Source: Alkalicella caledoniensis | Lineage (GTDB): Bacteria > Bacillota > Proteinivoracia > Proteinivoracales > Proteinivoracaceae | Reading direction: 5' to 3' | Length of the DNA stretch: 64,000 bases | Assembly: GCF_014467015.1 (NCBI RefSeq) | Contig: NZ_CP058559.1 | Coordinates: forward strand, 3,100,001-3,164,000 | Shown here: positions 1 to 64,000 of the stretch, one piece after another | Layout of the letters: the number at the start of each line of letters is the position of its first letter | Numbering within the stretch: the first letter of the stretch is position 1 | The notes under the pieces: model-generated | What the model was told of the DNA's origin: nothing | What the model saw: only the letters and a program-made list of their open reading frames with translations | Database searches by the model: none | Position numbers and translations under genes: made by a program

Positions 1-1477
1 TGAGCTATCTGGTGAAGGGCACTGCTATGCCAACAAAGATCAACTAATTGAAAAAGCTGAACAGATGCTAGAAGTTGAAAGAAGTGTTATAGAATCAGCG
101 GTTAAGCCCATGATAGAAGAAAAAAAAATCATCTTAGATGAAGAAGATATTATATATATTCCTGCGTTTTATTATAGTGAGGTAGGATGTGCTAAAAAGA
201 TAAGGGAAATATTAGAAAGTGAAAGCCCATATAATAAATCAGAAGTGAGTAAGTTAATAGAGAAAATTGAGAAAGAAAACAAGATCAGATATGACGAGGT
301 ACAAAAGGAAGCCATAGAAACTGCAGTAAAATCTAAATTCATGGTTCTGACAGGTGGCCCTGGGACAGGAAAAACCACTACAACATTAGCCATTATAACA
401 GCGTTACAAGCTTTAGGTGCCAATGTTTTACTTGCAGCACCAACAGGTAGAGCTGCAAAAAGGATGTCAGAAACCACAGGGATGGAAGCTAAAACCATTC
501 ATCGTCTCCTAGAGTATAAACCAAACGATGGATATGTTAGAAATGAAGAAAACCCTTTGCCCTGTGATGTGCTGATAATAGATGAGACGTCAATGGTTGA
601 TATCATATTGATGTACAATTTATTAAAGGCTGTTGCCATAAATACAGTGGTAGTTTTAGTGGGAGACGTTGACCAACTTCCGTCAGTGGGGGCAGGAAAT
701 GTTTTAAAGGATATCATAAATTCAGGTACTGTCAACGTTGTGAAGCTTACTAGAATATTCCGTCAGGCATTAGGAAGCGCTATTATAACAAACGCCCATA
801 AAATCAATAAAGGGGAGTTTCCAGAGCTGAAGAGCAGTAAAGACAGTGATTTTTTCTTTATGGATGAGGAAGACCCTGGGAAGTTAGTTGAACAAATTAG
901 AGAGTTGTGTACAGTGAGATTGCCTAAGTACTACAAGGTTGATCCCATTAACGATATTCAGGTTCTTTGCCCTATGCAAAGGGGCGACACAGGGGCTGTA
1001 AACTTAAATTCTGTACTACAGGGGGCATTAAATAGAGCAGAGTTGTCAATTAAGTACGGTGGAACCTTATATAAGCTTGGGGATAAGGTGATGCAGATTA
1101 AAAATAATTACGATAAAAATGTTTTCAATGGGGATATAGGAAGAATAACAGATATCAATACTGAAGATAAAAACTTGATTATCACATACGATAAAACCCC
1201 AGTGGACTATGACTCCACTGAGTTAGATGAAGTGGTGCTAGCCTACGCAACAACGGTGCATAAAAGTCAAGGAAGTGAATATAAAATTGTAGTGGCACCT
1301 TTTACCATGCAGCATTATGTGATGCTACAGAGGAATTTACTTTACACCTGTGTTACAAGGGCTAAAAAGATAATGGTGTTAGTAGGCACAAAAAAGGCCA
1401 TAGGAATGGCTGTGAAAAATAACAAAACAACAAAACGCAACACAAAGTTGTCTGAGAGGTTGAATTTACCTATCTAA
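1..1477 (+). CDS. recD2: RecD-like ATP-dependent DNA helicase, C-terminal part
   Basis: Superfamily 1B 5'-3' DNA helicase of the RecD2 family, which works without RecBC in DNA repair. The reading frame is open from base 2, so the gene begins before the window; the first in-frame ATG at 65 is internal. Visible motifs are Walker A (GGPGTGKTTTT), motif II (IIDETSMVD), motif III (VGDVDQLPSVGAGN), the UvrD_C2-like TVHKSQGSEY and the motif VI region LLYTCVTRAKK. The N-terminal extension and helix-hairpin-helix region of RecD2 lie outside the window. The next gene follows after about 50 bp on the same strand, so they may be cotranscribed. Family assignment is firm. Confidence 0.93.
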   Translation, partial: ELSGEGHCYANKDQLIEKAEQMLEVERSVIESAVKPMIEEKKIILDEEDIIYIPAFYYSEVGCAKKIREILESESPYNKSEVSKLIEKIEKENKIRYDEVQKEAIETAVKSKFMVLTGGPGTGKTTTTLAIITALQALGANVLLAAPTGRAAKRMSETTGMEAKTIHRLLEYKPNDGYVRNEENPLPCDVLIIDETSMVDIILMYNLLKAVAINTVVVLVGDVDQLPSVGAGNVLKDIINSGTVNVVKLTRIFRQALGSAIITNAHKINKGEFPELKSSKDSDFFFMDEEDPGKLVEQIRELCTVRLPKYYKVDPINDIQVLCPMQRGDTGAVNLNSVLQGALNRAELSIKYGGTLYKLGDKVMQIKNNYDKNVFNGDIGRITDINTEDKNLIITYDKTPVDYDSTELDEVVLAYATTVHKSQGSEYKIVVAPFTMQHYVMLQRNLLYTCVTRAKKIMVLVGTKKAIGMAVKNNKTTKRNTKLSERLNLPI

Positions 1478-1507
1478 TGATAAGAAAGCTGACTTTTAAA
1501 CAACAGG

Positions 1508-1537
1508 AAAAAGGGGGGATGAAATATCAATAAAAGG
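1508..1537 (+). promoter_or_regulatory. Strong ribosome site with an out-of-frame ATG before the phospholipase D gene
   Basis: AAAAAGGGGGGATG lies at about 1508-1521. The ATG at 1519 opens only four codons (ATG AAA TAT CAA TAA). The phospholipase D frame is open from 1523 and reads AAT ATC AAT AAA AGG. Removing one A from the run at 1522-1524 would join this ATG to that frame. Otherwise, initiation at ATC (1526) would have good spacing. See the finding on this start. Confidence 0.55.
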
Positions 1538-1570
1538 GTAAAAACTACACTGAAAGTAACTGCTGCACTT

Positions 1571-2971
1571 TTGGCTGCTTACTTTATATACGCTTTTACT
1601 TTTGGGGTTTTGGTGTTTAGGTTTCACAGGCCAATAACCAGTGACTATTTAGATAATAATCCAGTGGAGAGGTTCTGGGGGGAAGAAGGGAAACTAGGTC
1701 CAGACAGGGTCATTTTGATTGAAGATGGTGATGAAGCAAAACTTAGAAGACTTAATCTTATAGAAAATGCCCAAAATACAATAGACATATCTTACTACAG
1801 TTTTCATGATAGTTTATCCACAGATATTTTTACTGCAGCTATCATGGTCGCCGCCGACAGAGGAGTGAAGATACGTTTTATCCTTGATGGTATAGCTAAC
1901 TTCAGAAGAGAGGAACTGCAAGAGAGCATCTACACCTTTACAGCCCATGAAAATATTGAGTTTAAGTACTATGAACCTATTAACGGTATCAAACCTTGGA
2001 CTTGGAATAATAGACTACATGATAAGATCATTATTGTAGATCAAAAATGGGCTATTATAGGTGGTAGAAATATAGGTGATAAATACTTTGATAGGGGTGA
2101 ACAGGATAGATTATCCCATGACCGGGATGTTTTTATTATGAATACTGACCTTACGAATTCAGAAAGTGCAGTATATCAAATGGAGGAATATTATGAATAC
2201 CTTTGGAACCACAAATTTTCTAGTTACCCCATGGAGAAACTATCTACAGTACAAAGTAAAATAGCCCAAGATAGGAAGAAATTTTTACAAGAGTTATTGA
2301 ATGGAATAAGAAAGACGAGACCAGAACTTTTTGCTGAGAGCCTTGATTGGATGGATGAATCCACACAAACAAATAAAGTTACATTTATCCATAACCCTTT
2401 AACTAGGTTTAACAAAGAACCTTGGGTATGGTATGAAATAACTAGACTTATGGAAGCAGCACAAAGCAGTATTATTATACAAAGCCCCTATGTGATTCCC
2501 AATAAACGTATGCTAGGGTATATTGATCTAAGTAAGCAACAGGAAGTTGATGTGGTTATACTAACAAATTCTTTTGGATCAAACCCTAACACTTTTGGGC
2601 TCGCAGGATATATGAAATTTAGAAAAGATATAATTGATTTTGCCGACTATGTTTATGAATATCAGGGGATAGGTTCCTTGCATGCAAAATCTTTTATTTT
2701 TGACCATAGGATAAGCATGATTGGCACATTTAATACTGATCCCCGAAGTGCCTTCTTAAGCACGGAATCCATGGTTGTAATTGACAGCGAGGAATTCACA
2801 GCAGCCTTTAGGGATCGTATCGAAGACCTACTAGAACAAAGCCTACTGGCACAAGAGGACTATACCTATGTATCCAATTCTGATGTGGAAGAACTACCAA
2901 GTTCTTTGGGAAAAAGAGTAAAAATCAGAATATTGTCCATGTTGACTTATTTCTTTGATTACTTGTTGTAG
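1571..2971 (+). CDS. Phospholipase D-like membrane protein (cardiolipin synthase-like)
   Basis: Carries two HxKxxxxD-type phospholipase D motifs: HDKIIIVD near residue 150, followed by IGGRNIGD, and LHAKSFIFD near residue 371, followed by GTFNTDPRS. This two-motif layout is that of cardiolipin synthases and related phosphatidyl transferases. A hydrophobic segment at the N-terminus should anchor it in the membrane. Coordinates use the only standard start codon (TTG 1571), but that codon has no ribosome site and cuts into the hydrophobic segment. The real protein probably begins about 15 codons earlier. The exact lipid substrate cannot be told from sequence. Confidence 0.8.
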   Translation: MAAYFIYAFTFGVLVFRFHRPITSDYLDNNPVERFWGEEGKLGPDRVILIEDGDEAKLRRLNLIENAQNTIDISYYSFHDSLSTDIFTAAIMVAADRGVKIRFILDGIANFRREELQESIYTFTAHENIEFKYYEPINGIKPWTWNNRLHDKIIIVDQKWAIIGGRNIGDKYFDRGEQDRLSHDRDVFIMNTDLTNSESAVYQMEEYYEYLWNHKFSSYPMEKLSTVQSKIAQDRKKFLQELLNGIRKTRPELFAESLDWMDESTQTNKVTFIHNPLTRFNKEPWVWYEITRLMEAAQSSIIIQSPYVIPNKRMLGYIDLSKQQEVDVVILTNSFGSNPNTFGLAGYMKFRKDIIDFADYVYEYQGIGSLHAKSFIFDHRISMIGTFNTDPRSAFLSTESMVVIDSEEFTAAFRDRIEDLLEQSLLAQEDYTYVSNSDVEELPSSLGKRVKIRILSMLTYFFDYLL

Positions 2972-3148
2972 AAAGCTAATTAAGACTGCTAATCACATAA
3001 GCATATAAAAGGGGATTAACATATGGGTAGATCAGCTACTTTACTAATACCATGTAATTTGACTAGAAAGGCAAAATATTTCGCATGACGAACCAATCTA
3101 TGGTAAAATATAGGCATATTATTATCTATAGGAAAGGGGTTATGAACT

Positions 3149-3976
3149 ATGGTAAAAAGCATTAATGATTCTACAGTCCTACACAATGGAGTTAAGATGC
3201 CTTGGCTTGGTTTAGGTGTATGGAAAGTTAAGGATGAAGAAGAAATCGATTTATCTGTAAAGGCTGCTATCAGGGCAGGTTATAGAAGTATTGACACAGC
3301 CGCTGCATACAAAAATGAAGCAGGTGTAGGTAAAGCTATTGCAGAAAGTGGAGTTGACAGAGAAGAACTTTTTATTACTACAAAGGTCTGGAATGCAGAT
3401 CAAGGGTATGAATCAACACTTAAAGCTTTCGATGCTAGTTTAGAAAAACTAGGTCTAGATTATATAGACCTTTACTTAATTCACTGGCCAGTGGCTGATA
3501 AATATAAAGAAACCTGGAGAGCCTTAGAAAAGCTATATAAAGATAAAAAAGTTCGTGCCATAGGGGTTAGTAACTTCCATATGCATCACTTACAAGACTT
3601 AATGGCTGACTGTGAAGTTATACCCATGGTAAATCAAGTGGAGTTTCACCCACTACTTACCCAAAAGGAACTGAGGTTTTTTTGCAATGAAAATGGAATT
3701 CAAATGGAGGCTTGGAGTCCATTAATGCAGGGGAATTTGGATCATCCTGTCCTAGCTCAAATAGGTGGAAAATATGGTAAAACAGTAGCACAAGTAATCC
3801 TGCGTTGGGACTTGCAAAATGGTGTTGTGACTATTCCTAAATCTGTTAAGGAACATAGAATTCAGGAGAATATGGATATATTTGATTTTGAACTAACAGA
3901 GCAGGAGATGGAGAGTATAGAAAGCCTAAATGAGAATAAAAGATTCGGTCCAGACCCTGACAATTTTGATTTTTAA
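3149..3976 (+). CDS. Aldo/keto reductase
   Basis: Cytosolic NADPH-dependent carbonyl reductase of the aldo/keto reductase superfamily, 275 residues, a normal length for single-domain bacterial members such as YvgN. The catalytic tetrad is complete: Asp49 and Tyr54 (DTAAAYKNE), Lys79 (TKVWN) and His112 (IHWP). The C-terminal half has the cofactor-binding [13 protein letters not shown] segment. AAAGGGG precedes the ATG. A terminator follows immediately, so the gene is probably transcribed alone or as the last gene of its unit. The likely role is aldehyde or methylglyoxal detoxification, but the substrate is not determined by sequence. Confidence 0.93.
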
Positions 3977-3980
3977 CAGA

Positions 3981-4006
3981 AAAACCCCTTTTATAGGGGT
4001 TTTTTC
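3981..4006 (+). terminator. Rho-independent terminator after the aldo/keto reductase
   Basis: AAAACCCCT, loop tttat, AGGGGTTTT, then a T run. It starts 4 bp after the stop codon. Confidence 0.88.
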
Positions 4007-4169
4007 ATGGAAAGAATTAGAATTAGGAAGTCTTAGTATTATAACAACAAACAATTCCCTAGCGCCTTGAAGCTAAAAAAGTGGAAAATATTAGTGCGCT
4101 GTTCGACAAAATGTGCTATAATTCACAAATGTACATATATTTACTTTTGCCATGAGAGGAGTAGTGTTT

Positions 4170-6194
4170 GTGAAAGTTTTAAGGGGACTAAAATTTAAAC
4201 TAGTGGTGGTACCAATTATTTTATTATTTGTAGCAGTTGTGGGTTTGGGGATGAACACGGTCATAGGATTGCAAAATTCCATGTTCACACAAATGGAGAA
4301 TCTAGGACAAGATGTAGCAAGACAAATCATAAGTGAGCTTGAGAATAAAGCTCTAACTATTGAGTTGATAACTGAAATAATTGAAGAAAAAATTAGCGGA
4401 ACTGGGAAATCCGTTATTTCAAATTATAATTCTTTAAGTAATAGCTATTTAGCACAGTTAGCTGGAGACTTAGATATAGCTGAAATTAACTGGTTTAACT
4501 CACAAGGAGAAATTATATACTCTTCCATTGAAGAGTATGTGGGCTGGATTGCACCTGAAGACCATGCCACATTAAAATTCTACAACAGCTCTGATGACGT
4601 TTTTTTCGAAGAAGTTCGCCAAGATAGTGCATCAGATAATTTCTTAAAGTATGGGTATGTTAGAGGCGATAATGGTTATTTCGTACAGCTGGGTGTTTCT
4701 GCTAATGAACTCCAAAACTTAACAGATGCCTTTAGTTTTCAATCCATGATGGAGAAGATTTCTGAAGAAGATTCTATAATTTTCGCAAGTATCATAGGTT
4801 CAGACCTGACTGTTATCGCAGACAATGAGGTCAGTGAGATAGGTAAGGTCTATGACGACGAAATTACTATTCAAGCAGCCCAAAATAGAGAGTTTGCTGC
4901 AGAAAGATGGTTTTTCGAAGAAGGAAATGTAGAAGTTTATGAATTATCTATACCATTAGAATTAAACGGTGATTACATAGGGGCCCTTTGTTTAGGGTTG
5001 TCTATGGATAGCGTAAACACAGCAGTAAAGGGTGCCCTAAATAGGCTAATTTTAATAAGTATACTGGCCTTTATAATTATAGGTGTAATTTTATTTTCTG
5101 TTGCGAACAACTCAATAAAATCCATTAACATAGTAAAAGAAAACCTAAAATTAATGGCTCAAGGAAACTTAAGGGAGACTAACTTGCCCACAAAATATCT
5201 AAGTAAGAAAGATGAAATTAGTGATATGCTACTATCACTTAGGGAAACACAAGTATCTTTAGGTGGGATTATTGAGAATGTCTTAGGGGCCACAAAAGAG
5301 GTCAGTGAGCTTTCAGAAGAGCTTAGTGCCACATCTGAGCAATCATCCAGTGCCTCCGAAGAAGTGGCAAGGGCTATTCAAGAAATTGCCAGTGGAGCTG
5401 GTGAACAGGCTAAGGATGTGGAAAATGCCGTTAATGAAACAGATATGCTAAATGCTAGAATTGAAAATATTGTTGATGAATCTAACAATTTAAATGATAT
5501 ATCCGTGGAGAATAAAGAATCAATAGATACAAGCTTGAAGGATATGCAAGAATTGTTAACAGCTACAGAAGAAAGTAGTAAATCATCTGCTGAAATTTTG
5601 AGAGTTATTCAAGCCTCAGCACAACACTCTAAAGAAATAGAAAGTCTTGCTTCTAGCATAGCAGACATAGCTGCACAGACTAACCTATTAGCTTTAAATG
5701 CTAGTATTGAGGCTGCCAGGGCTGGAGAAGCAGGCAAGGGTTTTGCCGTTGTGGCAGAGGAGATTAGAAAACTTGCGGAGACTTCTAACAAAACTGTTGC
5801 GGATATTAAAAAAATCACTGATATTTCAATTGAAAATTCTAGCCAAAGCTTAAATACAGTGGAACAGTTAAATCAAGCAGCAGGAAGACAAGCAGAGTTA
5901 ATCCGTATTTCAGACCAAAACTTGAACAAAATTAGCCAAAACTCAAATCATTTAACTGAGCTATCAGCTAAGCTAAAGGAACATTGTGTGGCTATGGATT
6001 TATCTAAAGAATCAATTTCATCCATGCTAGGAAACTTATCAGCAAGCGCCCAAGAAAATGCTGCAGGTTCCCAGCAGATATCTGCTTCATCACAACAACA
6101 AACAGCATCCATGGAAGAAATAGCTAAATCAAGTGAGTCTTTAACACAACTAGCTTTAGACTTACAAAAGCTTGTGGAAAAGTTTTTAGTATAA
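4170..6194 (+). CDS. Methyl-accepting chemotaxis protein
   Basis: Transmembrane chemoreceptor of 674 residues. Order of parts: first membrane segment (residues about 10-30), a large extracytoplasmic sensor of about 260 residues that is probably Cache-like, a second membrane segment (about 290-315), HAMP, then the coiled-coil signalling domain. The conserved hairpin tip is plain: [21 protein letters not shown] followed by [15 protein letters not shown] chose GTG 4170 because GAGGAG at 4155-4160 sits 9 bases upstream; an ATG at 4152 precedes that ribosome site. The gene has its own terminator. No che genes are nearby, so this is an orphan receptor with unknown ligand. Confidence 0.93.
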
Positions 6195-6230
6195 AATAAA
6201 GAAGGCTAGAAATTAGCCTTCTTTATTTTA
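6193..6230. terminator. Bidirectional terminator between convergent genes
   Basis: A perfect 16-bp inverted repeat, AAAATAAAGAAGGCTA and its complement, with a 5-nt loop. It is A-rich on one side and T-rich on the other, so it can serve both the chemoreceptor gene and the convergent DUF2975 gene. Confidence 0.88.
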
Positions 6231-6247
6231 TTTAGTATGTGGCCGGG

Positions 6248-6709
6248 CTAAGAATCTAAAGTTTTGCAGAGTTTCAATCGTTGCTTTAATACGGCAGCGA
6301 AAATAGCAATTACCATTGTTAATACCATTATTGCAAGTGCCAAAAGGGTTGTAAAAGGATCTATTGAATCCAACATGGTAAGGCCTATAAAACCAATAAT
6401 GTAGAATCCTAATATGATGAAAGCACAGTTTTTAATATGGTCTAGTGCAACAACAGATTTTTGACTAAAGGTATCCTTATTTGCCACAAGTCTTAGAATT
6501 AATAATGATTTATACAATGCCATGTAAAATGGTACTGCAGTTGCGTATATACCAAATAATACAGGATATTTTAAGTAGGATACTTCTGGATGCAGCTCAG
6601 CCATTGTTCTAGCAGCCCAAGGCAACCAAAATACACATAAAGCAAAAATTATAGTGCCCAATGCAAAAATAGCAAACTTCAGTAAAAAAATCAGGCTGTT
6701 CTTTATCAT
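6248..6709 (-). CDS. DUF2975-type membrane protein
   Basis: A 153-residue integral membrane protein with four predicted hydrophobic segments (about 5-30, 45-70, 92-115 and 118-142). The layout and the FSQKSVVALDHIKNCAF stretch fit the DUF2975 family. Members are often encoded next to a small XRE-type repressor (YozG-like); none is present here. Function is unknown. A 13-bp perfect palindrome lies about 30 bp upstream and could be an operator. Confidence 0.75.
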   Translation of the reverse strand: MIKNSLIFLLKFAIFALGTIIFALCVFWLPWAARTMAELHPEVSYLKYPVLFGIYATAVPFYMALYKSLLILRLVANKDTFSQKSVVALDHIKNCAFIILGFYIIGFIGLTMLDSIDPFTTLLALAIMVLTMVIAIFAAVLKQRLKLCKTLDS

Positions 6710-6739
6710 GAAATCACACTCCTTTTTATTGTATTATAC

Positions 6740-6770
6740 TATATATTTATTGAAATACAATAAATATATA
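6740..6770. promoter_or_regulatory. Perfect 13-bp palindrome upstream of the DUF2975 gene
   Basis: TATATATTTATTG, spacer AAATA, CAATAAATATATA. It sits in the divergent region between the DUF2975 gene and the flavoprotein gene, where a repressor could act on either promoter. No T run follows, so it is not an obvious terminator. Extreme A+T content lowers its significance. Confidence 0.45.
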
Positions 6771-6885
6771 CGGAAATATAGTGTTTTTTCTCAGATATTA
6801 TCCCTACATAAAACAAAAGCAGGATTATGGTATATTTATGGGGAATAATTAAATATAGAAGATAGTTTAATGATGAGGTGAAGTA

Positions 6886-8115
6886 ATGGATAATAAAAAA
6901 GTTGTAGTTGTAGGTGGAGGAGCTGCTGGAATGATAGCTGCTGCCACTGCTGGCGGTCGTGGAATGGACGTAACAATAGTTGAGAAAAATAATAGGCTAG
7001 GAAAGAAAATCCTTATAACAGGTAAGGGAAGATGTAATATAACAAACAGTGCTGATATGGAGACACATATAGGGAATGTGGTACACAACAGAGAATTTCT
7101 ATATAGTGCATTTTATACATATGATAACTATACAGTTATCCAACTTTTTGAAAGCTTAGGTTTAGAAACAAAAACAGAAAGGGGAGGGCGTGTTTTCCCT
7201 CAATCTGATAAAGCTGTGGATGTTGTCAATGCGCTTAAAAAGCATGTTAAAAACAACAATGTTGACATATTATATGAGTCGCCAGTAAACTCTGTAATAG
7301 TTAAAAATGGCCAAATTCATGGTGTAAAATTGGAAAATGGCAACGAGATCACCTGTGAGAGCGTGATTATAGCCACTGGAGGTAAATCATACCCAGGAAC
7401 TGGATCAACGGGAGACGGTTATCATATAGCTAAGGAAGCTGGACATAAAATAATTACACCAAAACCTGCACTAACCCCCCTTAATATTAAGGAAAATTGG
7501 GTTAAGGAGCTTCAAGGGCTTTCCCTTAAAAATACCGAACTAAGACTGTACAAAGGTGATAAAAAGGTTTTTGAAGATTTTGGTGAAATGCTGTTTACAC
7601 ACTATGGTATATCGGGCCCCCTTGTTTTATCGGCAAGTGGTCATGTGGTGGGTATAGAAAAAGGCGGGTACAGGGTGGTACTTGATCTAAAGCCAGCCTT
7701 AGATGAGAAAACCCTGGATTTAAGAATACAGAAGGATTTCGAAAAATACTCAAGAAAGAATTTTTCGAATTCCTTAGATGATTTACTACCTAAAAAGATG
7801 ATTCCTGTTATTATTGAACTTAGTGGAATACCCAGTGATAAACCAGTGAATCAGATATCTAAAGCTGAAAGAGCTAAGTTAGTGGAGCTTTTGAAAAACT
7901 TAAGCATAACCCCCACATCCCTAAGGGGCTTTGATGAAGCCATAGTCACAGCAGGAGGGGTTGATGTAAAGGAGATAGATCCATCAACAATGGAATCCAA
8001 GCTAGTAAAGGGCCTGTACTTTGCCGGTGAAGTAATGGATTTAGATGCTTACACAGGCGGTTTTAATCTACAAATAGCCTATTCAACAGGCTATCTAGCG
8101 GGCAGCAGCTGTTAG
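6886..8115 (+). CDS. HI0933/BaiN-family NAD(P)/FAD-dependent oxidoreductase
   Basis: A 409-residue flavoprotein of the HI0933 family. The N-terminus has the Rossmann dinucleotide motif GGGAAGMIAAATAGG followed by the family signature GKKILITGKGRCNITN. ATGGKSYPGTGSTGDGY lies in the middle, and the C-terminus carries AGGVDVKEIDPSTMESKL and FAGEVMDLDAYTGGFNLQIA, which closes the FAD site. Members reduce diverse substrates, including bile-acid intermediates in BaiN, but most are uncharacterised. GAGGTG precedes the ATG. It stands alone between a divergent gene and a repeat-derived spacer. Confidence 0.92.
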   Translation: MDNKKVVVVGGGAAGMIAAATAGGRGMDVTIVEKNNRLGKKILITGKGRCNITNSADMETHIGNVVHNREFLYSAFYTYDNYTVIQLFESLGLETKTERGGRVFPQSDKAVDVVNALKKHVKNNNVDILYESPVNSVIVKNGQIHGVKLENGNEITCESVIIATGGKSYPGTGSTGDGYHIAKEAGHKIITPKPALTPLNIKENWVKELQGLSLKNTELRLYKGDKKVFEDFGEMLFTHYGISGPLVLSASGHVVGIEKGGYRVVLDLKPALDEKTLDLRIQKDFEKYSRKNFSNSLDDLLPKKMIPVIIELSGIPSDKPVNQISKAERAKLVELLKNLSITPTSLRGFDEAIVTAGGVDVKEIDPSTMESKLVKGLYFAGEVMDLDAYTGGFNLQIAYSTGYLAGSSC

Positions 8116-8119
8116 TTCG

Positions 8120-8355
8120 CCTATAGGTTTCATAGCGTTGCTTACGCAACAGGTTCGCTTCACAATAAGAAGAGCAGGTGCTCATATCCAGTCCGTTGTA
8201 CCAAAGGCTTTATCTTTGGCGGAGCTACAAAAAGCCCTATACTGTATGGTCAGGGCTCCGAACCTGACCGGACCCACAAAATGCTCCAGGGAAGTTCAAC
8301 ACCTTTTCTGCTACACCGCATTCGGGGTCGATATGAAACTCGCGCCCCTACAGTA
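8120..8355. repeat. GC-rich palindromic intergenic element
   Basis: This spacer is clearly richer in G+C than its surroundings and is packed with small palindromes: GTTGCTTACGCAAC, CCAAAGGCTTTATCTTTGG and AGCCCTATACTGTATGGTCAGGGCT-type arms. It ends in GCGCCCCTACAG, which read on the minus strand begins CTGTAGGGGCGC, a style common in short dispersed repeats of Firmicutes. A 72-codon open frame through it has no ribosome site and no recognisable protein. I treat it as a non-coding repeat related to the arrays near 10.4 kb and 61.3 kb. Confidence 0.6.
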
Positions 8356-8356
8356 A

Positions 8357-8390
8357 AAAACCAGCCCCGAATAGCTCGGGGCTGGTTTAT
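8357..8390. terminator. Bidirectional terminator
   Basis: AAACCAGCCCCGA, loop atagc, TCGGGGCTGGTTT: a perfect 13-bp stem with flanking A and T runs. It can end transcripts from the flavoprotein gene and from the convergent DUF3810 gene. Confidence 0.88.
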
Positions 8391-8439
8391 TTTAGCTATT
8401 AATTTTTAACTGTTTCATTTTCATTAGTTTCCTGTCCAT

Positions 8440-9534
8440 CTAGTTTTGCAAATAATTGGCCATAAGCAAATCTATCATCCTGCCATAGCTCTGTACTCCA
8501 TCTTTTTGTGCGTTGGCTTTTAGGTAAGTGTTGTTTATTTGTGATGATGCTCTTCTTACTATACTTTCGTGTTGTTGGTTGTGTGCATTGATATGATCCC
8601 AGTCCCTTTGTAACCCATCACCGAAGGTGGAATATAGTTCTTTGAATACATCCACATCAGCTCTGGCTAAGGCCCTCATGGTATGTCGTAGGGCCATTAG
8701 GGTTCCTGAGTACTGAAAATCTACATCTGGATGCATTGTAGCTGTCAGATAGGCTATATAATCTGCTTCGTCTTCCCTGGCAAAGCCCCTTTGATGTGCC
8801 ATTTCATGTAAGGCTGTGCTGGGTATCAAGGAATCAGGAATAGATATGTTTACGTTGGCTTCCGCTGTAAAGGGAAAGTAGACTCCCCAAACCCCGGTAT
8901 AAGACATTACCCTAGACATAAGCACTACCTTAGGTTTACCATATTTTCCACCAAGTGCAGGGTAAACTTCAGCGGCATTATCAAAGCCTTTGTCAGCTCT
9001 TCTCATGACATCAAAAGAACCATTAGGAAGGGTCATAACCCCATCTTTGTTTTCTTCTACATGCTGTCTTAGGTCATTGGCTTGGTCTATAAGATGTTCT
9101 GCTAGCTGGGCTAGTTCCACTGAAGTATATGTTACTTCGTCATAACCTGCTATTTCAGCGAAGGTTGACCTATGATAGTTTAAACCCCATGAGAATATGA
9201 AGATAAAATAAATTGTACTGATTGCTAGTACTAGGTTTACTAGATTATTTGCTAATATTTTATAACGTTTTTTCTTGTCATTGATCATAGCTAAAATCAA
9301 GGTTACTAACTTATAAACCATAAAGGCAAATAAAGACAAAAGTATTAGTTCTGCTACAGATATGGGTATTATTCCTGTAATTATGCTTAAAATCTGAGAG
9401 ATAAATTTATAAATTTTTGTTGAATATACTCTTTCCACAGTGCTAGGATTCAGTGAACTGAAGTGTGAAAAAATTATTGCAAATGGTAGTAGTAAAATCA
9501 AGAAACTCCTTTTACTAATAAATTTATTTTTCAT
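8440..9534 (-). CDS. DUF3810 family membrane-bound zinc metallopeptidase-like protein
   Basis: A 364-residue protein with three hydrophobic segments in the first 125 residues and a soluble C-terminal part. Near residue 240 it has STALHEMAHQRGFAREDEADYIAYL, a HExxH zinc site with a downstream glutamate (DEAD), as in gluzincin-type peptidases. This combination matches DUF3810. Proteolytic activity is inferred from the motif only; no substrate is known. The gene is monocistronic and convergent to the flavoprotein gene. Confidence 0.8.
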   Translation of the reverse strand: MKNKFISKRSFLILLLPFAIIFSHFSSLNPSTVERVYSTKIYKFISQILSIITGIIPISVAELILLSLFAFMVYKLVTLILAMINDKKKRYKILANNLVNLVLAISTIYFIFIFSWGLNYHRSTFAEIAGYDEVTYTSVELAQLAEHLIDQANDLRQHVEENKDGVMTLPNGSFDVMRRADKGFDNAAEVYPALGGKYGKPKVVLMSRVMSYTGVWGVYFPFTAEANVNISIPDSLIPSTALHEMAHQRGFAREDEADYIAYLTATMHPDVDFQYSGTLMALRHTMRALARADVDVFKELYSTFGDGLQRDWDHINAHNQQHESIVRRASSQINNTYLKANAQKDGVQSYGRMIDLLMANYLQN

Positions 9535-9709
9535 ATTTTCACCAACTCTCTAAATTAGGTTTCAGTATTATTTTACAACACAATGCTTTCCTAAAGATAG
9601 GGTAATTTTTGAAAGAAACGATAATAATTATGAACAATTAGATTTTTCAATTGATATATTTACATGTGAGTGATAATATTTAGTTATAATTTGGGGAAGA
9701 GGTGGTTTA

Positions 9710-10156
9710 ATGGCGGATTTTCTAGAGAACTCTGAAGGAAAAATTTTAGCTATTTTTCTATTAGTAATTATGATCAGTTTGGCCCTTTACTTTATTAAAG
9801 GAACTAAATACGAAAAACAGGCTAAAATTCTTATTGTAACTGGGACTGTAATTTGGTTTACTGCACTAATATTTAAAATTAACTTTCTATTAATAGCGGG
9901 ACATATTATTATGAACTTAGGTATAGTAGCGGGAGTTTATGGCGGGCAATCAAAGATTAGTTCTCCAATCCCCATGTACGTTTTTATGGGTTCTTATTTA
10001 GCCATACAGGGGATTGGATATGGGTTAGATTATAAGGTTCTACAAAGCTTAGTAATTACTGAAACATCAAAATCATATGAAATTTTAGGGCTTTCAACTA
10101 TAATTCCCATGATACTTTCCATTGGATCATACTACTTGATCAAAAAGCATAAATAA
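9710..10156 (+). CDS. Hypothetical four-helix membrane protein
   Basis: 148 residues with hydrophobic segments at about 13-30, 42-60, 62-80, 87-105 and 125-145, ending in a positively charged LIKKHK tail. A good ribosome site (GAAGAGGTGG) precedes the ATG. I do not recognise a family. It is probably a plasma-membrane protein transcribed alone. Confidence 0.65.
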   Translation: MADFLENSEGKILAIFLLVIMISLALYFIKGTKYEKQAKILIVTGTVIWFTALIFKINFLLIAGHIIMNLGIVAGVYGGQSKISSPIPMYVFMGSYLAIQGIGYGLDYKVLQSLVITETSKSYEILGLSTIIPMILSIGSYYLIKKHK

Positions 10157-10160
10157 AGTA

Positions 10161-10212
10161 TATCCTTCCTTTTACGACATAGTGTTGTCATTAAAGGTGG
10201 GATGTTTTTTTA
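10161..10212 (+). terminator. Probable terminator after the four-helix membrane protein gene
   Basis: ATCCTTCCTTT pairs imperfectly with AAAGGTGGGAT across a loop that contains CGACATAGTGTTGTC. A seven-T run follows. It starts a few bases after the stop codon. Confidence 0.5.
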
Positions 10213-10270
10213 TCCTGTTGTAAAGGATTTAAGGAAAGAGATATTGAAATAAGTACTAACAATATTTAAT

Positions 10271-10302
10271 AATTTACAATTTACGGCTTACAATTTACAA
10301 TT
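10271..10302. repeat. Short iterated AATTTACAATTTAC-type sequence
   Basis: The hexamer TTTACA recurs around a central GGCTTACAA block (AATTTACAATTTACGGC then TTACAATTTACAATT). It lies just before the 134-bp repeat array. No function can be assigned. Confidence 0.4.
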
Positions 10303-10343
10303 AAAATAAAATCTATTTGCCAAATTGCAACCCACCCCTCGCG

Positions 10344-10775
10344 ACAATTGTAGCCCATCCCTTTAGGGTTGGTAATATCAAACAGACAGTGTGGGTCCAT
10401 CAAGGCTAAAGCCTTGCCTACAACGTCTAGGAAGCAAACAGCATAACCAATGTGCATAATCATCCCACCCCCCCGTAACAATTGTAGCCCATCCCTTTAG
10501 GGTGGGTAATATCAAACAGACAGTGTGGGTCCATCAAGGCTAAAGCCTTGCCTACAACGTATAGGAAGCAAACAGCATAACCAATGTGCATAATCATCCC
10601 ACCCCCCCGTAACAATTGTAGCCCATCCCTTTAGGGTTGGTAATATCAAACAGACAGTGTGGGTCCATCAAGGCTAAAAACTTACCTACAACGTATAGGA
10701 AGCAAACAGCATAACCAATGTGCACAATAATCTCACCCCCGAACATTGTAGCCCATCCCTTTAGGGTGGGTAAGA
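10344..10775. repeat. 134-bp tandem repeat array, three copies plus a partial fourth
   Basis: Copies begin with ACAATTGTAGCCCATCCC at 10344, 10478 and 10612, an exact 134-bp period; a fourth, beginning ACATTGTAGCCC at 10743, is truncated. Each unit contains two hairpins, CCCATCCCTTTAGGGTGGG (GTT in some copies) and AAGGCTAAAGCCTT, followed by GCCTACAACGT. Copies differ at only a few bases, which suggests recent duplication. The array fills most of the 655-bp gene-free stretch before addB. It is not a CRISPR: there are no variable spacers and the unit itself is the repeat. Confidence 0.9.
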
Positions 10776-10811
10776 CCCATATAAATCTAAACCCGAAAGG
10801 AGTGCATTTAT

Positions 10812-13691
10812 TTGCCTAGTTTCAACGTAATTTTATCTAACTTAAAGGAAACAGCCTCAAAAGAACGCTTAAGTCATTACCATAAGAAACAAAAGTCCTT
10901 AGACTTTCCAGTATATTATCTCTTGCCTTCTGTAAAATGGCTATCCACAGGAAGAAAGATCCAACCAGGTATGGCTTTCAAAACCTTTGATGATTTGGCA
11001 GAAGTTATCCTTCGTGAAGCTGGTTTTAGTTATGTACCTGTTACTGAGACAGAAAGAAATTTATTCTTTCAGCAACTTTTTTCATCATCTGATGCAGTTG
11101 AAAATCCTCACAAAGCAAAGGCCTACGCCCAGACTTATGGACAATTAAAGCGTCTAGGACTAACAATAGATGACTTGCCCAAGGGATTAGATAATTTAAA
11201 ATGTGATTTAGAACAATATGAGAATGAGTGGGTGAAAAAACAAAGGCTACTTGACCCAGAAAATAGGTTCCATGAAGCTTTGAGTGTTGAGGGAGTTACA
11301 TTACCCATGGGCGAAATAGTTATAGATGGTTACATGGACTTTAGCCCACTTCAGTACGCGATGATCCAGTGTCTTATGAAGAATGGTGTCACCACAACAG
11401 TATACATACCATACATGGAAAATACAGAAATAATAGAAGACACAATTAGGCACCTAACAGAACTGGGTTTTTCCATATCTAAGGCAGCTAAAGAATCATC
11501 CACGATTTGTACTGATATACAAGTCAAAAAAGCAGTGACCCTAGAAGAAGAGATTCTATGGGTCCTTGAAGATATTTCTCAGGCAATAAAGGATGATGAT
11601 TCCCCTAGTAAACTAGAAGATATAGGGTTGATACTGGCCGATGGAAGTGATGACTATAAACTGCATCTAAAAAAGTTAGCGCAAGAATACTGCCTTCCAG
11701 TTAAGGTTCCTCAGAAAAAACTTGTTGTTGAAACAGTTACTTTTAAAATTATTTCACTCCTTTTATCACAGCAATCTTACATGACTAAGTGGGAGAAGGT
11801 CGCCCTTATAGATCAGCTATACCAACTGATGTTTTACCCTGTTGAGACATATTGGAAGAGCAAACAAAAATTTATAGAAGAGCATAAACTTGATGAAGAA
11901 ATAGACATAAGGCTAGGTAAATGTATAAACTTTGCAAGGAATTTTACAAAACAAGCCCCTTTAGTATCTAAAATAAATGAGCTAACGGGTTTTTTAACTG
12001 ACCTTTCAATGGTTGATGTTTGGAAACAAAAACTAATTAGTGAAGACAATACTAAAAAAACCATGAAAATACGCTTAGAGTGGGAGGCATTAGAGGGGAT
12101 AATTGCACTTTTAGAGAGTAAGCAACAAATACTTCTAGAACAAGGGCTAGATGGTTTGTCTATTGATAGTAACATATTCAGCCAATGGCTTAAAGAACTG
12201 ATAAGGAAAAAAGATATATATGTTGAGAGAAAGCCAGCGGTGGGTATTGAGTTATACTCATTTAGAGATATTGCCCTTTTCAGTGGAAAAAAATTGTATG
12301 TATTAGGTATGAACGAAGGAATTTTTCCAAGTATCCATAAGTTGAGTGGCTATTTTCAAGAAAGTGATCTAAAGGAATTACCCATTCCTTATGGAGTGCC
12401 TTCTAAGGCAACATTTAGGAAGAAAGATGAAGCTATGTTCAAGCAATTGTTTTACATAGCCCATTCCATAGATTTCTCCTATGTTTGTGGCTTTGACCCT
12501 GAAAATGAATATCAGCCATCACCATTTATCGAAGGATACTTGCCCAACGGTCTTAAACCACTGACAACTGAAGAAAGGTTTCAGAGGGAACCAATTACAA
12601 AGAAGAAGGCAGAGGAACAAACTGCTTTTATGATGGGTTTAGGACGTAAGGTTGAAGGTGCACCTAGGAAATTAATTGAAATGGATCAGCATAACTCTCA
12701 TCTTCTAAAGGGTGAGGAGATTATATCCTGTGATAAAAGTGGAACAACCACCGAGATGGCCATAACAGCTTTGGAGCAATATGCAACCTGCCCATTTAAG
12801 TTTGGTTTGGAGAAGGGTTTAAGTGTTAGGGAACCTAAGGCTAAGCAAGAGGATCTGGACAATCGTTTCACTGGGTCTATGTTACACAAAATTATTGAAA
12901 GATTTTATAAGACCCTTGAGGTAGTTGGAAATCCTTTTTCTGCTTTAAGTGAAGAACGTAAAAGCTTAGGTGCAGCAGTACTCATAGAGATATTTGAGGA
13001 AGAGTGGAAGTTGATCGAGGCAAGCAATGATGATATATCGCCATATGATCTAGATATAGAAAAAACTTTATGGACTAATAGGCTGAAAAAATGGTGGTTA
13101 GCTGAAAGGGAACTTTTTTGGGACAATGAGAAATTAAAGGATATGAAACTCCATAGTCTAGAGGAGTCTGTACAATTGGCACTGGAAATTGACAGTGAAA
13201 CCACTTTAAAGCTAAATGGTAAAATTGACAGAATTGATATAGATGCCAACGGTTTTGCCATTTATGATTACAAGTCAGGTTCTGCATCTTTAAACATTCA
13301 AAAAGAAGTTGTACCTGGTTTAAAACTCCAGCTTCCCTTATATATGCTAAGCGTACAAAATAAGACTGGACTGTGTGCCCACGGAGCATCATATGTCTCT
13401 TTAAAAGAACCAAAAAAACGTGCCACTAACGGTGTGTGGAGGGTGGAACACGCCGGTAAAGGGTCGATTTTTGATGTGAGTTCTAGGACTAATAAGGAAG
13501 AGGACTTAGACGGGGATAGTTTCTTAAATAGGTACAATCTAAAAAAACGGATTAAGGAACTTTGGGCAAACAGTGGTTTTGATTATTCTGTAAAACCTTT
13601 AAAATATTATAGTAGCTGCCCTTATAATGGAATATGTCGCGTTACAGACGAGCTTAAAGAAGAAGGGGAGGGAAATACTAATGGATTTTAA
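10812..13691 (+). CDS. addB: ATP-dependent helicase/nuclease subunit B (AddB)
   Basis: Subunit of the AddAB helicase-nuclease that processes double-strand breaks for RecA-dependent repair. The first half is a helicase-like fold without a classical Walker A. The C-terminal part is a PD-(D/E)xK nuclease (GKIDRIDIDANG, then YDYKSG). Cysteines in YATCPFKFG near residue 660 and in YSSCPYNGICRV at the C-terminus fit the AddB iron-sulfur cluster that staples the nuclease domain. At 959 residues it is shorter than B. subtilis AddB (about 1160). The TTG start is chosen because AAAGGAG lies at 10796-10802 and no ATG fits. The stop overlaps addA. Confidence 0.92.
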   Translation: MPSFNVILSNLKETASKERLSHYHKKQKSLDFPVYYLLPSVKWLSTGRKIQPGMAFKTFDDLAEVILREAGFSYVPVTETERNLFFQQLFSSSDAVENPHKAKAYAQTYGQLKRLGLTIDDLPKGLDNLKCDLEQYENEWVKKQRLLDPENRFHEALSVEGVTLPMGEIVIDGYMDFSPLQYAMIQCLMKNGVTTTVYIPYMENTEIIEDTIRHLTELGFSISKAAKESSTICTDIQVKKAVTLEEEILWVLEDISQAIKDDDSPSKLEDIGLILADGSDDYKLHLKKLAQEYCLPVKVPQKKLVVETVTFKIISLLLSQQSYMTKWEKVALIDQLYQLMFYPVETYWKSKQKFIEEHKLDEEIDIRLGKCINFARNFTKQAPLVSKINELTGFLTDLSMVDVWKQKLISEDNTKKTMKIRLEWEALEGIIALLESKQQILLEQGLDGLSIDSNIFSQWLKELIRKKDIYVERKPAVGIELYSFRDIALFSGKKLYVLGMNEGIFPSIHKLSGYFQESDLKELPIPYGVPSKATFRKKDEAMFKQLFYIAHSIDFSYVCGFDPENEYQPSPFIEGYLPNGLKPLTTEERFQREPITKKKAEEQTAFMMGLGRKVEGAPRKLIEMDQHNSHLLKGEEIISCDKSGTTTEMAITALEQYATCPFKFGLEKGLSVREPKAKQEDLDNRFTGSMLHKIIERFYKTLEVVGNPFSALSEERKSLGAAVLIEIFEEEWKLIEASNDDISPYDLDIEKTLWTNRLKKWWLAERELFWDNEKLKDMKLHSLEESVQLALEIDSETTLKLNGKIDRIDIDANGFAIYDYKSGSASLNIQKEVVPGLKLQLPLYMLSVQNKTGLCAHGASYVSLKEPKKRATNGVWRVEHAGKGSIFDVSSRTNKEEDLDGDSFLNRYNLKKRIKELWANSGFDYSVKPLKYYSSCPYNGICRVTDELKEEGEGNTNGF

Positions 13692-16600
13692 TCCTGAGCA
13701 AAGTAAAGCCATATATAGTGAAAAACCCCTTGTTCTAATATCTGCAGGGGCTGGCTCCGGAAAGACAAGGGTTCTTACTGAACGCTTTATTCATCTATGT
13801 AAAGAAAAACATGAGGAATTAAAAACAGGTGCAAAGCACAAAGTTGGAGCAGAAGTAAAGGAAATAGTTGCAATAACCTTTACGGAAAAAGCTGCCCGGG
13901 AAATGAAAAAGAGGATTAGGGATAGGATAAATGATGAAATTGGCAAACTACAGCTTGGTATTGATGAAGAATCCCACCGCTTCTGGAAGGAGCAAAGGGA
14001 AGGATTAGACACAGGATTTATAACTACTTTTCATAGTTTTTGTCATAAGATATTGCACCAGTTCGCCTTTAAAGCCAATTTATCACCTAACTTTATTTTG
14101 ATTGATGATACACAATCAATACTACTGAAAAATCAGTGTTTTAATGATATATTCCAAAGGGAAATAAATCATAAAAAATGGAAACTACTTTATGGCTATT
14201 ATTCTAAAAGTGAGATTAGGTCTGCTGTACTAGCTATCTATGACCAGATTCAAGAAAATCCAAAGTATAACAATGTGCAAGACTTTTTTGAAGGATTTGA
14301 CGCTAAGGAAATTATAAAGATACAAAGCACCCATATTGATAAAATCAGAAAAGAAATACTGATGGAGTTTTATGTGATGTCCCAAGAATGCATAAAAGAA
14401 TTTCCTCCAAGTAGTACATTAAAGGGAAAGGCAAAGGAACATGTGGAAAACATCTGCAGGGACTTAGAGGGTATCAAGACATCAGACATGTCTACAGAAG
14501 ATTTTTTGGAGATTTTAAAGGTAATTCCAGCAACCCACAGATCCTATGAAAAATCTGCACCTAGTCTATATAATTTGTGTGTTAGATATAAAGCTTTTAA
14601 AGAGATCATGAAAAGGTATACAAGCCTTCCCACTGATAGAGTTGAAGATATGTGCAAAATCATGGATTTGTTCACAGATGTGCTGAATTCATTCCATAGG
14701 ATCTACAAGGAAAAAAAGGAAGAAAGGGCATGTTTGGATTTTTCAGATCTTCAAAAACTAGCTATTAACCTTTTGGCCAAAAACCAAGATATAAGGGATT
14801 TTTGTCGAAAGGAATTTAAACATATGATGGTGGACGAATTCCAAGATACCAATGGTTTACAGATGAAAATGTTAGAATACATCAACCCCAGCTATCGTTT
14901 TATAGTGGGAGATGGTAAACAAAGTATCTATAGATTTAGGGGTGCAGATGTAACACTTATGAACTCCTTAGAGGGTGTGGCTGAAAAAGATAACCAGGCA
15001 GACTTTATTGATATGGGCAGAAATTATAGGAACTGCGATTCCATCATTCAATTTGTAAATGAACTCTTTAAGGTATTTATGATAAAGGATAGCAGCACCA
15101 TGGCATATGGTATTGACTATAAGCCACTTATTAGTAGCCGTAAGGAAGAAAAAGAAACCCATCCACATAAAAAAGTTGAGCTAATTACACTAGAAAAAGC
15201 AGAGGAAGGTGAAGAGACAAGGTTTGACTGTGAGTTTGACCTGCTCACGGAAAGAATGCTTGAGATGTATAACAGTGGTGAAGAGATGGTCAAAGGTAAA
15301 GTACTAGTGGATGGTGAAGAAAAAGAAAGGTGGCGTCGCCCCCTTTGGAAGGATTTTGCTATACTTATACCTTCTAGAACTGGTCTTGCTACACTAGAAA
15401 AAAACCTAAAAAACAAGAGTATACCCTATGTTGTTCATGGGGGAATTGGTTTTTATCAAAAACAAGAAATAAAGGATATGTTAAACATACTTCGTTTGAT
15501 TAACAGACCTTGGGAAAAGGTTTACATCCTTTCAGTTTTACGCAGCTCTTTGTTTCAGTTAACCATGGATGACTTTTTTGAGATACAAATGAGGATTTCG
15601 GAAAAAGGGAGTTTTGCTGACTATATTTACAACAAAGATTTTGAGAAAGATAGTAGCTTGTCAACTTCATTAAAGGATAAGCTGCAGAACTTTTGCCAGT
15701 TATTTCATCGGTTTGTTCCCTTTATTCCACAAAAATCCCTAGGAGAATCTTTAGGGGATGTGTTTGAGGAAAGTGGGTTAAAAACTTCCCTTTTGATACA
15801 GAAGAACCCCCTGCAAATGATTAAAAATGTGGAAAAGTTAATGGAAATTATGGCGAACCAAAATGCCAACTCTTTAGAAGAGCTACTGGAACAAATGGAT
15901 ATATTGGCTTCTTTAAGTGATAAAGAAGGAGAGGCAGAGGCTGAACTACCCGAAGGTAATATGGTTCACATAATGACTGTTCATGCATCTAAGGGTTTAG
16001 AGTTTCCCATTGTATGCTTGCCAAAGCTGAACCGCAGTCCTCAAAAGGATAAGGGTAACTTTTTCTATGATGATGAGTATTGTCTAGTGGCAAAGTTTAA
16101 AGAGGATAGTGAAAATGACCCCTTTGAGCAGGAAGAGTATTCTACACCTAGCTATGGTTTAGTAAAGGAAAAATTTGATGTTGCAGCATTTGAGGAAACA
16201 AAAAGACTGTTTTATGTGGCAACAACTAGGGCTAGGGACTATCTGTTGATGACCTCTAAGGGAAAGGAGGCAAAGGAGTCGTGGTACTCTCTGATAAATG
16301 ATGCCTTATCAGTAAATCCTCTTTTAAATGAATATATCCACGTGAAAAGCCAAAGTGATATCCTCCCGCAGAATAAACATATGAAAGATGAAAAAGTTTT
16401 TGTTGCTAAAAATGAGATTCAACAAAAAGAAATCCCCTTCACTTTTTCTGTGTCAGAGATTATGTTATTTATGAACGATCCCTTAATGTACTATAATAAC
16501 TACATTTTAAAGCTTAATCCTCAGTGGTTAGATGAGGGGGAAGAAGGGAAAACTGATAGGGATAGCTATGTTGTGGCGGGTACAGAGTTCGGTACTATAG

Positions 16601-17145
16601 TTCATAGGGCTTGTGAGCTATATGATCAAGGTTTCAGTGAACTAGATGCTGTAAATGAGGCACTGGAAAGTATCAGAGATAATGATGTTGATACAGAGCT
16701 ACCTACTTACACCACTAGGCTAAGAAAAGAAGTATTGAAAATGCTAGATAGCTATAAAGATGTAAGGGACGTTAGTTTAGGTGAACACATATCCAGTGAG
16801 TGGAGCTTTGTAACGGAGCTTTCAGGTGCATATGTGGTAGGAGAGATAGATAAAGTATTTAAGGTTGATTATGGGTATCATCTCATGGATCTTAAGACTA
16901 ATATCTTAAGGGACGAGGACCAGTTAATGGAGAGTTATATGCCTCAGATTTACTTATATAAAATGGCCTATGAGAAAGAAATGGGCGTAGAGGTTGAAGA
17001 AGTATCACTTTTCTTCATGCGTGGAGGAAAAGATGGACTAAAAACTTTTCAAGCTGATCCTTCCTACGAGGAAAAGGTGAAGGCAGCAATAGGAAAGATG
17101 AGTAGATTGAAGAGGATGAAGGCAGGGAGAAAACAGTATATTTAG
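13681..17145 (+). CDS. addA: ATP-dependent helicase/nuclease subunit A (AddA)
   Basis: UvrD-type 3'-5' helicase plus nuclease, partner of AddB; 1154 residues from ATG 13681. Motifs: Walker A SAGAGSGKTRVLTERF near residue 25, VDEFQDTN (motif II), VGDGKQSIYRFRGAD (III), MTVHASKGLEFPIVCLP (V) and RLFYVATTRARDYLL (VI). The C-terminal RecB-like nuclease shows GEIDKVFKVDYGYHLMDLKTN-type acidic residues and lysine. The frame is open upstream to 13627, but GGGGAGGG immediately before ATG 13681 decides the start. It overlaps the end of addB by 11 bases, typical of translational coupling. Confidence 0.95.
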   Translation: MDFNPEQSKAIYSEKPLVLISAGAGSGKTRVLTERFIHLCKEKHEELKTGAKHKVGAEVKEIVAITFTEKAAREMKKRIRDRINDEIGKLQLGIDEESHRFWKEQREGLDTGFITTFHSFCHKILHQFAFKANLSPNFILIDDTQSILLKNQCFNDIFQREINHKKWKLLYGYYSKSEIRSAVLAIYDQIQENPKYNNVQDFFEGFDAKEIIKIQSTHIDKIRKEILMEFYVMSQECIKEFPPSSTLKGKAKEHVENICRDLEGIKTSDMSTEDFLEILKVIPATHRSYEKSAPSLYNLCVRYKAFKEIMKRYTSLPTDRVEDMCKIMDLFTDVLNSFHRIYKEKKEERACLDFSDLQKLAINLLAKNQDIRDFCRKEFKHMMVDEFQDTNGLQMKMLEYINPSYRFIVGDGKQSIYRFRGADVTLMNSLEGVAEKDNQADFIDMGRNYRNCDSIIQFVNELFKVFMIKDSSTMAYGIDYKPLISSRKEEKETHPHKKVELITLEKAEEGEETRFDCEFDLLTERMLEMYNSGEEMVKGKVLVDGEEKERWRRPLWKDFAILIPSRTGLATLEKNLKNKSIPYVVHGGIGFYQKQEIKDMLNILRLINRPWEKVYILSVLRSSLFQLTMDDFFEIQMRISEKGSFADYIYNKDFEKDSSLSTSLKDKLQNFCQLFHRFVPFIPQKSLGESLGDVFEESGLKTSLLIQKNPLQMIKNVEKLMEIMANQNANSLEELLEQMDILASLSDKEGEAEAELPEGNMVHIMTVHASKGLEFPIVCLPKLNRSPQKDKGNFFYDDEYCLVAKFKEDSENDPFEQEEYSTPSYGLVKEKFDVAAFEETKRLFYVATTRARDYLLMTSKGKEAKESWYSLINDALSVNPLLNEYIHVKSQSDILPQNKHMKDEKVFVAKNEIQQKEIPFTFSVSEIMLFMNDPLMYYNNYILKLNPQWLDEGEEGKTDRDSYVVAGTEFGTIVHRACELYDQGFSELDAVNEALESIRDNDVDTELPTYTTRLRKEVLKMLDSYKDVRDVSLGEHISSEWSFVTELSGAYVVGEIDKVFKVDYGYHLMDLKTNILRDEDQLMESYMPQIYLYKMAYEKEMGVEVEEVSLFFMRGGKDGLKTFQADPSYEEKVKAAIGKMSRLKRMKAGRKQYI

Positions 17146-17221
17146 AAGGCCAGGAATAAACAAGGAACTTTATGTCCGATGTCTAGTCTAATAGGTAATG
17201 AAATAAATAGGAGGCTGAGCT

Positions 17222-17590
17222 ATGGGTAAGAAAATGGTATGGCTGGTTGTAATAGCTATTGTTTTTTTAGCTACAGGATGTGGAGGGAGTGTAGGTGCCC
17301 AAGGTGAGGATGAGAAAGTGGGAGTAAGGGGAGTAATTACGGAGATAACACACCAGGAAAATGGGAGTATAATTATTTTAGTTGAAGGTGATTTCGAAGA
17401 TGACACTAGTTATCATGCTGGTTATGTGAGGATTGATAGTGATACTACTATTCAAAGAAAACAAGACTACGAAAACCTTGATAAAGGAGATATTGAAGAA
17501 GGAATTAAAGTAGAGGTTATTTTTGAAGGTGATGTTTCAGAATCAGATCCAGTGCAAGGAAAGGGAAAAATCCTTCGTATTTTGGATTAA
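17222..17590 (+). CDS. Small secreted lipoprotein of unknown function
   Basis: 122 residues. A signal peptide (MGKKMVWLVVIAIVFLA) ends in the lipobox ATGC, so Cys20 should be lipidated. The mature part is a small acidic beta-rich domain with the pattern GVRGVITEITHQENGSIIILVEG, resembling short OB-like or DUF3221-like lipoproteins, but I cannot assign a family firmly. GGAGG precedes the ATG. It follows addA by 76 bp on the same strand and ends at a strong terminator, so it may be the last gene of the addBA transcript. Confidence 0.75.
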   Translation: MGKKMVWLVVIAIVFLATGCGGSVGAQGEDEKVGVRGVITEITHQENGSIIILVEGDFEDDTSYHAGYVRIDSDTTIQRKQDYENLDKGDIEEGIKVEVIFEGDVSESDPVQGKGKILRILD

Positions 17591-17596
17591 GGGTGC

Positions 17597-17633
17597 AAAA
17601 AGACACTTCAGTGTAAAACTGAAGTGTCTTTTT
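17597..17633. terminator. Strong terminator after the lipoprotein gene
   Basis: AAAAAGACACTTCAGT, loop gtaaa, ACTGAAGTGTCTTTTT: a perfect 16-bp stem. It lies between convergent genes and can act in both directions. Confidence 0.9.
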
Positions 17634-17662
17634 AGGTAACTAGTTTGTCACCCACTTTTATA

Positions 17663-18049
17663 CTATTTTTTCTTATCATCTCTAAAAATGTCTATTACAG
17701 ATCTTGCTATTTCTGAGATAAAACTTACATAGTTTATTAGAGTATTAGTATTACTACTTACGGTGGATGCTGTTTCTATTAGTGACTCCCTTAGTACGTA
17801 TATGGTTTCTTCTGTTTTGTGTAGGCCATCCTTTACCAAAGTAGTTGTCTCTTTTACGTTATTCATCACATGGGGTAAATCCTCTAAGGACTGATTTATG
17901 TTTACTTCATTTTTATTTACTATGTTTGTTGCTTTTTTTATTAGTTCATTTAAGTTCTTCAATGTTATTATAAGGAAAATCCCCACCGTAAGTAAGAGTA
18001 AAAACAAAATAAACATTCCAATATCACCTAAAGATAAAGTTATTGTCAT
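17663..18049 (-). CDS. DUF948-like membrane-anchored coiled-coil protein
   Basis: 128 residues: one N-terminal membrane helix (about 10-30), then a long heptad-like helical stretch and a basic DDKKK tail. The arrangement resembles small DUF948 proteins such as YtxG, and the gene lies directly downstream of a YtxH-domain gene as in the Bacillus ytxGH pair. Function is unknown; the pair is linked to general stress in Bacillus, but nothing here shows that regulation. GGAGATTGCC precedes the ATG. Confidence 0.65.
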   Translation of the reverse strand: MTITLSLGDIGMFILFLLLLTVGIFLIITLKNLNELIKKATNIVNKNEVNINQSLEDLPHVMNNVKETTTLVKDGLHKTEETIYVLRESLIETASTVSSNTNTLINYVSFISEIARSVIDIFRDDKKK

Positions 18050-18086
18050 GGCAATCTCCTCGAGTATAGATTTTTATGTTTTTCTA

Positions 18087-18404
18087 CTATAGTGCTTCCT
18101 CTAATTGTTCGGGTTCATTTTCCTCTTTCTTTGCATCTTTTAAAGCTTGTTTAGCTTTTTCTTTAATCTCAATTGCCTTTTCTTTAGCTTCAACTGCTTT
18201 ATCTTTTACGTTTTCTGCAAGTTCAGTAGATTTATTTACTATATCTTCTCTAGTTTCTTTACCAGATTTTGGTGCAAATAATACACCCAAAGTGGCACCA
18301 ACTGCTGTACCTATGGTTACTCCTAAGGCTAGTTTTTTCGTATTACTTTTCTTTATCTCACGTTCTCTCTCCCGTTGTTTCTTTAATAAAATATCTCGCA
18401 ACAT
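18087..18404 (-). CDS. YtxH domain protein
   Basis: 105 residues. After a short basic start comes the YtxH-type segment KLALGVTIGTAVGATLGVLFAPKSGKETRE, a glycine-rich membrane helix ending in LFAPKSGKETR, then an amphipathic lysine/glutamate-rich helix. The start at 18404 is chosen because GGGGAGG lies 8 bases upstream; the frame is open further but without a ribosome site. It is 37 bp upstream of the DUF948-like gene and probably cotranscribed with it. Confidence 0.82.
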   Translation of the reverse strand: MLRDILLKKQREREREIKKSNTKKLALGVTIGTAVGATLGVLFAPKSGKETREDIVNKSTELAENVKDKAVEAKEKAIEIKEKAKQALKDAKKEENEPEQLEEAL

Positions 18405-18612
18405 ATGTATTACCTCCCCGTTTAATTTATATATTAATGATAACATAAATAGTAAATACTATCAATAAGAATTTTGAGATAATTATAAAATAATGAAAAA
18501 ATTGTTCTTTGACTATGCTATTAGCCTAACTCCTAACTCTAAAACATATTGAAGCTTTTTCCGTTGTACTGTACAATAGATTAATAGAACTTTTGCTGGA
18601 GGAGGGTATGTT

Positions 18613-18939
18613 TTGGAGTTTTTTGGATTTTTTGCTTTTGTTCTTATGATGATTTATTTCGATTTACCGGATAAAGTTAAAAAGCTCAAAGGCCGGGTTA
18701 AAAAGCTTGAACAAAAAACAACTAAGGGAGGGGTAATTATTATGTCTGATATTTTAAAGGAACTTCAAGGGAAAAAGTGCACTATCATTGCTGAGAGTGA
18801 TTACACGCCAAAACTGAATTGTACAGTAATGGCCGTTGATGAAGAATGGATTAAAGTAGTTGAAACAGATAAAAAGGGTAAAGAAAACACTAGGGTGCTT
18901 AAGATTGAAAACATAAAAGAAATACATGAGATAGAGTAG
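18613..18939 (+). CDS. Small hypothetical protein with an N-terminal hydrophobic segment
   Basis: 108 residues beginning at TTG, 6 bases after GGAGGAGGG. A hydrophobic stretch (FFGFFAFVLMMIYF) is followed by a lysine-rich helix and a compact beta-rich domain of about 60 residues (CTIIAESDYTPKLNCTVMAVDEEWIKVV), which looks like a small SH3/Sm-like barrel. An ATG five bases upstream is in another frame and closes after 13 codons. An internal ATG at 18742, also preceded by a GGGAGGGG site, could yield a shorter soluble form of 65 residues. No family recognised. Confidence 0.6.
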   Translation: MEFFGFFAFVLMMIYFDLPDKVKKLKGRVKKLEQKTTKGGVIIMSDILKELQGKKCTIIAESDYTPKLNCTVMAVDEEWIKVVETDKKGKENTRVLKIENIKEIHEIE

Positions 18940-19087
18940 AAAAGAATTGATTCTTAGCGTCTATTGTTAAAGGGCTTTTCAATGAATGTACAGTGTGGAG
19001 AATTTTCCTTTGGAAAAGAGTGATTGGATTTTTCCCTCATTTATTGAAATAATAAACATGAACTACATAGAGAAAGGAATTGGTTTT

Positions 19088-20296
19088 ATGAAATTTAGTT
19101 CACTGCCTCCAAAGGGCACTTTTGATGCAGTTCCAAAGGAAATGGAACTAAGAAATTATGTAACTGAGGTTATCAGTAATACATACAAAGCCAGGGGTTT
19201 TATGCAAATTGAGACTCCTATGATAGAAAATCTAGACCTTATAACAAATAGTGATGGTGGTGAGAACCTACGCCTTATCTTTAAGATTCTAAAAAGGGGA
19301 GAGAAGCTCTCTATTCCTGAAGGTACAGAAGTAGATGAAAATACCCTATGCGATTTAGCCCTTAGGTTTGACCTGACTTTACCTCTGAGTAGATTTTATG
19401 CAAAGAATCGTAACGACCTTCCATCACCCTTTAAAGCTTTCCAAATGGGTTATGCCTTTAGGGCAGAGAGACCACAAAAGGGTAGATTTAGACAGTTTAT
19501 TCAGTCTGATGTAGATATTATTGGAGATAATAGTATTTTCGCTGAGATTTCTGTACTCAAAACTGTATCAAAAGCTTTAAATGAGCTAGGTTTCGGCAAT
19601 TCAACAATTAAGATAAATGATAGAAGGCTGTTAAGGGAAGTAATTGAACAGGCTGGATTGGGAGAACTCTTTGAAACTGTTTGTATTACATTAGATAAAT
19701 TAGATAAGGTTGGAGAAGAGGGAGTAAAAAAAGAGCTTTTAGAGAAAGATATAGCCCAAGGAAAAGTTGAGGAACTTTTGGCATCTCTTATTAGCCTAAA
19801 AGAAGAAGGTCTTTCCAAGTCAAGCAGCCCTTATGCTATAGAATTAGCACAAATTATGGAAGCAGTGGGGCGGAATTTCAAGATAGAATTCGACCCATCT
19901 TTAGTAAGGGGAATGGGGTATTATACGGGACCAATTTACGAAATTGTCAGTGATGAGTTTAAAAGTTCCATCGGTGGAGGCGGTAGGTATGATAACTTAA
20001 TGACTAAGTTTCAAAAAGAACCTATCCCAGCTGTTGGTTTTTCCATTGGCTTTGAGAGGATTGTTCAAATTTTAAATGATAGAGGCTTTGAGATTCCTAA
20101 CAAAGGGAAAAACATAGCATTACTTGTGAAGGATATAGGGAAGTTTACTGAAGCAGAAACTTTGGCAGAACAACTTATAAAAAAAGGTAATGTAGCATCA
20201 ATTTTTTCCATAGAGGGTGTTAATCCCAACAAAATCGGCAAAAAGATAAATTCCTTTGAAAAGCAAGGGTTCGATGAGGTTCAGGTTATAGAATAA
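19088..20296 (+). CDS. hisS: Histidyl-tRNA synthetase-like protein with a shortened C-terminus
   Basis: Class II aminoacyl-tRNA synthetase of the HisRS/HisZ family, 402 residues. Motif 2 is intact (YAFRAERPQKGRFRQFIQSD). The HisRS-specific arginine loop is present as LVRGMGYYTGPIYEI, followed by SIGGGGRYDNL and the motif 3 region GFSIGFERI. These favour an active synthetase over the regulatory paralogue HisZ, and no his biosynthesis genes are nearby. The anticodon-binding domain at the C-terminus is only about 65 residues, against about 90 normally. ATG 19088 is chosen because of AAAGGA 8 bases upstream; the frame is open for 34 more codons. No T-box leader seen. Confidence 0.78.
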   Translation: MKFSSLPPKGTFDAVPKEMELRNYVTEVISNTYKARGFMQIETPMIENLDLITNSDGGENLRLIFKILKRGEKLSIPEGTEVDENTLCDLALRFDLTLPLSRFYAKNRNDLPSPFKAFQMGYAFRAERPQKGRFRQFIQSDVDIIGDNSIFAEISVLKTVSKALNELGFGNSTIKINDRRLLREVIEQAGLGELFETVCITLDKLDKVGEEGVKKELLEKDIAQGKVEELLASLISLKEEGLSKSSSPYAIELAQIMEAVGRNFKIEFDPSLVRGMGYYTGPIYEIVSDEFKSSIGGGGRYDNLMTKFQKEPIPAVGFSIGFERIVQILNDRGFEIPNKGKNIALLVKDIGKFTEAETLAEQLIKKGNVASIFSIEGVNPNKIGKKINSFEKQGFDEVQVIE

Positions 20297-20313
20297 GAAG
20301 GAGTGGACCATAA

Positions 20314-20529
20314 ATGGCTGAGATAAAATACGAAATTGTTAAGCATATAGGTGTGCTGTCTGAGGGAAGTAGAGGATGGCAAAAGGAGCTTAATCTTATA
20401 AGCTGGAATGAAAGATCTCCTAAGTACGATATAAGGGATTGGGCTCCGAATTATGAGAAGATGGGTAAAGGGGTTACTTTGAGCGAAGAGGAAGTTACAA
20501 AGCTTAAAGAGATGCTGGAACAAATATAA
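20314..20529 (+). CDS. PC4/YdbC-family ssDNA-binding protein
   Basis: A 71-residue protein that matches the YdbC/PC4-like family: an N-terminal beta sheet containing LSEGSRGWQKELNLISWNERSPKYDIRDWAP, then a C-terminal helix (LSEEEVTKLKEMLEQI). Known members bind single-stranded DNA or RNA as dimers. The gene starts 17 bp after hisS with its own AAGGAGTGG site, so the two are probably cotranscribed. Confidence 0.88.
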   Translation: MAEIKYEIVKHIGVLSEGSRGWQKELNLISWNERSPKYDIRDWAPNYEKMGKGVTLSEEEVTKLKEMLEQI

Positions 20530-20781
20530 AAACGCTCTTCTAAAAATCTGTTTGGCTGATGTGTTCTCAATTTTAGGTTGTCCAATTATGGAAGATCAAA
20601 ATGTGCTAGCAATATACAGTAGCATTTTGTAGTATTTTTAGAAAAATGTATGTATTTGGGATTTTATTGGTCTTCAGAATGTATCAGTCCACTAGATGTA
20701 AGAGGACGCCCTCTCAGTCCCTTTGATAATTTTCTCGCATTTTAGTATACTAAAGTGGAGAGTAAAAGGAGAGGTGATTGG

Positions 20782-21312
20782 GTGTTAGAAGAATTACAAG
20801 TGCAAGTTGAAGAAAACCAAAGCTTAGGTTTCGAAACTGAGGACATCAAAGTATGTTTGGTTCAAGATTACGACCCGAAGCTACTAGATGATTTGGTCAA
20901 CTTTGGACTAGATATTTTTGGGGATCTAGGTATGGATCAGTGGGGATTAGTTCCACAGATTAGACATGGTAATGTATATGTTCTTCAAGATAACGAAGAT
21001 ATAATCGGTCTTGCTATATTGATGAGGGACTGGGACGACACTGATAAATGCTACTTATTTGATTTTGCTATCAGCCCTAATTTACAGGGAAAAGGCTTGG
21101 GGACTTACTTCCTTCAAGCTATTATTTCAAACATGGAAGAACAAGGTTTTAGCAAAATGAGCCTAACCGTTGACACAACAAATAAACCAGCTATTAAGCT
21201 TTATAAAGATAAGATAGGATTTGATATAGATCATTTTAGTAAAGATGAGTATGGTAAAGGCCATGATAGATATATCATGGAGTTTGATTTCAATAAAGAA
21301 GATGTAAACTAA
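20782..21312 (+). CDS. GNAT family N-acetyltransferase
   Basis: 176 residues with the GNAT fold. The acetyl-CoA loop is AISPNLQGKGLGTYFLQ (QxxGxG/A motif near residue 112), preceded by beta strands and followed by LTVDTTNKPAIKLYKDKIGFD, the conserved NxxAxxLYxKxGF region. The start is GTG 20782, 6-7 bases after AGGAGAGG; an upstream in-frame GTG at 20755 precedes that site. The acceptor substrate is unknown. The stop codon lies inside the following hairpin. Confidence 0.88.
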   Translation: MLEELQVQVEENQSLGFETEDIKVCLVQDYDPKLLDDLVNFGLDIFGDLGMDQWGLVPQIRHGNVYVLQDNEDIIGLAILMRDWDDTDKCYLFDFAISPNLQGKGLGTYFLQAIISNMEEQGFSKMSLTVDTTNKPAIKLYKDKIGFDIDHFSKDEYGKGHDRYIMEFDFNKEDVN

Positions 21313-21344
21313 AGAAACGGCCGTTGGTCGTTTCTTTAGTTTAC
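21304..21344 (+). terminator. Terminator hairpin overlapping the GNAT gene stop codon
   Basis: GTAAACTAAAGAAACG and its exact complement (16 bp) enclose a 9-nt loop. The TAA stop at 21310-21312 is within the left arm. No long T run follows the stem, so termination may be partial. Confidence 0.65.
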
Positions 21345-21443
21345 GAGAAATAAGCAATACTTTTTTCGTTTTAAAGGAATTATATTAATTATAGCGAATA
21401 ACCATTTATATAATTAATTTCAAAATAGTAAGGGGGCTTAATT

Positions 21444-22310
21444 ATGACTATTAAAATCATTACAGATAGTGCATGTGACCTACCTAAGGAGCTTGTGGAA
21501 GAGCTTGATGTGGAAGTAGTACCTTTATTTGTCCTGTTAAATGAAAAGGAGTACTTAGATGGGGAGACCATTCAATCCAAAGAAGTACTTGATGGAATGA
21601 GGGAAGGAAAAGTATTTAAAACTTCTCAAGTTACACCGAACATGTTTTATGACTGCTTCGTTGAATATGCCCAAAAGGGACAGCAGTGTGTATACATAGC
21701 ATTTTCCTCAGCCTTGTCTGGAACATATAATTCAGCTTTAATAGCAAAAGAAGAAGTTATAGATAAATACCCTGATTTCCAGTTAGAGATAATAGATACT
21801 AAATGTGCTTCCATGGGATTTGGTTTAGTTGTTTATAAATCGGCACTTTTGGCTAAGGAAGGTAAGAGTGTAGATGAGATAGTAAGGGCTACTAAATTTA
21901 ATGCTGAACATATGGAGCACATATTTACCGTGGATGATTTGGAATACCTATATAGAGGAGGCAGGGTAAGTAAATCTGCTGCATTTATAGGTGGTATTTT
22001 AAACATTAAGCCCATATTAAATGTGGAAGATGGTAAGCTTATCCCCATAGACAAAGTTAGGGGAAGACAAAAATCCTTTAAAAGGATGATTGAGCTAATT
22101 CAAGAAAGAGGAACTGATATGTCAAATCAGGTTATAGGCATTAGCCACGGTGATGACATGGAGAGTGTAAACAAGTTTCGAAAAATGATGGAGCTTGAGT
22201 TCGGGTGCTCGAAATTTATAATAAATAATATAGGGTGTGCTGTAGGAGCTCATTCAGGGCCAGGTACATTAGCGATATTTTTCATGAACCAATTAGAAAA
22301 TAATAGTTAA
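21444..22310 (+). CDS. DegV family fatty acid-binding protein
   Basis: 288 residues. DegV proteins are FakB-type fatty acid-binding partners of the fatty acid kinase FakA. Typical features are present: ITDSACDLPKEL at the N-terminus, FKTSQVTP near residue 53, SSALSGTYNSA near residue 92, and VDDLEYLYRGGRVSKSAAFIG, the conserved RGGR segment. The C-terminus has GAHSGPGTLAIFF with the lipid-head-group contact region. GGGGG precedes the ATG. No fakA is seen here. The terminator of this gene has been split by an IS element. Confidence 0.92.
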   Translation: MTIKIITDSACDLPKELVEELDVEVVPLFVLLNEKEYLDGETIQSKEVLDGMREGKVFKTSQVTPNMFYDCFVEYAQKGQQCVYIAFSSALSGTYNSALIAKEEVIDKYPDFQLEIIDTKCASMGFGLVVYKSALLAKEGKSVDEIVRATKFNAEHMEHIFTVDDLEYLYRGGRVSKSAAFIGGILNIKPILNVEDGKLIPIDKVRGRQKSFKRMIELIQERGTDMSNQVIGISHGDDMESVNKFRKMMELEFGCSKFIINNIGCAVGAHSGPGTLAIFFMNQLENNS

Positions 22311-22313
22311 AAT

Positions 22314-22332
22314 AAAAACAAGAACTGGCTAG
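22314..22332 (+). terminator. Left half of the disrupted degV terminator
   Basis: AAAAACAAGAACTGG at 22314-22328 followed by CTAG. Its partner arm, CCGGTTCTTGTTTTT, is at 23805-23819, on the other side of the IS element. Without the element the two halves form a 15-bp stem with one G-U pair, a CTAGC loop and a T run. Confidence 0.85.
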
Positions 22333-22339
22333 TAAAATG

Positions 22340-22390
22340 TACCCTATAGAGTAGACAAGAAAAAAAAGTCTACCCTATAGGGTATTTTTA
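22340..22390 (+). terminator. Hairpin inside the left end of the IS
   Basis: TACCCTATAGAGTAGAC (22340-22356) pairs with GTCTACCCTATAGGGTA (22368-22384) with one mismatch. TTTTTA follows. It should stop readthrough from degV into the transposase genes, a common way for IS elements to avoid external activation. Confidence 0.7.
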
Positions 22391-22429
22391 TTTATAATAA
22401 AGTAAATGAAATAAGTTGAGGTGGTATTT

Positions 22430-22849
22430 ATGAGTAAAAAGATCTTCACAAATGAAGAAGTGGATATATTATCAAAGAATCCCTATGTTAAAAACGTTAG
22501 TATTAAAGGTATTACTTATACTGATGAGTTTAAACGTATATTCATCATAGAATATCAAAAAGCAAAATACCCAAAAGAAATATTTGAATCATGTGGATTT
22601 AATATAGAAGTTCTTGGTTCAAACCGCATTAGCTCAGCCGCTAATAGGTGGTGTAAGGGATTTAAGAAGGATGGGCTTAACGGATTAACTGATACTAGGA
22701 AAGGCAATTCAGGAAGACCTAGTGACAAAGAAATTTCCCTTGAGGAAAAATACAAACGCCTTGAGGCAGAGAATAACTTACTCAAAGCAGAGAATGAATT
22801 ACTAAAAAAGCTCGAAATGATGGAAAGGGGGCTAAAAAACAAGAGATAA
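22430..22849 (+). CDS. IS3-family transposase OrfA
   Basis: 139 residues. It has a helix-turn-helix DNA-binding region (residues about 25-85) and a C-terminal leucine zipper-like helix (LEEKYKRLEAENNLLKAENELLKKLE). The start is ATG 22430, 5-6 bases after GAGGTGG; the GTG at 22421 is part of that ribosome site. The end overlaps a slippery heptamer that allows a fusion with OrfB. Confidence 0.92.
   Translation: MSKKIFTNEEVDILSKNPYVKNVSIKGITYTDEFKRIFIIEYQKAKYPKEIFESCGFNIEVLGSNRISSAANRWCKGFKKDGLNGLTDTRKGNSGRPSDKEISLEEKYKRLEAENNLLKAENELLKKLEMMERGLKNKR
22834..22840 (+). promoter_or_regulatory. Programmed -1 frameshift site A_AAA_AAC
   Basis: In the orfA frame the codons are CTA AAA AAC, so the heptamer is in the correct phase. 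Slipping back one base leads into the orfB frame, which is open upstream of its own ATG to at least this point. The product would be the OrfAB fusion transposase used by IS3 elements. Confidence 0.88.
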
Positions 22850-22914
22850 AACTATCTGCAGAGGATAAGTTTATACTTATTAACTGTATCATCTCAAAGT
22901 ACAAACTCACTAAT

Positions 22915-23763
22915 ATGCTTAGTTATTTGTGTAAAGCAACTGGTGTTTCTCGTTCTGGCTACTACAACTATTTTTCGTCAAAATCTCAAGATCTAAGGGA
23001 AAAGCTTAATAGGAAAGATGAATTATTAAGAAATAATATTTTAAAAGCTTACAAGTTTAAGCGCAGGAAAAAGGGTGCTAGACAAATAAAAATGACCTTA
23101 AAGAATCAGTTTAAGATAATCTACAACTTAAAACGAATAAGGAGAATTATGAAAAAGTACGATATTGTTTGTCCTATACGCAAAGCCAATCCATACAGAA
23201 GAATGATGAAGGCTACTATGGAACATAGAGTATTACCAAACCTCCTAAATAGAGAATTTAAACAAGAAACACCAGGCAAAGTATTACTGACGGATATAAC
23301 TTATTTATCTTATGGCCAGGGTAAAAGAGCATATTTATCTACAGTCAAAGATTCTTCGACGAATGAAATTTTAGCTTACCATTTATCACGAAATATACAA
23401 CTAGAGATAGCTATTGAGACCATACATAAATTGATGCTTAATGAGGGCAATAGTTTAGCACATGATGCATTTATACATTCAGATCAAGGCTGTCATTATA
23501 CAAGTCCTATATTCCAGAAGTTACTCCAGAGATATGGATTAGGTCAATCTATGTCTAGACGAGGCAATTGTTGGGACAATGCTCCTCAAGAATCATTCTT
23601 TGGGCACTTCAAAGATGAGGCACATCTAAAAAAATGTAATACTTTTGAGGAGCTAAAAAACGAGATTGGCGATTATATGGATTATTATAATAAGTATAGA
23701 TGTCAATGGGGATTAAAAAAGATGACTCCTGTACAATACAGGAACCATCTTCTTGTAGCATGA
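22915..23763 (+). CDS. IS3-family transposase OrfB (DDE integrase domain)
   Basis: 282 residues from the internal ATG; the functional form is probably the frameshift fusion. After a HTH_21-like region it carries the rve catalytic core: first Asp in VLLTDITYLSYG, second in FIHSDQGCHYTS, and Glu in NAPQESFFGHFKDE, giving the D-D-(35)-E triad. The GNCWDNAPQESFF motif is characteristic of IS3/IS150-type enzymes. Confidence 0.95.
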   Translation: MLSYLCKATGVSRSGYYNYFSSKSQDLREKLNRKDELLRNNILKAYKFKRRKKGARQIKMTLKNQFKIIYNLKRIRRIMKKYDIVCPIRKANPYRRMMKATMEHRVLPNLLNREFKQETPGKVLLTDITYLSYGQGKRAYLSTVKDSSTNEILAYHLSRNIQLEIAIETIHKLMLNEGNSLAHDAFIHSDQGCHYTSPIFQKLLQRYGLGQSMSRRGNCWDNAPQESFFGHFKDEAHLKKCNTFEELKNEIGDYMDYYNKYRCQWGLKKMTPVQYRNHLLVA

Positions 23764-23800
23764 CTTTTTTTAAATTGTCCTTTACATAGGGTACATTTTA

Positions 23801-23822
23801 TAGCCCGGTTCTTGTTTTTGTT
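23801..23822 (+). terminator. Right half of the disrupted degV terminator
   Basis: TAG (target duplication), then CCCGGTTCTTGTTTTTG. It pairs with 22314-22328. It may still form a very long-range hairpin, or the IS internal hairpin may have taken over its role. Confidence 0.82.
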
Positions 23823-23843
23823 TAGTGGATGTAATACTATCTC

Positions 23844-23859
23844 TTGTCAAAAGTGACAA
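23844..23859. promoter_or_regulatory. Palindrome TTGTCA-N4-TGACAA upstream of pflB
   Basis: Perfect 6-bp arms with spacer AAAG. It lies about 240 bp before the pflB start codon and is a candidate operator; the binding protein is unknown. Confidence 0.4.
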
Positions 23860-23912
23860 TAGAGCTAAGGATTGATTTTAACTATCCCAGAATACTATTT
23901 AATGGCGTTTTA

Positions 23913-23928
23913 TGTGATTTTTATCACT
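23913..23928. promoter_or_regulatory. Crp/Fnr-like site upstream of pflB
   Basis: TGTGATTTTTATCACT fits TGTGA-N6-TCAC(A/T), the target of Crp and of B. subtilis-type Fnr. It lies 170 bp before the pflB ATG. Anaerobic control of pflB by Crp/Fnr proteins is known in several bacteria, so this is a plausible site for oxygen or redox control. Confidence 0.55.
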
Positions 23929-23951
23929 TGTCTGAAAAGTATAATATAACA

Positions 23952-23962
23952 GTTACTGTAAC
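23952..23962. promoter_or_regulatory. Palindrome GTTAC-T-GTAAC upstream of pflB
   Basis: Perfect 5-bp arms around one base, 24 bp after the Crp/Fnr-like site. Together with the other two palindromes it suggests a regulated promoter within the 334-bp gene-free stretch between the transposase and pflB. I cannot identify the -35 and -10 boxes with confidence. Confidence 0.35.
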
Positions 23963-24097
23963 AGAAATGATACAGATGCAAAAACTATTGTAGTATAGCT
24001 GGTAAATGGGACAACAGGTATTGTAATTTAGAGGAACACATTATATAATACAAGTAAATACTAATCTAATCAAAAATTCTCTAGGAGGTCGATATAT

Positions 24098-26320
24098 ATG
24101 AGAAACGAATGGAATGGGTTTGTAGCTGGTAAATGGACCGAAAATATTGATGTAAGGGATTTTATTCAAAAAAACTATTCGCCCTATGAAGGCGATGACG
24201 CATTTTTAGTAGCCCCAAGTGAAAAAACAAAGATACTTTGGGAAAAAGCCACTGAACTTTTAAAAGAAGAGATCAAAAAAGGTGTAATTGATGTTGATAC
24301 AGAGACTGTTGCTAGTATAGCTGGGTTTAAACCTGGATATTTAGATAAAGATAACGAAGTAATAGTAGGTTTTCAGACCGATGAGCCATTAAAAAGAATT
24401 GTAAACCCATATGGTGGTATCAGAATGGCCACTTCAGCTGCTGAGAGTTACGGGTATAAAGTTAACGATGATATTGTAGAGACATTTACTAAATATAGAA
24501 AAACCCATAACCAAGGTGTATTTGATGTTTATACACCAGAAATGAAGCTTGTTAGAAAAGCTGGTGTTGTTACAGGACTACCTGATGCATACGGTAGGGG
24601 GAGAATCATTGGTGACTACCGTAGATTGGCCCTTTACGGGACAGATTTTTTAATTGAAAAAAAGCAGCAGGAACTTGCAGAACTTACAGGGCCTATGCTT
24701 ACTGAAACCATTAGACTAAGGGAAGAGCTATTCGAACAACTAAAAGCACTTCATGAAATGGTAGAAATGTGTGAAAGCTATGGTTTTGATGTTACTAAAC
24801 CAGCTAAGGATGCTAAAGAAGCTGTACAATTCGTGTATTTTGCATACCTTGCTGCAATTAAGGAGCAAAATGGTGCTGCAATGTCTCTAGGGCGAGTAAG
24901 TACTTTTTTAGATATCTTTATTGAAAGAGATATTAAAGCTGGTATTATTACCGAAGAAGAAGCTCAAGAGTTGGTTGACCAATTCGTTATGAAGCTTAGG
25001 CTTGCAAGACATTTAAGAACACCGGAATATAATGACCTTTTTGCGGGGGATCCAACTTGGATTACTGAAACCATTGGAGGTATGGGTGAAGATGGAAGGA
25101 CACTGGTAACTAAAAATAGTTTCAGGTTCTTATATACCCTTGTAAACTTAGGACCAGCACCGGAGCCAAACATGACTGTACTTTGGTCACAAAGCCTTCC
25201 AGAAAAATTTAAGGAGTTCTGTGCGAAGATATCTATTGAAACAGACTCTATTCAATATGAAAACGATGATCTAATGAGGCCAGGTTTTGGTGATGATTAC
25301 GGTATTGCGTGCTGTGTATCTGCCATGAGAATTGGAAAGCAAATGCAGTATTTTGGTGCAAGGGTTAACCTAGCAAAAGCTCTTTTATATGCTGTAAATG
25401 GTGGTATAGATGAGAAGCTAAACATACAAGTAGCTCCAAAGATGGATATACCAGATGGAGAATACCTTGATTATGACGATGTAATGAAGCGATTTGAAAA
25501 GGTTATGGAGTGGCTTGCAGAAGTTTATGTAAACACTGTAAATGTAATTCACTTCATGCATGACAAGTATGCCTATGAGACCTCTATGATGGCACTACAT
25601 GATAGAGATGTGGAAAAACTTATGGCATTTGGTTTAGCTGGTCTATCCGTAGTAGCAGATTCTTTAAGTGCTATCAAATACGGTAAAGTAAAGCCAGTTA
25701 GAAAAGATGGGATTGCAATAGATTTTGAAACAACAGGTGAATTCCCCAAATTTGGTAATGATGATGAAAGGGTAGATGAAATCACCGTAGATGTAGTTAC
25801 AAAATTTATGAATGAACTACGTAAACACAAGACTTATAGAAATGCAAAACATACCATGTCCATACTAACCATCACTTCCAATGTTGTGTACGGTAAGAAA
25901 ACAGGAACAACACCAGATGGTAGAGAGGCGGGGGAGCCATTTGCACCAGGCGCTAACCCTATGCATGGAAGAGACATAAACGGAGCTTTAGCTTCACTGA
26001 ACTCAGTTGCGAAGATTCCATATGCAAACTGCATGGACGGAGTTTCTAACACATTCACAGTTGTACCTGAAACTTTAGGTAAGCAGATGGACCAAAGAAT
26101 TTCAAATTTAGTATCTATTTTAGATGGTTATTTTGTTCAAAATGCTCACCACTTGAATGTAAATGTATTGAATAAGGCAACCCTAGAAGATGCCATGGAA
26201 CATCCCGAAAAATATCCATCCCTAACCATCAGAGTATCTGGATATGCTGTAAACTTCAGCAGGCTATCTAAGTCCCAACAGCAAGAAGTTATAACAAGGA
26301 CTTTCCACGATAGGATCTAG
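24098..26320 (+). CDS. pflB: Pyruvate formate-lyase (formate C-acetyltransferase)
   Basis: Glycyl radical enzyme that splits pyruvate and CoA into acetyl-CoA and formate under anaerobic conditions. 740 residues, close to E. coli PflB (760). The active-site pair is Cys405-Cys406 in [14 protein letters not shown]. The radical site is Gly715 in [18 protein letters not shown] near the C-terminus, followed by [18 protein letters not shown] precedes the ATG. The activase gene starts 2 bp after the stop, so they form one operon. Being radical-bearing, the enzyme is oxygen-labile. Confidence 0.97.
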
Positions 26321-26322
26321 AA

Positions 26323-27069
26323 ATGACTACAAAAGCTTGGGTACACTCCATTGAAACTATGGGGCTTGTGGATGGACCAGGGATAAGGACTGTGATTTTT
26401 CTTCAGGGATGTAAGTTGAGATGCTCATACTGTCACAATCCCGATACTTGGAAAATGAACACAGGTAAAGAGATGACAGTGGCTGAGCTTATAAAGATTG
26501 TTAAAAGATATAAAGTATATTACAAAAAAAATGGTGGCGTGACAGTTTCCGGTGGAGACCCTTTACTGCAGCCAGAGTTTTTGATAGAGTTTTTTAAAGC
26601 ATGCAAAGAAGAAGGAATCCATACGGCACTTGATACAGCTGGGTATGGTTTTGGACAATATAAGGAAATACTTCAATATACTGATTTGGTTTTACTAGAT
26701 ATTAAAGCAGTGGATGAAAGCAGTTACAAGAGTATCACATGTGCAAACATGGATAAGTTTTTAGAATTCCTTTCTGAAGTACAAAATCAAGATGTGGATA
26801 TATGGGTAAGGCATGTTGTTGTTCCTAAGTTAAATGACTCTGAACAAGAGATAATTGATTTAGCCCACTTCATAAATGACTTGAAGAATGTTAAGAATGT
26901 AGAACTACTACCTTACCACACACACGGAGTGAAAAAGTATAAAGAACTTAATATTAAATATCCATTAGAGGGTGTGAAACCATTAGATGAAGACAGATTC
27001 GTATATTTGAACAGAATTTTCGCAGACCACCTAAATATGGGTCATACTGGATACGAGAGAATTGGGTAA
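26323..27069 (+). CDS. pflA: Pyruvate formate-lyase-activating enzyme
   Basis: Radical SAM enzyme of 248 residues that abstracts hydrogen from the PflB glycine. The [4Fe-4S] motif is Cys30-x3-Cys34-x2-Cys37 (GCKLRCSYCHNP). SAM-binding GGVTVSGGDPLLQPEF follows at about residue 70. The length and the WVHSIETMGLVDGPGIRT start match PflA. It is coupled to pflB (2-bp gap) and followed by a strong terminator. Confidence 0.96.
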   Translation: MTTKAWVHSIETMGLVDGPGIRTVIFLQGCKLRCSYCHNPDTWKMNTGKEMTVAELIKIVKRYKVYYKKNGGVTVSGGDPLLQPEFLIEFFKACKEEGIHTALDTAGYGFGQYKEILQYTDLVLLDIKAVDESSYKSITCANMDKFLEFLSEVQNQDVDIWVRHVVVPKLNDSEQEIIDLAHFINDLKNVKNVELLPYHTHGVKKYKELNIKYPLEGVKPLDEDRFVYLNRIFADHLNMGHTGYERIG

Positions 27070-27072
27070 ATT

Positions 27073-27100
27073 AAAAACAGGGCACATGCCCTGTTTTTGG
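27073..27100 (+). terminator. Terminator of the pflBA operon
   Basis: AAAAACAGGGCA, loop CA, TGCCCTGTTTTT: a perfect 12-bp stem 3 bp after the pflA stop. Confidence 0.92.
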
Positions 27101-27115
27101 TTTACATTTTTAGCT

Positions 27116-27944
27116 TAACCACTACTTTTCACTAAAAAGCTCTACACTATTAAAAGCAAACTTTAAGGATCTGTGGCTAGGGTTTGATTTAGTTATTAGT
27201 TTATAGAAAAAAGATCCTTTAGATCATAGGGAAATAATATTATTAATTAGTCACAGGCCATATACTGCCAAGATTTTTACACGGCCTAAACAAGCTACAT
27301 AATTCTGTCCCTCACGGAAGGGCTTAAGAATTTATCCGTGAAAATCAGTGTAAATCAATGGCTAAGCCCTTGAATTGCTATTAGTTATTAGAGATCATAA
27401 AGATCATGTAGATCTGTGGCTAGGGGTTTAAAGACATAGGATTAAAGGCTTATAACCACTACTTTTCACTAAAAAGCTCTACACTATTAAAAGCAAACTT
27501 CAAGGATCAGTGGCTAGGCTTTGAATTGCTATTAGCTATTGGAGATCATAAAGATCATGTAGATCTGTGGCTAGGGGTTTAAAGACATAGGATCAAAGGC
27601 TTATAACCACTACTTTTCACTAAAAGGCTCTACACTATTAAAAGCAAACTTCAAGGATCAGTGGCTAGGGTTTGATTTAGTTATTAGCTTTTAGAATAAA
27701 AAAAATCCTTTAGATCATAGGAAAAAATATTATAAGTTAGTCACAGGCCATATACTGTCAAGATATTTTACACGGCCTAAACAAGCTACATAATTCTGTC
27801 CCTCACGGAAATGCTTAAGAATTTATCCGTAAAAATCAGTGTAAATCAGTGAAAACCGTGGCTAAGCCCTTGAACTAGCTTTTAGCTATTAGTCATTAGC
27901 TTTTAGAGATCAAAAAGATCATGTGGATCTGTGGCTAGGGTTTG
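27116..27944. repeat. Mosaic of three intergenic repeat units (A, B, C)
   Basis: No gene is seen here. Unit A (TAACCACTACTTTTCACTAA...) starts at 27116, 27453 and 27604. Unit B (ATCCTTTAGATCATAG... through GTCACAGGCCATATACTG to TTATCCGTGAAAATCAGTG) starts at about 27214 and 27705. Unit C (GAGATCATAAAGATCATGT...) starts at 27391, 27542 and, partly, 27906. The order is A-B-C-A-C-A-B-C. The segment 27391-27541 is a 151-bp tandem duplicate of 27542-27692. Units are joined by iterated TTAGCTATTAG-like stretches. The phrases ATCAGTGTAAATCAGTG and GATCTGTGGCTAGG recur in every unit. Confidence 0.85.
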
Positions 27945-27974
27945 ATTTTTTATGCATTTATCCTATAAACACTG
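27945..27974. repeat. Left 30-bp direct repeat bounding the IS1202-like element
   Basis: Begins ATTTTTTATGCATTT and ends CCTATAAACACTG. An identical copy is at 29779-29808. I interpret it as the target duplication. Confidence 0.85.
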
Positions 27975-28013
27975 TCAACCATTTTTGAAAATGTCCTAAA
28001 AAAGTCTTAACAT

Positions 28014-28034
28014 AAGCACCAGATTTCTGGTGCT
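28014..28034. terminator. Hairpin near the left end of the IS1202-like element
   Basis: AGCACCAG, loop attt, CTGGTGCT. It may shield the element from flanking transcription, or take part in end recognition. Confidence 0.4.
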
Positions 28035-28197
28035 AAATTCTAAAAACACTTTTCAGAATAGTTATGCTATTAACTTTTAATACTGCGACAATCTGTTGTT
28101 GTTCATGGCTTTCACAAAAGACAGTTGTAGCCGATGCTTCAGCTTCGGCTGACATTCAAAATGAACAGTATGATGGTAGGACTTTGTACTCGCCGTA

Positions 28198-28240
28198 AAA
28201 CAAAAAGGCAGTGCCTAGAATGCACCTTGTTTTTGCGTAA
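28198..28240 (-). terminator. Probable terminator of the IS1202-like transposase gene
   Basis: Read on the minus strand: AAAAACAAGGTGC, loop, GCACTGCCTTTTTGTTTT, about 40 bp after the transposase stop. Between this hairpin and 28100 lies TTGTAGCCGATGCTTCAGCTTCGGC, which resembles the GC-rich dispersed repeats seen elsewhere in the window. Confidence 0.5.
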
Positions 28241-28273
28241 CTTTAATAAACCTAGTGATTTCTAAGATTCTTG

Positions 28274-29683
28274 CTAAGCTATGTTGTTCCTATGTAATTG
28301 CTTTTTTAAATATCTTTCAAATGATGCCTGTTTCCATGGGTGACTCATTGGAGGAATATATTTTTTCTTAGGTTTCTCAGGAAGAGTTGCTAGATCAAAT
28401 GCTTTTGAAGAGGGTTTATGATGTGGTAGCAACTCAAGCAAATAAACCTGTTCACCAATACAGCAGTAAATGTCCCCATCAAAGGCTTTAATGACCATAG
28501 CTGTAGTACCCTTACGGTAATGCACTGCAACTCCATAAGCATTAACAGGCAGATAATACTCATTATGATATTTAATACAACTCCCATTATCAATTTTTCT
28601 AGAAGAAATTACCGCCAGTGTTAGATTGATTTTATCATTATCTGGTTGCGTTTCGAACACAGATTTGATACTATCAATAGGTAAAGCGAATCGCTTGTTG
28701 AATTTTTTTATGTAGGAGTAAAGGAATTTGTTTGCCTCCTCAATTGAGGAGACACCTCTCAAGCGTAGCTCTACGACTAGGCGGGATTGAAGAGTGCCAA
28801 ATACTCTTTCAACCCGCCCTTTTGCTTGTGGAACGCTAGATGTCTGAATGTCGATTCCTAACTGCTTACATGCATATCCGAACTGAGTAAATGTATCTTT
28901 TTCAACTGAAGCTTCTTTTTTCTTTTCGTATTTTCTTTTATACTCAAATACAGTGCGATTATCTGTAAAAAACTGATAAGGGATTCCATAGTTAGTTAGG
29001 ACCTGATTAAGAACATTGTAGTAGCCTTTTAACGTTTCCTGCTCATCAAAGTAAGCGCCTAACATTTGCCCTGTGGCATCATCGATTGCTACATGAAGGT
29101 GTGTTTTTATGCCACCAAACCACTCATGCATGGAAGCGTCCATTTGGAGCATTTCTCCAAAGTAAGCACACCTAGGACGCCTAGGATGAGAGTCCTCTAT
29201 ATCTAAAATGGAGCTTTGAATGACAGCTGCCTTCTTCATAGATTTAGTTTTAGCTTGAAGATCCTTTAGTTCTTTCTTCAATGCTTTCCTAGAAGATCGT
29301 GTTGCCATTGGCGAAAGGATGAACTCTTTCCTAAGAATAGAAGTAATGGTACCGACAGATACTTTGATGTCTTCCATCTCATTAAGAAGCTCTGAAAAAT
29401 GGGTTAGATTACAATCATAATACTTAGTGCGGTATAAGTCTAAGATTAACTTCTTGGTATCTTCAGATAAGGTTATTGAAGGTTGCCTACCACGGTTTCC
29501 ATGAATGAAAAAAGCTTTACCTTTTTCTTTATACCCTTTGATTAGCCTACTGATATGCCTAGGTGTACACCCGATTTTAAGGGCTGCAGTTTTCTTGTTG
29601 CCATTAGTTTCTACCAACTTTTTAATTATTTCATATTTCTGATTCTCATCCATAGTTAATATCACCTTTCTCATCTTGTCCAC
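28274..29683 (-). CDS. IS1202-like transposase (HTH plus rve DDE domain)
   Basis: 469 residues. The N-terminus holds a helix-turn-helix (GNKKTAALKIGCTPRHISRLI) and a second winged-helix region. The DDE core shows Asp in EMLQMDASMHEWFG, Asp in YQFFTDNRTVFEY and Glu in QAKGRVERVFGTLQSRLV, followed by a C-terminal beta domain. This is the integrase-catalytic ISNCY/IS1202 type. GAGGTGG precedes the ATG. The frame is intact, so the copy may be active. Confidence 0.9.
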   Translation of the reverse strand: MDKMRKVILTMDENQKYEIIKKLVETNGNKKTAALKIGCTPRHISRLIKGYKEKGKAFFIHGNRGRQPSITLSEDTKKLILDLYRTKYYDCNLTHFSELLNEMEDIKVSVGTITSILRKEFILSPMATRSSRKALKKELKDLQAKTKSMKKAAVIQSSILDIEDSHPRRPRCAYFGEMLQMDASMHEWFGGIKTHLHVAIDDATGQMLGAYFDEQETLKGYYNVLNQVLTNYGIPYQFFTDNRTVFEYKRKYEKKKEASVEKDTFTQFGYACKQLGIDIQTSSVPQAKGRVERVFGTLQSRLVVELRLRGVSSIEEANKFLYSYIKKFNKRFALPIDSIKSVFETQPDNDKINLTLAVISSRKIDNGSCIKYHNEYYLPVNAYGVAVHYRKGTTAMVIKAFDGDIYCCIGEQVYLLELLPHHKPSSKAFDLATLPEKPKKKYIPPMSHPWKQASFERYLKKQLHRNNIA

Positions 29684-29778
29684 CTCATTTTTATAGTCAT
29701 GAGGGTATTATAATATATGAATCACTTTTAGGACATAATCTTTTGTGGTATAACTAGACATTATCATATATGAATCAT

Positions 29779-29808
29779 ATTTTTTATGCATTTATCCTAT
29801 AAACACTG
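29779..29808. repeat. Right 30-bp direct repeat bounding the IS1202-like element
   Basis: Identical to 27945-27974. Its last bases (ACTG) overlap the -35 region of the promoter assigned to the DEAD-box helicase gene. Confidence 0.85.
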
Positions 29809-29834
29809 GACAAACTTGGAAAGTATGGTATAAT
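29807..29834 (+). promoter_or_regulatory. Likely sigma-A promoter of the DEAD-box helicase gene
   Basis: TGGACA at 29807-29812, 16-bp spacer, TATAAT at 29829-29834. The start codon is about 120 bp downstream, leaving a long AT-rich leader, as is frequent for cold-responsive RNA helicase genes. The element's right direct repeat ends inside the -35 box, so the core promoter survived the insertion. Confidence 0.5.
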
Positions 29835-29958
29835 TAGATGTTTGAAAGGCTATTGAAGTTAAATTATTTGTAAATAGATTATTTTAGTGACTAAATTAAT
29901 TTGTTTTAGGATAAATTAATTTTAAAATGGAATATATTTTTAGAAGGAGTTTTGCAAA

Positions 29959-31458
29959 TTGAAAACATTTAATGATTTTGAGTTAAAAGGTAGTATTTTA
30001 AGAGCTATACAAGAAATGGGGTTTGAAGAGCCCACACCCATTCAAGGAGAAGCTATACCCGTTGTTCTAGAAGGAAGGGACTTAATAGGACTTGCCCAAA
30101 CAGGAACTGGTAAAACAGCAGCCTTTGGTTTGCCTATGTTAAACAGCTTTGATCCAAATTCAGGATTTATTCAAGGTCTTATTCTTTGCCCTACAAGGGA
30201 ACTTGCAATCCAAGTTGCTGAAGAGCTTGGCAAGCTTGGGAAATTCACTGGGAACAAAATACTTCCTATTTACGGAGGGCAAGACATTGGAAGGCAGATT
30301 AGAGCATTAAAGCAAAGGCCATCCATTGTAGTAGGTACACCTGGAAGGGTAATTGACCATATAAATAGAAAGACCTTGAGAATAGACCAATTAAAAATGG
30401 CTGTTCTTGATGAAGCAGATGAAATGCTAGACATGGGCTTTTTAGAGGATATTGAGACAATCCTAAGTGAAACCCCACTGGAGAAACAAACACTTTTATT
30501 CTCCGCAACAATGCCTAAACCTATTGAAAAACTTGCTGATAAGTTTTTACAAAACCCCCATAGAATTTCTGTGGTTCCAAAACAGACAACAGCTCCACAG
30601 ATTGCACAATACTATATTGAATTAAACGAACACCAAAAATTTGATGCTTTATGTAGATTGTTGGATATCGAAGGCTCTACTTCAGCCATTATTTTTGGTA
30701 GAACAAAAAGACGTGTTGATCAACTGGCTGATGCTCTAAATAAAAGAGGTTACCAGGCAGAAGGGCTACATGGTGACTTAAGTCAGGCACAAAGAGATAC
30801 AGTAATGAGAAAATTTAGAAGCAATCAAGTAGAATTATTAGTTGCAACAGACGTGGCTGCCAGGGGACTTGATGTTTCAGGTGTAACCCATGTATTTAAC
30901 TTTGACCTGCCACAAAATTCAGATAGTTATGTACACAGAATTGGGCGTACAGGAAGGGCAGGAAACATTGGAAAGGCATACACATTTGCAACTTTCAGAG
31001 AAATGGGCCACCTACGCTACATTGAATCAACTGTAAAAACTAAAATTCAAAAATTACCTATACCTACATCAACGCAAGCTATTGAAGGCAAGCAACGAAT
31101 CGCAGTAGACAAAATTGTTAGTCTGATAAATGATGTTGATTTGACTGAGTACACAGGTACAGCTAAATCACTTATTGAAGAGTATGATGCTGTAAATCTA
31201 GTAGCAGCTACTATAAAACTTTTATCAAGAGAAACAGTAGAAACTGAGATTAACCTTACTCCTGAACCTCCAGTTCATAGCAAAAAGAACCAAGGATCTG
31301 GACAGAAGAAAAGTGGCTACGGCAAAGGTAGAGACAACAGAGATAACAGGGATAGATATAGAGGACAAAGAAGAGAAGGCGCTAAAAGTAGTAAAGATAG
31401 TGGCGGATATAAGGGTAAGAAGGATAACAGAGACTATAGAGGACCTAAAAAGAAATAA
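29959..31458 (+). CDS. DEAD-box ATP-dependent RNA helicase (CshA/DeaD-like)
   Basis: 499 residues from a TTG start, 8-9 bases after AGAAGGAG. All core motifs are present: Q motif (GFEEPTPIQGEAIP), I (AQTGTGKT), Ia (PTRELAIQ), Ib (GTPGRVIDH), II (DEADEMLDMGF), III (SAT), V (ATDVAARGLDVSGV) and VI (HRIGRTGRAG). The last 70 residues are a basic, glycine- and arginine-rich disordered tail suited to RNA binding. The role is probably in ribosome assembly or mRNA turnover. It has its own promoter and terminator. Confidence 0.95.
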   Translation: MKTFNDFELKGSILRAIQEMGFEEPTPIQGEAIPVVLEGRDLIGLAQTGTGKTAAFGLPMLNSFDPNSGFIQGLILCPTRELAIQVAEELGKLGKFTGNKILPIYGGQDIGRQIRALKQRPSIVVGTPGRVIDHINRKTLRIDQLKMAVLDEADEMLDMGFLEDIETILSETPLEKQTLLFSATMPKPIEKLADKFLQNPHRISVVPKQTTAPQIAQYYIELNEHQKFDALCRLLDIEGSTSAIIFGRTKRRVDQLADALNKRGYQAEGLHGDLSQAQRDTVMRKFRSNQVELLVATDVAARGLDVSGVTHVFNFDLPQNSDSYVHRIGRTGRAGNIGKAYTFATFREMGHLRYIESTVKTKIQKLPIPTSTQAIEGKQRIAVDKIVSLINDVDLTEYTGTAKSLIEEYDAVNLVAATIKLLSRETVETEINLTPEPPVHSKKNQGSGQKKSGYGKGRDNRDNRDRYRGQRREGAKSSKDSGGYKGKKDNRDYRGPKKK

Positions 31459-31460
31459 AA

Positions 31461-31500
31461 TAAAAACACGAGGAATTATTTCCTTGTGTTTTTATTTTTT
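31461..31500 (+). terminator. Terminator after the DEAD-box helicase gene
   Basis: TAAAAACACGAGGAA, loop ttat, TTCCTTGTGTTTTTA, then a T-rich run. Confidence 0.9.
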
Positions 31501-31614
31501 TTATAGAGGAATTTTCCTTTTTTTAACGAATATTAAATTAAGGTTTATTTAAACATTGCTAGGATAAAAATAAATATTATAGCTAATTGTAAAAAAGTAA
31601 GGGGAGAAAAATAT

Positions 31615-32028
31615 ATGAGATATGAAAAATCATGTGGTGCTGTTGTATTTCGTAGAGAAGATAAAAAAGTCAAAATTTTGCTACTGAAACATATAAACGG
31701 TGGACACTGGGGGCTTCCTAAAGGTCATGTTGAAGAAGGTGAAACAGAGCAAGAAACAGCTGTAAGGGAAATTCTCGAGGAAACAGGACTTAAAGTTTGT
31801 GCTCTTTACGATGAATTTAGATATGAGATGGAATATTCCCCCGTGGAAGGGATTATGAAAAAGGTTGTATATTTTGTTGCTGAAGTACAGGAAAGTCAAT
31901 TTAACCATCAAGTTGAAGAAGTTGAACAATGTATTTGGGTAAACGGTGACGAAGCATTAGGTCAAGTAACTTACGACAACACCAAAAAATTACTTTCAAA
32001 AGCATTAGATTTTATAGAGAAGCTATAA
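31615..32028 (+). CDS. Nudix hydrolase (diadenosine tetraphosphatase-like)
   Basis: 137 residues. The complete Nudix box runs over GHVEEGETEQETAVREILEETGL (G-x5-E-x7-REUxEExGU), near residues 38-60. The short size and the start CGAVVFRREDKKVKILLLKH resemble bis(5'-nucleosyl)-tetraphosphatase-type Nudix enzymes that cleave Ap4A, but substrate prediction within this superfamily is uncertain. GGGGAG precedes the ATG; a terminator follows. Confidence 0.88.
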   Translation: MRYEKSCGAVVFRREDKKVKILLLKHINGGHWGLPKGHVEEGETEQETAVREILEETGLKVCALYDEFRYEMEYSPVEGIMKKVVYFVAEVQESQFNHQVEEVEQCIWVNGDEALGQVTYDNTKKLLSKALDFIEKL

Positions 32029-32032
32029 CCCG

Positions 32033-32066
32033 AAGAGAGAAAAAGTGAAAATTTTCTCTCTTGTTT
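32033..32066 (+). terminator. Terminator after the Nudix gene
   Basis: AAGAGAGAAAA pairs with TTTTCTCTCTT, followed by GTTTATTTTT. Confidence 0.8.
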
Positions 32067-32220
32067 ATTTTTAATTACAAACTTCTTATTTTAATATTCT
32101 AAAATGTAATATATTTGTTACTTACAAATGTTGACAAAAATTGACATGATGATAAAATAGCAGAGGGAAAAGGATAAGTTATTTTTTTCTTAATCAAATT
32201 GATCTTTGGGAGGAAGGAAA

Positions 32221-33792
32221 TTGAGGAAGAGGAACAAGGGGATTCTTATTTTTTACATTTCTATAGTTATAATAATTATAATGCTTGCACTGCCGTTGGT
32301 TTTTCCGCAAATGCGATCTAACCTTACTTCAACAGACAAGGCTTATTTAAAGAACCTAGGAACAATAGTTGCTGTTGGAGACGAGGCTTATCCTCCCTTT
32401 GGTTTTGTGGAAAATGGACAACCTGAAGGGTATGAAAAAGACTTAGTGGAAGCTTTTTCAGAAGTGTTGGGTATTGAGATTGTTTATAAGCCAACCCTGT
32501 GGGTAGAAGCACAGGAAACTTTGCTAAAGGGTGATGCCCATATACTTACTGGAATGAGGATAACTGCAGATCGCAAAGAAGAATATGATTTTACAGACCC
32601 TTACTTATTGACTTCTTTCTCCATAATAACCCCCCATGATATAAGTGGTATAGAAGGATTAGAAGGAAAAAGAGTTGTTGTGCAAGAAGGTTCAAATACA
32701 GTTAGAGTTTTAGATGATGTAAATACAAATATAATAACTGTTCCATCACCTTTAGTTGCCTTGGATTACTTAAATAAAGGTTTGGCAGATGCGTGGATAG
32801 AGAACCACCAGGTTGCAACTTATTATCTCAATAAATCTACAGAAGCTACTTTTACCATCCGAGATAACAACAACCCAGATTCTACATTCTATAGGGTAAT
32901 CTCCCTTCAAAATACTTCTGGTGATTATGCTATAGCTGTGAATAAGGATTATATACGCCTCACAAGAATTTTAAATAAAGCCCTTTTACAACTTAGAAAT
33001 GAAGGTAAATTAGATTCTTTAGATTTAAAGTGGTTTGGTCTGACCATGGCTAGGGACACTGGAAATAGTAAGATGTGGCTAAGCATTTTGCTCTTATCCT
33101 TTGTTTCTTTAACAATAGGATGTCTTTTGTTCAGTTATAATGAGATACTTCGTTATAATGTAAACCAAAAAACAAAAGAGCTAAAAGATCAGAATGACAA
33201 GCTTACCAACTTTACTTTAAATACCGCCCAGGCATTTGGAAAAGCCATTGAATTTAAGGATATATATACAGGTGGTCATAGTCAGAGAGTTGCTGAAATA
33301 AGTAATGTAATTGGAGATAAAATCGGGTTGGACAAGGATATATTATTTCAACTTTATTTAGGTGCTTTAATCCATGATGTGGGGAAGGTAGGTATCCCAG
33401 ATGAAATTTTAAAAAAACCAGGAAAGCTCACGGATGAAGAGTATTCGATGATAAAAGAGCATCCAAAGATAGGTGACAATATTCTAAGTCATTTGGAGGA
33501 TTATCAGTATATAAGGCAGATTGTTCTATACCATCATGAAAGATATGACGGAAAAAAAGATGGGAATTTCGCAGCTTATCCTGGTAAATTGAAGGGGGAG
33601 GCCATTCCCCTAGCTGCAAGAATTGTTTCAATAGCAGATTCATATGATGCAATGACCTCTGATAGGCCATATCGAAAAGCCCTTGATAAAGAAGAGGCAA
33701 AGAGGAGAATTTTATCTGATTCTGGAAAGCAGTTTGATCCTTATTTAGTAAGTGTATTTATGAAAATATTAGATCAACATAAGGATATTTAA
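32221..33792 (+). CDS. Periplasmic solute-binding domain fused to an HD-GYP phosphodiesterase
   Basis: 523 residues. A membrane anchor (about 9-30) leads into an extracytoplasmic SBP_bac_3 domain (GTIVAVGDEAYPPFGFVENG, TGMRITADRKEEYDFTDPY), a second membrane helix (about 283-305), a short coiled coil and a cytoplasmic HD-GYP domain. Catalytic residues are present: HDVGKVGIPDEI, EHP, HHERYDG, and ARIVSIADSYDAMTSDRPYR. The protein should degrade cyclic di-GMP in response to an extracellular amino acid-like ligand. TTG 32221 is chosen because GGAGGAAGG lies just before it; TTG 32206 precedes that site. Confidence 0.92.
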   Translation: MRKRNKGILIFYISIVIIIIMLALPLVFPQMRSNLTSTDKAYLKNLGTIVAVGDEAYPPFGFVENGQPEGYEKDLVEAFSEVLGIEIVYKPTLWVEAQETLLKGDAHILTGMRITADRKEEYDFTDPYLLTSFSIITPHDISGIEGLEGKRVVVQEGSNTVRVLDDVNTNIITVPSPLVALDYLNKGLADAWIENHQVATYYLNKSTEATFTIRDNNNPDSTFYRVISLQNTSGDYAIAVNKDYIRLTRILNKALLQLRNEGKLDSLDLKWFGLTMARDTGNSKMWLSILLLSFVSLTIGCLLFSYNEILRYNVNQKTKELKDQNDKLTNFTLNTAQAFGKAIEFKDIYTGGHSQRVAEISNVIGDKIGLDKDILFQLYLGALIHDVGKVGIPDEILKKPGKLTDEEYSMIKEHPKIGDNILSHLEDYQYIRQIVLYHHERYDGKKDGNFAAYPGKLKGEAIPLAARIVSIADSYDAMTSDRPYRKALDKEEAKRRILSDSGKQFDPYLVSVFMKILDQHKDI

Positions 33793-33855
33793 GAAAAACT
33801 TGACAAAAATCCCCAAAATGATAAAATATTAGAGCAAATATATAAATTAGACTTT

Positions 33856-33889
33856 AAGAAGAATTAAGTACTTTTAATTCTTCTTTTTT
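33856..33889 (+). terminator. Terminator after the HD-GYP gene
   Basis: AAGAAGAATTAA, loop gtactt, TTAATTCTTCTT, then TTTT. Confidence 0.85.
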
Positions 33890-33931
33890 GTTTGAGAAAG
33901 AATAGTACCTGCATTTCAAAGGAGAGATTAA

Positions 33932-34522
33932 ATGATAACTATAAATAAAAAGCTTTTTTTAGGTATCCTATTATCCTTAGTTGTTTTTGTATCTTCATCA
34001 GTAAGTTACATAACAGCCATGGGTTGGAGGCCAAATTTTAGTCCAAAAATAGAAATGAAAGTAGATTTTTCAGATGTGGAAATTGACCCTAGAACACTAG
34101 AGACTTTTTTTGCTTTAGAGCATGATTACCAAAAGGAACCACTGGTAAATGGTCTTTCAATTGCAGAAATAGCTCTACTTGAAAAAATCGTTATGGCAGA
34201 GGCAAAGGGGGAGCCACTATTAGGACAAATTGCAGTGGTGAATGTTATTTTAAACCGGGTTAAATCCCCTTGGTATCCAGACAATGTGAGGGAGGTTGTA
34301 TATCAAGAAGGTCAGTTTAACCCAACATGGGACGGTTCTTTACAAAGGGTTAAAGGCATCGATTCATCTGTGAAAAAAGCAGTACACCAAGCAGTTAATG
34401 GGTACCAAGCTGTACCAGGAAATACTTTATTTTTCTTAAACGAAGAAATAGCAACAGACTTTACCATTCCTAATACAAGGACTTTTCATGGAAAAATAGG
34501 AAATCATAGCTTTTATAGATAG
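33932..34522 (+). CDS. SleB/CwlJ-type cell wall hydrolase
   Basis: 196 residues. An N-terminal hydrophobic segment (about 7-28) is a signal peptide or anchor. The C-terminal Hydrolase_2 domain carries the catalytic-type glutamate in KIVMAEAKGEPLLGQIAVVNVILNRV, and ends with GNTLFFLNEE and THGKIGNHSFYR-like residues (TFHGKIGNHSFYR). The family includes spore cortex lytic enzymes SleB and CwlJ, but the absence of a peptidoglycan-binding domain and of spore genes nearby leaves a vegetative role possible. AGGAGAG precedes the ATG. Confidence 0.88.
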   Translation: MITINKKLFLGILLSLVVFVSSSVSYITAMGWRPNFSPKIEMKVDFSDVEIDPRTLETFFALEHDYQKEPLVNGLSIAEIALLEKIVMAEAKGEPLLGQIAVVNVILNRVKSPWYPDNVREVVYQEGQFNPTWDGSLQRVKGIDSSVKKAVHQAVNGYQAVPGNTLFFLNEEIATDFTIPNTRTFHGKIGNHSFYR

Positions 34523-34623
34523 ACTAGGAAAACCTTATTTCAAATTTTCAATCATTTTATTGAAAAAGTAAATTATTATTGTTATGATAAAAGAAAGAGT
34601 ATAACAGTAGGGGGGAGATTTTA

Positions 34624-34860
34624 TTGGGTTTTTGGATGTGGTTTGTTAGAGCGTTATTTCTATTTACTATTGCCCAAGGGTTTTATTCACTTAAGTATCC
34701 TGGGAGAATAAGATATTTATTTCTTAGGATGTTCAGGGATGTGGATGAGTCGGTGGTGTCTGAAGAACAGAGGTTTTATTATTGGATTTATAGTTTTTTT
34801 GCAATAGCTGCTGGTTCAATACTCCTTTACTTTACTTTTGTACTAGACGCAGTACATTAG
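34624..34860 (+). CDS. Small membrane protein, 78 residues
   Basis: It starts at TTG, 6 bases after a GGGGGGAG site. Two hydrophobic segments (about 3-22 and 52-74) flank a basic and acidic middle (RYLFLRMFRDVDESVVSEEQRFYYW). No family is recognised. It is followed by a hairpin shared with the convergent gene. Confidence 0.6.
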   Translation: MGFWMWFVRALFLFTIAQGFYSLKYPGRIRYLFLRMFRDVDESVVSEEQRFYYWIYSFFAIAAGSILLYFTFVLDAVH

Positions 34861-34891
34861 TAATGGTTGGTAGTAGTATCATGTTATAAGA

Positions 34892-34925
34892 AAATCCTCC
34901 AGTTCGAATTTGAGCTGGAGGATTT
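34892..34925. terminator. Bidirectional terminator between convergent genes
   Basis: AAATCCTCCAG and CTGGAGGATTT, 11-bp perfect arms around a 12-nt loop. Confidence 0.75.
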
Positions 34926-34943
34926 AAATGATTTTGGAGTAAC

Positions 34944-36047
34944 TTAGCTAAATATATTTATTAAAAATACAATCAGTGCCACAAAGCCTACAACACCACC
35001 TATGGCTCCAACAACTTTCCATGGGCTTATAGGGGCTTCGCCCTCGACTCTACCTGACTGACCATTTACCATAAACTGATATAGTTTGCCTTTATAGGTA
35101 TAAGAGGATATCCAAACTGGCAGTAGTAGATGTTTAAATGTTATGTCATTGTACTGAGTTTTTATACTTAACGCCCTAACCTCATCTGCAGCAATTTGGT
35201 TGGTAACCCCTGACCTGATGGAAGAGTCAATTTCCTCCCTAGCTGCACTCCAACCTTCCTTAAGACCAATACTGTACTTTTCAGTTATGAAGCCTGATAA
35301 AAACTCTGGTTTATAGTGTACTAACTCCTTTAGGTTAAAAGGCTGTACCTTGTTAATTATTTTATGATTTACATGGGAAGAACCATTTATTAGTACATCA
35401 TCAAAAAAACTACTGTAGTTACCGCTGGTATGCCTCCAGCGAGTCTTTCGAACCTGTCGAGTGACCTGTTGTTGCTTGCCATCTCTAGTAACCCAGTGGG
35501 TCTCTGTTACATAGTAATAGGTTCCTGCCTGGGCTGTGTAGCTAGAGAACGTTTGTGAGTCATAGGTCCAATAGGGTACATAGACCCCTTCAAGGCGGTG
35601 GGATATATATTGGTGTTTCAATGCATTAGGAGCAAAATGACGTTTTTTAATCCATTTTAAAAAGCTTTTTTCAGCGTCCTTTTTTCCAACCCTAAAAGGA
35701 ATGAGGGTTTCAGGTGCGATGCCAGAAGAGCATTTGTTATCTTGTATAATATGGGATGATCCGCAAAAGGGACAAAACTGAGAGGCTATGTTGGAGTCTA
35801 ATACTGTGTCAGCTCCACAACTATCACAGTGAATAACCTTCTTTTCTGTTCCCCAATCTGGGGTGGCATTTTCTAGGGCAGAGCGAAAGCAATGCTCTTT
35901 AATATCTTCCATTTCCTTTTCGATATCAATTTTGTTGTCACAATAAGGACAAACCATTGATTGCTCACTGGGTTTAAATTTTATATTGGCTCCACAGGAT
36001 GGACAGGGAAACCTGTCCGTAGCTGTTCTTACTGCTGTGTTTTCCAT
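34944..36047 (-). CDS. TFIIB-type zinc ribbon membrane protein (YdjG-like)
   Basis: 367 residues. Two zinc ribbons open the protein: CPSCG...CPYC (residues about 15-36) and CDSCG...CPFCG (about 75-96). A long beta-rich middle contains YVPYWTYDSQTFSSYTAQAGTYY, typical of this conserved hypothetical family, and a membrane helix sits at the C-terminus (about 342-365). B. subtilis YdjG has the same layout and is encoded with the SPFH protein YdjI. Here the YdjI-like gene lies 11 bp upstream, so the two should be cotranscribed. No enzymatic function is known. Confidence 0.82.
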   Translation of the reverse strand: MENTAVRTATDRFPCPSCGANIKFKPSEQSMVCPYCDNKIDIEKEMEDIKEHCFRSALENATPDWGTEKKVIHCDSCGADTVLDSNIASQFCPFCGSSHIIQDNKCSSGIAPETLIPFRVGKKDAEKSFLKWIKKRHFAPNALKHQYISHRLEGVYVPYWTYDSQTFSSYTAQAGTYYYVTETHWVTRDGKQQQVTRQVRKTRWRHTSGNYSSFFDDVLINGSSHVNHKIINKVQPFNLKELVHYKPEFLSGFITEKYSIGLKEGWSAAREEIDSSIRSGVTNQIAADEVRALSIKTQYNDITFKHLLLPVWISSYTYKGKLYQFMVNGQSGRVEGEAPISPWKVVGAIGGVVGFVALIVFLINIFS

Positions 36048-36058
36048 TGATTCACCCC

Positions 36059-37207
36059 TTAGGCCTTAGTTCCGCACTCGGGGCAGAATTTTGTATTGGG
36101 TTTTAAATCTTTACCACAGCCGCTACATTTAAGCTCCTGGGCACTTCCACAATCAGAGCAGAATTTGGCTCCTTCTGTTAGTTCATGACCACAACTTACA
36201 CATGATGTTTTTGGTGACACCATGGTATTTCCACAGGAGCTGCAAAATTTGGCTTCCCTTGGTACTTGAGAGTTACATTTTGAGCAAGTTGTAGTATCAG
36301 CTTGAGGTTTAGAAGGTTGGCTTTGACTTTGGTTGTTTCCAACTTGCATATTTTGTGACATGGCTTGGGCCATCACCTGACCAAGGCCAGCTCCGGCACC
36401 TAGTCCCACACCTGCTCCAGCTAATCCCCCACCTTCGTTTTGAGCAGCATCACGTATTGCTTCAGCTGCCTGGTATTGAGTATATTGTTGCATATTGCCA
36501 AGGACACCCATTGATGTTCTCTTATCCATTACTTTTTCTACCTCTTCAGGTAAAGAAATATTTTCAATAAATAGTGAAACCAACTGTAATCCAAGATTTG
36601 AAAAACGTGGTTGTAAAGCGTCTGTGGCAGCTTCACCTAGCTCGTTATAGTGCATGGCTAAATCCAAGGCAGGGATTTTGCTTTCCCCTATAAGATCTGT
36701 TATTCCAGACACTAAGGAACGTTTAAGCTGTCCAACTATACTTTCAGTATCAAAAACTCTATTTGTCCCAAATATCTCCTTAAGGAAAGTGGATGCATCA
36801 TTGACTCTAAAGGCAAAAATACCAAAAGCTCTAAGCCTTATCATACCAAACTCTGTATCTCGCATCATTATGGGATTAGATGTTCCCCACTTTTGATTGG
36901 TGAATTGCTTAGTATTCACAAAATAAACCTCGGCCTTAAAAGGAGAATTGAAGCCGTACTTCCATGCTTTAAGCTTAGTTAAAACTGGCATGTTCTCAGT
37001 GGATAACTGGTACCTGCCTGGCTCAAATACATCGGCGATTTGTCCTTCGTTAACAAAGACTGCAACTTGAGATTCCCTAACAGTGAGCTGAGCACCCATC
37101 TTTATTTCGTTACCCTTTACAGGGAATCTATAAACCATGGTGTCAGTGGTATTGTCAGTCCATTCAATAACTTCGATTAGTTGACTTTTAATAAACTTCA
37201 TTATCAT
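36059..37207 (-). CDS. SPFH-domain protein with C-terminal zinc ribbons (YdjI-like)
   Basis: 382 residues. The N-terminal two-thirds is an SPFH domain of the YdjI/virion-core-protein-like group (IEWTDNTTDTMVYRFP, FVNEGQIADVFEPGRYQL). A glycine/alanine/glutamine-rich linker follows, then zinc ribbons built from CxxC pairs: CSKC, CSSC, CVSC, CSDC, CSGC and CPEC. In B. subtilis YdjI helps place the PspA stress protein at the membrane together with YdjG and YdjH. No pspA gene is in this window. AGGTAGGT precedes the ATG. Confidence 0.88.
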   Translation of the reverse strand: MIMKFIKSQLIEVIEWTDNTTDTMVYRFPVKGNEIKMGAQLTVRESQVAVFVNEGQIADVFEPGRYQLSTENMPVLTKLKAWKYGFNSPFKAEVYFVNTKQFTNQKWGTSNPIMMRDTEFGMIRLRAFGIFAFRVNDASTFLKEIFGTNRVFDTESIVGQLKRSLVSGITDLIGESKIPALDLAMHYNELGEAATDALQPRFSNLGLQLVSLFIENISLPEEVEKVMDKRTSMGVLGNMQQYTQYQAAEAIRDAAQNEGGGLAGAGVGLGAGAGLGQVMAQAMSQNMQVGNNQSQSQPSKPQADTTTCSKCNSQVPREAKFCSSCGNTMVSPKTSCVSCGHELTEGAKFCSDCGSAQELKCSGCGKDLKPNTKFCPECGTKA

Positions 37208-37401
37208 TTTTATTACCTACCTTTACATTTAAAATTCTATATAGAGATACTTATTCTAACAAAGTACAATAATTTCCTGCAACGGGGAAAAAAACTTAAA
37301 TACTCAACTACCTAAACCTCTGTCTTATGAAACTTTGACTTTCATCTGTATACACGATATCATAAACTTAAATAGAACAACAAAACAGAAGGTGAGTGCA
37401 A

Positions 37402-37560
37402 TTGGATAAAAAAAAGGATACTAAAAAAAAGCTAACTAAGGAAGATTTGAAACATAAGGAATGGAAGGACTTTAACAAAGGGCAGCAAGAGGGTAGGTAC
37501 AGTAGTAACGAGAATATAATGTATCAAGGTGATGTAAAGGGGAAAAAATGGGGATGGTAG
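37402..37560 (+). CDS. Small lysine-rich protein, 52 residues
   Basis: A short frame starting at TTG with AAGGTGAG 6-7 bases upstream. The product begins MDKKKDTKKKLTKEDLKHKE and ends YQGDVKGKKWGW, and is very hydrophilic and basic. A terminator directly after the stop supports it as a real short gene. It resembles small cytosolic peptides found in Clostridia, but I recognise no family. Confidence 0.6.
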   Translation: MDKKKDTKKKLTKEDLKHKEWKDFNKGQQEGRYSSNENIMYQGDVKGKKWGW

Positions 37561-37569
37561 CAAAACAAG

Positions 37570-37597
37570 AAAAGGAAAGCCAATGGCTTTCCTTTTT
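37570..37597. terminator. Bidirectional terminator
   Basis: AAAAGGAAAGCC, loop aat, GGCTTTCCTTTT; a perfect 12-bp stem 10 bp after the 52-residue gene and just before the end of the convergent DUF1622 gene. Confidence 0.88.
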
Positions 37598-37605
37598 GAG
37601 GGATG

Positions 37606-38028
37606 TTACATATTTTGTGTTTCGTTAAGTGATGGGTTATGGGTGTTAACAAGACCTGTTTTGCTATCAAGTTCTTCTTCTTCTTTAACCATTTTGATAC
37701 TGTGATGTACTTCCCAACTTATTAGCACTGAAATAATAACATGTAGAACAATAATTACTCCTACTATAGCTAAATCTTTGTATTCCCTTATGGTAATCAA
37801 ACGGAATATCTCAGCTGCTAGATAAAACTGAAGTCCCATGGCAATACCACGGCCTAAGCGTATTCTAACTTCTGTAGAACTTTTAGTAAACTTTAAGCAG
37901 AAAAATTTATATAGTGCTACAATACCCACATAAACTATAACTAAGGCTCCCATTAGTTCTAATACTACAATAAGCACTTTGGTTAAATCCAAAACAAAAT
38001 GATGCAGTAATTCATATAGTGCTCCCAC
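37606..38028 (-). CDS. DUF1622 family membrane protein
   Basis: 140 residues with three membrane helices (about 12-36, 58-78 and 84-108). The pattern VRIRLGRGIAMGLQFYLAAEIFRLI is typical of DUF1622. Function is unknown. The start is GTG 38028 because AAGAAGGAA lies 6-7 bases upstream; the frame extends 12 codons further to a TTG without a ribosome site. The C-terminal tail is hydrophilic. Confidence 0.82.
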   Translation of the reverse strand: MGALYELLHHFVLDLTKVLIVVLELMGALVIVYVGIVALYKFFCLKFTKSSTEVRIRLGRGIAMGLQFYLAAEIFRLITIREYKDLAIVGVIIVLHVIISVLISWEVHHSIKMVKEEEELDSKTGLVNTHNPSLNETQNM

Positions 38029-38253
38029 GGTAATTCCTTCTTTCTTATTGTATTTAATTTCCAACTAGTTATATTCTAGTTGGTTGTGAAAAAACCTTCA
38101 AACTAATATATTAAATTTGTGTTACAAAGTGCTTGTTTTTAATCAGTACTGTTTATAGTAGCATTTTTTAGTAAAGATGTAAAAGGAATTTTTTGAGAAA
38201 TAGTTTATGGGTTAAGTATTTTGGTAAGTATAAATAAAAAGGAGTGAGTGATT

Positions 38254-38829
38254 ATGGAAAAACTTAAAATAGCAACTTTTGGATTAGGCTGATTTTGGGG
38301 GCCAGACGCTCAGTTTGGGCGTTTAGAGGGAGTAGTGAGAACAAAGGTAGGTTATGGTGGAGGTAAGAAAGAAAATCCGACATATGAGGATTTAGGGGAT
38401 CATACGGAAACTTTGCAGGTAGAGTTTGACCCTAGTATGATTTCCTATGAAGAACTTCTAAAGAACTTTTTTTCATTCCACAATCCCACACGACAGGCCT
38501 TTTCGAGACAGTATATGTCTGTTATTTTTTACCACGATGATATCCAAAAAGATACTGCAATTGCCACTAGAGATGCATTTGAACAGGAAAAAAACATAGA
38601 GATAATTACGGATATAGTTCCCTTTACTAACTTCTACCTTGCTGAGTTTTATCATCAGAAATATTATCTACAGGCTAACGGTGAAGCTATGGATTATTTA
38701 AAGGATATCTTTAAAACACTCCAGGAGTTTCTAGATTCTCCTGCCATAACAAAGATAAATGGAGAAGCTCCATACAGTGAAAGGGAAGGGGAATTGATGG
38801 AGAGGATAAAGAGAATCATTAACAGCTAG
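38254..38829 (+). CDS. msrA: Selenoprotein peptide methionine sulfoxide reductase MsrA (UGA = selenocysteine 13)
   Basis: Reduces the S-form of methionine sulfoxide in proteins. Reading TGA 38290-38292 through gives 191 residues starting MEKLKIATFGLG-Sec-FWGPDAQ, exactly where canonical MsrA has GCFWG. The rest of the family pattern follows: TKVGYGGG, NPTYEDLGDHTETLQVEFDP, FHQKYYLQ-type tail (FYHQKYYLQ). AAAAGGAGTG precedes the ATG. A bacterial SECIS-like hairpin sits directly after the UGA. There is no cysteine anywhere in the protein, so no resolving thiol. Standard gene callers would start at GTG 38335 and lose the active site. Sec-MsrA is known from a few Clostridia, including Alkaliphilus oremlandii. 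Confidence 0.92.
38290..38326 (+). promoter_or_regulatory. UGA codon and SECIS-like hairpin of msrA
   Basis: UGA at 38290-38292. From 38306 the arms ACGCTC and GGGCGT (38317-38322) close the loop AGTTT, with one U-G pair; the stem extends outward with G-U and A-U pairs to about 38302/38326. The apical loop begins 19 bases after the UGA and has the G and U residues common in bacterial SECIS loops, inside the expected distance for SelB-directed recoding. Confidence 0.75.
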
Positions 38830-38854
38830 CAAGCGCCTTGAGCGCTTGCTTTTT
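38828..38854 (+). terminator. Terminator after msrA
   Basis: AGCAAGCGC, loop cttga, GCGCTTGCT, TTTT. The left arm overlaps the msrA stop codon. Confidence 0.88.
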
Positions 38855-38976
38855 AGTATTCTTAGACCTTGTGACACATCCTAAAAAGTTTAATATGGAG
38901 TTAATAAATAAATTGAAGGTATTTAAGGCAATATGGAGAAATAAGCTATATAATGCTTTGTCAGGAGGGATATAAC

Positions 38977-40671
38977 ATGAAGTTTAGTGAATTTACGTAT
39001 CAAAGACCAAATATCCAAGATGTTGAGGAAAGTTTTAAGGGATTGCTAGAACAGTTCAACGGAGCAAGTAATTTTGAGGAACAAGATGTCATAATGGAAA
39101 AAATCAATAAACTGAGAAGTGAAGTTGAGACCATGGGGCAGATAGTTTCCGTAAGACACAGTATCGATACAACCGATGAATATTATAAGGAAGAACAGAA
39201 TTTCTTTGATGAGGTAGGCCCCCTATATCAAGGTATGGTCACTGAATATTATGCAGCGCTTATAAACTCTAAATTCCGTAATGAGCTAGAAGGGAAATGG
39301 GGTAAACAATTATTTGGTATCGCTGAGCTGACACTTAAAACCTTCAAACCTGAAATTATCGGGGATCTTCAGCAAGAAAATAAGCTAACCACAGAATATC
39401 AAAAACTCCTTGCTTCAGCTAAAATCAATTTTGAAGGTGAAGAGCTAAACCTTGCTCAGTTAGTTCCTTTCCAACAATCCACTGATAGGGACATGAGAAA
39501 GAGGGCCAATGAAGCGAGATATAACTTCTTTACAGAAAATGAAAGCAAGTTTGACGAAATCTATGACAAGTTAGTAAAATTGCGTCATAAAATTGCAAAA
39601 GAGCTAGGATATGATAATTTTGTTGAATTAGCTTACGCTAGGTTAAACAGAACTGATTATAACTCTGAGATGGTGGCAAACTTCCGTAAACAGGTGGAAG
39701 AGTACATCGTACCTGTTGCAAGTAAGCTAAAGGAACGCCAAGCTAAGCGTATCGGTGTAGATAAGTTGAAATACTACGATGAAAGATTTAGCTTTAAAAC
39801 TGGCAACCCAACACCAAAGGGGGATCCAGAATGGATACTAAATAACGGTAAAAGAATGTACCAAGAGCTGTCGCCTCAGACACATGAGTTTTTCACTTTT
39901 ATGGTTGAAAATGAACTTATGGATCTTGTTAGCAAAAAAGGAAAGGGTCCTGGAGGATATTGTACTTATATAAGTGAGTATAAATCTCCATTTATATTTT
40001 CTAACTTCAATGGTACCGCTGACGATATTGATGTGTTAACACATGAAGCAGGCCATGCATTCCAAGTTTATGAAAGTAGGGGATACCAAGTACCTGAGTA
40101 TGGGTTCCCCACCCTTGAAGCTTGCGAAATTCACTCTATGAGTATGGAGTTCTTCACTTGGCCGTGGATGGAGCTTTTCTTTAAAGAGGATACAGATAAG
40201 TACAAGTTTTCTCACCTAAGTGAAGCCCTTATATTCATTCCATATGGTGTAACAGTAGATGAGTTCCAGCACTTTATTTATGACAACCCTGAACTAACTC
40301 CAGCTGAGCGTAAGCAAGCATGGAGAACAATTGAGAAAAAATACCTTCCACACAGAAACTATGATGGAAATGACTACTTAGAGCGTGGGGGATTCTGGTA
40401 CCAGCAAGGTCACATTTTTGGGTCACCATTTTACTATATTGACTACACCCTAGCTCAAATATGTGCATTCCAGTTCTGGAAAAAGTCCAATGACAATAGA
40501 GAAGAAGCATGGAGTGACTACTTGATACTATGTAAAGCAGGTGGAAGTAAATCCTTCGTGGACTTAGTTAAGCTTGCTAACTTAAAATCGCCATTTGAAG
40601 ATGGTTGTGTCAAATGGGTAATTGATGATATAGAAGGTTGGTTGGACTCTATCGACGATACTAAGCTATAA
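38977..40671 (+). CDS. M3 family oligoendopeptidase (PepF-like)
   Basis: Cytosolic zinc oligopeptidase of 564 residues. The zinc site is His356-Glu357-Ala-Gly-His360 (LTHEAGHAFQVYES), and the third ligand should be a glutamate in FPTLEACEIHSMSMEFF, about 28 residues on. Length and motif spacing fit the M3B oligoendopeptidase F group. ATG 38977 is chosen for its GGAGGG site; the frame is open for 8 more codons. A long terminator follows. The likely role is degradation of short peptides for amino acid supply. Confidence 0.93.
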   Translation: MKFSEFTYQRPNIQDVEESFKGLLEQFNGASNFEEQDVIMEKINKLRSEVETMGQIVSVRHSIDTTDEYYKEEQNFFDEVGPLYQGMVTEYYAALINSKFRNELEGKWGKQLFGIAELTLKTFKPEIIGDLQQENKLTTEYQKLLASAKINFEGEELNLAQLVPFQQSTDRDMRKRANEARYNFFTENESKFDEIYDKLVKLRHKIAKELGYDNFVELAYARLNRTDYNSEMVANFRKQVEEYIVPVASKLKERQAKRIGVDKLKYYDERFSFKTGNPTPKGDPEWILNNGKRMYQELSPQTHEFFTFMVENELMDLVSKKGKGPGGYCTYISEYKSPFIFSNFNGTADDIDVLTHEAGHAFQVYESRGYQVPEYGFPTLEACEIHSMSMEFFTWPWMELFFKEDTDKYKFSHLSEALIFIPYGVTVDEFQHFIYDNPELTPAERKQAWRTIEKKYLPHRNYDGNDYLERGGFWYQQGHIFGSPFYYIDYTLAQICAFQFWKKSNDNREEAWSDYLILCKAGGSKSFVDLVKLANLKSPFEDGCVKWVIDDIEGWLDSIDDTKL

Positions 40672-40706
40672 GATACTTAAGTGCCATAATCTCACTTTGC
40701 TACTTC

Positions 40707-40756
40707 AATAACCTAACACCACCGAGGTATACCCTCAACGGTGTTGGGTTATTTTT
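40707..40756 (+). terminator. Terminator after the oligoendopeptidase gene
   Basis: AATAACCTAACACC pairs with GGTGTTGGGTTATT around an inner GAGG/CCTC helix; a T run follows. Confidence 0.85.
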
Positions 40757-40866
40757 GCGCCTGGGATGTGCAGATTTTGAGAGCCTTGGGTTGTTAATAA
40801 AAAAAAGGTAATTTCGCTCTTATAAAGAATATAATTATTATGAACACTTATGAAGGAGGTTTAACT

Positions 40867-41061
40867 ATGGGAAATGGAATAGTTTTTCTTTTTATTATGT
40901 TTTTTTTGATCCCACATATTGCGTTTTTATTTTGGGGGTATAATGACGCGGAAAAGAGAGGTAAATCTGGTTGTTTAGTTATGCTTCTATTTTTCTTTGT
41001 AGCATTTCCACTTAATCTAATAATATGGTTGCTTATAAGACCTGAAAATCAAGATTACTAA
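40867..41061 (+). CDS. Small two-helix membrane protein, 64 residues
   Basis: It starts at ATG 40867 with AAGGAGG 7-8 bases upstream. Two hydrophobic segments flank GYNDAEKRGKSGCL, and the protein ends LIIWLLIRPENQDY. The layout resembles small PLDc_N-type membrane proteins that often accompany transporters or stress genes. Function unknown. Confidence 0.65.
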   Translation: MGNGIVFLFIMFFLIPHIAFLFWGYNDAEKRGKSGCLVMLLFFFVAFPLNLIIWLLIRPENQDY

Positions 41062-41197
41062 TTCATTATTCAATTCCACCTTTCCCCGATTTAATGTAAA
41101 TGTAATATTATAATAAAGGTTATTTTCTAAAAAAGTAGAATATATTATAATGATAAAAATATTGAGTATAAAACTCTGGGGGGAGTGGGGAGTCATT

Positions 41198-41890
41198 ATG
41201 AGTAGAAGGTTAGGTAAGTTTTCTTTCTTACTTGCTTTATTTATGGTGGTTGGTTGCAGTACTAATGGCAATCAATTAGATCCCGAGGCTATGCTTAAAG
41301 AGCAGATAGAAAATTTAAATGAGGTAAATAGTTACCGAGCTGAAATGACACTGATTCAAGAAGTAGATAACATTCAGCAAAAGACTGAAGTACTTTTACT
41401 ACAGAACATGAGAGAAAAATCTTTGTTCTTCAGCTCACTTTTAGAAGGTCAGAAAATGATAGAGCTCTCAGTATTAGATGATATTTTTACTATGAGCTTA
41501 AACAACCAAGGAAAATTTGAAAAAACATCCCTTTCTATGAACGAACTAGATGATTCAGAAAGCCTGAAAAAATCTATAATTATCGGTTCTTTTCATAACT
41601 TCGAAGCATTTACCAATCTTGTAATTGAAGAAACTTCTAATTATTTTGTTATAACAGGGGATTCAACAATTAATAGTTTAATAGGAATGAGTATACTAGA
41701 CGAAGAAATAGAACCTTACGATATTGAAGAAGGGGCTATTACAATATATATAAGTAAAAAGACTAATCTAATTGAGAAGATGTATCTTGAAAATGTTATG
41801 AATGTTGGGGGTACAAGGATTATAACAAAAACAGAAGCCATAATTTCTGATATCAATAGAACAAATAACATAGCACAGAAAATTGGGTAA
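41198..41890 (+). CDS. Predicted lipoprotein with a LolA-like fold
   Basis: 230 residues. Signal peptide MSRRLGKFSFLLALFMV, then lipobox VVGC with lipidated Cys near residue 19. The mature part has the NEVNSYRAEMTLIQEV start and long beta strands ending in ISKKTNLIEKMYLENVM, as in DUF6612/LolA-like lipoproteins of Clostridia, but the family call is tentative. ATG 41198 is preceded by GGGGAG; the frame extends upstream by 16 codons. It is 137 bp after the two-helix protein gene and is followed by its own terminator. Confidence 0.75.
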   Translation: MSRRLGKFSFLLALFMVVGCSTNGNQLDPEAMLKEQIENLNEVNSYRAEMTLIQEVDNIQQKTEVLLLQNMREKSLFFSSLLEGQKMIELSVLDDIFTMSLNNQGKFEKTSLSMNELDDSESLKKSIIIGSFHNFEAFTNLVIEETSNYFVITGDSTINSLIGMSILDEEIEPYDIEEGAITIYISKKTNLIEKMYLENVMNVGGTRIITKTEAIISDINRTNNIAQKIG

Positions 41891-41918
41891 AGGGGCTACT
41901 TTTATGTAGCCCTTTTTG
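41889..41918 (+). terminator. Terminator after the lipoprotein gene
   Basis: AAAGGGGCTAC, loop ttttat, GTAGCCCTTTTT. It overlaps the stop codon of the lipoprotein gene. Confidence 0.88.
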
Positions 41919-41954
41919 TTTAGTTAAATAAACTACTAAAGGAGTGTAGTGGAG

Positions 41955-43265
41955 ATGAAAAAGCCATTGGATCTTGTATACATACTGAAAAAAGAAGTAA
42001 TACCAGCACTGGGATGTACTGAGCCCATAGCCGTAGCCCTTGCTGCAGCTACTGCAAAAAGCAAGGTAAAAGGGCAAATTAAAAGTATTAAAATTGATGT
42101 CAGCCCGAACATTTATAAAAATGGTATGGCTGTTGGGATACCAGGGGTTAACAAAGTAGGACTGGAAATAGCTGCTGCATTAGGAGCTATAGCTGGTAAT
42201 CCAAGTTTAAAACTAGAAGTTTTAGCAAATATAACTCCAGATAAAGTAAAACAGGCCATTGCTCTGACTGAAAAAGGTAATATAGAAGTGGATATTAACT
42301 GTGATAACGGAAACTTATATATAGATGTGGAAGTTATAACCGAAGAAGGCGTAGGAAAATGCAAGATAAAAAATAGGCATGAGGATATCTGTTGCATAGA
42401 AGTAAATGGTAAAGTTATATTCGAGAATAAACTAGATGGAGAAACAGAAAAAGGGTATATAAAACAATTGCAAAAGACATCAATTACAGAAATAATTAAA
42501 TCAATTGAAGAAATACCCTATGAGGATATTGAATTTTTGCTTGAAGGTGCAAAAATGAATAAGGCCATCGCTAAAGTGGGGTTAGAGGAAGGACTAGGGA
42601 TGGGTGTAGGTGCAAGTATTTTACAGAATATAAAAAAAGGTATACTAGCTGATGATATTTTTCAGAGAACTGTGCTGTTAACAGCTGCAGGCTCCGATGC
42701 GAGAATGTCCGGCTATCAGATGCCTGTAATGAGTAGTGCAGGTAGTGGGAACCACGGTTTAACTGCTATTTTGCCAGTTGTGGCAGTTGCAGAAATGAAG
42801 GAAGTATCTGAGGAGAAATTGGCAAGGGCTTTGGCTATTAGTCACTTAGTGACAGTGTATATTAAGAGTTTTACTGGTAATCTGTCAGCTCTATGCGGAT
42901 GTGCAGTTGCAGCTGCAACGGGGGCCAGTGTTGCTATTGTGTGGATACTTGGTGGCAATTACTTACAAATGGGAGGAACCATTAAAAACATGGTTGCCGA
43001 TGTTACTGGGGTGATTTGTGACGGTGCTAAAACAGGATGTGCATTTAAGCTTTCAACAGCTGCGGCCGTTGCACTAAAATCTGCACTGTTGGCCCTTGAT
43101 GATGTTATAGCCACACCAGACAACGGAATAGTTACTGATTCTGTGGAACAAACCATCAAGAATCTAGGGCGTATAGGTACACCTGGAATGGTGGAAACGG
43201 ACCGTGAGATTTTAGAAGTAATGATGGAAAAGAATAAACTAAAGATTATTGAAACTGTATGTTAG
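41955..43265 (+). CDS. cyuA: L-cysteine desulfidase family protein (CyuA/YhaM, UPF0597)
   Basis: 436 residues. Family members break down L-cysteine to pyruvate, ammonia and sulfide with an oxygen-sensitive [4Fe-4S] cluster. Conserved cysteines are visible in IPALGCTEPIAVALA near residue 20, LSALCGCAVAAATG, and GVICDGAKTGCAFKLSTAA. AGGAG 10-12 bases upstream favours ATG 41955; an in-frame GTG at 41949 is closer. It probably detoxifies or catabolises cysteine in an anaerobe. The serine dehydratase alpha-subunit fold is shared, but a serine substrate is less likely. Confidence 0.9.
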   Translation: MKKPLDLVYILKKEVIPALGCTEPIAVALAAATAKSKVKGQIKSIKIDVSPNIYKNGMAVGIPGVNKVGLEIAAALGAIAGNPSLKLEVLANITPDKVKQAIALTEKGNIEVDINCDNGNLYIDVEVITEEGVGKCKIKNRHEDICCIEVNGKVIFENKLDGETEKGYIKQLQKTSITEIIKSIEEIPYEDIEFLLEGAKMNKAIAKVGLEEGLGMGVGASILQNIKKGILADDIFQRTVLLTAAGSDARMSGYQMPVMSSAGSGNHGLTAILPVVAVAEMKEVSEEKLARALAISHLVTVYIKSFTGNLSALCGCAVAAATGASVAIVWILGGNYLQMGGTIKNMVADVTGVICDGAKTGCAFKLSTAAAVALKSALLALDDVIATPDNGIVTDSVEQTIKNLGRIGTPGMVETDREILEVMMEKNKLKIIETVC

Positions 43266-43306
43266 AAAAAATCCGTAAGTTGTTTTATACAACTTACGGA
43301 TTTTTC
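43266..43306. terminator. Bidirectional terminator between cyuA and the YgiQ-type gene
   Basis: AAAAATCCGTAAGTTGT pairs with ACAACTTACGGATTTTT around a short TTTAT-like loop; it lies exactly between the two convergent stop codons. Confidence 0.92.
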
Positions 43307-45279
43307 TATCTGCTTTTCTTATTGGGTTGTCTTTTATTTTTTGCTACTGGGCTTGGGCTTGGGCTTGGGCCACTTCCTTTGCCTTTGCCCCTTTTATCCT
43401 TTGGTCTGCCAGAAGGTTTCTTATCATCGGATTTGCCTGTTGGCTTTGGCTTGGGCTTGGGAGTAAAGCTTGAGCGGTTTGCCCTTGGTCTTATTAGACA
43501 TTTTTTATCAAAGCCTATAAGGTCTTTTCTCTTTGCTTTAGTTAAAGCTTCATACACTAATTCATAGTTGTTAGGGTCTCTGTATTGCATTAAGGCCCTT
43601 TGCATGGCTTTCTCATGGGCAGTTTTCGGCACATAAACCCTTTCCATGGTCCTTGGGTCCATTTCGGTATAGTACATGCAAGTGGACAGTGTCCCAGGGG
43701 TGGGATAAAAATCTTGAACCTGTTCTGGATTATGACCGATATCCCTTAAGTATTCAGCTAACTCTATGGCGGCGTGTAGATCTGAGCCAGGATGTGATGA
43801 CATTAGGTAAGGGACTAGAAATTGATTTTTACCTACCTTGTTATTTATTCTTTCATACTTATTTACGAACTTTTCATAGACATCGCGGCCAGGTTTACCC
43901 ATTTTTTCAAGAACCCTTGGAGAAATGTGTTCTGGAGCAACTTTTAATTGGCCAGAAACGTGATGTTCACATAGTTCCTTGAAAAATTCTTGATTTTGAT
44001 CATGGACCAGATAATCATATCTAATACCTGAGCGTACAAAAACTTTTTTTACGTTTGGAAGTGTTCGAAGCTCCCTAAGAAGATCTAGATACTCCGTATG
44101 ATCTATATTTAGATTTTTGCAGGGGTTTGGGAAAAGGCACTGTTTGTTTGAACACACTCCATGCTTAATCTGTTTTTCACAAGCCTTTTGTCTAAAGTTT
44201 GCAGTTGGACCACCCACATCGTGTATATAGCCTTTGAAATCGGGCTCCCAAACCATTTGTTTTGCTTCATTTACAATGGACTGACTGCTTCTGGGCTGAA
44301 TTGCTCGACCTTGATGGAAGTTGAGAGCACAAAAACTACATCCTCCGAAACAACCCCTACTACTTACAAGGCTAAACTTTACCTCTGTAAGGGCTGGTAT
44401 ACCACCGTCTTTTTCATAGATGGGGTGAAATTGTTTTGTATATGGTAGGGAATATACCCAGTCAAGGGTTGAAGTGTCTAGGGGATCTGCAGGGGTATTT
44501 TGTACAACATAGGTTTTGCTTTTTTCATATGGTTCAACTAGAGGTTTCGCTGTTATGCTATCTGTGTTTTTATGTTGAATCATGAAATGTTTACAGTAAT
44601 CTTCTTTAGACTTTGAAATCTTTTCATAGGAAGGTAACATAACAAAGTCTACAACATGGGAGATATCAGAACTACGGTAAGCAGTACCTTTGATAAATGT
44701 AATTTGGTCCATGGGCAATCCACTTTGCAAGGCCTCTGCTATCTCGATTATTTGTGTTTCCGCCATGCCGTATACAAGTAAATCAGCTTTTGAATCTAAT
44801 AATATAGACCTTCTGACCTTGTCATCCCAATAGTCATAATGGGATAAACGCCTAAGGCTGCCTTCAACACCACCAATGATTATAGGAACATCATTGTAGG
44901 CTTCTCTTGCTTTTTGTGAGTAAACAGTTGTTGCACGGTCTGGGCGAAGATTGCCCTTACCACCAGGGGAATACTGATCTGTTTTACGACGTTTTTTTGC
45001 AACAGTGTAGTGGTTAACCATGGAATCTATGTTACCACTTGTTACTAAAAAAGCGATATCTGGCTTTCCTAATTTGCGGAAATCTTCAATATTGTTCCAA
45101 TCTGGCTGAGGTATGATTCCCACTTTGAAGCCTTTACTTTCAAGGACTCTTCCTATTATGGCAGTTCCAAAGGAAGGATGGTCAACATATGCATCACCAC
45201 TTATGATGACAAAATCTAAAGTATCCCAATTGCGGTTTTGCATATCTAATCTAGTTATAGGTAAAAATTCATTATTCAT
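43306..45279 (-). CDS. YgiQ family radical SAM protein
   Basis: 657 residues. An N-terminal B12-binding-like region ([37 protein letters not shown]) precedes the radical SAM domain with [16 protein letters not shown] as the cluster motif. A second cysteine group ([21 protein letters not shown]) follows, and then a YgiQ C-terminal domain ([18 protein letters not shown]). The last 50 residues are a lysine/proline/serine tail encoded by a GGGCTT-type hexamer repeat. The function of the family is unknown. It is oxygen-sensitive by inference. ATG 45279 has a weak GGAGTTG site. Confidence 0.92.
43343..43372. repeat. Hexanucleotide microrepeat in the YgiQ C-terminal tail
   Basis: Plus-strand GGGCTTGGGCTTGGGCTTGGGCC encodes a Pro-Ser repeat on the minus strand; a second run, GGCTTGGGCTTGGG, at 43446-43459 encodes Pro-Lys repeats. 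Such runs are prone to slippage, so tail length may vary between strains. Confidence 0.75.
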
Positions 45280-45510
45280 TATTTTATCAACTCCGAAGTT
45301 TAATACTTATATTTTTATTATGGGGAAAAAACAATGCCAATTTTTCTCACGACTACTATATTATCATTATTTACAACCTTAGTAAAAGTTATTTTATAAA
45401 AGGATATAAAGACCCTTAGTCGAATTTAAAATTAAATAACTAATTTGTAACTTTTTTGGAAGTAGTTCGTCTATATATATAGTATGAATTTTGTTAAGGG
45501 GGGACGGTTA

Positions 45511-47145
45511 GTGGATAAAAAGAAAACCGCAGGGGTCATTATTTTTTTTCTACTTATAGGAGCCTATATAGGCTATCCTAAACTAAATTTATATAACCAC
45601 GAAAAAAACATAAAAGCTCTATTTAATTCTGGTCAATATGAAGCTGTACACTATCAATTACGTAATGCTGATTTAGAGGTATATAACTTTGAATACATGT
45701 ACCTCGTAAAAACAGAAATTCAACTGGGATTGTTCAGTGAGGCTGGCGTAAAAATCAATAGATTGATTGATGCAAATAAGGTGGAGTTACTTCAAGAATT
45801 GGTTGATGAACTAGGTACAGGCCTAGGATCCCTATTACTCACAATTGATAAGTCAGTAGATGAGATAGAGTATACAGAGAAAGTAAGAGAAGAACTGATA
45901 AAACTTTATGCATTTGAAGGTAGCACAGATAAGGCTATGGAATTAAGAGGTGACAAAAAAGAAATAGACCTTACTTACTTGATTCATCTAGAGAATAAAG
46001 GCGACATTGAGGAGTTTTTAGCATATTACAGTGATATACCAGTAGAACTTTTAGACAGTTATTATAAAATTCTAGTGAATATGTTACTACTACATCCTAT
46101 AAGTGAGAGTTCTGGCTCTGAGGAGCTAATTGAACATTTTCATAATATAGCTGGATTACAGTTGCCAAATGAAGCTCAGCATGTTTTTGGTAAATCGGCA
46201 GCTAGTATTTATAACAGTCATTACAATGAAAGTATTAAATATATCTTTGAACATGAAATATTCACGGAAAACATCTACTTTGATTATTACAATAAGATTT
46301 ACTCACTGATTGACTCTGATAATCCTCAAGTGGATATAGGGGACATAAAGGAAAATAAAGAATTTGATGACTTTCCTTTGAGAGACAGGTTAATTGATAT
46401 AGTTGATAATTATACAAAAGTAGAATCCTTTGAATATGTTACAAATGGTGGAGTTTTATGGTACTACCAGGAACAAGGAGGTAATAAATACTTTGATCTA
46501 TTCAGTGAAGAGGAAGGGAATTTGCCTGTTGGTATACAGAAGTATTCTATTAGCTTTAACAGAAGTTACATTCACTTAGAACAGCTACATACAAAACGCA
46601 GAACACTAATATATGACAATAAATTTAACTTGGTAAAAGAGATGGAGCCCCGCCAATTCCTGCAATGGATAGATGATGAAAGCTTTATATATACTGAGTC
46701 AGGAAGTGACTTCAAAAAACATAATCTAAATACTGGAGTAACAGAAATCTATTTTGATGACATTGTGGACATAAAATTTGGCATTCGGGAACTATCCACT
46801 TTTAGACAAATATGGTCTGCGGGAGAGGAGGTATACACGACTATACAACAACTGTGGAATATGGATTCATATGCTGATTATATTGAGAGCCCGTACATCA
46901 ATTCGGAAAATAGAAACTCCTTTTATTATGCCATACGTAATATTGAAGATGATTCTTCGATTTATGGGGTTGAATATAATTTCAGTATTTTAGGAAGTTG
47001 TGAAGAGTATATATACGGAGCTGAATCTGTTGAAGATATATTTTATGTCCTTGTTGCAGTAAACAAAGAAACATTAGAGAAAACCAACTTTCCATTTTAT
47101 GCACAAACAAGGGCAACGCCATTTTATCTGGATAGAGGATTTTAA
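45511..47145 (+). CDS. Tandem membrane-anchored paralogue 1 (undescribed family)
   Basis: 544 residues from GTG 45511, which has AAGGGGGG 8 bases upstream. It has one N-terminal membrane helix (KKTAGVIIFFLLIGAYIGYP), an alpha-helical region resembling TPR-like solenoids (about 30-280), then a beta-rich C-terminal half with a propeller-like run of strands (VLWYYQEQGGNKYFDLFSEE, FNLVKEMEPRQFLQWIDDE). Most of the chain should be outside the cell. It is the most divergent of three consecutive paralogues. No known domain is recognised; partner and ligand unknown. Confidence 0.72.
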   Translation: MDKKKTAGVIIFFLLIGAYIGYPKLNLYNHEKNIKALFNSGQYEAVHYQLRNADLEVYNFEYMYLVKTEIQLGLFSEAGVKINRLIDANKVELLQELVDELGTGLGSLLLTIDKSVDEIEYTEKVREELIKLYAFEGSTDKAMELRGDKKEIDLTYLIHLENKGDIEEFLAYYSDIPVELLDSYYKILVNMLLLHPISESSGSEELIEHFHNIAGLQLPNEAQHVFGKSAASIYNSHYNESIKYIFEHEIFTENIYFDYYNKIYSLIDSDNPQVDIGDIKENKEFDDFPLRDRLIDIVDNYTKVESFEYVTNGGVLWYYQEQGGNKYFDLFSEEEGNLPVGIQKYSISFNRSYIHLEQLHTKRRTLIYDNKFNLVKEMEPRQFLQWIDDESFIYTESGSDFKKHNLNTGVTEIYFDDIVDIKFGIRELSTFRQIWSAGEEVYTTIQQLWNMDSYADYIESPYINSENRNSFYYAIRNIEDDSSIYGVEYNFSILGSCEEYIYGAESVEDIFYVLVAVNKETLEKTNFPFYAQTRATPFYLDRGF

Positions 47146-47203
47146 GTTATGTAGAAATCAGATTAATTTATTTCAAGTGCAGAATTAATAGGGAGGGGTT
47201 TAT

Positions 47204-48853
47204 ATGGATAAAAAGAGGTTAGTGGGGATAGTTGTGTTTATAGTGGTGGTTGGAATTTTTATAAGTCATCCACAGTTTAAACATAATAGGGAAAGTAATC
47301 GTATTGAAACATTATTGAGCCAAGAGAAGTATCAAGAGGTTTACGATGAATTAAATCAAGTTAGTCATCCATTGGAATCTTGGGAGTATTTAGCATTGAT
47401 GCGAGCTGAATTTTATCTTGATGAAATAATGATGTTTAATAAAAAGTTAGAGGCTTTGATTGAAAAGGATGTAAAAGGAAATGTACAACTTTTAGTAGAT
47501 GAATTTGGTGTTTTTTTAATAGACTATTTAGCTCTCATTGACCAAATGGGTGGAATAAACTTCAATGATGATGTATTACTTAGTGCCCTATCCCAAAGTT
47601 ATTATTACCAGTGGGTTGGGACAAATGATTACTCAAAACTGGAGAAGGCAGTAGAATATGGAAGTGAAAAGGGATACCTAGATAATGTAGATATAGCTTA
47701 TTTGTACGTTAATAACGATATTGAGACAATGATAGAATCTTACGATGATATTTGGGTAGACATGAGAGTTTATTTTTATGATAGATTGATAGAATACATT
47801 ATGCACGGTCCTGAATCTGTGGAAGTAGATGAAAACTTGAAAAACGAAAAGGACAGACTAGATTATCTGTCTTCCTTGGATATATCAGAAGAAATAACTA
47901 AAAGATTAGCATTTGATTTAAGTTGGTATGTGGCTAGGGATCGTGTTAATAAAAGTATTTTAGAACATCCATTTATAAAAAATAACATTTATATTAATTA
48001 CTACTGGTCATTAAGGAGATTAGGGTCTGAAGATACTAGACAAGAAGCATTGAGGGATTTAAATGAAAATACTAATTATCAAGACATTGATGGATATGAA
48101 AGAGAAATTGAAATTATAAACACCAGTACTTATATGGAAGGTATATTGGATATAACAAAAGAAGGAATATTGGTATATGAATTTTCTGGGCAATACTTCA
48201 TGAACAATATATATGATGATGAAGAGTCAGAAGTCTATCCTTATGAAAGATGGGGGACGCCTAGCAACTCAAGAAATTATTATATATTATTTACTTGGGA
48301 TGCTTCAAAAGTAAACTACTTGATATTGGATTCTGAACTAAAAATAGCTAAGAGTATAGAAGCAATAGACATGCTGTCTTTCAAGTGGCTCAATGACACT
48401 GAGGTGTATGAAGAGTATAGGCGTACACTATATAACATTCCAATGGGAGAAGAAGAGAAAGTGGATGTAGAACAACTTGAATTTCCTAAAATAGATAACT
48501 ACACAGCTGGTGTTGAACTTTATCGTATTGATGAAGAAACTTATACTGTTATTGAACTTGAGGTTCATGAGAATCTGAAGGAGTTTTTGACGAATCCCAT
48601 GAAAAGACATTACCGTGTTAGGAATATACACGATAATAGTGTGGTTTACGAAATGGAACTTCCCGTAATTTTTATTGGAAGTAACGATAATTACATCTTT
48701 GGCTTAGAAGAACAAGGAAATTTACTGGTTTTAACATCTATAAACAAAGACACCCACCAAAGAACTTCTCATAAATTTTATCTAATCAATGATCATTGGA
48801 GTTGGATTAATACATCTTACTTACCAACCGAAATGTTATGGGGAACACAGTAA
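47204..48853 (+). CDS. Tandem membrane-anchored paralogue 2
   Basis: 549 residues, GGGAGGGG before the ATG. Same plan as its neighbours: MDKKRLVGIVVFIVVVGIFISHP anchor, helical segment starting NRIETLLSQEKYQEVYDELNQ, then a beta-rich half with LDSELKIAKSIEAIDMLSFKW. The C-terminal signature is HYRVRNIHDNSVVYEMELPVIFIGS, shared closely with paralogue 3. It is 58 bp after paralogue 1, and likely in one transcript with it. Function unknown. Confidence 0.72.
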   Translation: MDKKRLVGIVVFIVVVGIFISHPQFKHNRESNRIETLLSQEKYQEVYDELNQVSHPLESWEYLALMRAEFYLDEIMMFNKKLEALIEKDVKGNVQLLVDEFGVFLIDYLALIDQMGGINFNDDVLLSALSQSYYYQWVGTNDYSKLEKAVEYGSEKGYLDNVDIAYLYVNNDIETMIESYDDIWVDMRVYFYDRLIEYIMHGPESVEVDENLKNEKDRLDYLSSLDISEEITKRLAFDLSWYVARDRVNKSILEHPFIKNNIYINYYWSLRRLGSEDTRQEALRDLNENTNYQDIDGYEREIEIINTSTYMEGILDITKEGILVYEFSGQYFMNNIYDDEESEVYPYERWGTPSNSRNYYILFTWDASKVNYLILDSELKIAKSIEAIDMLSFKWLNDTEVYEEYRRTLYNIPMGEEEKVDVEQLEFPKIDNYTAGVELYRIDEETYTVIELEVHENLKEFLTNPMKRHYRVRNIHDNSVVYEMELPVIFIGSNDNYIFGLEEQGNLLVLTSINKDTHQRTSHKFYLINDHWSWINTSYLPTEMLWGTQ

Positions 48854-48915
48854 GTTACTAGTGACTTGTAAGAAAACTACAGGATTTTTGAGCTTTTAAA
48901 AAGGGAGACGGTTGT

Positions 48916-50568
48916 ATGAATAAAAAAACACTGGCGGGGATTATTGTCTTTATTGTAGCTTTAGGGTTATTTATCGGTTATCCCAACATGGAAGAAAGTT
49001 GGGAACAAAGAAAAATCAAGACTATGCTTCGGGGTGAGAAGTATGAGGAAGTTTATGAGATCCTTGACAAGGAGAGTCATGATATCAGTTCATGGAAATA
49101 TGTTGCAAAGATGCAGAGCGAATATTACCTAGGAAATGAAGACTTGTTTTTCCGTAAGCTAGATAGTCTAATTAAAAAAGAGGAAAGAGCAGGGGTGCAA
49201 TACTTAGTTGATGTAATGGGTGAAAAACTACAGCTCTACCTATTGAGAATTGATAAAATGGGCGGTATAGAGTTTACCAGGGCAGAGGTCCAAGATATTG
49301 TAGCAATGAGCTACTTAGCTCTATGGAGGGGGGCTGATCCAGCACCAGTGATAAGAGCTAAAGAAATAAAGGGAGCTAGAGATGATATTGATGTAGTGGA
49401 TCTTTTTTATTACTATGCTGTAAAAGATTTGGAATCCCTTTTGGATATTTACACTCAATTACCTGATGATTTATTAGATGCTTATTATGAGCTTTTAGCT
49501 GCAACTATTGCAGATGAAAATATGTTACTAGATAAAGAGTTTGATCTGGATAAACATTTTGAGAAACTAGATAAATTTGTTCTTCCTAAGGAAATTGAGA
49601 GAGAAGTAACATTTGCCATAAGTGGCATTATAATGAATATTTTAGACCAAAATCATAGGGATATATTTTTACAACAAAACTTCTTTAAAAACAATCTGCA
49701 GTTTAATTTTTTCTACTCCTTGAGGAAATCTATCTTTGAAAACCATAGGGAAGAAGCTATTAAAGATATGAATAATAAAGAGAAATATAGCTTTATAGAT
49801 GGGTACCAAGATATTATAGATGTGGTAAATAACGGAACATATGTAATGAGTAGTAGGGATCAAAACTGGCATCATCTTTTCCAAATAAGCAAAGATGGCT
49901 ACATGGTTTTTCAAAATGACAGCAGGAGGTATAAAGTTAATTTATTAATGGGCGAGGACCCTGAAGACTATGAATATAGTATTATTCACTCATCAAGTCA
50001 TGACGGGAGTTATTTTCACGCTAATATCTATGGAAACCCTGGTATCTTAGACTCTAAGTTTAATTTAGTTATGGAATTTGAAGAAGAGGCAAGTGTCTCT
50101 TGGGTAGACGCTAAAACATTTCACTATGGTGCTTATGATAACAGTAATGAAGAATTTATTTTTAATCTAGAAACAAAAGAGAGAACTCCCATGGCCCTGA
50201 GGGATGTGAAGTTCAAATATCTAGAAAATCATTACGGAGATTATAATTACATTTATAGGTTTGACGACCAAACATATACCGTTATTCCTTGGGAGGAAAT
50301 TGTAAAGGAAAGTGGAGAAAAGGAAATAGTTCAATACTATAGGGTGAGGAACATTTCTGATAACAGCCTAGTTTTTGAGCTACAAATGCCTTCAGATTTT
50401 ATGGGTAGCTGTAATAAATATGTTTATTACTTCGAAGAAAGGGATGTTCTGCAGGTGTTAACTGGTATAGACAAAGAAACCAATGAAAAAGTATATTTTC
50501 CGTTTTTTCAGTTGAGATCCACTTGGAATCTCATGCAATTTTCACCAATCTATTCAGCTGTTTATTAA
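48916..50568 (+). CDS. Tandem membrane-anchored paralogue 3
   Basis: 550 residues, AAAGGGAG before the ATG. MNKKTLAGIIVFIVALGLFIGYP anchor, helical region with TMLRGEKYEEVYEILDKESHD, then beta-rich half with GILDSKFNLVMEFEEEASVSWVDAKTF and YYRVRNISDNSLVFELQMPSDFMGS. The three share the spacing of these landmarks. A strong terminator follows, closing a probable three-gene operon. No close match to a described family comes to mind. Confidence 0.72.
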   Translation: MNKKTLAGIIVFIVALGLFIGYPNMEESWEQRKIKTMLRGEKYEEVYEILDKESHDISSWKYVAKMQSEYYLGNEDLFFRKLDSLIKKEERAGVQYLVDVMGEKLQLYLLRIDKMGGIEFTRAEVQDIVAMSYLALWRGADPAPVIRAKEIKGARDDIDVVDLFYYYAVKDLESLLDIYTQLPDDLLDAYYELLAATIADENMLLDKEFDLDKHFEKLDKFVLPKEIEREVTFAISGIIMNILDQNHRDIFLQQNFFKNNLQFNFFYSLRKSIFENHREEAIKDMNNKEKYSFIDGYQDIIDVVNNGTYVMSSRDQNWHHLFQISKDGYMVFQNDSRRYKVNLLMGEDPEDYEYSIIHSSSHDGSYFHANIYGNPGILDSKFNLVMEFEEEASVSWVDAKTFHYGAYDNSNEEFIFNLETKERTPMALRDVKFKYLENHYGDYNYIYRFDDQTYTVIPWEEIVKESGEKEIVQYYRVRNISDNSLVFELQMPSDFMGSCNKYVYYFEERDVLQVLTGIDKETNEKVYFPFFQLRSTWNLMQFSPIYSAVY

Positions 50569-50569
50569 A

Positions 50570-50606
50570 AAAGAGGTATCACGGAAATCCGTGATACCTC
50601 TTTCAT
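50570..50606. terminator. Terminator of the triple paralogue locus
   Basis: AAAGAGGTATCACGG, loop aaat, CCGTGATACCTCTTT: perfect 15-bp stem, also placed to end speD copy 1 from the other strand. Confidence 0.92.
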
Positions 50607-50611
50607 ATTCA

Positions 50612-51436
50612 TTAAACTTTTATGATATTTCTTCCATAGAAGATTTCGTTCATTTCTTTTTTTAGTTTTGTTTTTATTTTACGCTTCTCGTTTTGAGATA
50701 GGTCAGCTTTAGATATACCAAATAGGTAGTTATCTAAATCAAACTCTTTTAGAATCATTTTAGTGTGGAAAATATTTTCTTGATATACGTTTACATCTAT
50801 CATTTGATAACGATTGCGGGTTTCACCATCGATATAGTTTTGAATAGAGTTAATTTTGTGGTCTATAAAAAGTTTCTTGCCATTAACGTCCCTTGTAAAA
50901 CCTCTAACTCTGTAATCCACTGTCATAATATCAGAATCAAAGGATTGAATTAGAGCATTTAGAGCTTTTAGTGGAGAGATATGCCCACATGTTGACACGT
51001 CGATGTCAGCCCTAAAGGTACTAATACCTTCGTCAGGGTGACTTTCAGGGTAAGTATGAACTGTTATATGGCTTTTATCTAAATGAGCTGCTACACTGCC
51101 TAAAGAAGGGCCTGGGGTTTCGCTTGTAGCTTCGCCTGCGGTGGTAACCTGACTGTTAAATTCACCTTCTTCAGAAACAAGTATTGTAACTGATGCTCCT
51201 TGGGGTTCATAATCTTGCTTTGCTATATTTAAAATGTTCGCACCAATAATATGTGCTACATTTGTTAAAATAGCTGTTAATCTATCTGCATTGTACTGCT
51301 CATCTATATACTCTATATAGTTAGCTCGGTCCTCAGGTGTTTTGGCATAGCAGATGTCGTACATGTTAAAACTAAGGGTTTTGGTTAGATTGTTAAAACC
51401 ATAAAGTTCAAGTTTTTTGTAAGGTTTAATTTTCAT
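50612..51436 (-). CDS. speD: S-adenosylmethionine decarboxylase proenzyme, copy 1
   Basis: Class 1A pyruvoyl enzyme that makes decarboxylated AdoMet for spermidine synthesis. 274 residues; E. coli SpeD is 264. Self-cleavage should occur at Lys121-Ser122 in [20 protein letters not shown], creating the pyruvoyl group on Ser122. Other landmarks are [49 protein letters not shown] and [20 protein letters not shown] before the ATG at 51436 fixes the start; the open frame continues 25 codons upstream. No speE is near. A second copy lies at 55.8 kb. Confidence 0.95.
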
Positions 51437-51561
51437 ATTTACCTCCTTTTCCCACAACAAATTCAGTACTATAATACCACTTTTTACCGAAAAGTAACAG
51501 GGGTAATACAAAAGTATTTTGTTGCTAGCTTCATTTTATTTCACAAATTCATATTATAAAG

Positions 51562-51584
51562 CACTTTACTCCTCATGTAAAGTG
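51562..51584. promoter_or_regulatory. Palindrome CACTTTAC-N7-GTAAAGTG upstream of speD copy 1
   Basis: Perfect 8-bp arms, extended by AAG/CTT around a bulge. It lies about 125 bp upstream of the speD start and past the pmbA terminator, so it is a candidate operator or attenuator. No protein can be assigned. Confidence 0.4.
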
Positions 51585-51601
51585 GCTTAAGTAAGAAATT
51601 T

Positions 51602-51652
51602 AAAAAAGATGCCTACAAGAAAAAAACCAAGATTAGGTTTTTTCTTGCAGGC
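51602..51652 (-). terminator. Terminator of the tldD-pmbA operon
   Basis: On the minus strand CCTGCAAGAAAAAACC pairs with GGTTTTTTTCTTGTAGG, then CATCTTTTTT. It is about 45 bp after the pmbA stop. Confidence 0.82.
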
Positions 51653-51695
51653 TAATAGTTATCTGTGTATAGCCAATAGCTCCACAGTATTTTCT

Positions 51696-53012
51696 TTATT
51701 CCACAACCACACTAATGTCCTTAAACAACACATTAGGTGAATACCCTAGTGAAAAAAAGATTGCCATCAGTGGCTGTAGCTCAGTACCCATTGATACAAC
51801 GTTTTTGAAGTCTTCGTATATGTTTCCTGCAACCATGGTATCTTGTACTTTCCCAACTAGCTTCCCATCCTCTATTAAGTATCCACTAGACACATTTAAT
51901 GAGTAGTCACCAGCATTGATATTTCCTGTATGGGCACCCATGACAGATTCAACGAAGATTCCACGTTTGACTTCTTTAAATAACTCATCATCTGCTACGG
52001 TTAAGCCCTCAACTATTATATTGCTTGCTTCTACTGAGGGGTGGTCTTCAATATCTTCAGAGAACATGGTTCTTTTAAAGCTATTACCTGTTGGGTTGAT
52101 ACCTAGTTTTGTAGCGGAAGAAATATCTGCAAGATAACTTCTTAAAACACCATTTTCATAAACAAGGGTATTTTGTCCTGGAGTACCTTCATCATCAAAG
52201 GCGCATGTGCCTAACCCACCTTTAAAGGTTCCATCATCGCGGATTGTGATGTTTTGTGAAAATACTTGTTCACCCATCTTATCCTTGACAGGTGAGATAC
52301 CCTTTAGAATTATATCAGAGTTTACACCAGCTAAGACCCTGAGGATTAAGGATCCCATGGCTTTGCCACTGAATATTACAGGGAGCTTACCCCCGATACC
52401 TTTGACCCTGTTTTGAGCTATTTTATGCATGGAGATCAGTTTTTCCACATCTTCACCAGTTATGGGTTGGAAACTGCTACTGTTTTTTACATGATAAACT
52501 TCGTTAAAACCCTTAGGGGATTTAGTAGAAACACCAACATTGTATAGAGTTTTATTATAATTTGCGTTAAACCCAGCAGTATTTTGGATAGCTATGTTTT
52601 TTGTAACAGCAGTTAGAGATATCTCAGGTTTTATATTGGGAGCAACTTCTGCAAAAAGTTTAGAAATTCTTAACCCTTCCTCTAAAAGTTCCTCGCTTTT
52701 CATGTTACTTACGGTACTATCTTCACAACACACAGAAGCTGGAGTGCTGTTGCTAAACTTCACTGGAACTGTAGTCTGGTTAGCAAGGGAGATTTCTGCT
52801 CTTTCTACAATTGAGATATCTTCTTCACTTGTAGTTACTGCAGTTCCCATGTTGTTGTTTTTAACTGCCCTTAGTGCATACTCAGTAATTCTACTTCCAT
52901 CTCCGCCCTTAGGTTGATCACCAGATAATCTAATAGATAACTTTTTCTCTGACTTTATATATAGTTCAGCCTCTTGGAAATTCTTAGATGCTAATTCAAA
53001 GATTTTACCCAT
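51696..53012 (-). CDS. pmbA: PmbA/TldE family protein (TldD partner)
   Basis: 438 residues. The non-catalytic partner of TldD in a heterodimeric zinc protease that trims modified peptides and, in E. coli, the antitoxin CcdA. Typical stretches are FSGKAMGSLILRVLAG, GLGTCAFDDEGTPGQNTLVYENG and SSGYLIEDGKLVGKVQDTMVAGN. No HExxxH motif is present, as expected for TldE. The ATG is 1 bp from the tldD stop; its AGGAGG site lies inside the tldD end. Confidence 0.92.
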   Translation of the reverse strand: MGKIFELASKNFQEAELYIKSEKKLSIRLSGDQPKGGDGSRITEYALRAVKNNNMGTAVTTSEEDISIVERAEISLANQTTVPVKFSNSTPASVCCEDSTVSNMKSEELLEEGLRISKLFAEVAPNIKPEISLTAVTKNIAIQNTAGFNANYNKTLYNVGVSTKSPKGFNEVYHVKNSSSFQPITGEDVEKLISMHKIAQNRVKGIGGKLPVIFSGKAMGSLILRVLAGVNSDIILKGISPVKDKMGEQVFSQNITIRDDGTFKGGLGTCAFDDEGTPGQNTLVYENGVLRSYLADISSATKLGINPTGNSFKRTMFSEDIEDHPSVEASNIIVEGLTVADDELFKEVKRGIFVESVMGAHTGNINAGDYSLNVSSGYLIEDGKLVGKVQDTMVAGNIYEDFKNVVSMGTELQPLMAIFFSLGYSPNVLFKDISVVVE

Positions 53013-53013
53013 A

Positions 53014-54366
53014 CTATTTACCTCCTATGGACATTTTTTTAACTTTAATTGGTGCAGAACCTTTTCCAGATGTTACAAGTATTTGACCGGCTTTACCACA
53101 ACCACCAGCCTTTGAGTATTCTACACTGTCAGCTATCATTTCAATGTTCTTCATGGTGGTAAATAGGTTGCCACTTAGGGCTATATCCCTTACCATGTTG
53201 GTAATTTTACCTTCTTTAATCTGATATCCACCTTGAACTGCGAAGGTAAACATCTCCCCAGATGTTTGGCCACCAGCTGAGCCAAAAAGTAAGATTCCTT
53301 TTTCCATGGAGGATATCATGTCTTCGAACTTATGGGGACCTTTATCGATGTATATATTACCCATTCTAACTATGGGTTTAAAGTTATAATCCTTTGCCCT
53401 ACAGTGGCCTGTAGGTTCTTCTTCTAACAGTCCTGCTGACTGACGGGAGTGTAGTCTGCCACTTAATTTACCTTTTTTAATTAGATAAGTTTGTTTACCT
53501 CTGACACCTTCATCATCATAGGTGTAGCTACCAGGAATCCCCTTAAGGCTTGGATCATCTATAACATTTAGTATTTCTGAACCAAACTCAGTTCCTAGGG
53601 TCATTGTTTCCCTTAGAGCTTCATTATCCAATAGGTTATCTGACTCACTTAAATGGCCAAATGCTTCATGGATAAATAGCCCGCCAACTTCATGGTCTAA
53701 AATAACATCGTAATCGCCACCTTCTAAGGTTTTAGCCTCAAGAAGATCTACTGTTTGTTGTGCTTTATTGTGTACAACTAGTTCTTGATGCAATAAATCA
53801 GAATAACAGTCTGTACCACCTAGGGACAGACGGGTTTGTTGGATTACCCCATCTCTCATGGAAATTATCCTATAGTTTATACCACAGATAATATGCTCTT
53901 GAGTTATAACACTACCTTCGTTATTAACAAAGGTTTTATAAGAAACTATTTCGTAGTAGGACCCGTCTGTGTTTACGATATCTTCAAATCCGCAAAGGAT
54001 TTGATCATAGCTCAGTAACAAGCTTTTTTTGTCATCTAAATCTATTGTTCGTGGATCAAGCAAGGGGTTCGCTATTATTTCATCTAAAGTCACTGGAACC
54101 TGAGCTAATTTGACGCTACCTGGGATGAAGCTGCTTATGGAGGCGCTTTGTTCCATGGCGGTCTTTGCATCTGAGATGTCATTAAATGAATATGTTCCGT
54201 ATCCTCCGCCAATTAAGGCCCGGGAATTTCCACCGGCTTTATTTACTACACTTACGTCTTTAATCTTACCTTTTGATACTTTGATTGTGGTTGTTCTTAG
54301 CTGTTGATAACGAAGGTCTTGATAGCCTTTACCTGATAAGGCACTTTTTAATGCTTCATTATACAT
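53014..54366 (-). CDS. tldD: TldD family metalloprotease
   Basis: 450 residues. The zinc motif is His233-Glu234-x3-His238 (LFIHEAFGHLSESD), the HExxxH signature of TldD. The downstream Cys is in AGGCGKAGQILVTSG near the C-terminus, and GSYTYDDEGVRGKQTYLIKKG is typical of the family. GGGGG precedes the ATG. The gene is coupled to pmbA. Partners in other bacteria process peptide antibiotics, but no precursor peptide gene is obvious here. Confidence 0.93.
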   Translation of the reverse strand: MYNEALKSALSGKGYQDLRYQQLRTTTIKVSKGKIKDVSVVNKAGGNSRALIGGGYGTYSFNDISDAKTAMEQSASISSFIPGSVKLAQVPVTLDEIIANPLLDPRTIDLDDKKSLLLSYDQILCGFEDIVNTDGSYYEIVSYKTFVNNEGSVITQEHIICGINYRIISMRDGVIQQTRLSLGGTDCYSDLLHQELVVHNKAQQTVDLLEAKTLEGGDYDVILDHEVGGLFIHEAFGHLSESDNLLDNEALRETMTLGTEFGSEILNVIDDPSLKGIPGSYTYDDEGVRGKQTYLIKKGKLSGRLHSRQSAGLLEEEPTGHCRAKDYNFKPIVRMGNIYIDKGPHKFEDMISSMEKGILLFGSAGGQTSGEMFTFAVQGGYQIKEGKITNMVRDIALSGNLFTTMKNIEMIADSVEYSKAGGCGKAGQILVTSGKGSAPIKVKKMSIGGK

Positions 54367-54429
54367 AGTTTATCCCCCTTTGTTCTGTACTCTAACTAAT
54401 CTATTCTCGATGGAGCTTAAAAATCCTTT

Positions 54430-54459
54430 AAAAAAAGACTTCCTGGGAAGTCTTTTTTT
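54430..54459 (-). terminator. Terminator between mscS and tldD
   Basis: AAAAAAAGACTTCC, loop TG, GGAAGTCTTTTTTT; it overlaps the mscS stop codon, so tldD must have its own promoter. Confidence 0.85.
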
Positions 54460-55543
54460 ACTCTATATTCACTTTTGCTGTTGGGATGGGGTTTTCAAAG
54501 TAAAGGCTTCTAGATGGGAAGGCTACTGATACTCCTTCTTGTTCTAAAATATCCATGATTTTAAAGTTCACATCTTCTTTAACTTTCAAAAACTCCCCCC
54601 ATACAGTGGTGTTTGTAAAGCAATATATAAATATATCTAAAGAACTACTATTGAAGCTATCAAAGTTTACAAAAATTGTCTCTGGATGTATATCACTATG
54701 ATTCTTTAACATGGAATCAATCCTAGTTACACATGTAGCCAACTTTTCCCTAGGAGTTGTATAAGTGACACCAAGATTAAAGGAGATTCGTCTTCTTCCC
54801 ATTTTGCTCCAATTTGTAATTGGGTTTTTAGCCAAAGTGGCATTTGGAACTGTAACTAGGGCATGGGCAAAAGTGCGAACCTTTGTACTGCGAAAATTAA
54901 TATCTTCCACTGTGCCTTCTACATTTGGTGTTAGAATCCAGTCTCCTATGGAGAAAGGCTTATCTAAGATTATAACTATTCCTCCAAAGAAATTTGAAAG
55001 GGAATCTTGAGCGGCTAGGGCGAAGGCTAGACCACCTATACCAAGACCTGCCACAAAACCATTAACGTCATATCCCCATTCCTGTGCTATAATCGAAGCA
55101 CTTATTGCCACTAAAATAAATCTTATTGCTTTAGATATAATAGGGATTAAAATCCTATCAATATCAAAATCTAGTTTCTCATTTAATTTGGTAAATAGTG
55201 CAGAAGATGTACTACTGAGATTGTAAAAGCCTGAGGTTATTAGGATTATTACAGTGGATCTAAAAAGTTTGACCACAACATCATAATACTCTTTTGATAA
55301 AGAAAGATCACGTAATGCAAAAAAAAGACCAAGGAAAAAAATAAAATTCTTCACAGGTTTCCTAAAGGCTGTAACTATTTTTGTATCTAAAGTGGTTTTT
55401 GTTTTGTCTGTCATTTTAACTATGAGTTTATAAATATATAAGTTAAAAAAATGGCTTAACATAAAAAATAAAAATGTAATACCTACAAACCTAGTAGGTC
55501 TAAACAGATGGAAATACCAAAAATCTAAAATTTGCTCAATCAT
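54458..55543 (-). CDS. Mechanosensitive ion channel of the MscS family
   Basis: 361 residues. Several N-terminal membrane helices, then the pore helix and beta domain: GFVAGLGIGGLAFALAAQDSLSNFFGGIVIILDKPFSIGDWI matches the TM3a/3b region and the beta-domain entry of MscS (glycine/alanine-rich then DxPFxxGD). The VEDINFRSTKVRTFAHALVTVPNATL stretch is the conserved middle domain. It releases solutes during osmotic down-shock. AAAGGAG precedes the ATG. Confidence 0.93.
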   Translation of the reverse strand: MIEQILDFWYFHLFRPTRFVGITFLFFMLSHFFNLYIYKLIVKMTDKTKTTLDTKIVTAFRKPVKNFIFFLGLFFALRDLSLSKEYYDVVVKLFRSTVIILITSGFYNLSSTSSALFTKLNEKLDFDIDRILIPIISKAIRFILVAISASIIAQEWGYDVNGFVAGLGIGGLAFALAAQDSLSNFFGGIVIILDKPFSIGDWILTPNVEGTVEDINFRSTKVRTFAHALVTVPNATLAKNPITNWSKMGRRRISFNLGVTYTTPREKLATCVTRIDSMLKNHSDIHPETIFVNFDSFNSSSLDIFIYCFTNTTVWGEFLKVKEDVNFKIMDILEQEGVSVAFPSRSLYFENPIPTAKVNIE

Positions 55544-55604
55544 AAAAAACTCCTTTCTTTGTATTAGCTGGACAGCTGGACAAGAAGGTCAACTTCAGGT
55601 AAAA

Positions 55605-55660
55605 TGCAAGGTTGTTGTAGGGGGTGTGCCTTGAGCCACCCTGACTGAAAGTTTTACTTA
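55605..55660. repeat. Fragment of a GC-rich palindromic repeat
   Basis: GTTGTAGGGGGTGTGCCTTG followed by AGCCACCCTGACTG resembles the TTGTAGG elements at 8.1 and 10.4 kb. It is in a 283-bp stretch without genes between mscS and speD copy 2; nothing else was recognised there except the terminator below. Confidence 0.35.
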
Positions 55661-55802
55661 AGCATAATGGAAGAAGTAGAAAGTTGGACAGGAAAATTCA
55701 AATCTGAATTGGTGTAGTTTGGCTTGGGTTGGTTTTGTTGCTATGGTCATGTTCAACTACATATAACTCTATCATACATAGTAGATTTTTCAAGGCACAA
55801 AA

Positions 55803-55828
55803 AAAGACGAAGGTGAGCCTTCGTCTTT
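55803..55828 (-). terminator. Terminator after speD copy 2
   Basis: AAAGACGAAGG, short loop, CCTTCGTCTTT, with an A run on the plus strand that is a T run on the transcript. It overlaps the stop codon. Confidence 0.85.
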
Positions 55829-56648
55829 ATACTTTAATTACATTTCGTCCATAGAAGATATCATTCATTTCTTTTTTCAAGCGATGTTTAATTTTTCTTC
55901 TTTCTGTGGGAGACAGTTCTTTTTTGCTTACACCGAAAAGATAGTCATCTAGGTCAAACTTTTTAAGTATCATTTTTGTATGGAAGATATGTTCTTGGTA
56001 GATATTCACATCTATCAACTGATAACTATCCCTAGTAGCTGGATCAATATAATTTTGGATGGAATTGATTTTATGATCGATAAATAGTTTTTTGCCATTT
56101 ACATCCCTTGTAAAACCACGCACCCTATAGTCGATAGTCATGATATCTGAATCAAAGCTGTGGATAAGGTAGTTTAATGCCTTTAGTGGTGAAATGTGGC
56201 CACATGTAGAAACATCAATATCTGCTCTGAAGGTACTGACACCTTGGTCTGGGTGACTTTCTGGGTATGTGTGGACGGTTATATGACTTTTATCTAGATG
56301 TCCAACTACTGACCCGGGCAATGGGCCTGGGCTTTCTGATTCATTTAGCTCTTCAGGGGGTTTATCTGAATAAACTCCTTCTTCAGATACTAACATTGTT
56401 ACTGATGCACCTTGGGGCTCATAATCTTGTTTAGCTATATTAAGAACATTAGCACCTATGATGTCAGCAACATTTTTTAGGATGTTTGTTAATCTTTCGG
56501 CACTATATTCTTCATCGATGTACTCAATATAGCTTTTCTTATCTTCTTCAGTTTTAGCGTAACAAACATCGTAAATATTAAAACTCAGGGTCTTCGTTAA
56601 ATTATTAAAGCCATATAATTTCAGCTTTTTAAAGTTTTTGATCTTCAT
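55827..56648 (-). CDS. speD: S-adenosylmethionine decarboxylase proenzyme, copy 2
   Basis: 273 residues, class 1A. It is highly similar to copy 1 throughout, except residues about 92-116 just before the cleavage region, where the two diverge. Self-cleavage should occur at Lys120-Ser121 ([14 protein letters not shown]). GGAGG is present before the ATG. Copies 1 and 2 flank pmbA-tldD-mscS on the same strand. Both have complete catalytic residues, so neither looks like a pseudogene. Confidence 0.95.
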
Positions 56649-56835
56649 GATTTTAACAACCTCCTACATAACTTACTCTTTTTATTATTCCTAATGCTAA
56701 AAAATATAATCTTTGTTTGTTAATGAAAAAGATAGGAGACTGATTCTATTTAAAAAAATAAAGGAATTGAGGTCAAATAATCGAATAGATAATACTGTAG
56801 ACTAAATATAATATAATCGAAAGAAGGAGATGCAA

Positions 56836-58197
56836 TTGAATTTAACAAACGGACCCTTAAAAAAGGCCGTAGTTGTTTTAGCCATTCCTGTGGTGTTGAG
56901 AATGACCTTACAGATGGTTGTGGGAATGGTGGATTTGGCTTTGGTGGGTCGGCTGGGAAGAGAGGCTACTGCGGCAGTAGGACTTGGCAACCAATTGGTT
57001 ATGATAACAATAAGCGTAGTTACAGCATTTACCATAGGAACCACAGCGCTGGTGGCTAGATTTTACGGAGCAGGCGATAAAAAAAGCGCAGCTGACGCTG
57101 CAAGGCAATCTATTATTTTAAGCTTTTTATCAGGAACGGTTTTAGCAATTTTCGGTGTAATATTTGCTAAACAGTTGATTTTGTTTATGATGAGTTTTTC
57201 TGAGACTATAAATTATGAAGTTGTTGATTTAGCAACAGGGTATCTTAGAATAGTGTTTTTTTCTTTACCTTTTATGTTTGCTATGATGAACACAAATGCC
57301 ATATTACAAGGGGCAGGGGATATGAAGACACCCCTTTATATAATGATATTTGTAAATCTATTCAATATAGTGGGAGATATTGTGCTTATCTTTGGATGGG
57401 GAATCATACCTGCCTTAGGTGTAAATGGGGCTGCACTAGCAACAGGGCTTTCCCGTACCTTTGCAGGTATAATTGGTATGGTGGTATTGTCAAAGGGCAA
57501 AGGGTTGGATGTAAATCCTTTTAAATTGAATTTTGACATGGTCATTATACGGGATATACTGAAAATAGGTATACCCTCAGCCTTTGAACAAATTTTTAGA
57601 CAAAGTGGGCAGATGTTATTTACCATGTTTGCTGCAGGTTTAGGTGACGTGGCCATGGCAGCCAATCCTATTATTATGAAGGGGATGTCCATGTCCTTTA
57701 TGCCTGGATTTGGTTTTGGCTTAGCGGCAACCACCATTGTTGGACAGAATTTAGGTGCAAATAAACCACAGAGGGCTAAAGAAGGTGGTTTTGTAGCTAC
57801 GAAAATGGCCCTTATATTTATGTCAGGTGTGGGGTTACTGTTTTTCTTTTTCTCAAGCTATATTGCAGCTTTTTTCACTCCAGACCCTGAAGTAAGAGCT
57901 GTGGTTGCTCAATGTCTGAAGATATTGGCTGTGGCACAACCGTTCCTGGCTTTCGTAATGGTTCTTGCGGGAGGACTTAGAGGAGCTGGAGATACAAAAT
58001 ATGTACTTTGGATAACCCTGGCAGGAACGTGGGGTATGCGTGTTGTAGCAGCCTTTATTCTATCTCGTTTTTGGGGAATATATGGATTGTGGTACGCCAT
58101 GGTACTTGATAATATTGTAAGGGCTACCCTTATGACATTACGATTTAATGGAGGTAAATGGCAAGAAATAGAGGTAGGAGAGAAAATGGTAGCTTGA
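56836..58197 (+). CDS. MATE family efflux transporter
   Basis: 453 residues, twelve predicted membrane helices in two MatE halves. The first half starts LKKAVVVLAIPVVLRMTLQMVVGMVDLALVGRLG, with the MatE-typical GxxxxxAAVGLGNQL; the second contains FEQIFRQSGQMLFTMFAAGLG. It exports drugs or metabolites by Na+ or H+ antiport; the substrate is unknown. TTG 56836 is chosen because GAAGGAG ends 8 bases before it; the in-frame ATG 56830 is too close to that site. Confidence 0.93.
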   Translation: MNLTNGPLKKAVVVLAIPVVLRMTLQMVVGMVDLALVGRLGREATAAVGLGNQLVMITISVVTAFTIGTTALVARFYGAGDKKSAADAARQSIILSFLSGTVLAIFGVIFAKQLILFMMSFSETINYEVVDLATGYLRIVFFSLPFMFAMMNTNAILQGAGDMKTPLYIMIFVNLFNIVGDIVLIFGWGIIPALGVNGAALATGLSRTFAGIIGMVVLSKGKGLDVNPFKLNFDMVIIRDILKIGIPSAFEQIFRQSGQMLFTMFAAGLGDVAMAANPIIMKGMSMSFMPGFGFGLAATTIVGQNLGANKPQRAKEGGFVATKMALIFMSGVGLLFFFFSSYIAAFFTPDPEVRAVVAQCLKILAVAQPFLAFVMVLAGGLRGAGDTKYVLWITLAGTWGMRVVAAFILSRFWGIYGLWYAMVLDNIVRATLMTLRFNGGKWQEIEVGEKMVA

Positions 58198-58377
58198 GTT
58201 TAGCGTACCCAAGCTAGAGTTCGGTAAACTTTTTAGGTAGAAATATTTTATGTATAGTTATATCAAAAAAAATATTAAATAATATTAATAAACGTTATAT
58301 TTACATCTTTTAATGCATATAAAGAAATGATATGCTATATATGTATACTTTAGTTTGTTAAAGGAGGCTATAAAAAA

Positions 58378-58893
58378 ATGGGGAAAGTCAAAAATGTTAC
58401 GTATAGTGAAATGCTTCCAGAATTGATGGAACAATTACCAAAGGGAGCTTTTTTAACTGCTAAATGGCAGGACAAAGTTAACACCATGACCATTGGCTGG
58501 GGAACTGTTGGAGTAGTTTGGGGTAAGCCTATTTTCATGATAGCAGTAAGATATTCTAGATATACTTATAGATTACTAGATAATGCACAAGAATTTACAG
58601 TAAGTATACCCTTATCCAATAACCTAAAAAAAGAATTAGGTATTTGTGGATCAAAATCAGGCAGAGATATGAACAAATTTGAAGAATGTGGACTAACAAT
58701 CCAAAAAGGGCAGAAAATCTCTACCCCAGTGGTAGGTGAGTGTGAACTACACTATGAATGTAAAGTTGTTTATCAGCAAGCCATGGAGCCAAAACTCCTA
58801 CACAACGACATTGATGAAAAGTATTATAAAAATGATGACTTCCATGTTATCTACTACGGAGAGATAGTGGCATCTTACTTAAATGATAAATAG
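58378..58893 (+). CDS. Flavin reductase-like FMN-binding protein
   Basis: 171 residues, Flavin_Reduct/split-barrel family: FLTAKWQDKVNTMTIGWGTVGVVWGKPIFMIAVRYSRYTYRLLDNAQEFTVSIP is the usual flavin-binding region, and a CGSKSGRDMNKFEECGL stretch follows. Members act as flavin reductases or as FMN-bound electron carriers in anaerobes. AAAGGAGG precedes the ATG. A terminator follows after about 65 bp. Confidence 0.9.
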   Translation: MGKVKNVTYSEMLPELMEQLPKGAFLTAKWQDKVNTMTIGWGTVGVVWGKPIFMIAVRYSRYTYRLLDNAQEFTVSIPLSNNLKKELGICGSKSGRDMNKFEECGLTIQKGQKISTPVVGECELHYECKVVYQQAMEPKLLHNDIDEKYYKNDDFHVIYYGEIVASYLNDK

Positions 58894-58960
58894 AAGCTAA
58901 AGGGGTACAACTTTTCTAAAATAGAGATGCCTTAGCTGTCATTGCTTGATAGTAAAAACT

Positions 58961-58990
58961 AAAGCAAGTAAGCCATAGCTTACTTGCTTT
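58961..58990. terminator. Bidirectional terminator overlapping a tiny gene
   Basis: AAAGCAAGTAAGC, loop cata, GCTTACTTGCTTT, perfect 13-bp stem. It follows the flavin reductase gene and also overlaps the stop codon of the convergent 29-residue gene. Confidence 0.85.
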
Positions 58991-59069
58991 TACTTTTGCA
59001 CTTAACACAGGGTTTACCCTTCACTTTTTTAATGGGAGTCTTTTTCAAAGTTTTACCTCTTTTAGCCAC
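58980..59069 (-). CDS. 29-residue basic CxxC peptide
   Basis: GTG start with a strong GGAGGTGA site 6 bases upstream. The product begins MAKRGKTLKKTPIKKVKGKP and ends with CVKCKSKSK: eleven lysines and one CxxC pair. Strong ribosome site plus a terminator at the stop argue for a real small gene. It may be a nucleic acid-binding or metal-binding peptide; no family recognised. Confidence 0.6.
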   Translation of the reverse strand: MAKRGKTLKKTPIKKVKGKPCVKCKSKSK

Positions 59070-59292
59070 AACTATCACCTCCGCCACTAATGTATTATAT
59101 TAGGAGGTAAGTAGTTTGGTTCACATAATTTAGTTTTAGAGGAATGGTTTAATAAGGACTTTATTTTCTAATGGTAGTTAGTTAACAATTTCTTAATACA
59201 TTTAATATTGACTCCTTTTGATAAAAGGAGTATTATATTGTTGTGGGTGTACTAGTGATGTATTACACCAAAACACTAAAGGAGGAATCTAC

Positions 59293-59499
59293 ATGTTTGA
59301 GACTATGCAATTCACTGAAATTTTAAAAATGTTGTTACCAATTATAATAATAGAGTTTGCCCTTAAGGTTTACTGCTTGATTAATTTATTTAAAAATGAT
59401 GCAAACCATTTACCCAAGTGGGCATGGGCACTAATTATTACATTTGTAAACGTATTTGGACCAGTAGGGTACTTGATTATGGGTAAACGGAGGTATTAA
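59293..59499 (+). CDS. PLDc_N domain small membrane protein
   Basis: 68 residues with two membrane helices. The pattern LPIIIIEFALKVYCLINLFKND...LPKWAWALIITFVNVFGPVGYLIMGKRR matches the PLDc_N (phospholipase D-nuclease N-terminal) family. AAAGGAGG precedes the ATG. It ends 5 bp before the ABC ATPase gene, whose ribosome site it contains, so it belongs to the same operon and may be an accessory subunit of the exporter. Confidence 0.85.
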   Translation: MFETMQFTEILKMLLPIIIIEFALKVYCLINLFKNDANHLPKWAWALIITFVNVFGPVGYLIMGKRRY

Positions 59500-59504
59500 G
59501 CAAA

Positions 59505-60434
59505 ATGATTGAAGTAAAAAATCTTGTAAAAAAATATGGCCAATTTGAAGTACTAAAATCCATAGACTTTTCTGTTGATAAAGGTACAGTTTTTGGTTTC
59601 CTAGGCAAAAATGGTGTGGGAAAATCCACCACTATGAATATATTGACAGGTTTAATAGGGTTTAATAGTGGAGAAATAAAGTTCGAAGGTCTTGACTTTG
59701 TAAAAAATAAAGGCAAAATTATGCAGTCTATTGGGTACCTTACAGAAAACCCTGTTTTCTACGAATACATGACAGCAGTAGAGTATCTAAATTTTATAGC
59801 TGAAGTAAGTGACTATGATAAGAAATCTAGATCAAAACGAGTTGACGAATTGTTAGAACAAGTAAAATTAACTGAGGCTAAAAATAGAAAAGTGGGTGGC
59901 TACTCACGGGGGATGAAACAACGACTGGGGTTAGCTGTAGCCCTATTTAACCACCCTAAATATCTCTTTTTAGACGAACCAACCTCTGCCCTAGACCCCC
60001 AAGGGCGTCTTGAGATGGTGGAACTCATAAGTGACCTTAAGGGCAGAGATATAACAGTATTTCTATCTACCCATATTCTTAGTGATGTTGAAAGGGTTTG
60101 TGATGAAGTTAGTATTATGGATAAAGGAAATATTTTGCTTACAAGAAATTTAAAGGATCTACAAAAGGAATTTATACAGCCTATTTTTGATATTACCTTT
60201 GAAGAAGAGTGTAATGTCATAGCTGAAACCTTGCAAGGTCTTAGTTGGGTAGAAAATATAAAAAATGTTGATACTCGCAAAATAAGTGTGTATGCAAAGG
60301 ATATGGATATAGCAAAACAAAATCTAATGGGTGAATTAGTCAAGTTTAAAAACCCAGTAATTAATTATCAAATTAGACAAGGGAACCTTGAAGATATATT
60401 TATTAGGATGGTGAACGGCAATGGCATCATTTAA
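59505..60434 (+). CDS. ABC transporter ATP-binding protein
   Basis: 309 residues. Walker A FLGKNGVGKSTTMNIL near residue 38, signature GGYSRGMKQRLGLA (YSRGM replaces the usual LSGGQ, as in many exporters of this group), Walker B YLFLDEPTSALDPQG and H-loop LSTHIL. The C-terminal extension fits ABC-2-type exporters such as those for antimicrobial peptides or lipids. It overlaps the permease gene by 14 bp. Confidence 0.94.
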   Translation: MIEVKNLVKKYGQFEVLKSIDFSVDKGTVFGFLGKNGVGKSTTMNILTGLIGFNSGEIKFEGLDFVKNKGKIMQSIGYLTENPVFYEYMTAVEYLNFIAEVSDYDKKSRSKRVDELLEQVKLTEAKNRKVGGYSRGMKQRLGLAVALFNHPKYLFLDEPTSALDPQGRLEMVELISDLKGRDITVFLSTHILSDVERVCDEVSIMDKGNILLTRNLKDLQKEFIQPIFDITFEEECNVIAETLQGLSWVENIKNVDTRKISVYAKDMDIAKQNLMGELVKFKNPVINYQIRQGNLEDIFIRMVNGNGII

Positions 60435-61182
60435 AGCATACCTAAAAAAAGAATTCTTAGAATCCATAAGGACCAGTAGATTTATAATTTTATTGATAGG
60501 GTTTGGAGCTTGGGCTATAGTCAACCCGGTAATCCTTAAACTATTGCCTGTTTTACTAGAAGGGCAACTTCCCGTTGAACTCATAGATACCATGGCTATT
60601 GATAGGGTTGAAGCTTTAAGGAACTATATGAGTGATTTGTTTAGCCTAGTTAATATATTTATTATATTTACTTTAATGGGTATAATGGCTGATGAAGTTG
60701 GTAGACAAAAACTGATGCTACCTTATTCTAAGGGGGTCAACCCAACAGGCTTGGTTCTTGCTAAATCAGTACACTATACAGTAACAGTAATCTTGATGGT
60801 ATTCATAGGTTTTCTAGTAAATTATTATTACTCTTCTATACTTTTTGATCAAGGTAATATAACTTTAGCAGAAGCTATGAGTTCAGCATTGTTATTTATG
60901 GTTTACTTTTCTTTTAATGTTTCTCTTTTGATTTTCATAAGTAGTATATTTAGAAAAGGTATTATTACAGGTGCTATAGTAATGGCAATGAGTTATATGA
61001 TGCCGCTACTATCAAACATCCAAAGCATTAAGGAATATATACCCTACTACTTAGTACAAAAAGCAGGAGATATAGGTAGTTCATTAGATGGAACTTTACC
61101 AGTGATACTTGTAACCATGGGAATAATAGTACTCATGAATATTGCTACTGTTATTAGAATGAAGAATATAGAAGTAGTATAG
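60421..61182 (+). CDS. ABC-2 type transporter permease
   Basis: 253 residues with six membrane helices (about 20-40, 72-92, 115-137, 155-180, 185-205 and 225-245), starting FKAYLKKEFLESIRTSRF, typical of ABC-2 permeases. Start inside the end of the ATPase gene shows coupling. With the ATPase and the PLDc_N protein it should form a small exporter of unknown cargo. Confidence 0.9.
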   Translation: MASFKAYLKKEFLESIRTSRFIILLIGFGAWAIVNPVILKLLPVLLEGQLPVELIDTMAIDRVEALRNYMSDLFSLVNIFIIFTLMGIMADEVGRQKLMLPYSKGVNPTGLVLAKSVHYTVTVILMVFIGFLVNYYYSSILFDQGNITLAEAMSSALLFMVYFSFNVSLLIFISSIFRKGIITGAIVMAMSYMMPLLSNIQSIKEYIPYYLVQKAGDIGSSLDGTLPVILVTMGIIVLMNIATVIRMKNIEVV

Positions 61183-61208
61183 TAAACTGAAAAGCATAAA
61201 CTAACTAT

Positions 61209-61257
61209 AAAACCAGCATCTGAACGTATTGAAAATATGTTCAGATGCTGGTTTTTG
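61209..61257. terminator. Terminator of the ABC exporter operon
   Basis: AAAACCAGCATCTGAAC pairs perfectly (17 bp) with GTTCAGATGCTGGTTTT around a 13-nt loop; a T run follows. Confidence 0.92.
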
Positions 61258-61274
61258 ATTAAGTGTCTTTACTT

Positions 61275-61340
61275 TTGCGGAGCAAACCTGTTAAAGAAGT
61301 TGACCTATCAGCGTAGCTGAACCTGTTGCCACGGGCAACT
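61275..61340. repeat. Fragment of the GC-rich palindromic repeat family
   Basis: Minus-strand GTTGCCCGTGGCAACAGGTTCAGC resembles GTTGCTTACGCAACAGGTTCGC at 8.14 kb: the same palindrome then ACAGGTTC. It abuts the stop codon of the following minus-strand gene. Confidence 0.5.
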
Positions 61341-62877
61341 AATTAGCCCCACCAATTACTTCTAACGCTCTGCGGGCTAAGGTTTGGAAAGCATTTCTCC
61401 AGTTTGTAGCACCTGTTATTGCATCTAGTTCATCGGGGTCTTGGCTTTCTAGGAAGGTTTCTTCCATTTCTTGAACTATTGCCAACTGGTCAACATCTGG
61501 ATAGTTTTCACTCCATCTTTGAAGATATGGCTCATCGAATTTCTTGTTTACCCCATTTCTATAATCACTGAAATTTACATTTGTCATTTCGTCATTGTCA
61601 GTGGTTATTAGTAATTGAGGCAGATCTCCCCGTTCACCTTGCTCACCAACAAACACATATATAGTTTCGTAGTCTTGTTCTAACTCTGACTGCTGTGCTT
61701 GTAGTATTGATCCTGTGGTTAATCTTTTCATGTTTCTACCCCATGAGGTGGCACCTGTTGTTACATCAACGGTGTTAGGATCTTGGGTAAGTAGCACTTG
61801 TCTTTCCCTTTCCTCAATTATTGCTATGGGGTCTACATCCTCGAAGTTACCTCTCCATCTATTGATGTACTCTTCATCTTCACGTTTGCTATTACCCTCT
61901 TCATTTACTTCATCATAAGTGAAGCTTGTAATGGTTCCGTTACTAATTTGGTAGGTGATATATGGTGTCCAGCCATTTTGCGCAGGATTACCATATACCT
62001 CATAGTCACCATCCACATACTCTTGGCCTATTTTGCTAACCCTGGACTGGGCCATTATAATAGAGGCTAGCTCAGTAAAGTTTCTATAGCTACCGGTGGC
62101 ACCTGTTGTGACATCAATCTCACTCACTGACTGGGTGCTAACAAGTTGCTCTTCCAACTGGGCCACGAGAGCCAATGGGTCCACATCTGGATATGTATTT
62201 TGCCAATTTTGGATATACTGTGGGTCATCTAGCTTTCCTTGATCCTCTTGATTATACTCATTATATTCCGCTGAAGTTATTTGACCATTTTCAATGGTTA
62301 TATTTACTCTTGGTTCCCAACCCCTTTGGTCACGTCTTCTAACAGCAACATATTCTCCATCTCTAGGAGCTTCACTGTCATCTACTAAAAATACAGCGTT
62401 CTCAAAAAGACTTTCGTAGAAATATATATCTAAAAGAGGTGCTATTTCTCTGCCAGATATATAGAATTCATCGTTTAATGTAATTATATTACTTGGGGTT
62501 AGATCAGCGTTGTTTTTATAAATTTTAAGCTCTTCTTCACTTTCTTGGATGTCTTCATCTTGATCAGTACCTATCCAAATAGATTGTGTATTTGAGTCAT
62601 AGCTTACTTCGATATTTAGAGCATTGGCTAATTCTAAAAGGGGCAAATGGATTGCACCTTTATCAAGTATTGGTGTATTTTCCATTTCAACACCTTCTGC
62701 ATTTAACCAAACGTTACCTTCGAAGGGATCATATTCTTGCTGAGCTTCATCAGCCTGTTCTTGTTCATCGGGTTGTGGGGTTGGGTCTGGGGTAGTATCA
62801 GGTGTTCTATTTAAGAAAAATACAGCTAGAGCTATGGCAGCTACTACTCCTATTATAATCCACAAAGTTTTCTTCAT
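61339..62877 (-). CDS. Membrane-anchored protein with a stalk-like domain and three FMN-binding-like repeats
   Basis: 512 residues. An N-terminal membrane anchor (about 4-22) is followed by a Pro/Glu/Asp-rich linker and a copper amine oxidase N-like (stalk) domain (about 50-165). Three repeats of about 115 residues then follow, each starting with a Tyr/Val strand and GW-P motif and ending in DVTTGATG, DVTTGATS or DAITGATN. This is the FMN_bind flavinylation motif, with candidate FMN-carrying threonines at 261, 377 and 491. Family members carry FMN attached by ApbE. It should be outside the cell and may take part in extracellular electron transfer. GGAGGAG precedes the ATG. Confidence 0.82.
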   Translation of the reverse strand: MKKTLWIIIGVVAAIALAVFFLNRTPDTTPDPTPQPDEQEQADEAQQEYDPFEGNVWLNAEGVEMENTPILDKGAIHLPLLELANALNIEVSYDSNTQSIWIGTDQDEDIQESEEELKIYKNNADLTPSNIITLNDEFYISGREIAPLLDIYFYESLFENAVFLVDDSEAPRDGEYVAVRRRDQRGWEPRVNITIENGQITSAEYNEYNQEDQGKLDDPQYIQNWQNTYPDVDPLALVAQLEEQLVSTQSVSEIDVTTGATGSYRNFTELASIIMAQSRVSKIGQEYVDGDYEVYGNPAQNGWTPYITYQISNGTITSFTYDEVNEEGNSKREDEEYINRWRGNFEDVDPIAIIEERERQVLLTQDPNTVDVTTGATSWGRNMKRLTTGSILQAQQSELEQDYETIYVFVGEQGERGDLPQLLITTDNDEMTNVNFSDYRNGVNKKFDEPYLQRWSENYPDVDQLAIVQEMEETFLESQDPDELDAITGATNWRNAFQTLARRALEVIGGAN

Positions 62878-62981
62878 ATATTTCTCCTCCTTTTAAATAG
62901 TGATACTACTATTTTGGGAGAAATAGCCAAATACTATGCAAAAAAATATCAAATAGGATTTTTTTTGCAATTACTTTCTGA

Positions 62982-63599
62982 TTAATCGTTGGCTCCTTTT
63001 TTACACACGGCTACCATTAAATAGTATTTTGTATCTGGGTTGGGTATCTCTATTCTCTGATCTATTTGGTGATACATTGTTATGTTCTTGAATGGCTTAA
63101 GTATTTCCCAAAACTCTTCCTCGGTGTACTGGTAGACATGAAATGGACAAGAACAAGGTTGATTTTTCCCCCTACCGAAGGGTGTAGATATAACAAGTGT
63201 ACCATCATCTTTTAAGAGATTATAAAGATTTTGAACAAATTTTTCGTCACCATGAAAATGTTCAATTGTCTCAAAACTTACTATGGTATCAAAAGTCCCA
63301 TATTTTTCTGGAAGTTCATCACTTAGGCAGTCATCAATGAAATATTTAGTATTAGGGTAGCTGTAGTGTTCTATAGCGTATTCTATTGATCTATGGTCAA
63401 TATCTACACCCACAAGCTCGTCTATATTTTCATTACCTTCCAATAGGTAGTCTGTTCCATAACCTACACCACATGCTATATCTAACACTCTGCCTTTGCA
63501 GAAAGCTTTTGCAAACTCATAACGAGCAATATGCTCAATTAGCATTCCGTTTTCAGGATTCATAACTTTAGGTACTACTCTTTCCCCTGTAAATTTCAT
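62982..63599 (-). CDS. Class I SAM-dependent methyltransferase
   Basis: 205 residues, Methyltransf_11/25-like. Motif I is RVLDIACGVGYGTDYLL near residue 37, with acidic residue GVDIDHRS after the second strand and FDTIVSFETIEHFHGDE as the post-motif III region. The acceptor substrate is unknown. AGAAAGGATG precedes the ATG; the gene is divergent from the sirtuin at the window end. Confidence 0.88.
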   Translation of the reverse strand: MKFTGERVVPKVMNPENGMLIEHIARYEFAKAFCKGRVLDIACGVGYGTDYLLEGNENIDELVGVDIDHRSIEYAIEHYSYPNTKYFIDDCLSDELPEKYGTFDTIVSFETIEHFHGDEKFVQNLYNLLKDDGTLVISTPFGRGKNQPCSCPFHVYQYTEEEFWEILKPFKNITMYHQIDQRIEIPNPDTKYYLMVAVCKKGAND

Positions 63600-63812
63600 T
63601 AAATCATCCTTTCTAAACCTATTTAAAAAATTCTAAGTAGTATTATATCAGAAATACAAGTTCACGTGGAATTTGATGGCTCAATTGGAAGTTTGTCAAT
63701 TGCTAGTGGAACAATATTAAAGAATCTATGAAATTAATAGCTAAATAAAAAAAGGATATAAGTTATAGCTATAGAATAAAAAAATATATATCACAGTTGT
63801 CGGAGGGATATT

Positions 63813-64000
63813 ATGTTTAAGATTGCTACCATAACTGGTGCTGGTATTTCCAAAGCTAGCGGGGTCCCAACCTTTGAAGAGAGGGGAGACCTAAGGGATA
63901 AATTAAGTAGGGAATTTTTTGAGAGTAGCCCCAGAGAGTTTTATGATATTCTACTAACCATGGAAGCAAAAATCAAGTTGGCAAAGCCCAATGATGCACA
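63813..64000 (+). CDS. Sir2-family NAD-dependent protein deacetylase, N-terminal part
   Basis: Cut by the window edge after 62 codons. The start MFKIATITGAGISKASGVPTF carries the sirtuin NAD-binding motif GAGIS-x2-SG(I/V)P-x-F. The rest of the fold and the catalytic His lie outside. CGGAGGG precedes the ATG. The normal second arginine of FR after the motif is E here, so the exact subtype cannot be judged. Confidence 0.85.
   Translation, partial: MFKIATITGAGISKASGVPTFEERGDLRDKLSREFFESSPREFYDILLTMEAKIKLAKPNDA

Follow-up and report, generated by a model that had tools for sequence, protein, structure and literature searches.

An msrA frame of Alkalicella caledoniensis that contains an in-frame TGA and has no cysteine codon raises the question of whether it encodes a genuine selenoprotein and, if so, how such an enzyme would be regenerated. 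The frame lies on the forward strand of the window, the 64,000-nucleotide stretch of contig NZ_CP058559.1 analysed here (positions 3,100,001 to 3,164,000), and runs at 38254-38829 from ATG at 38254 to TAG at 38827-38829, preceded by an AGGAG ribosome-binding site (38240-38244) located 9 nt 5' of the start. Translated with TGA as selenocysteine (Sec), it gives a protein of 191 residues with one Sec and zero Cys, which is recognised by PF01625 and TIGR00401. The TGA is codon 13 (38290-38292), occupies the position of the catalytic Cys of MsrA in the motif GLG-U-FWG, and aligns with residue 16 of CoMsrA, the crystallised MsrA of Alkaliphilus (Clostridium) oremlandii OhILAs (PDB 4LWJ, 4LWK, 4LWL, 4LWM, 4U66 and 4W8C). 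By alignment and profile match, the remainder of the catalytic domain covers residues 14 to ~143 (38293-38682), with all alignment-invariant residues present including Glu52 (38407-38409), the counterpart of CoMsrA Glu55. The ribosome site, the position of the TGA and the 191 residues devoid of cysteine, and thus of a resolving thiol, had been pointed out in the initial annotation and were borne out by the frame as described. An intrinsic terminator-like hairpin of 9 bp followed by TTTT (38828-38850, forward strand) lies directly 3' of msrA, which suggests that it is probably the sole gene of its transcript; as read from the translations, the adjacent genes code for a membrane protein (minus strand) and a peptidase of the M3 type. 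The gene, its recoding and its family are near certain, and it is highly probable that the feature as a whole is a true CoMsrA-type MsrA selenoprotein, with UGA decoded as Sec and with recycling by a glutaredoxin-like protein as the most likely route, the catalytic cycle, the dimer and glutaredoxin recycling being carried over by analogy from CoMsrA.

The simplest objection is that the TGA is an ordinary stop, leaving either a decayed msrA or a restart at GTG 38335 that would yield a fragment without the nucleophile. Such an internal GTG frame does exist, and TGA terminates 2 of the 46 long frames of the window. Against this, the PF01625 match in the profile search of the genome runs across the codon (E 1.6e-39, one TGA inside), and the 178 codons that follow are uninterrupted and keep all active-site residues. 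With C substituted for U, the protein scores 143 bits with PF01625 (cut-off 23.7) and 131 bits with TIGR00401 (cut-off 108.1). The same PF01625 search returned only one MsrA in the 3.70-Mb, one-contig genome, namely the copy in the window, and the recurrence of this TGA at the equivalent codon of 16 diverged homologues, a hairpin kept only in the Sec forms (see below) and a complete Sec machinery likewise speak against termination, which is therefore considered very improbable. A pseudogene was rejected in view of the intact frame, the recurring TGA and the conserved hairpin. Thirteen TGA-bridged frames occur in the window, msrA being the only one recognised as a real gene by inspection.

The initial annotation had named the absence of selA, selB, selC or selD as a finding that would overturn the assignment, and all four were found in the genome. 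Profile searches detected selA (555 bits), selB (386 bits) and selD (366 bits) in a cluster at 2.181-2.186 Mb (G000 C1 2181301 to about 2186700), and a tRNA-Sec with anticodon TCA was identified 3' of selD by ARAGORN and Rfam (RF01852, 73 bits). Counting MsrA, at least four selenoproteins are predicted in this genome. The others are SelD, whose frame also contains a TGA, and the glycine reductase proteins GrdA and GrdB, in which the TGA falls at Sec-type positions (CFV-U-TAA and T-U-GTC; L070:7447-8478 and L152:10411-12206 for the three proteins). Reassignment of TGA to another residue was rejected because tRNA-Sec is present and some long frames continue to use TGA as their stop; it is also countered by the Sec-type location of the TGA codons in SelD, GrdA and GrdB. 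A gene for a LysR-type regulator lies between selB and selD (L070:6554-7462), a placement that might tie sel expression to a signal.

Just 3' of the UGA, a putative bacterial SECIS hairpin was delineated by folding and comparison at 38304-38324 (forward strand), with a 9-bp stem (38304-38312/38316-38324) and a GUU apical loop (38313-38315). The bSECIS model, as given in PMC13188914, calls for a loop of 3-9 nt with a G within its first two positions, a stem of 4-16 bp, a distance of 16-37 nt from the UGA and a minimum free energy of at most -7.5. The window hairpin agrees with all of these constraints, with its 3-nt GUU loop, 9 bp, a UGA-to-loop spacing of 20 nt and -9.9 kcal/mol. This energy is good, not unique, being equalled by 7 of the 2296 TGA triplets of the window, itself counted. 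Segments of 38-62 nt that include the UGA folded into competing structures with weak z-scores, so the hairpin was judged by comparison and not by energy; an Rfam scan of the window returned no matches.

The comparison was based on 17 Sec-MsrA loci of the family, i.e. those of 16 genomes of a same-phylum sample, the window genome included, and one from Syntrophomonas (L016). Their RNAalifold consensus comprises the top five stem pairs and the GUU loop, and 91.8% of the consensus cells are paired, as opposed to at most 60% after sliding by 1-3 columns. An A-U to G-C compensation was observed at one pair in four sequences, and the observed covariation score was reached by no shuffle; the covariation is best regarded as modest, given that the same stretch codes for protein. 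Of the 17 Sec homologues, 16 preserve at least four of the five core pairs. The 18 TGA loci that were scored form 4.4 of these pairs on average, and 12 of them form all five; L096 and the outlier L106 do not fit the conserved stem. In contrast, the 31 Cys members of the clade, mostly haloarchaea (with three Bacillota) that are interrelated and not independent, retain a mean of 2.0 pairs and none retains all five, despite the near-identical peptide CFWGPDAQFG. The SECIS-like hairpin proposed earlier is thus supported by its conserved pairing in Sec homologues. The same contrast bears on the possibility that a TGC or TGT Cys codon was misread as TGA through a sequencing or assembly error. Beyond the general possibility of such errors, nothing favours this explanation, and both the hairpin, present here and absent from 31/31 Cys members, and the occurrence of TGA at the same codon in independent genomes make it extremely unlikely. 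A trace of the RNA structure also appears to be visible in the protein: in the alignment, the residue following DAQFG is Ala in nearly all clade Cys forms and in only one of the 17 Sec forms (L096).

The relationship to CoMsrA was then assessed by sequence and by structure. All best solved relatives by sequence are CoMsrA entries (E ~1e-51), the next MsrA reaching 1e-25. An AlphaFold2 model with a mean pLDDT of 95.5, for which the window protein and related loci served as input, matched full-length 4LWJ over 186 columns in Foldseek, with a TM score of 0.89, 46% identity and an E value of 1.3e-22, whereas the match to canonical MsrA gave a TM score of about 0.7 and concerned mainly the catalytic domain. 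Because the match extends over full-length 4LWJ, a C-terminal helical domain that packs against the catalytic domain is predicted at approximately residues 144-191 (38683-38826, forward strand). This domain, shared with CoMsrA and missing from canonical MsrA, is special to CoMsrA and required for its activity (PMC4333827). Both proteins have an N-terminal MsrA domain with one Sec at the GUFWG site and no Cys, CoMsrA being longer (209 versus 191 residues). The canonical 2-Cys and 3-Cys enzymes of Escherichia coli and Mycobacterium tuberculosis have the catalytic fold and invariant residues in common with the window MsrA but possess a resolving Cys and use Trx as reductant (PMC4479559). By description, the window MsrA resembles 1-Cys MsrA, exemplified by the Synechocystis enzyme as cited in PMC4479559, in having no resolving Cys and in depending on an outside reductant, with the differences that the nucleophile here is Sec and that a helical domain is present. 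The window MsrA is of the 1-Cys class, with Sec replacing Cys and a predicted C-terminal helical domain added.

That one protein of this length has no cysteine is not surprising, the chance for 190 residues in this window ranging from 0.17 (Poisson) to 0.33 (real segments), and is weak evidence alone. It becomes meaningful because the resolving Cys is missing clade-wide. Zero Cys was found in 10/17 Sec members and is thus common in the clade; where Cys does occur, it belongs to a lipoprotein signal or a fused MsrB portion, or is found at scattered sites. Nor is 'no cysteine at all' a novelty, since CoMsrA, the closest relative and the Sec-MsrA that the initial annotation cited as established in A. 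oremlandii, is published with one catalytic Sec and zero Cys (PMC4333827). The window MsrA is thus a well-supported addition to the CoMsrA-type selenoenzymes that leaves the known picture of Sec-MsrA chemistry unchanged.

In the proposed cycle, SelB and tRNA(Sec) would decode UGA codon 13 as Sec, guided by the hairpin just 3', and the selenolate would attack methionine-S-sulfoxide at its sulfur, Glu52 probably serving as proton donor. Methionine would be released, leaving a selenenic acid on the enzyme. Without a resolving Cys an internal bond would be impossible, and an outside thiol would be needed for regeneration, in line with the external reductant invoked in the initial annotation. This thiol would most likely be provided by a glutaredoxin-like protein, for which the candidate is a 90-residue CPFC protein, acting either directly or after formation of a transient diselenide homodimer. 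The scheme follows that described for CoMsrA, in which attack on the sulfoxide yields a sulfenic acid that is reduced by glutaredoxin, directly or via an intermolecular dimer of catalytic residues (PMC4333827, PMC4479559). The CPFC protein, which has no Sec, is the one glutaredoxin-family protein above the cut-off in the profile search of the genome and reaches the cut-off of none of the NCBIfam glutaredoxin models.

How far the analogy extends to the reductant is less certain. According to PMC7642778, the glutaredoxin of A. oremlandii is itself a selenoprotein, whereas the profile search found no TGA-containing glutaredoxin in the window genome. Matches to the glutaredoxin family with TGA inside occur in 8/16 Sec-MsrA genomes (one of them weak), the window genome not among them; these counts in related loci derive from the profile search, as a motif scan gave mostly noise. 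A PF04262 search for GshA was also negative in the window genome, GshA being present in 2 of the 19 genomes searched. Two Trx/TrxR pairs that might serve as alternative reductants are encoded, one of them next to the grd genes, which precede the sel cluster by ~9 kb. The lack of a recognisable GshA and of a Sec-glutaredoxin, along with these two pairs, would suit direct recycling by thioredoxin or a small thiol, the former having been suggested in the initial annotation. This is rather unlikely, since CoMsrA, which has the same architecture, is reduced by glutaredoxin (partly via the homodimer) and not by Trx (PMC4479559), and the genome keeps its CPFC glutaredoxin-like protein. Recycling by the glutaredoxin-like protein hence remains preferred. 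A broader proposal, that the enzyme works without glutathione or Sec-glutaredoxin and is reduced either via a TrxR-fed, Cys-only glutaredoxin-like protein or directly by thioredoxin, may be put forward tentatively, at somewhat less than even chances. If true, the redox partnership would be unlike that of the paired MsrA and glutaredoxin selenoproteins of A. oremlandii, and the host offers a test case for the reduction of a cysteine-free, apparently glutathione-independent Sec-MsrA.

Sec-MsrA is less rare than initially stated. A profile search found an MsrA match in 178 of 398 same-phylum genomes, and 16 of these 178, including the window genome, carry a TGA copy belonging to the helical-domain clade, with at least two further TGA-containing MsrA matches outside it. 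In the tree, the helical-domain proteins are split off by a 100/100 branch that unites the 17 Sec members with 13 Cys rows, among them haloarchaea and Bacillota MsrA-MsrB fusions, so that CoMsrA-type enzymes form a broad clade whose Cys members come from both Bacillota and haloarchaea. The haloarchaeal MsrA (L017-L041 and L043-L044; Halorubrum, Halonotius and Halobellus) have a CoMsrA-type C-terminal extension that matches to approximately residue 172 and a sole, catalytic Cys, differing from the window MsrA in Cys for Sec and in the absence of SECIS pairing; by contrast, the MsrA of Haloferax volcanii has at least four Cys (PMC5587910). Their clustering with the bacterial Sec-MsrA suggests gene transfer between the groups. 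One TGA-containing MsrA, L106 (G353:C77:7068-7505), has the motif GGG-U-FWN and two Cys, lacks the helical domain and is placed among canonical MsrA, which suggests a possibly separate origin of Sec in MsrA. Apparent MsrB-MsrA(Sec) fusions were observed in L086 and L094, with MsrB in the upstream part of the frame, and apparent fusions of a helical-domain MsrA(Cys) to MsrB in L080 and L089, with MsrB in the downstream part. On the reverse strand of L079 (1282-2106), a Sec-MsrA is preceded by a signal peptide with a lipobox-like Cys (LLITGC) and is apparently an exported lipoprotein.
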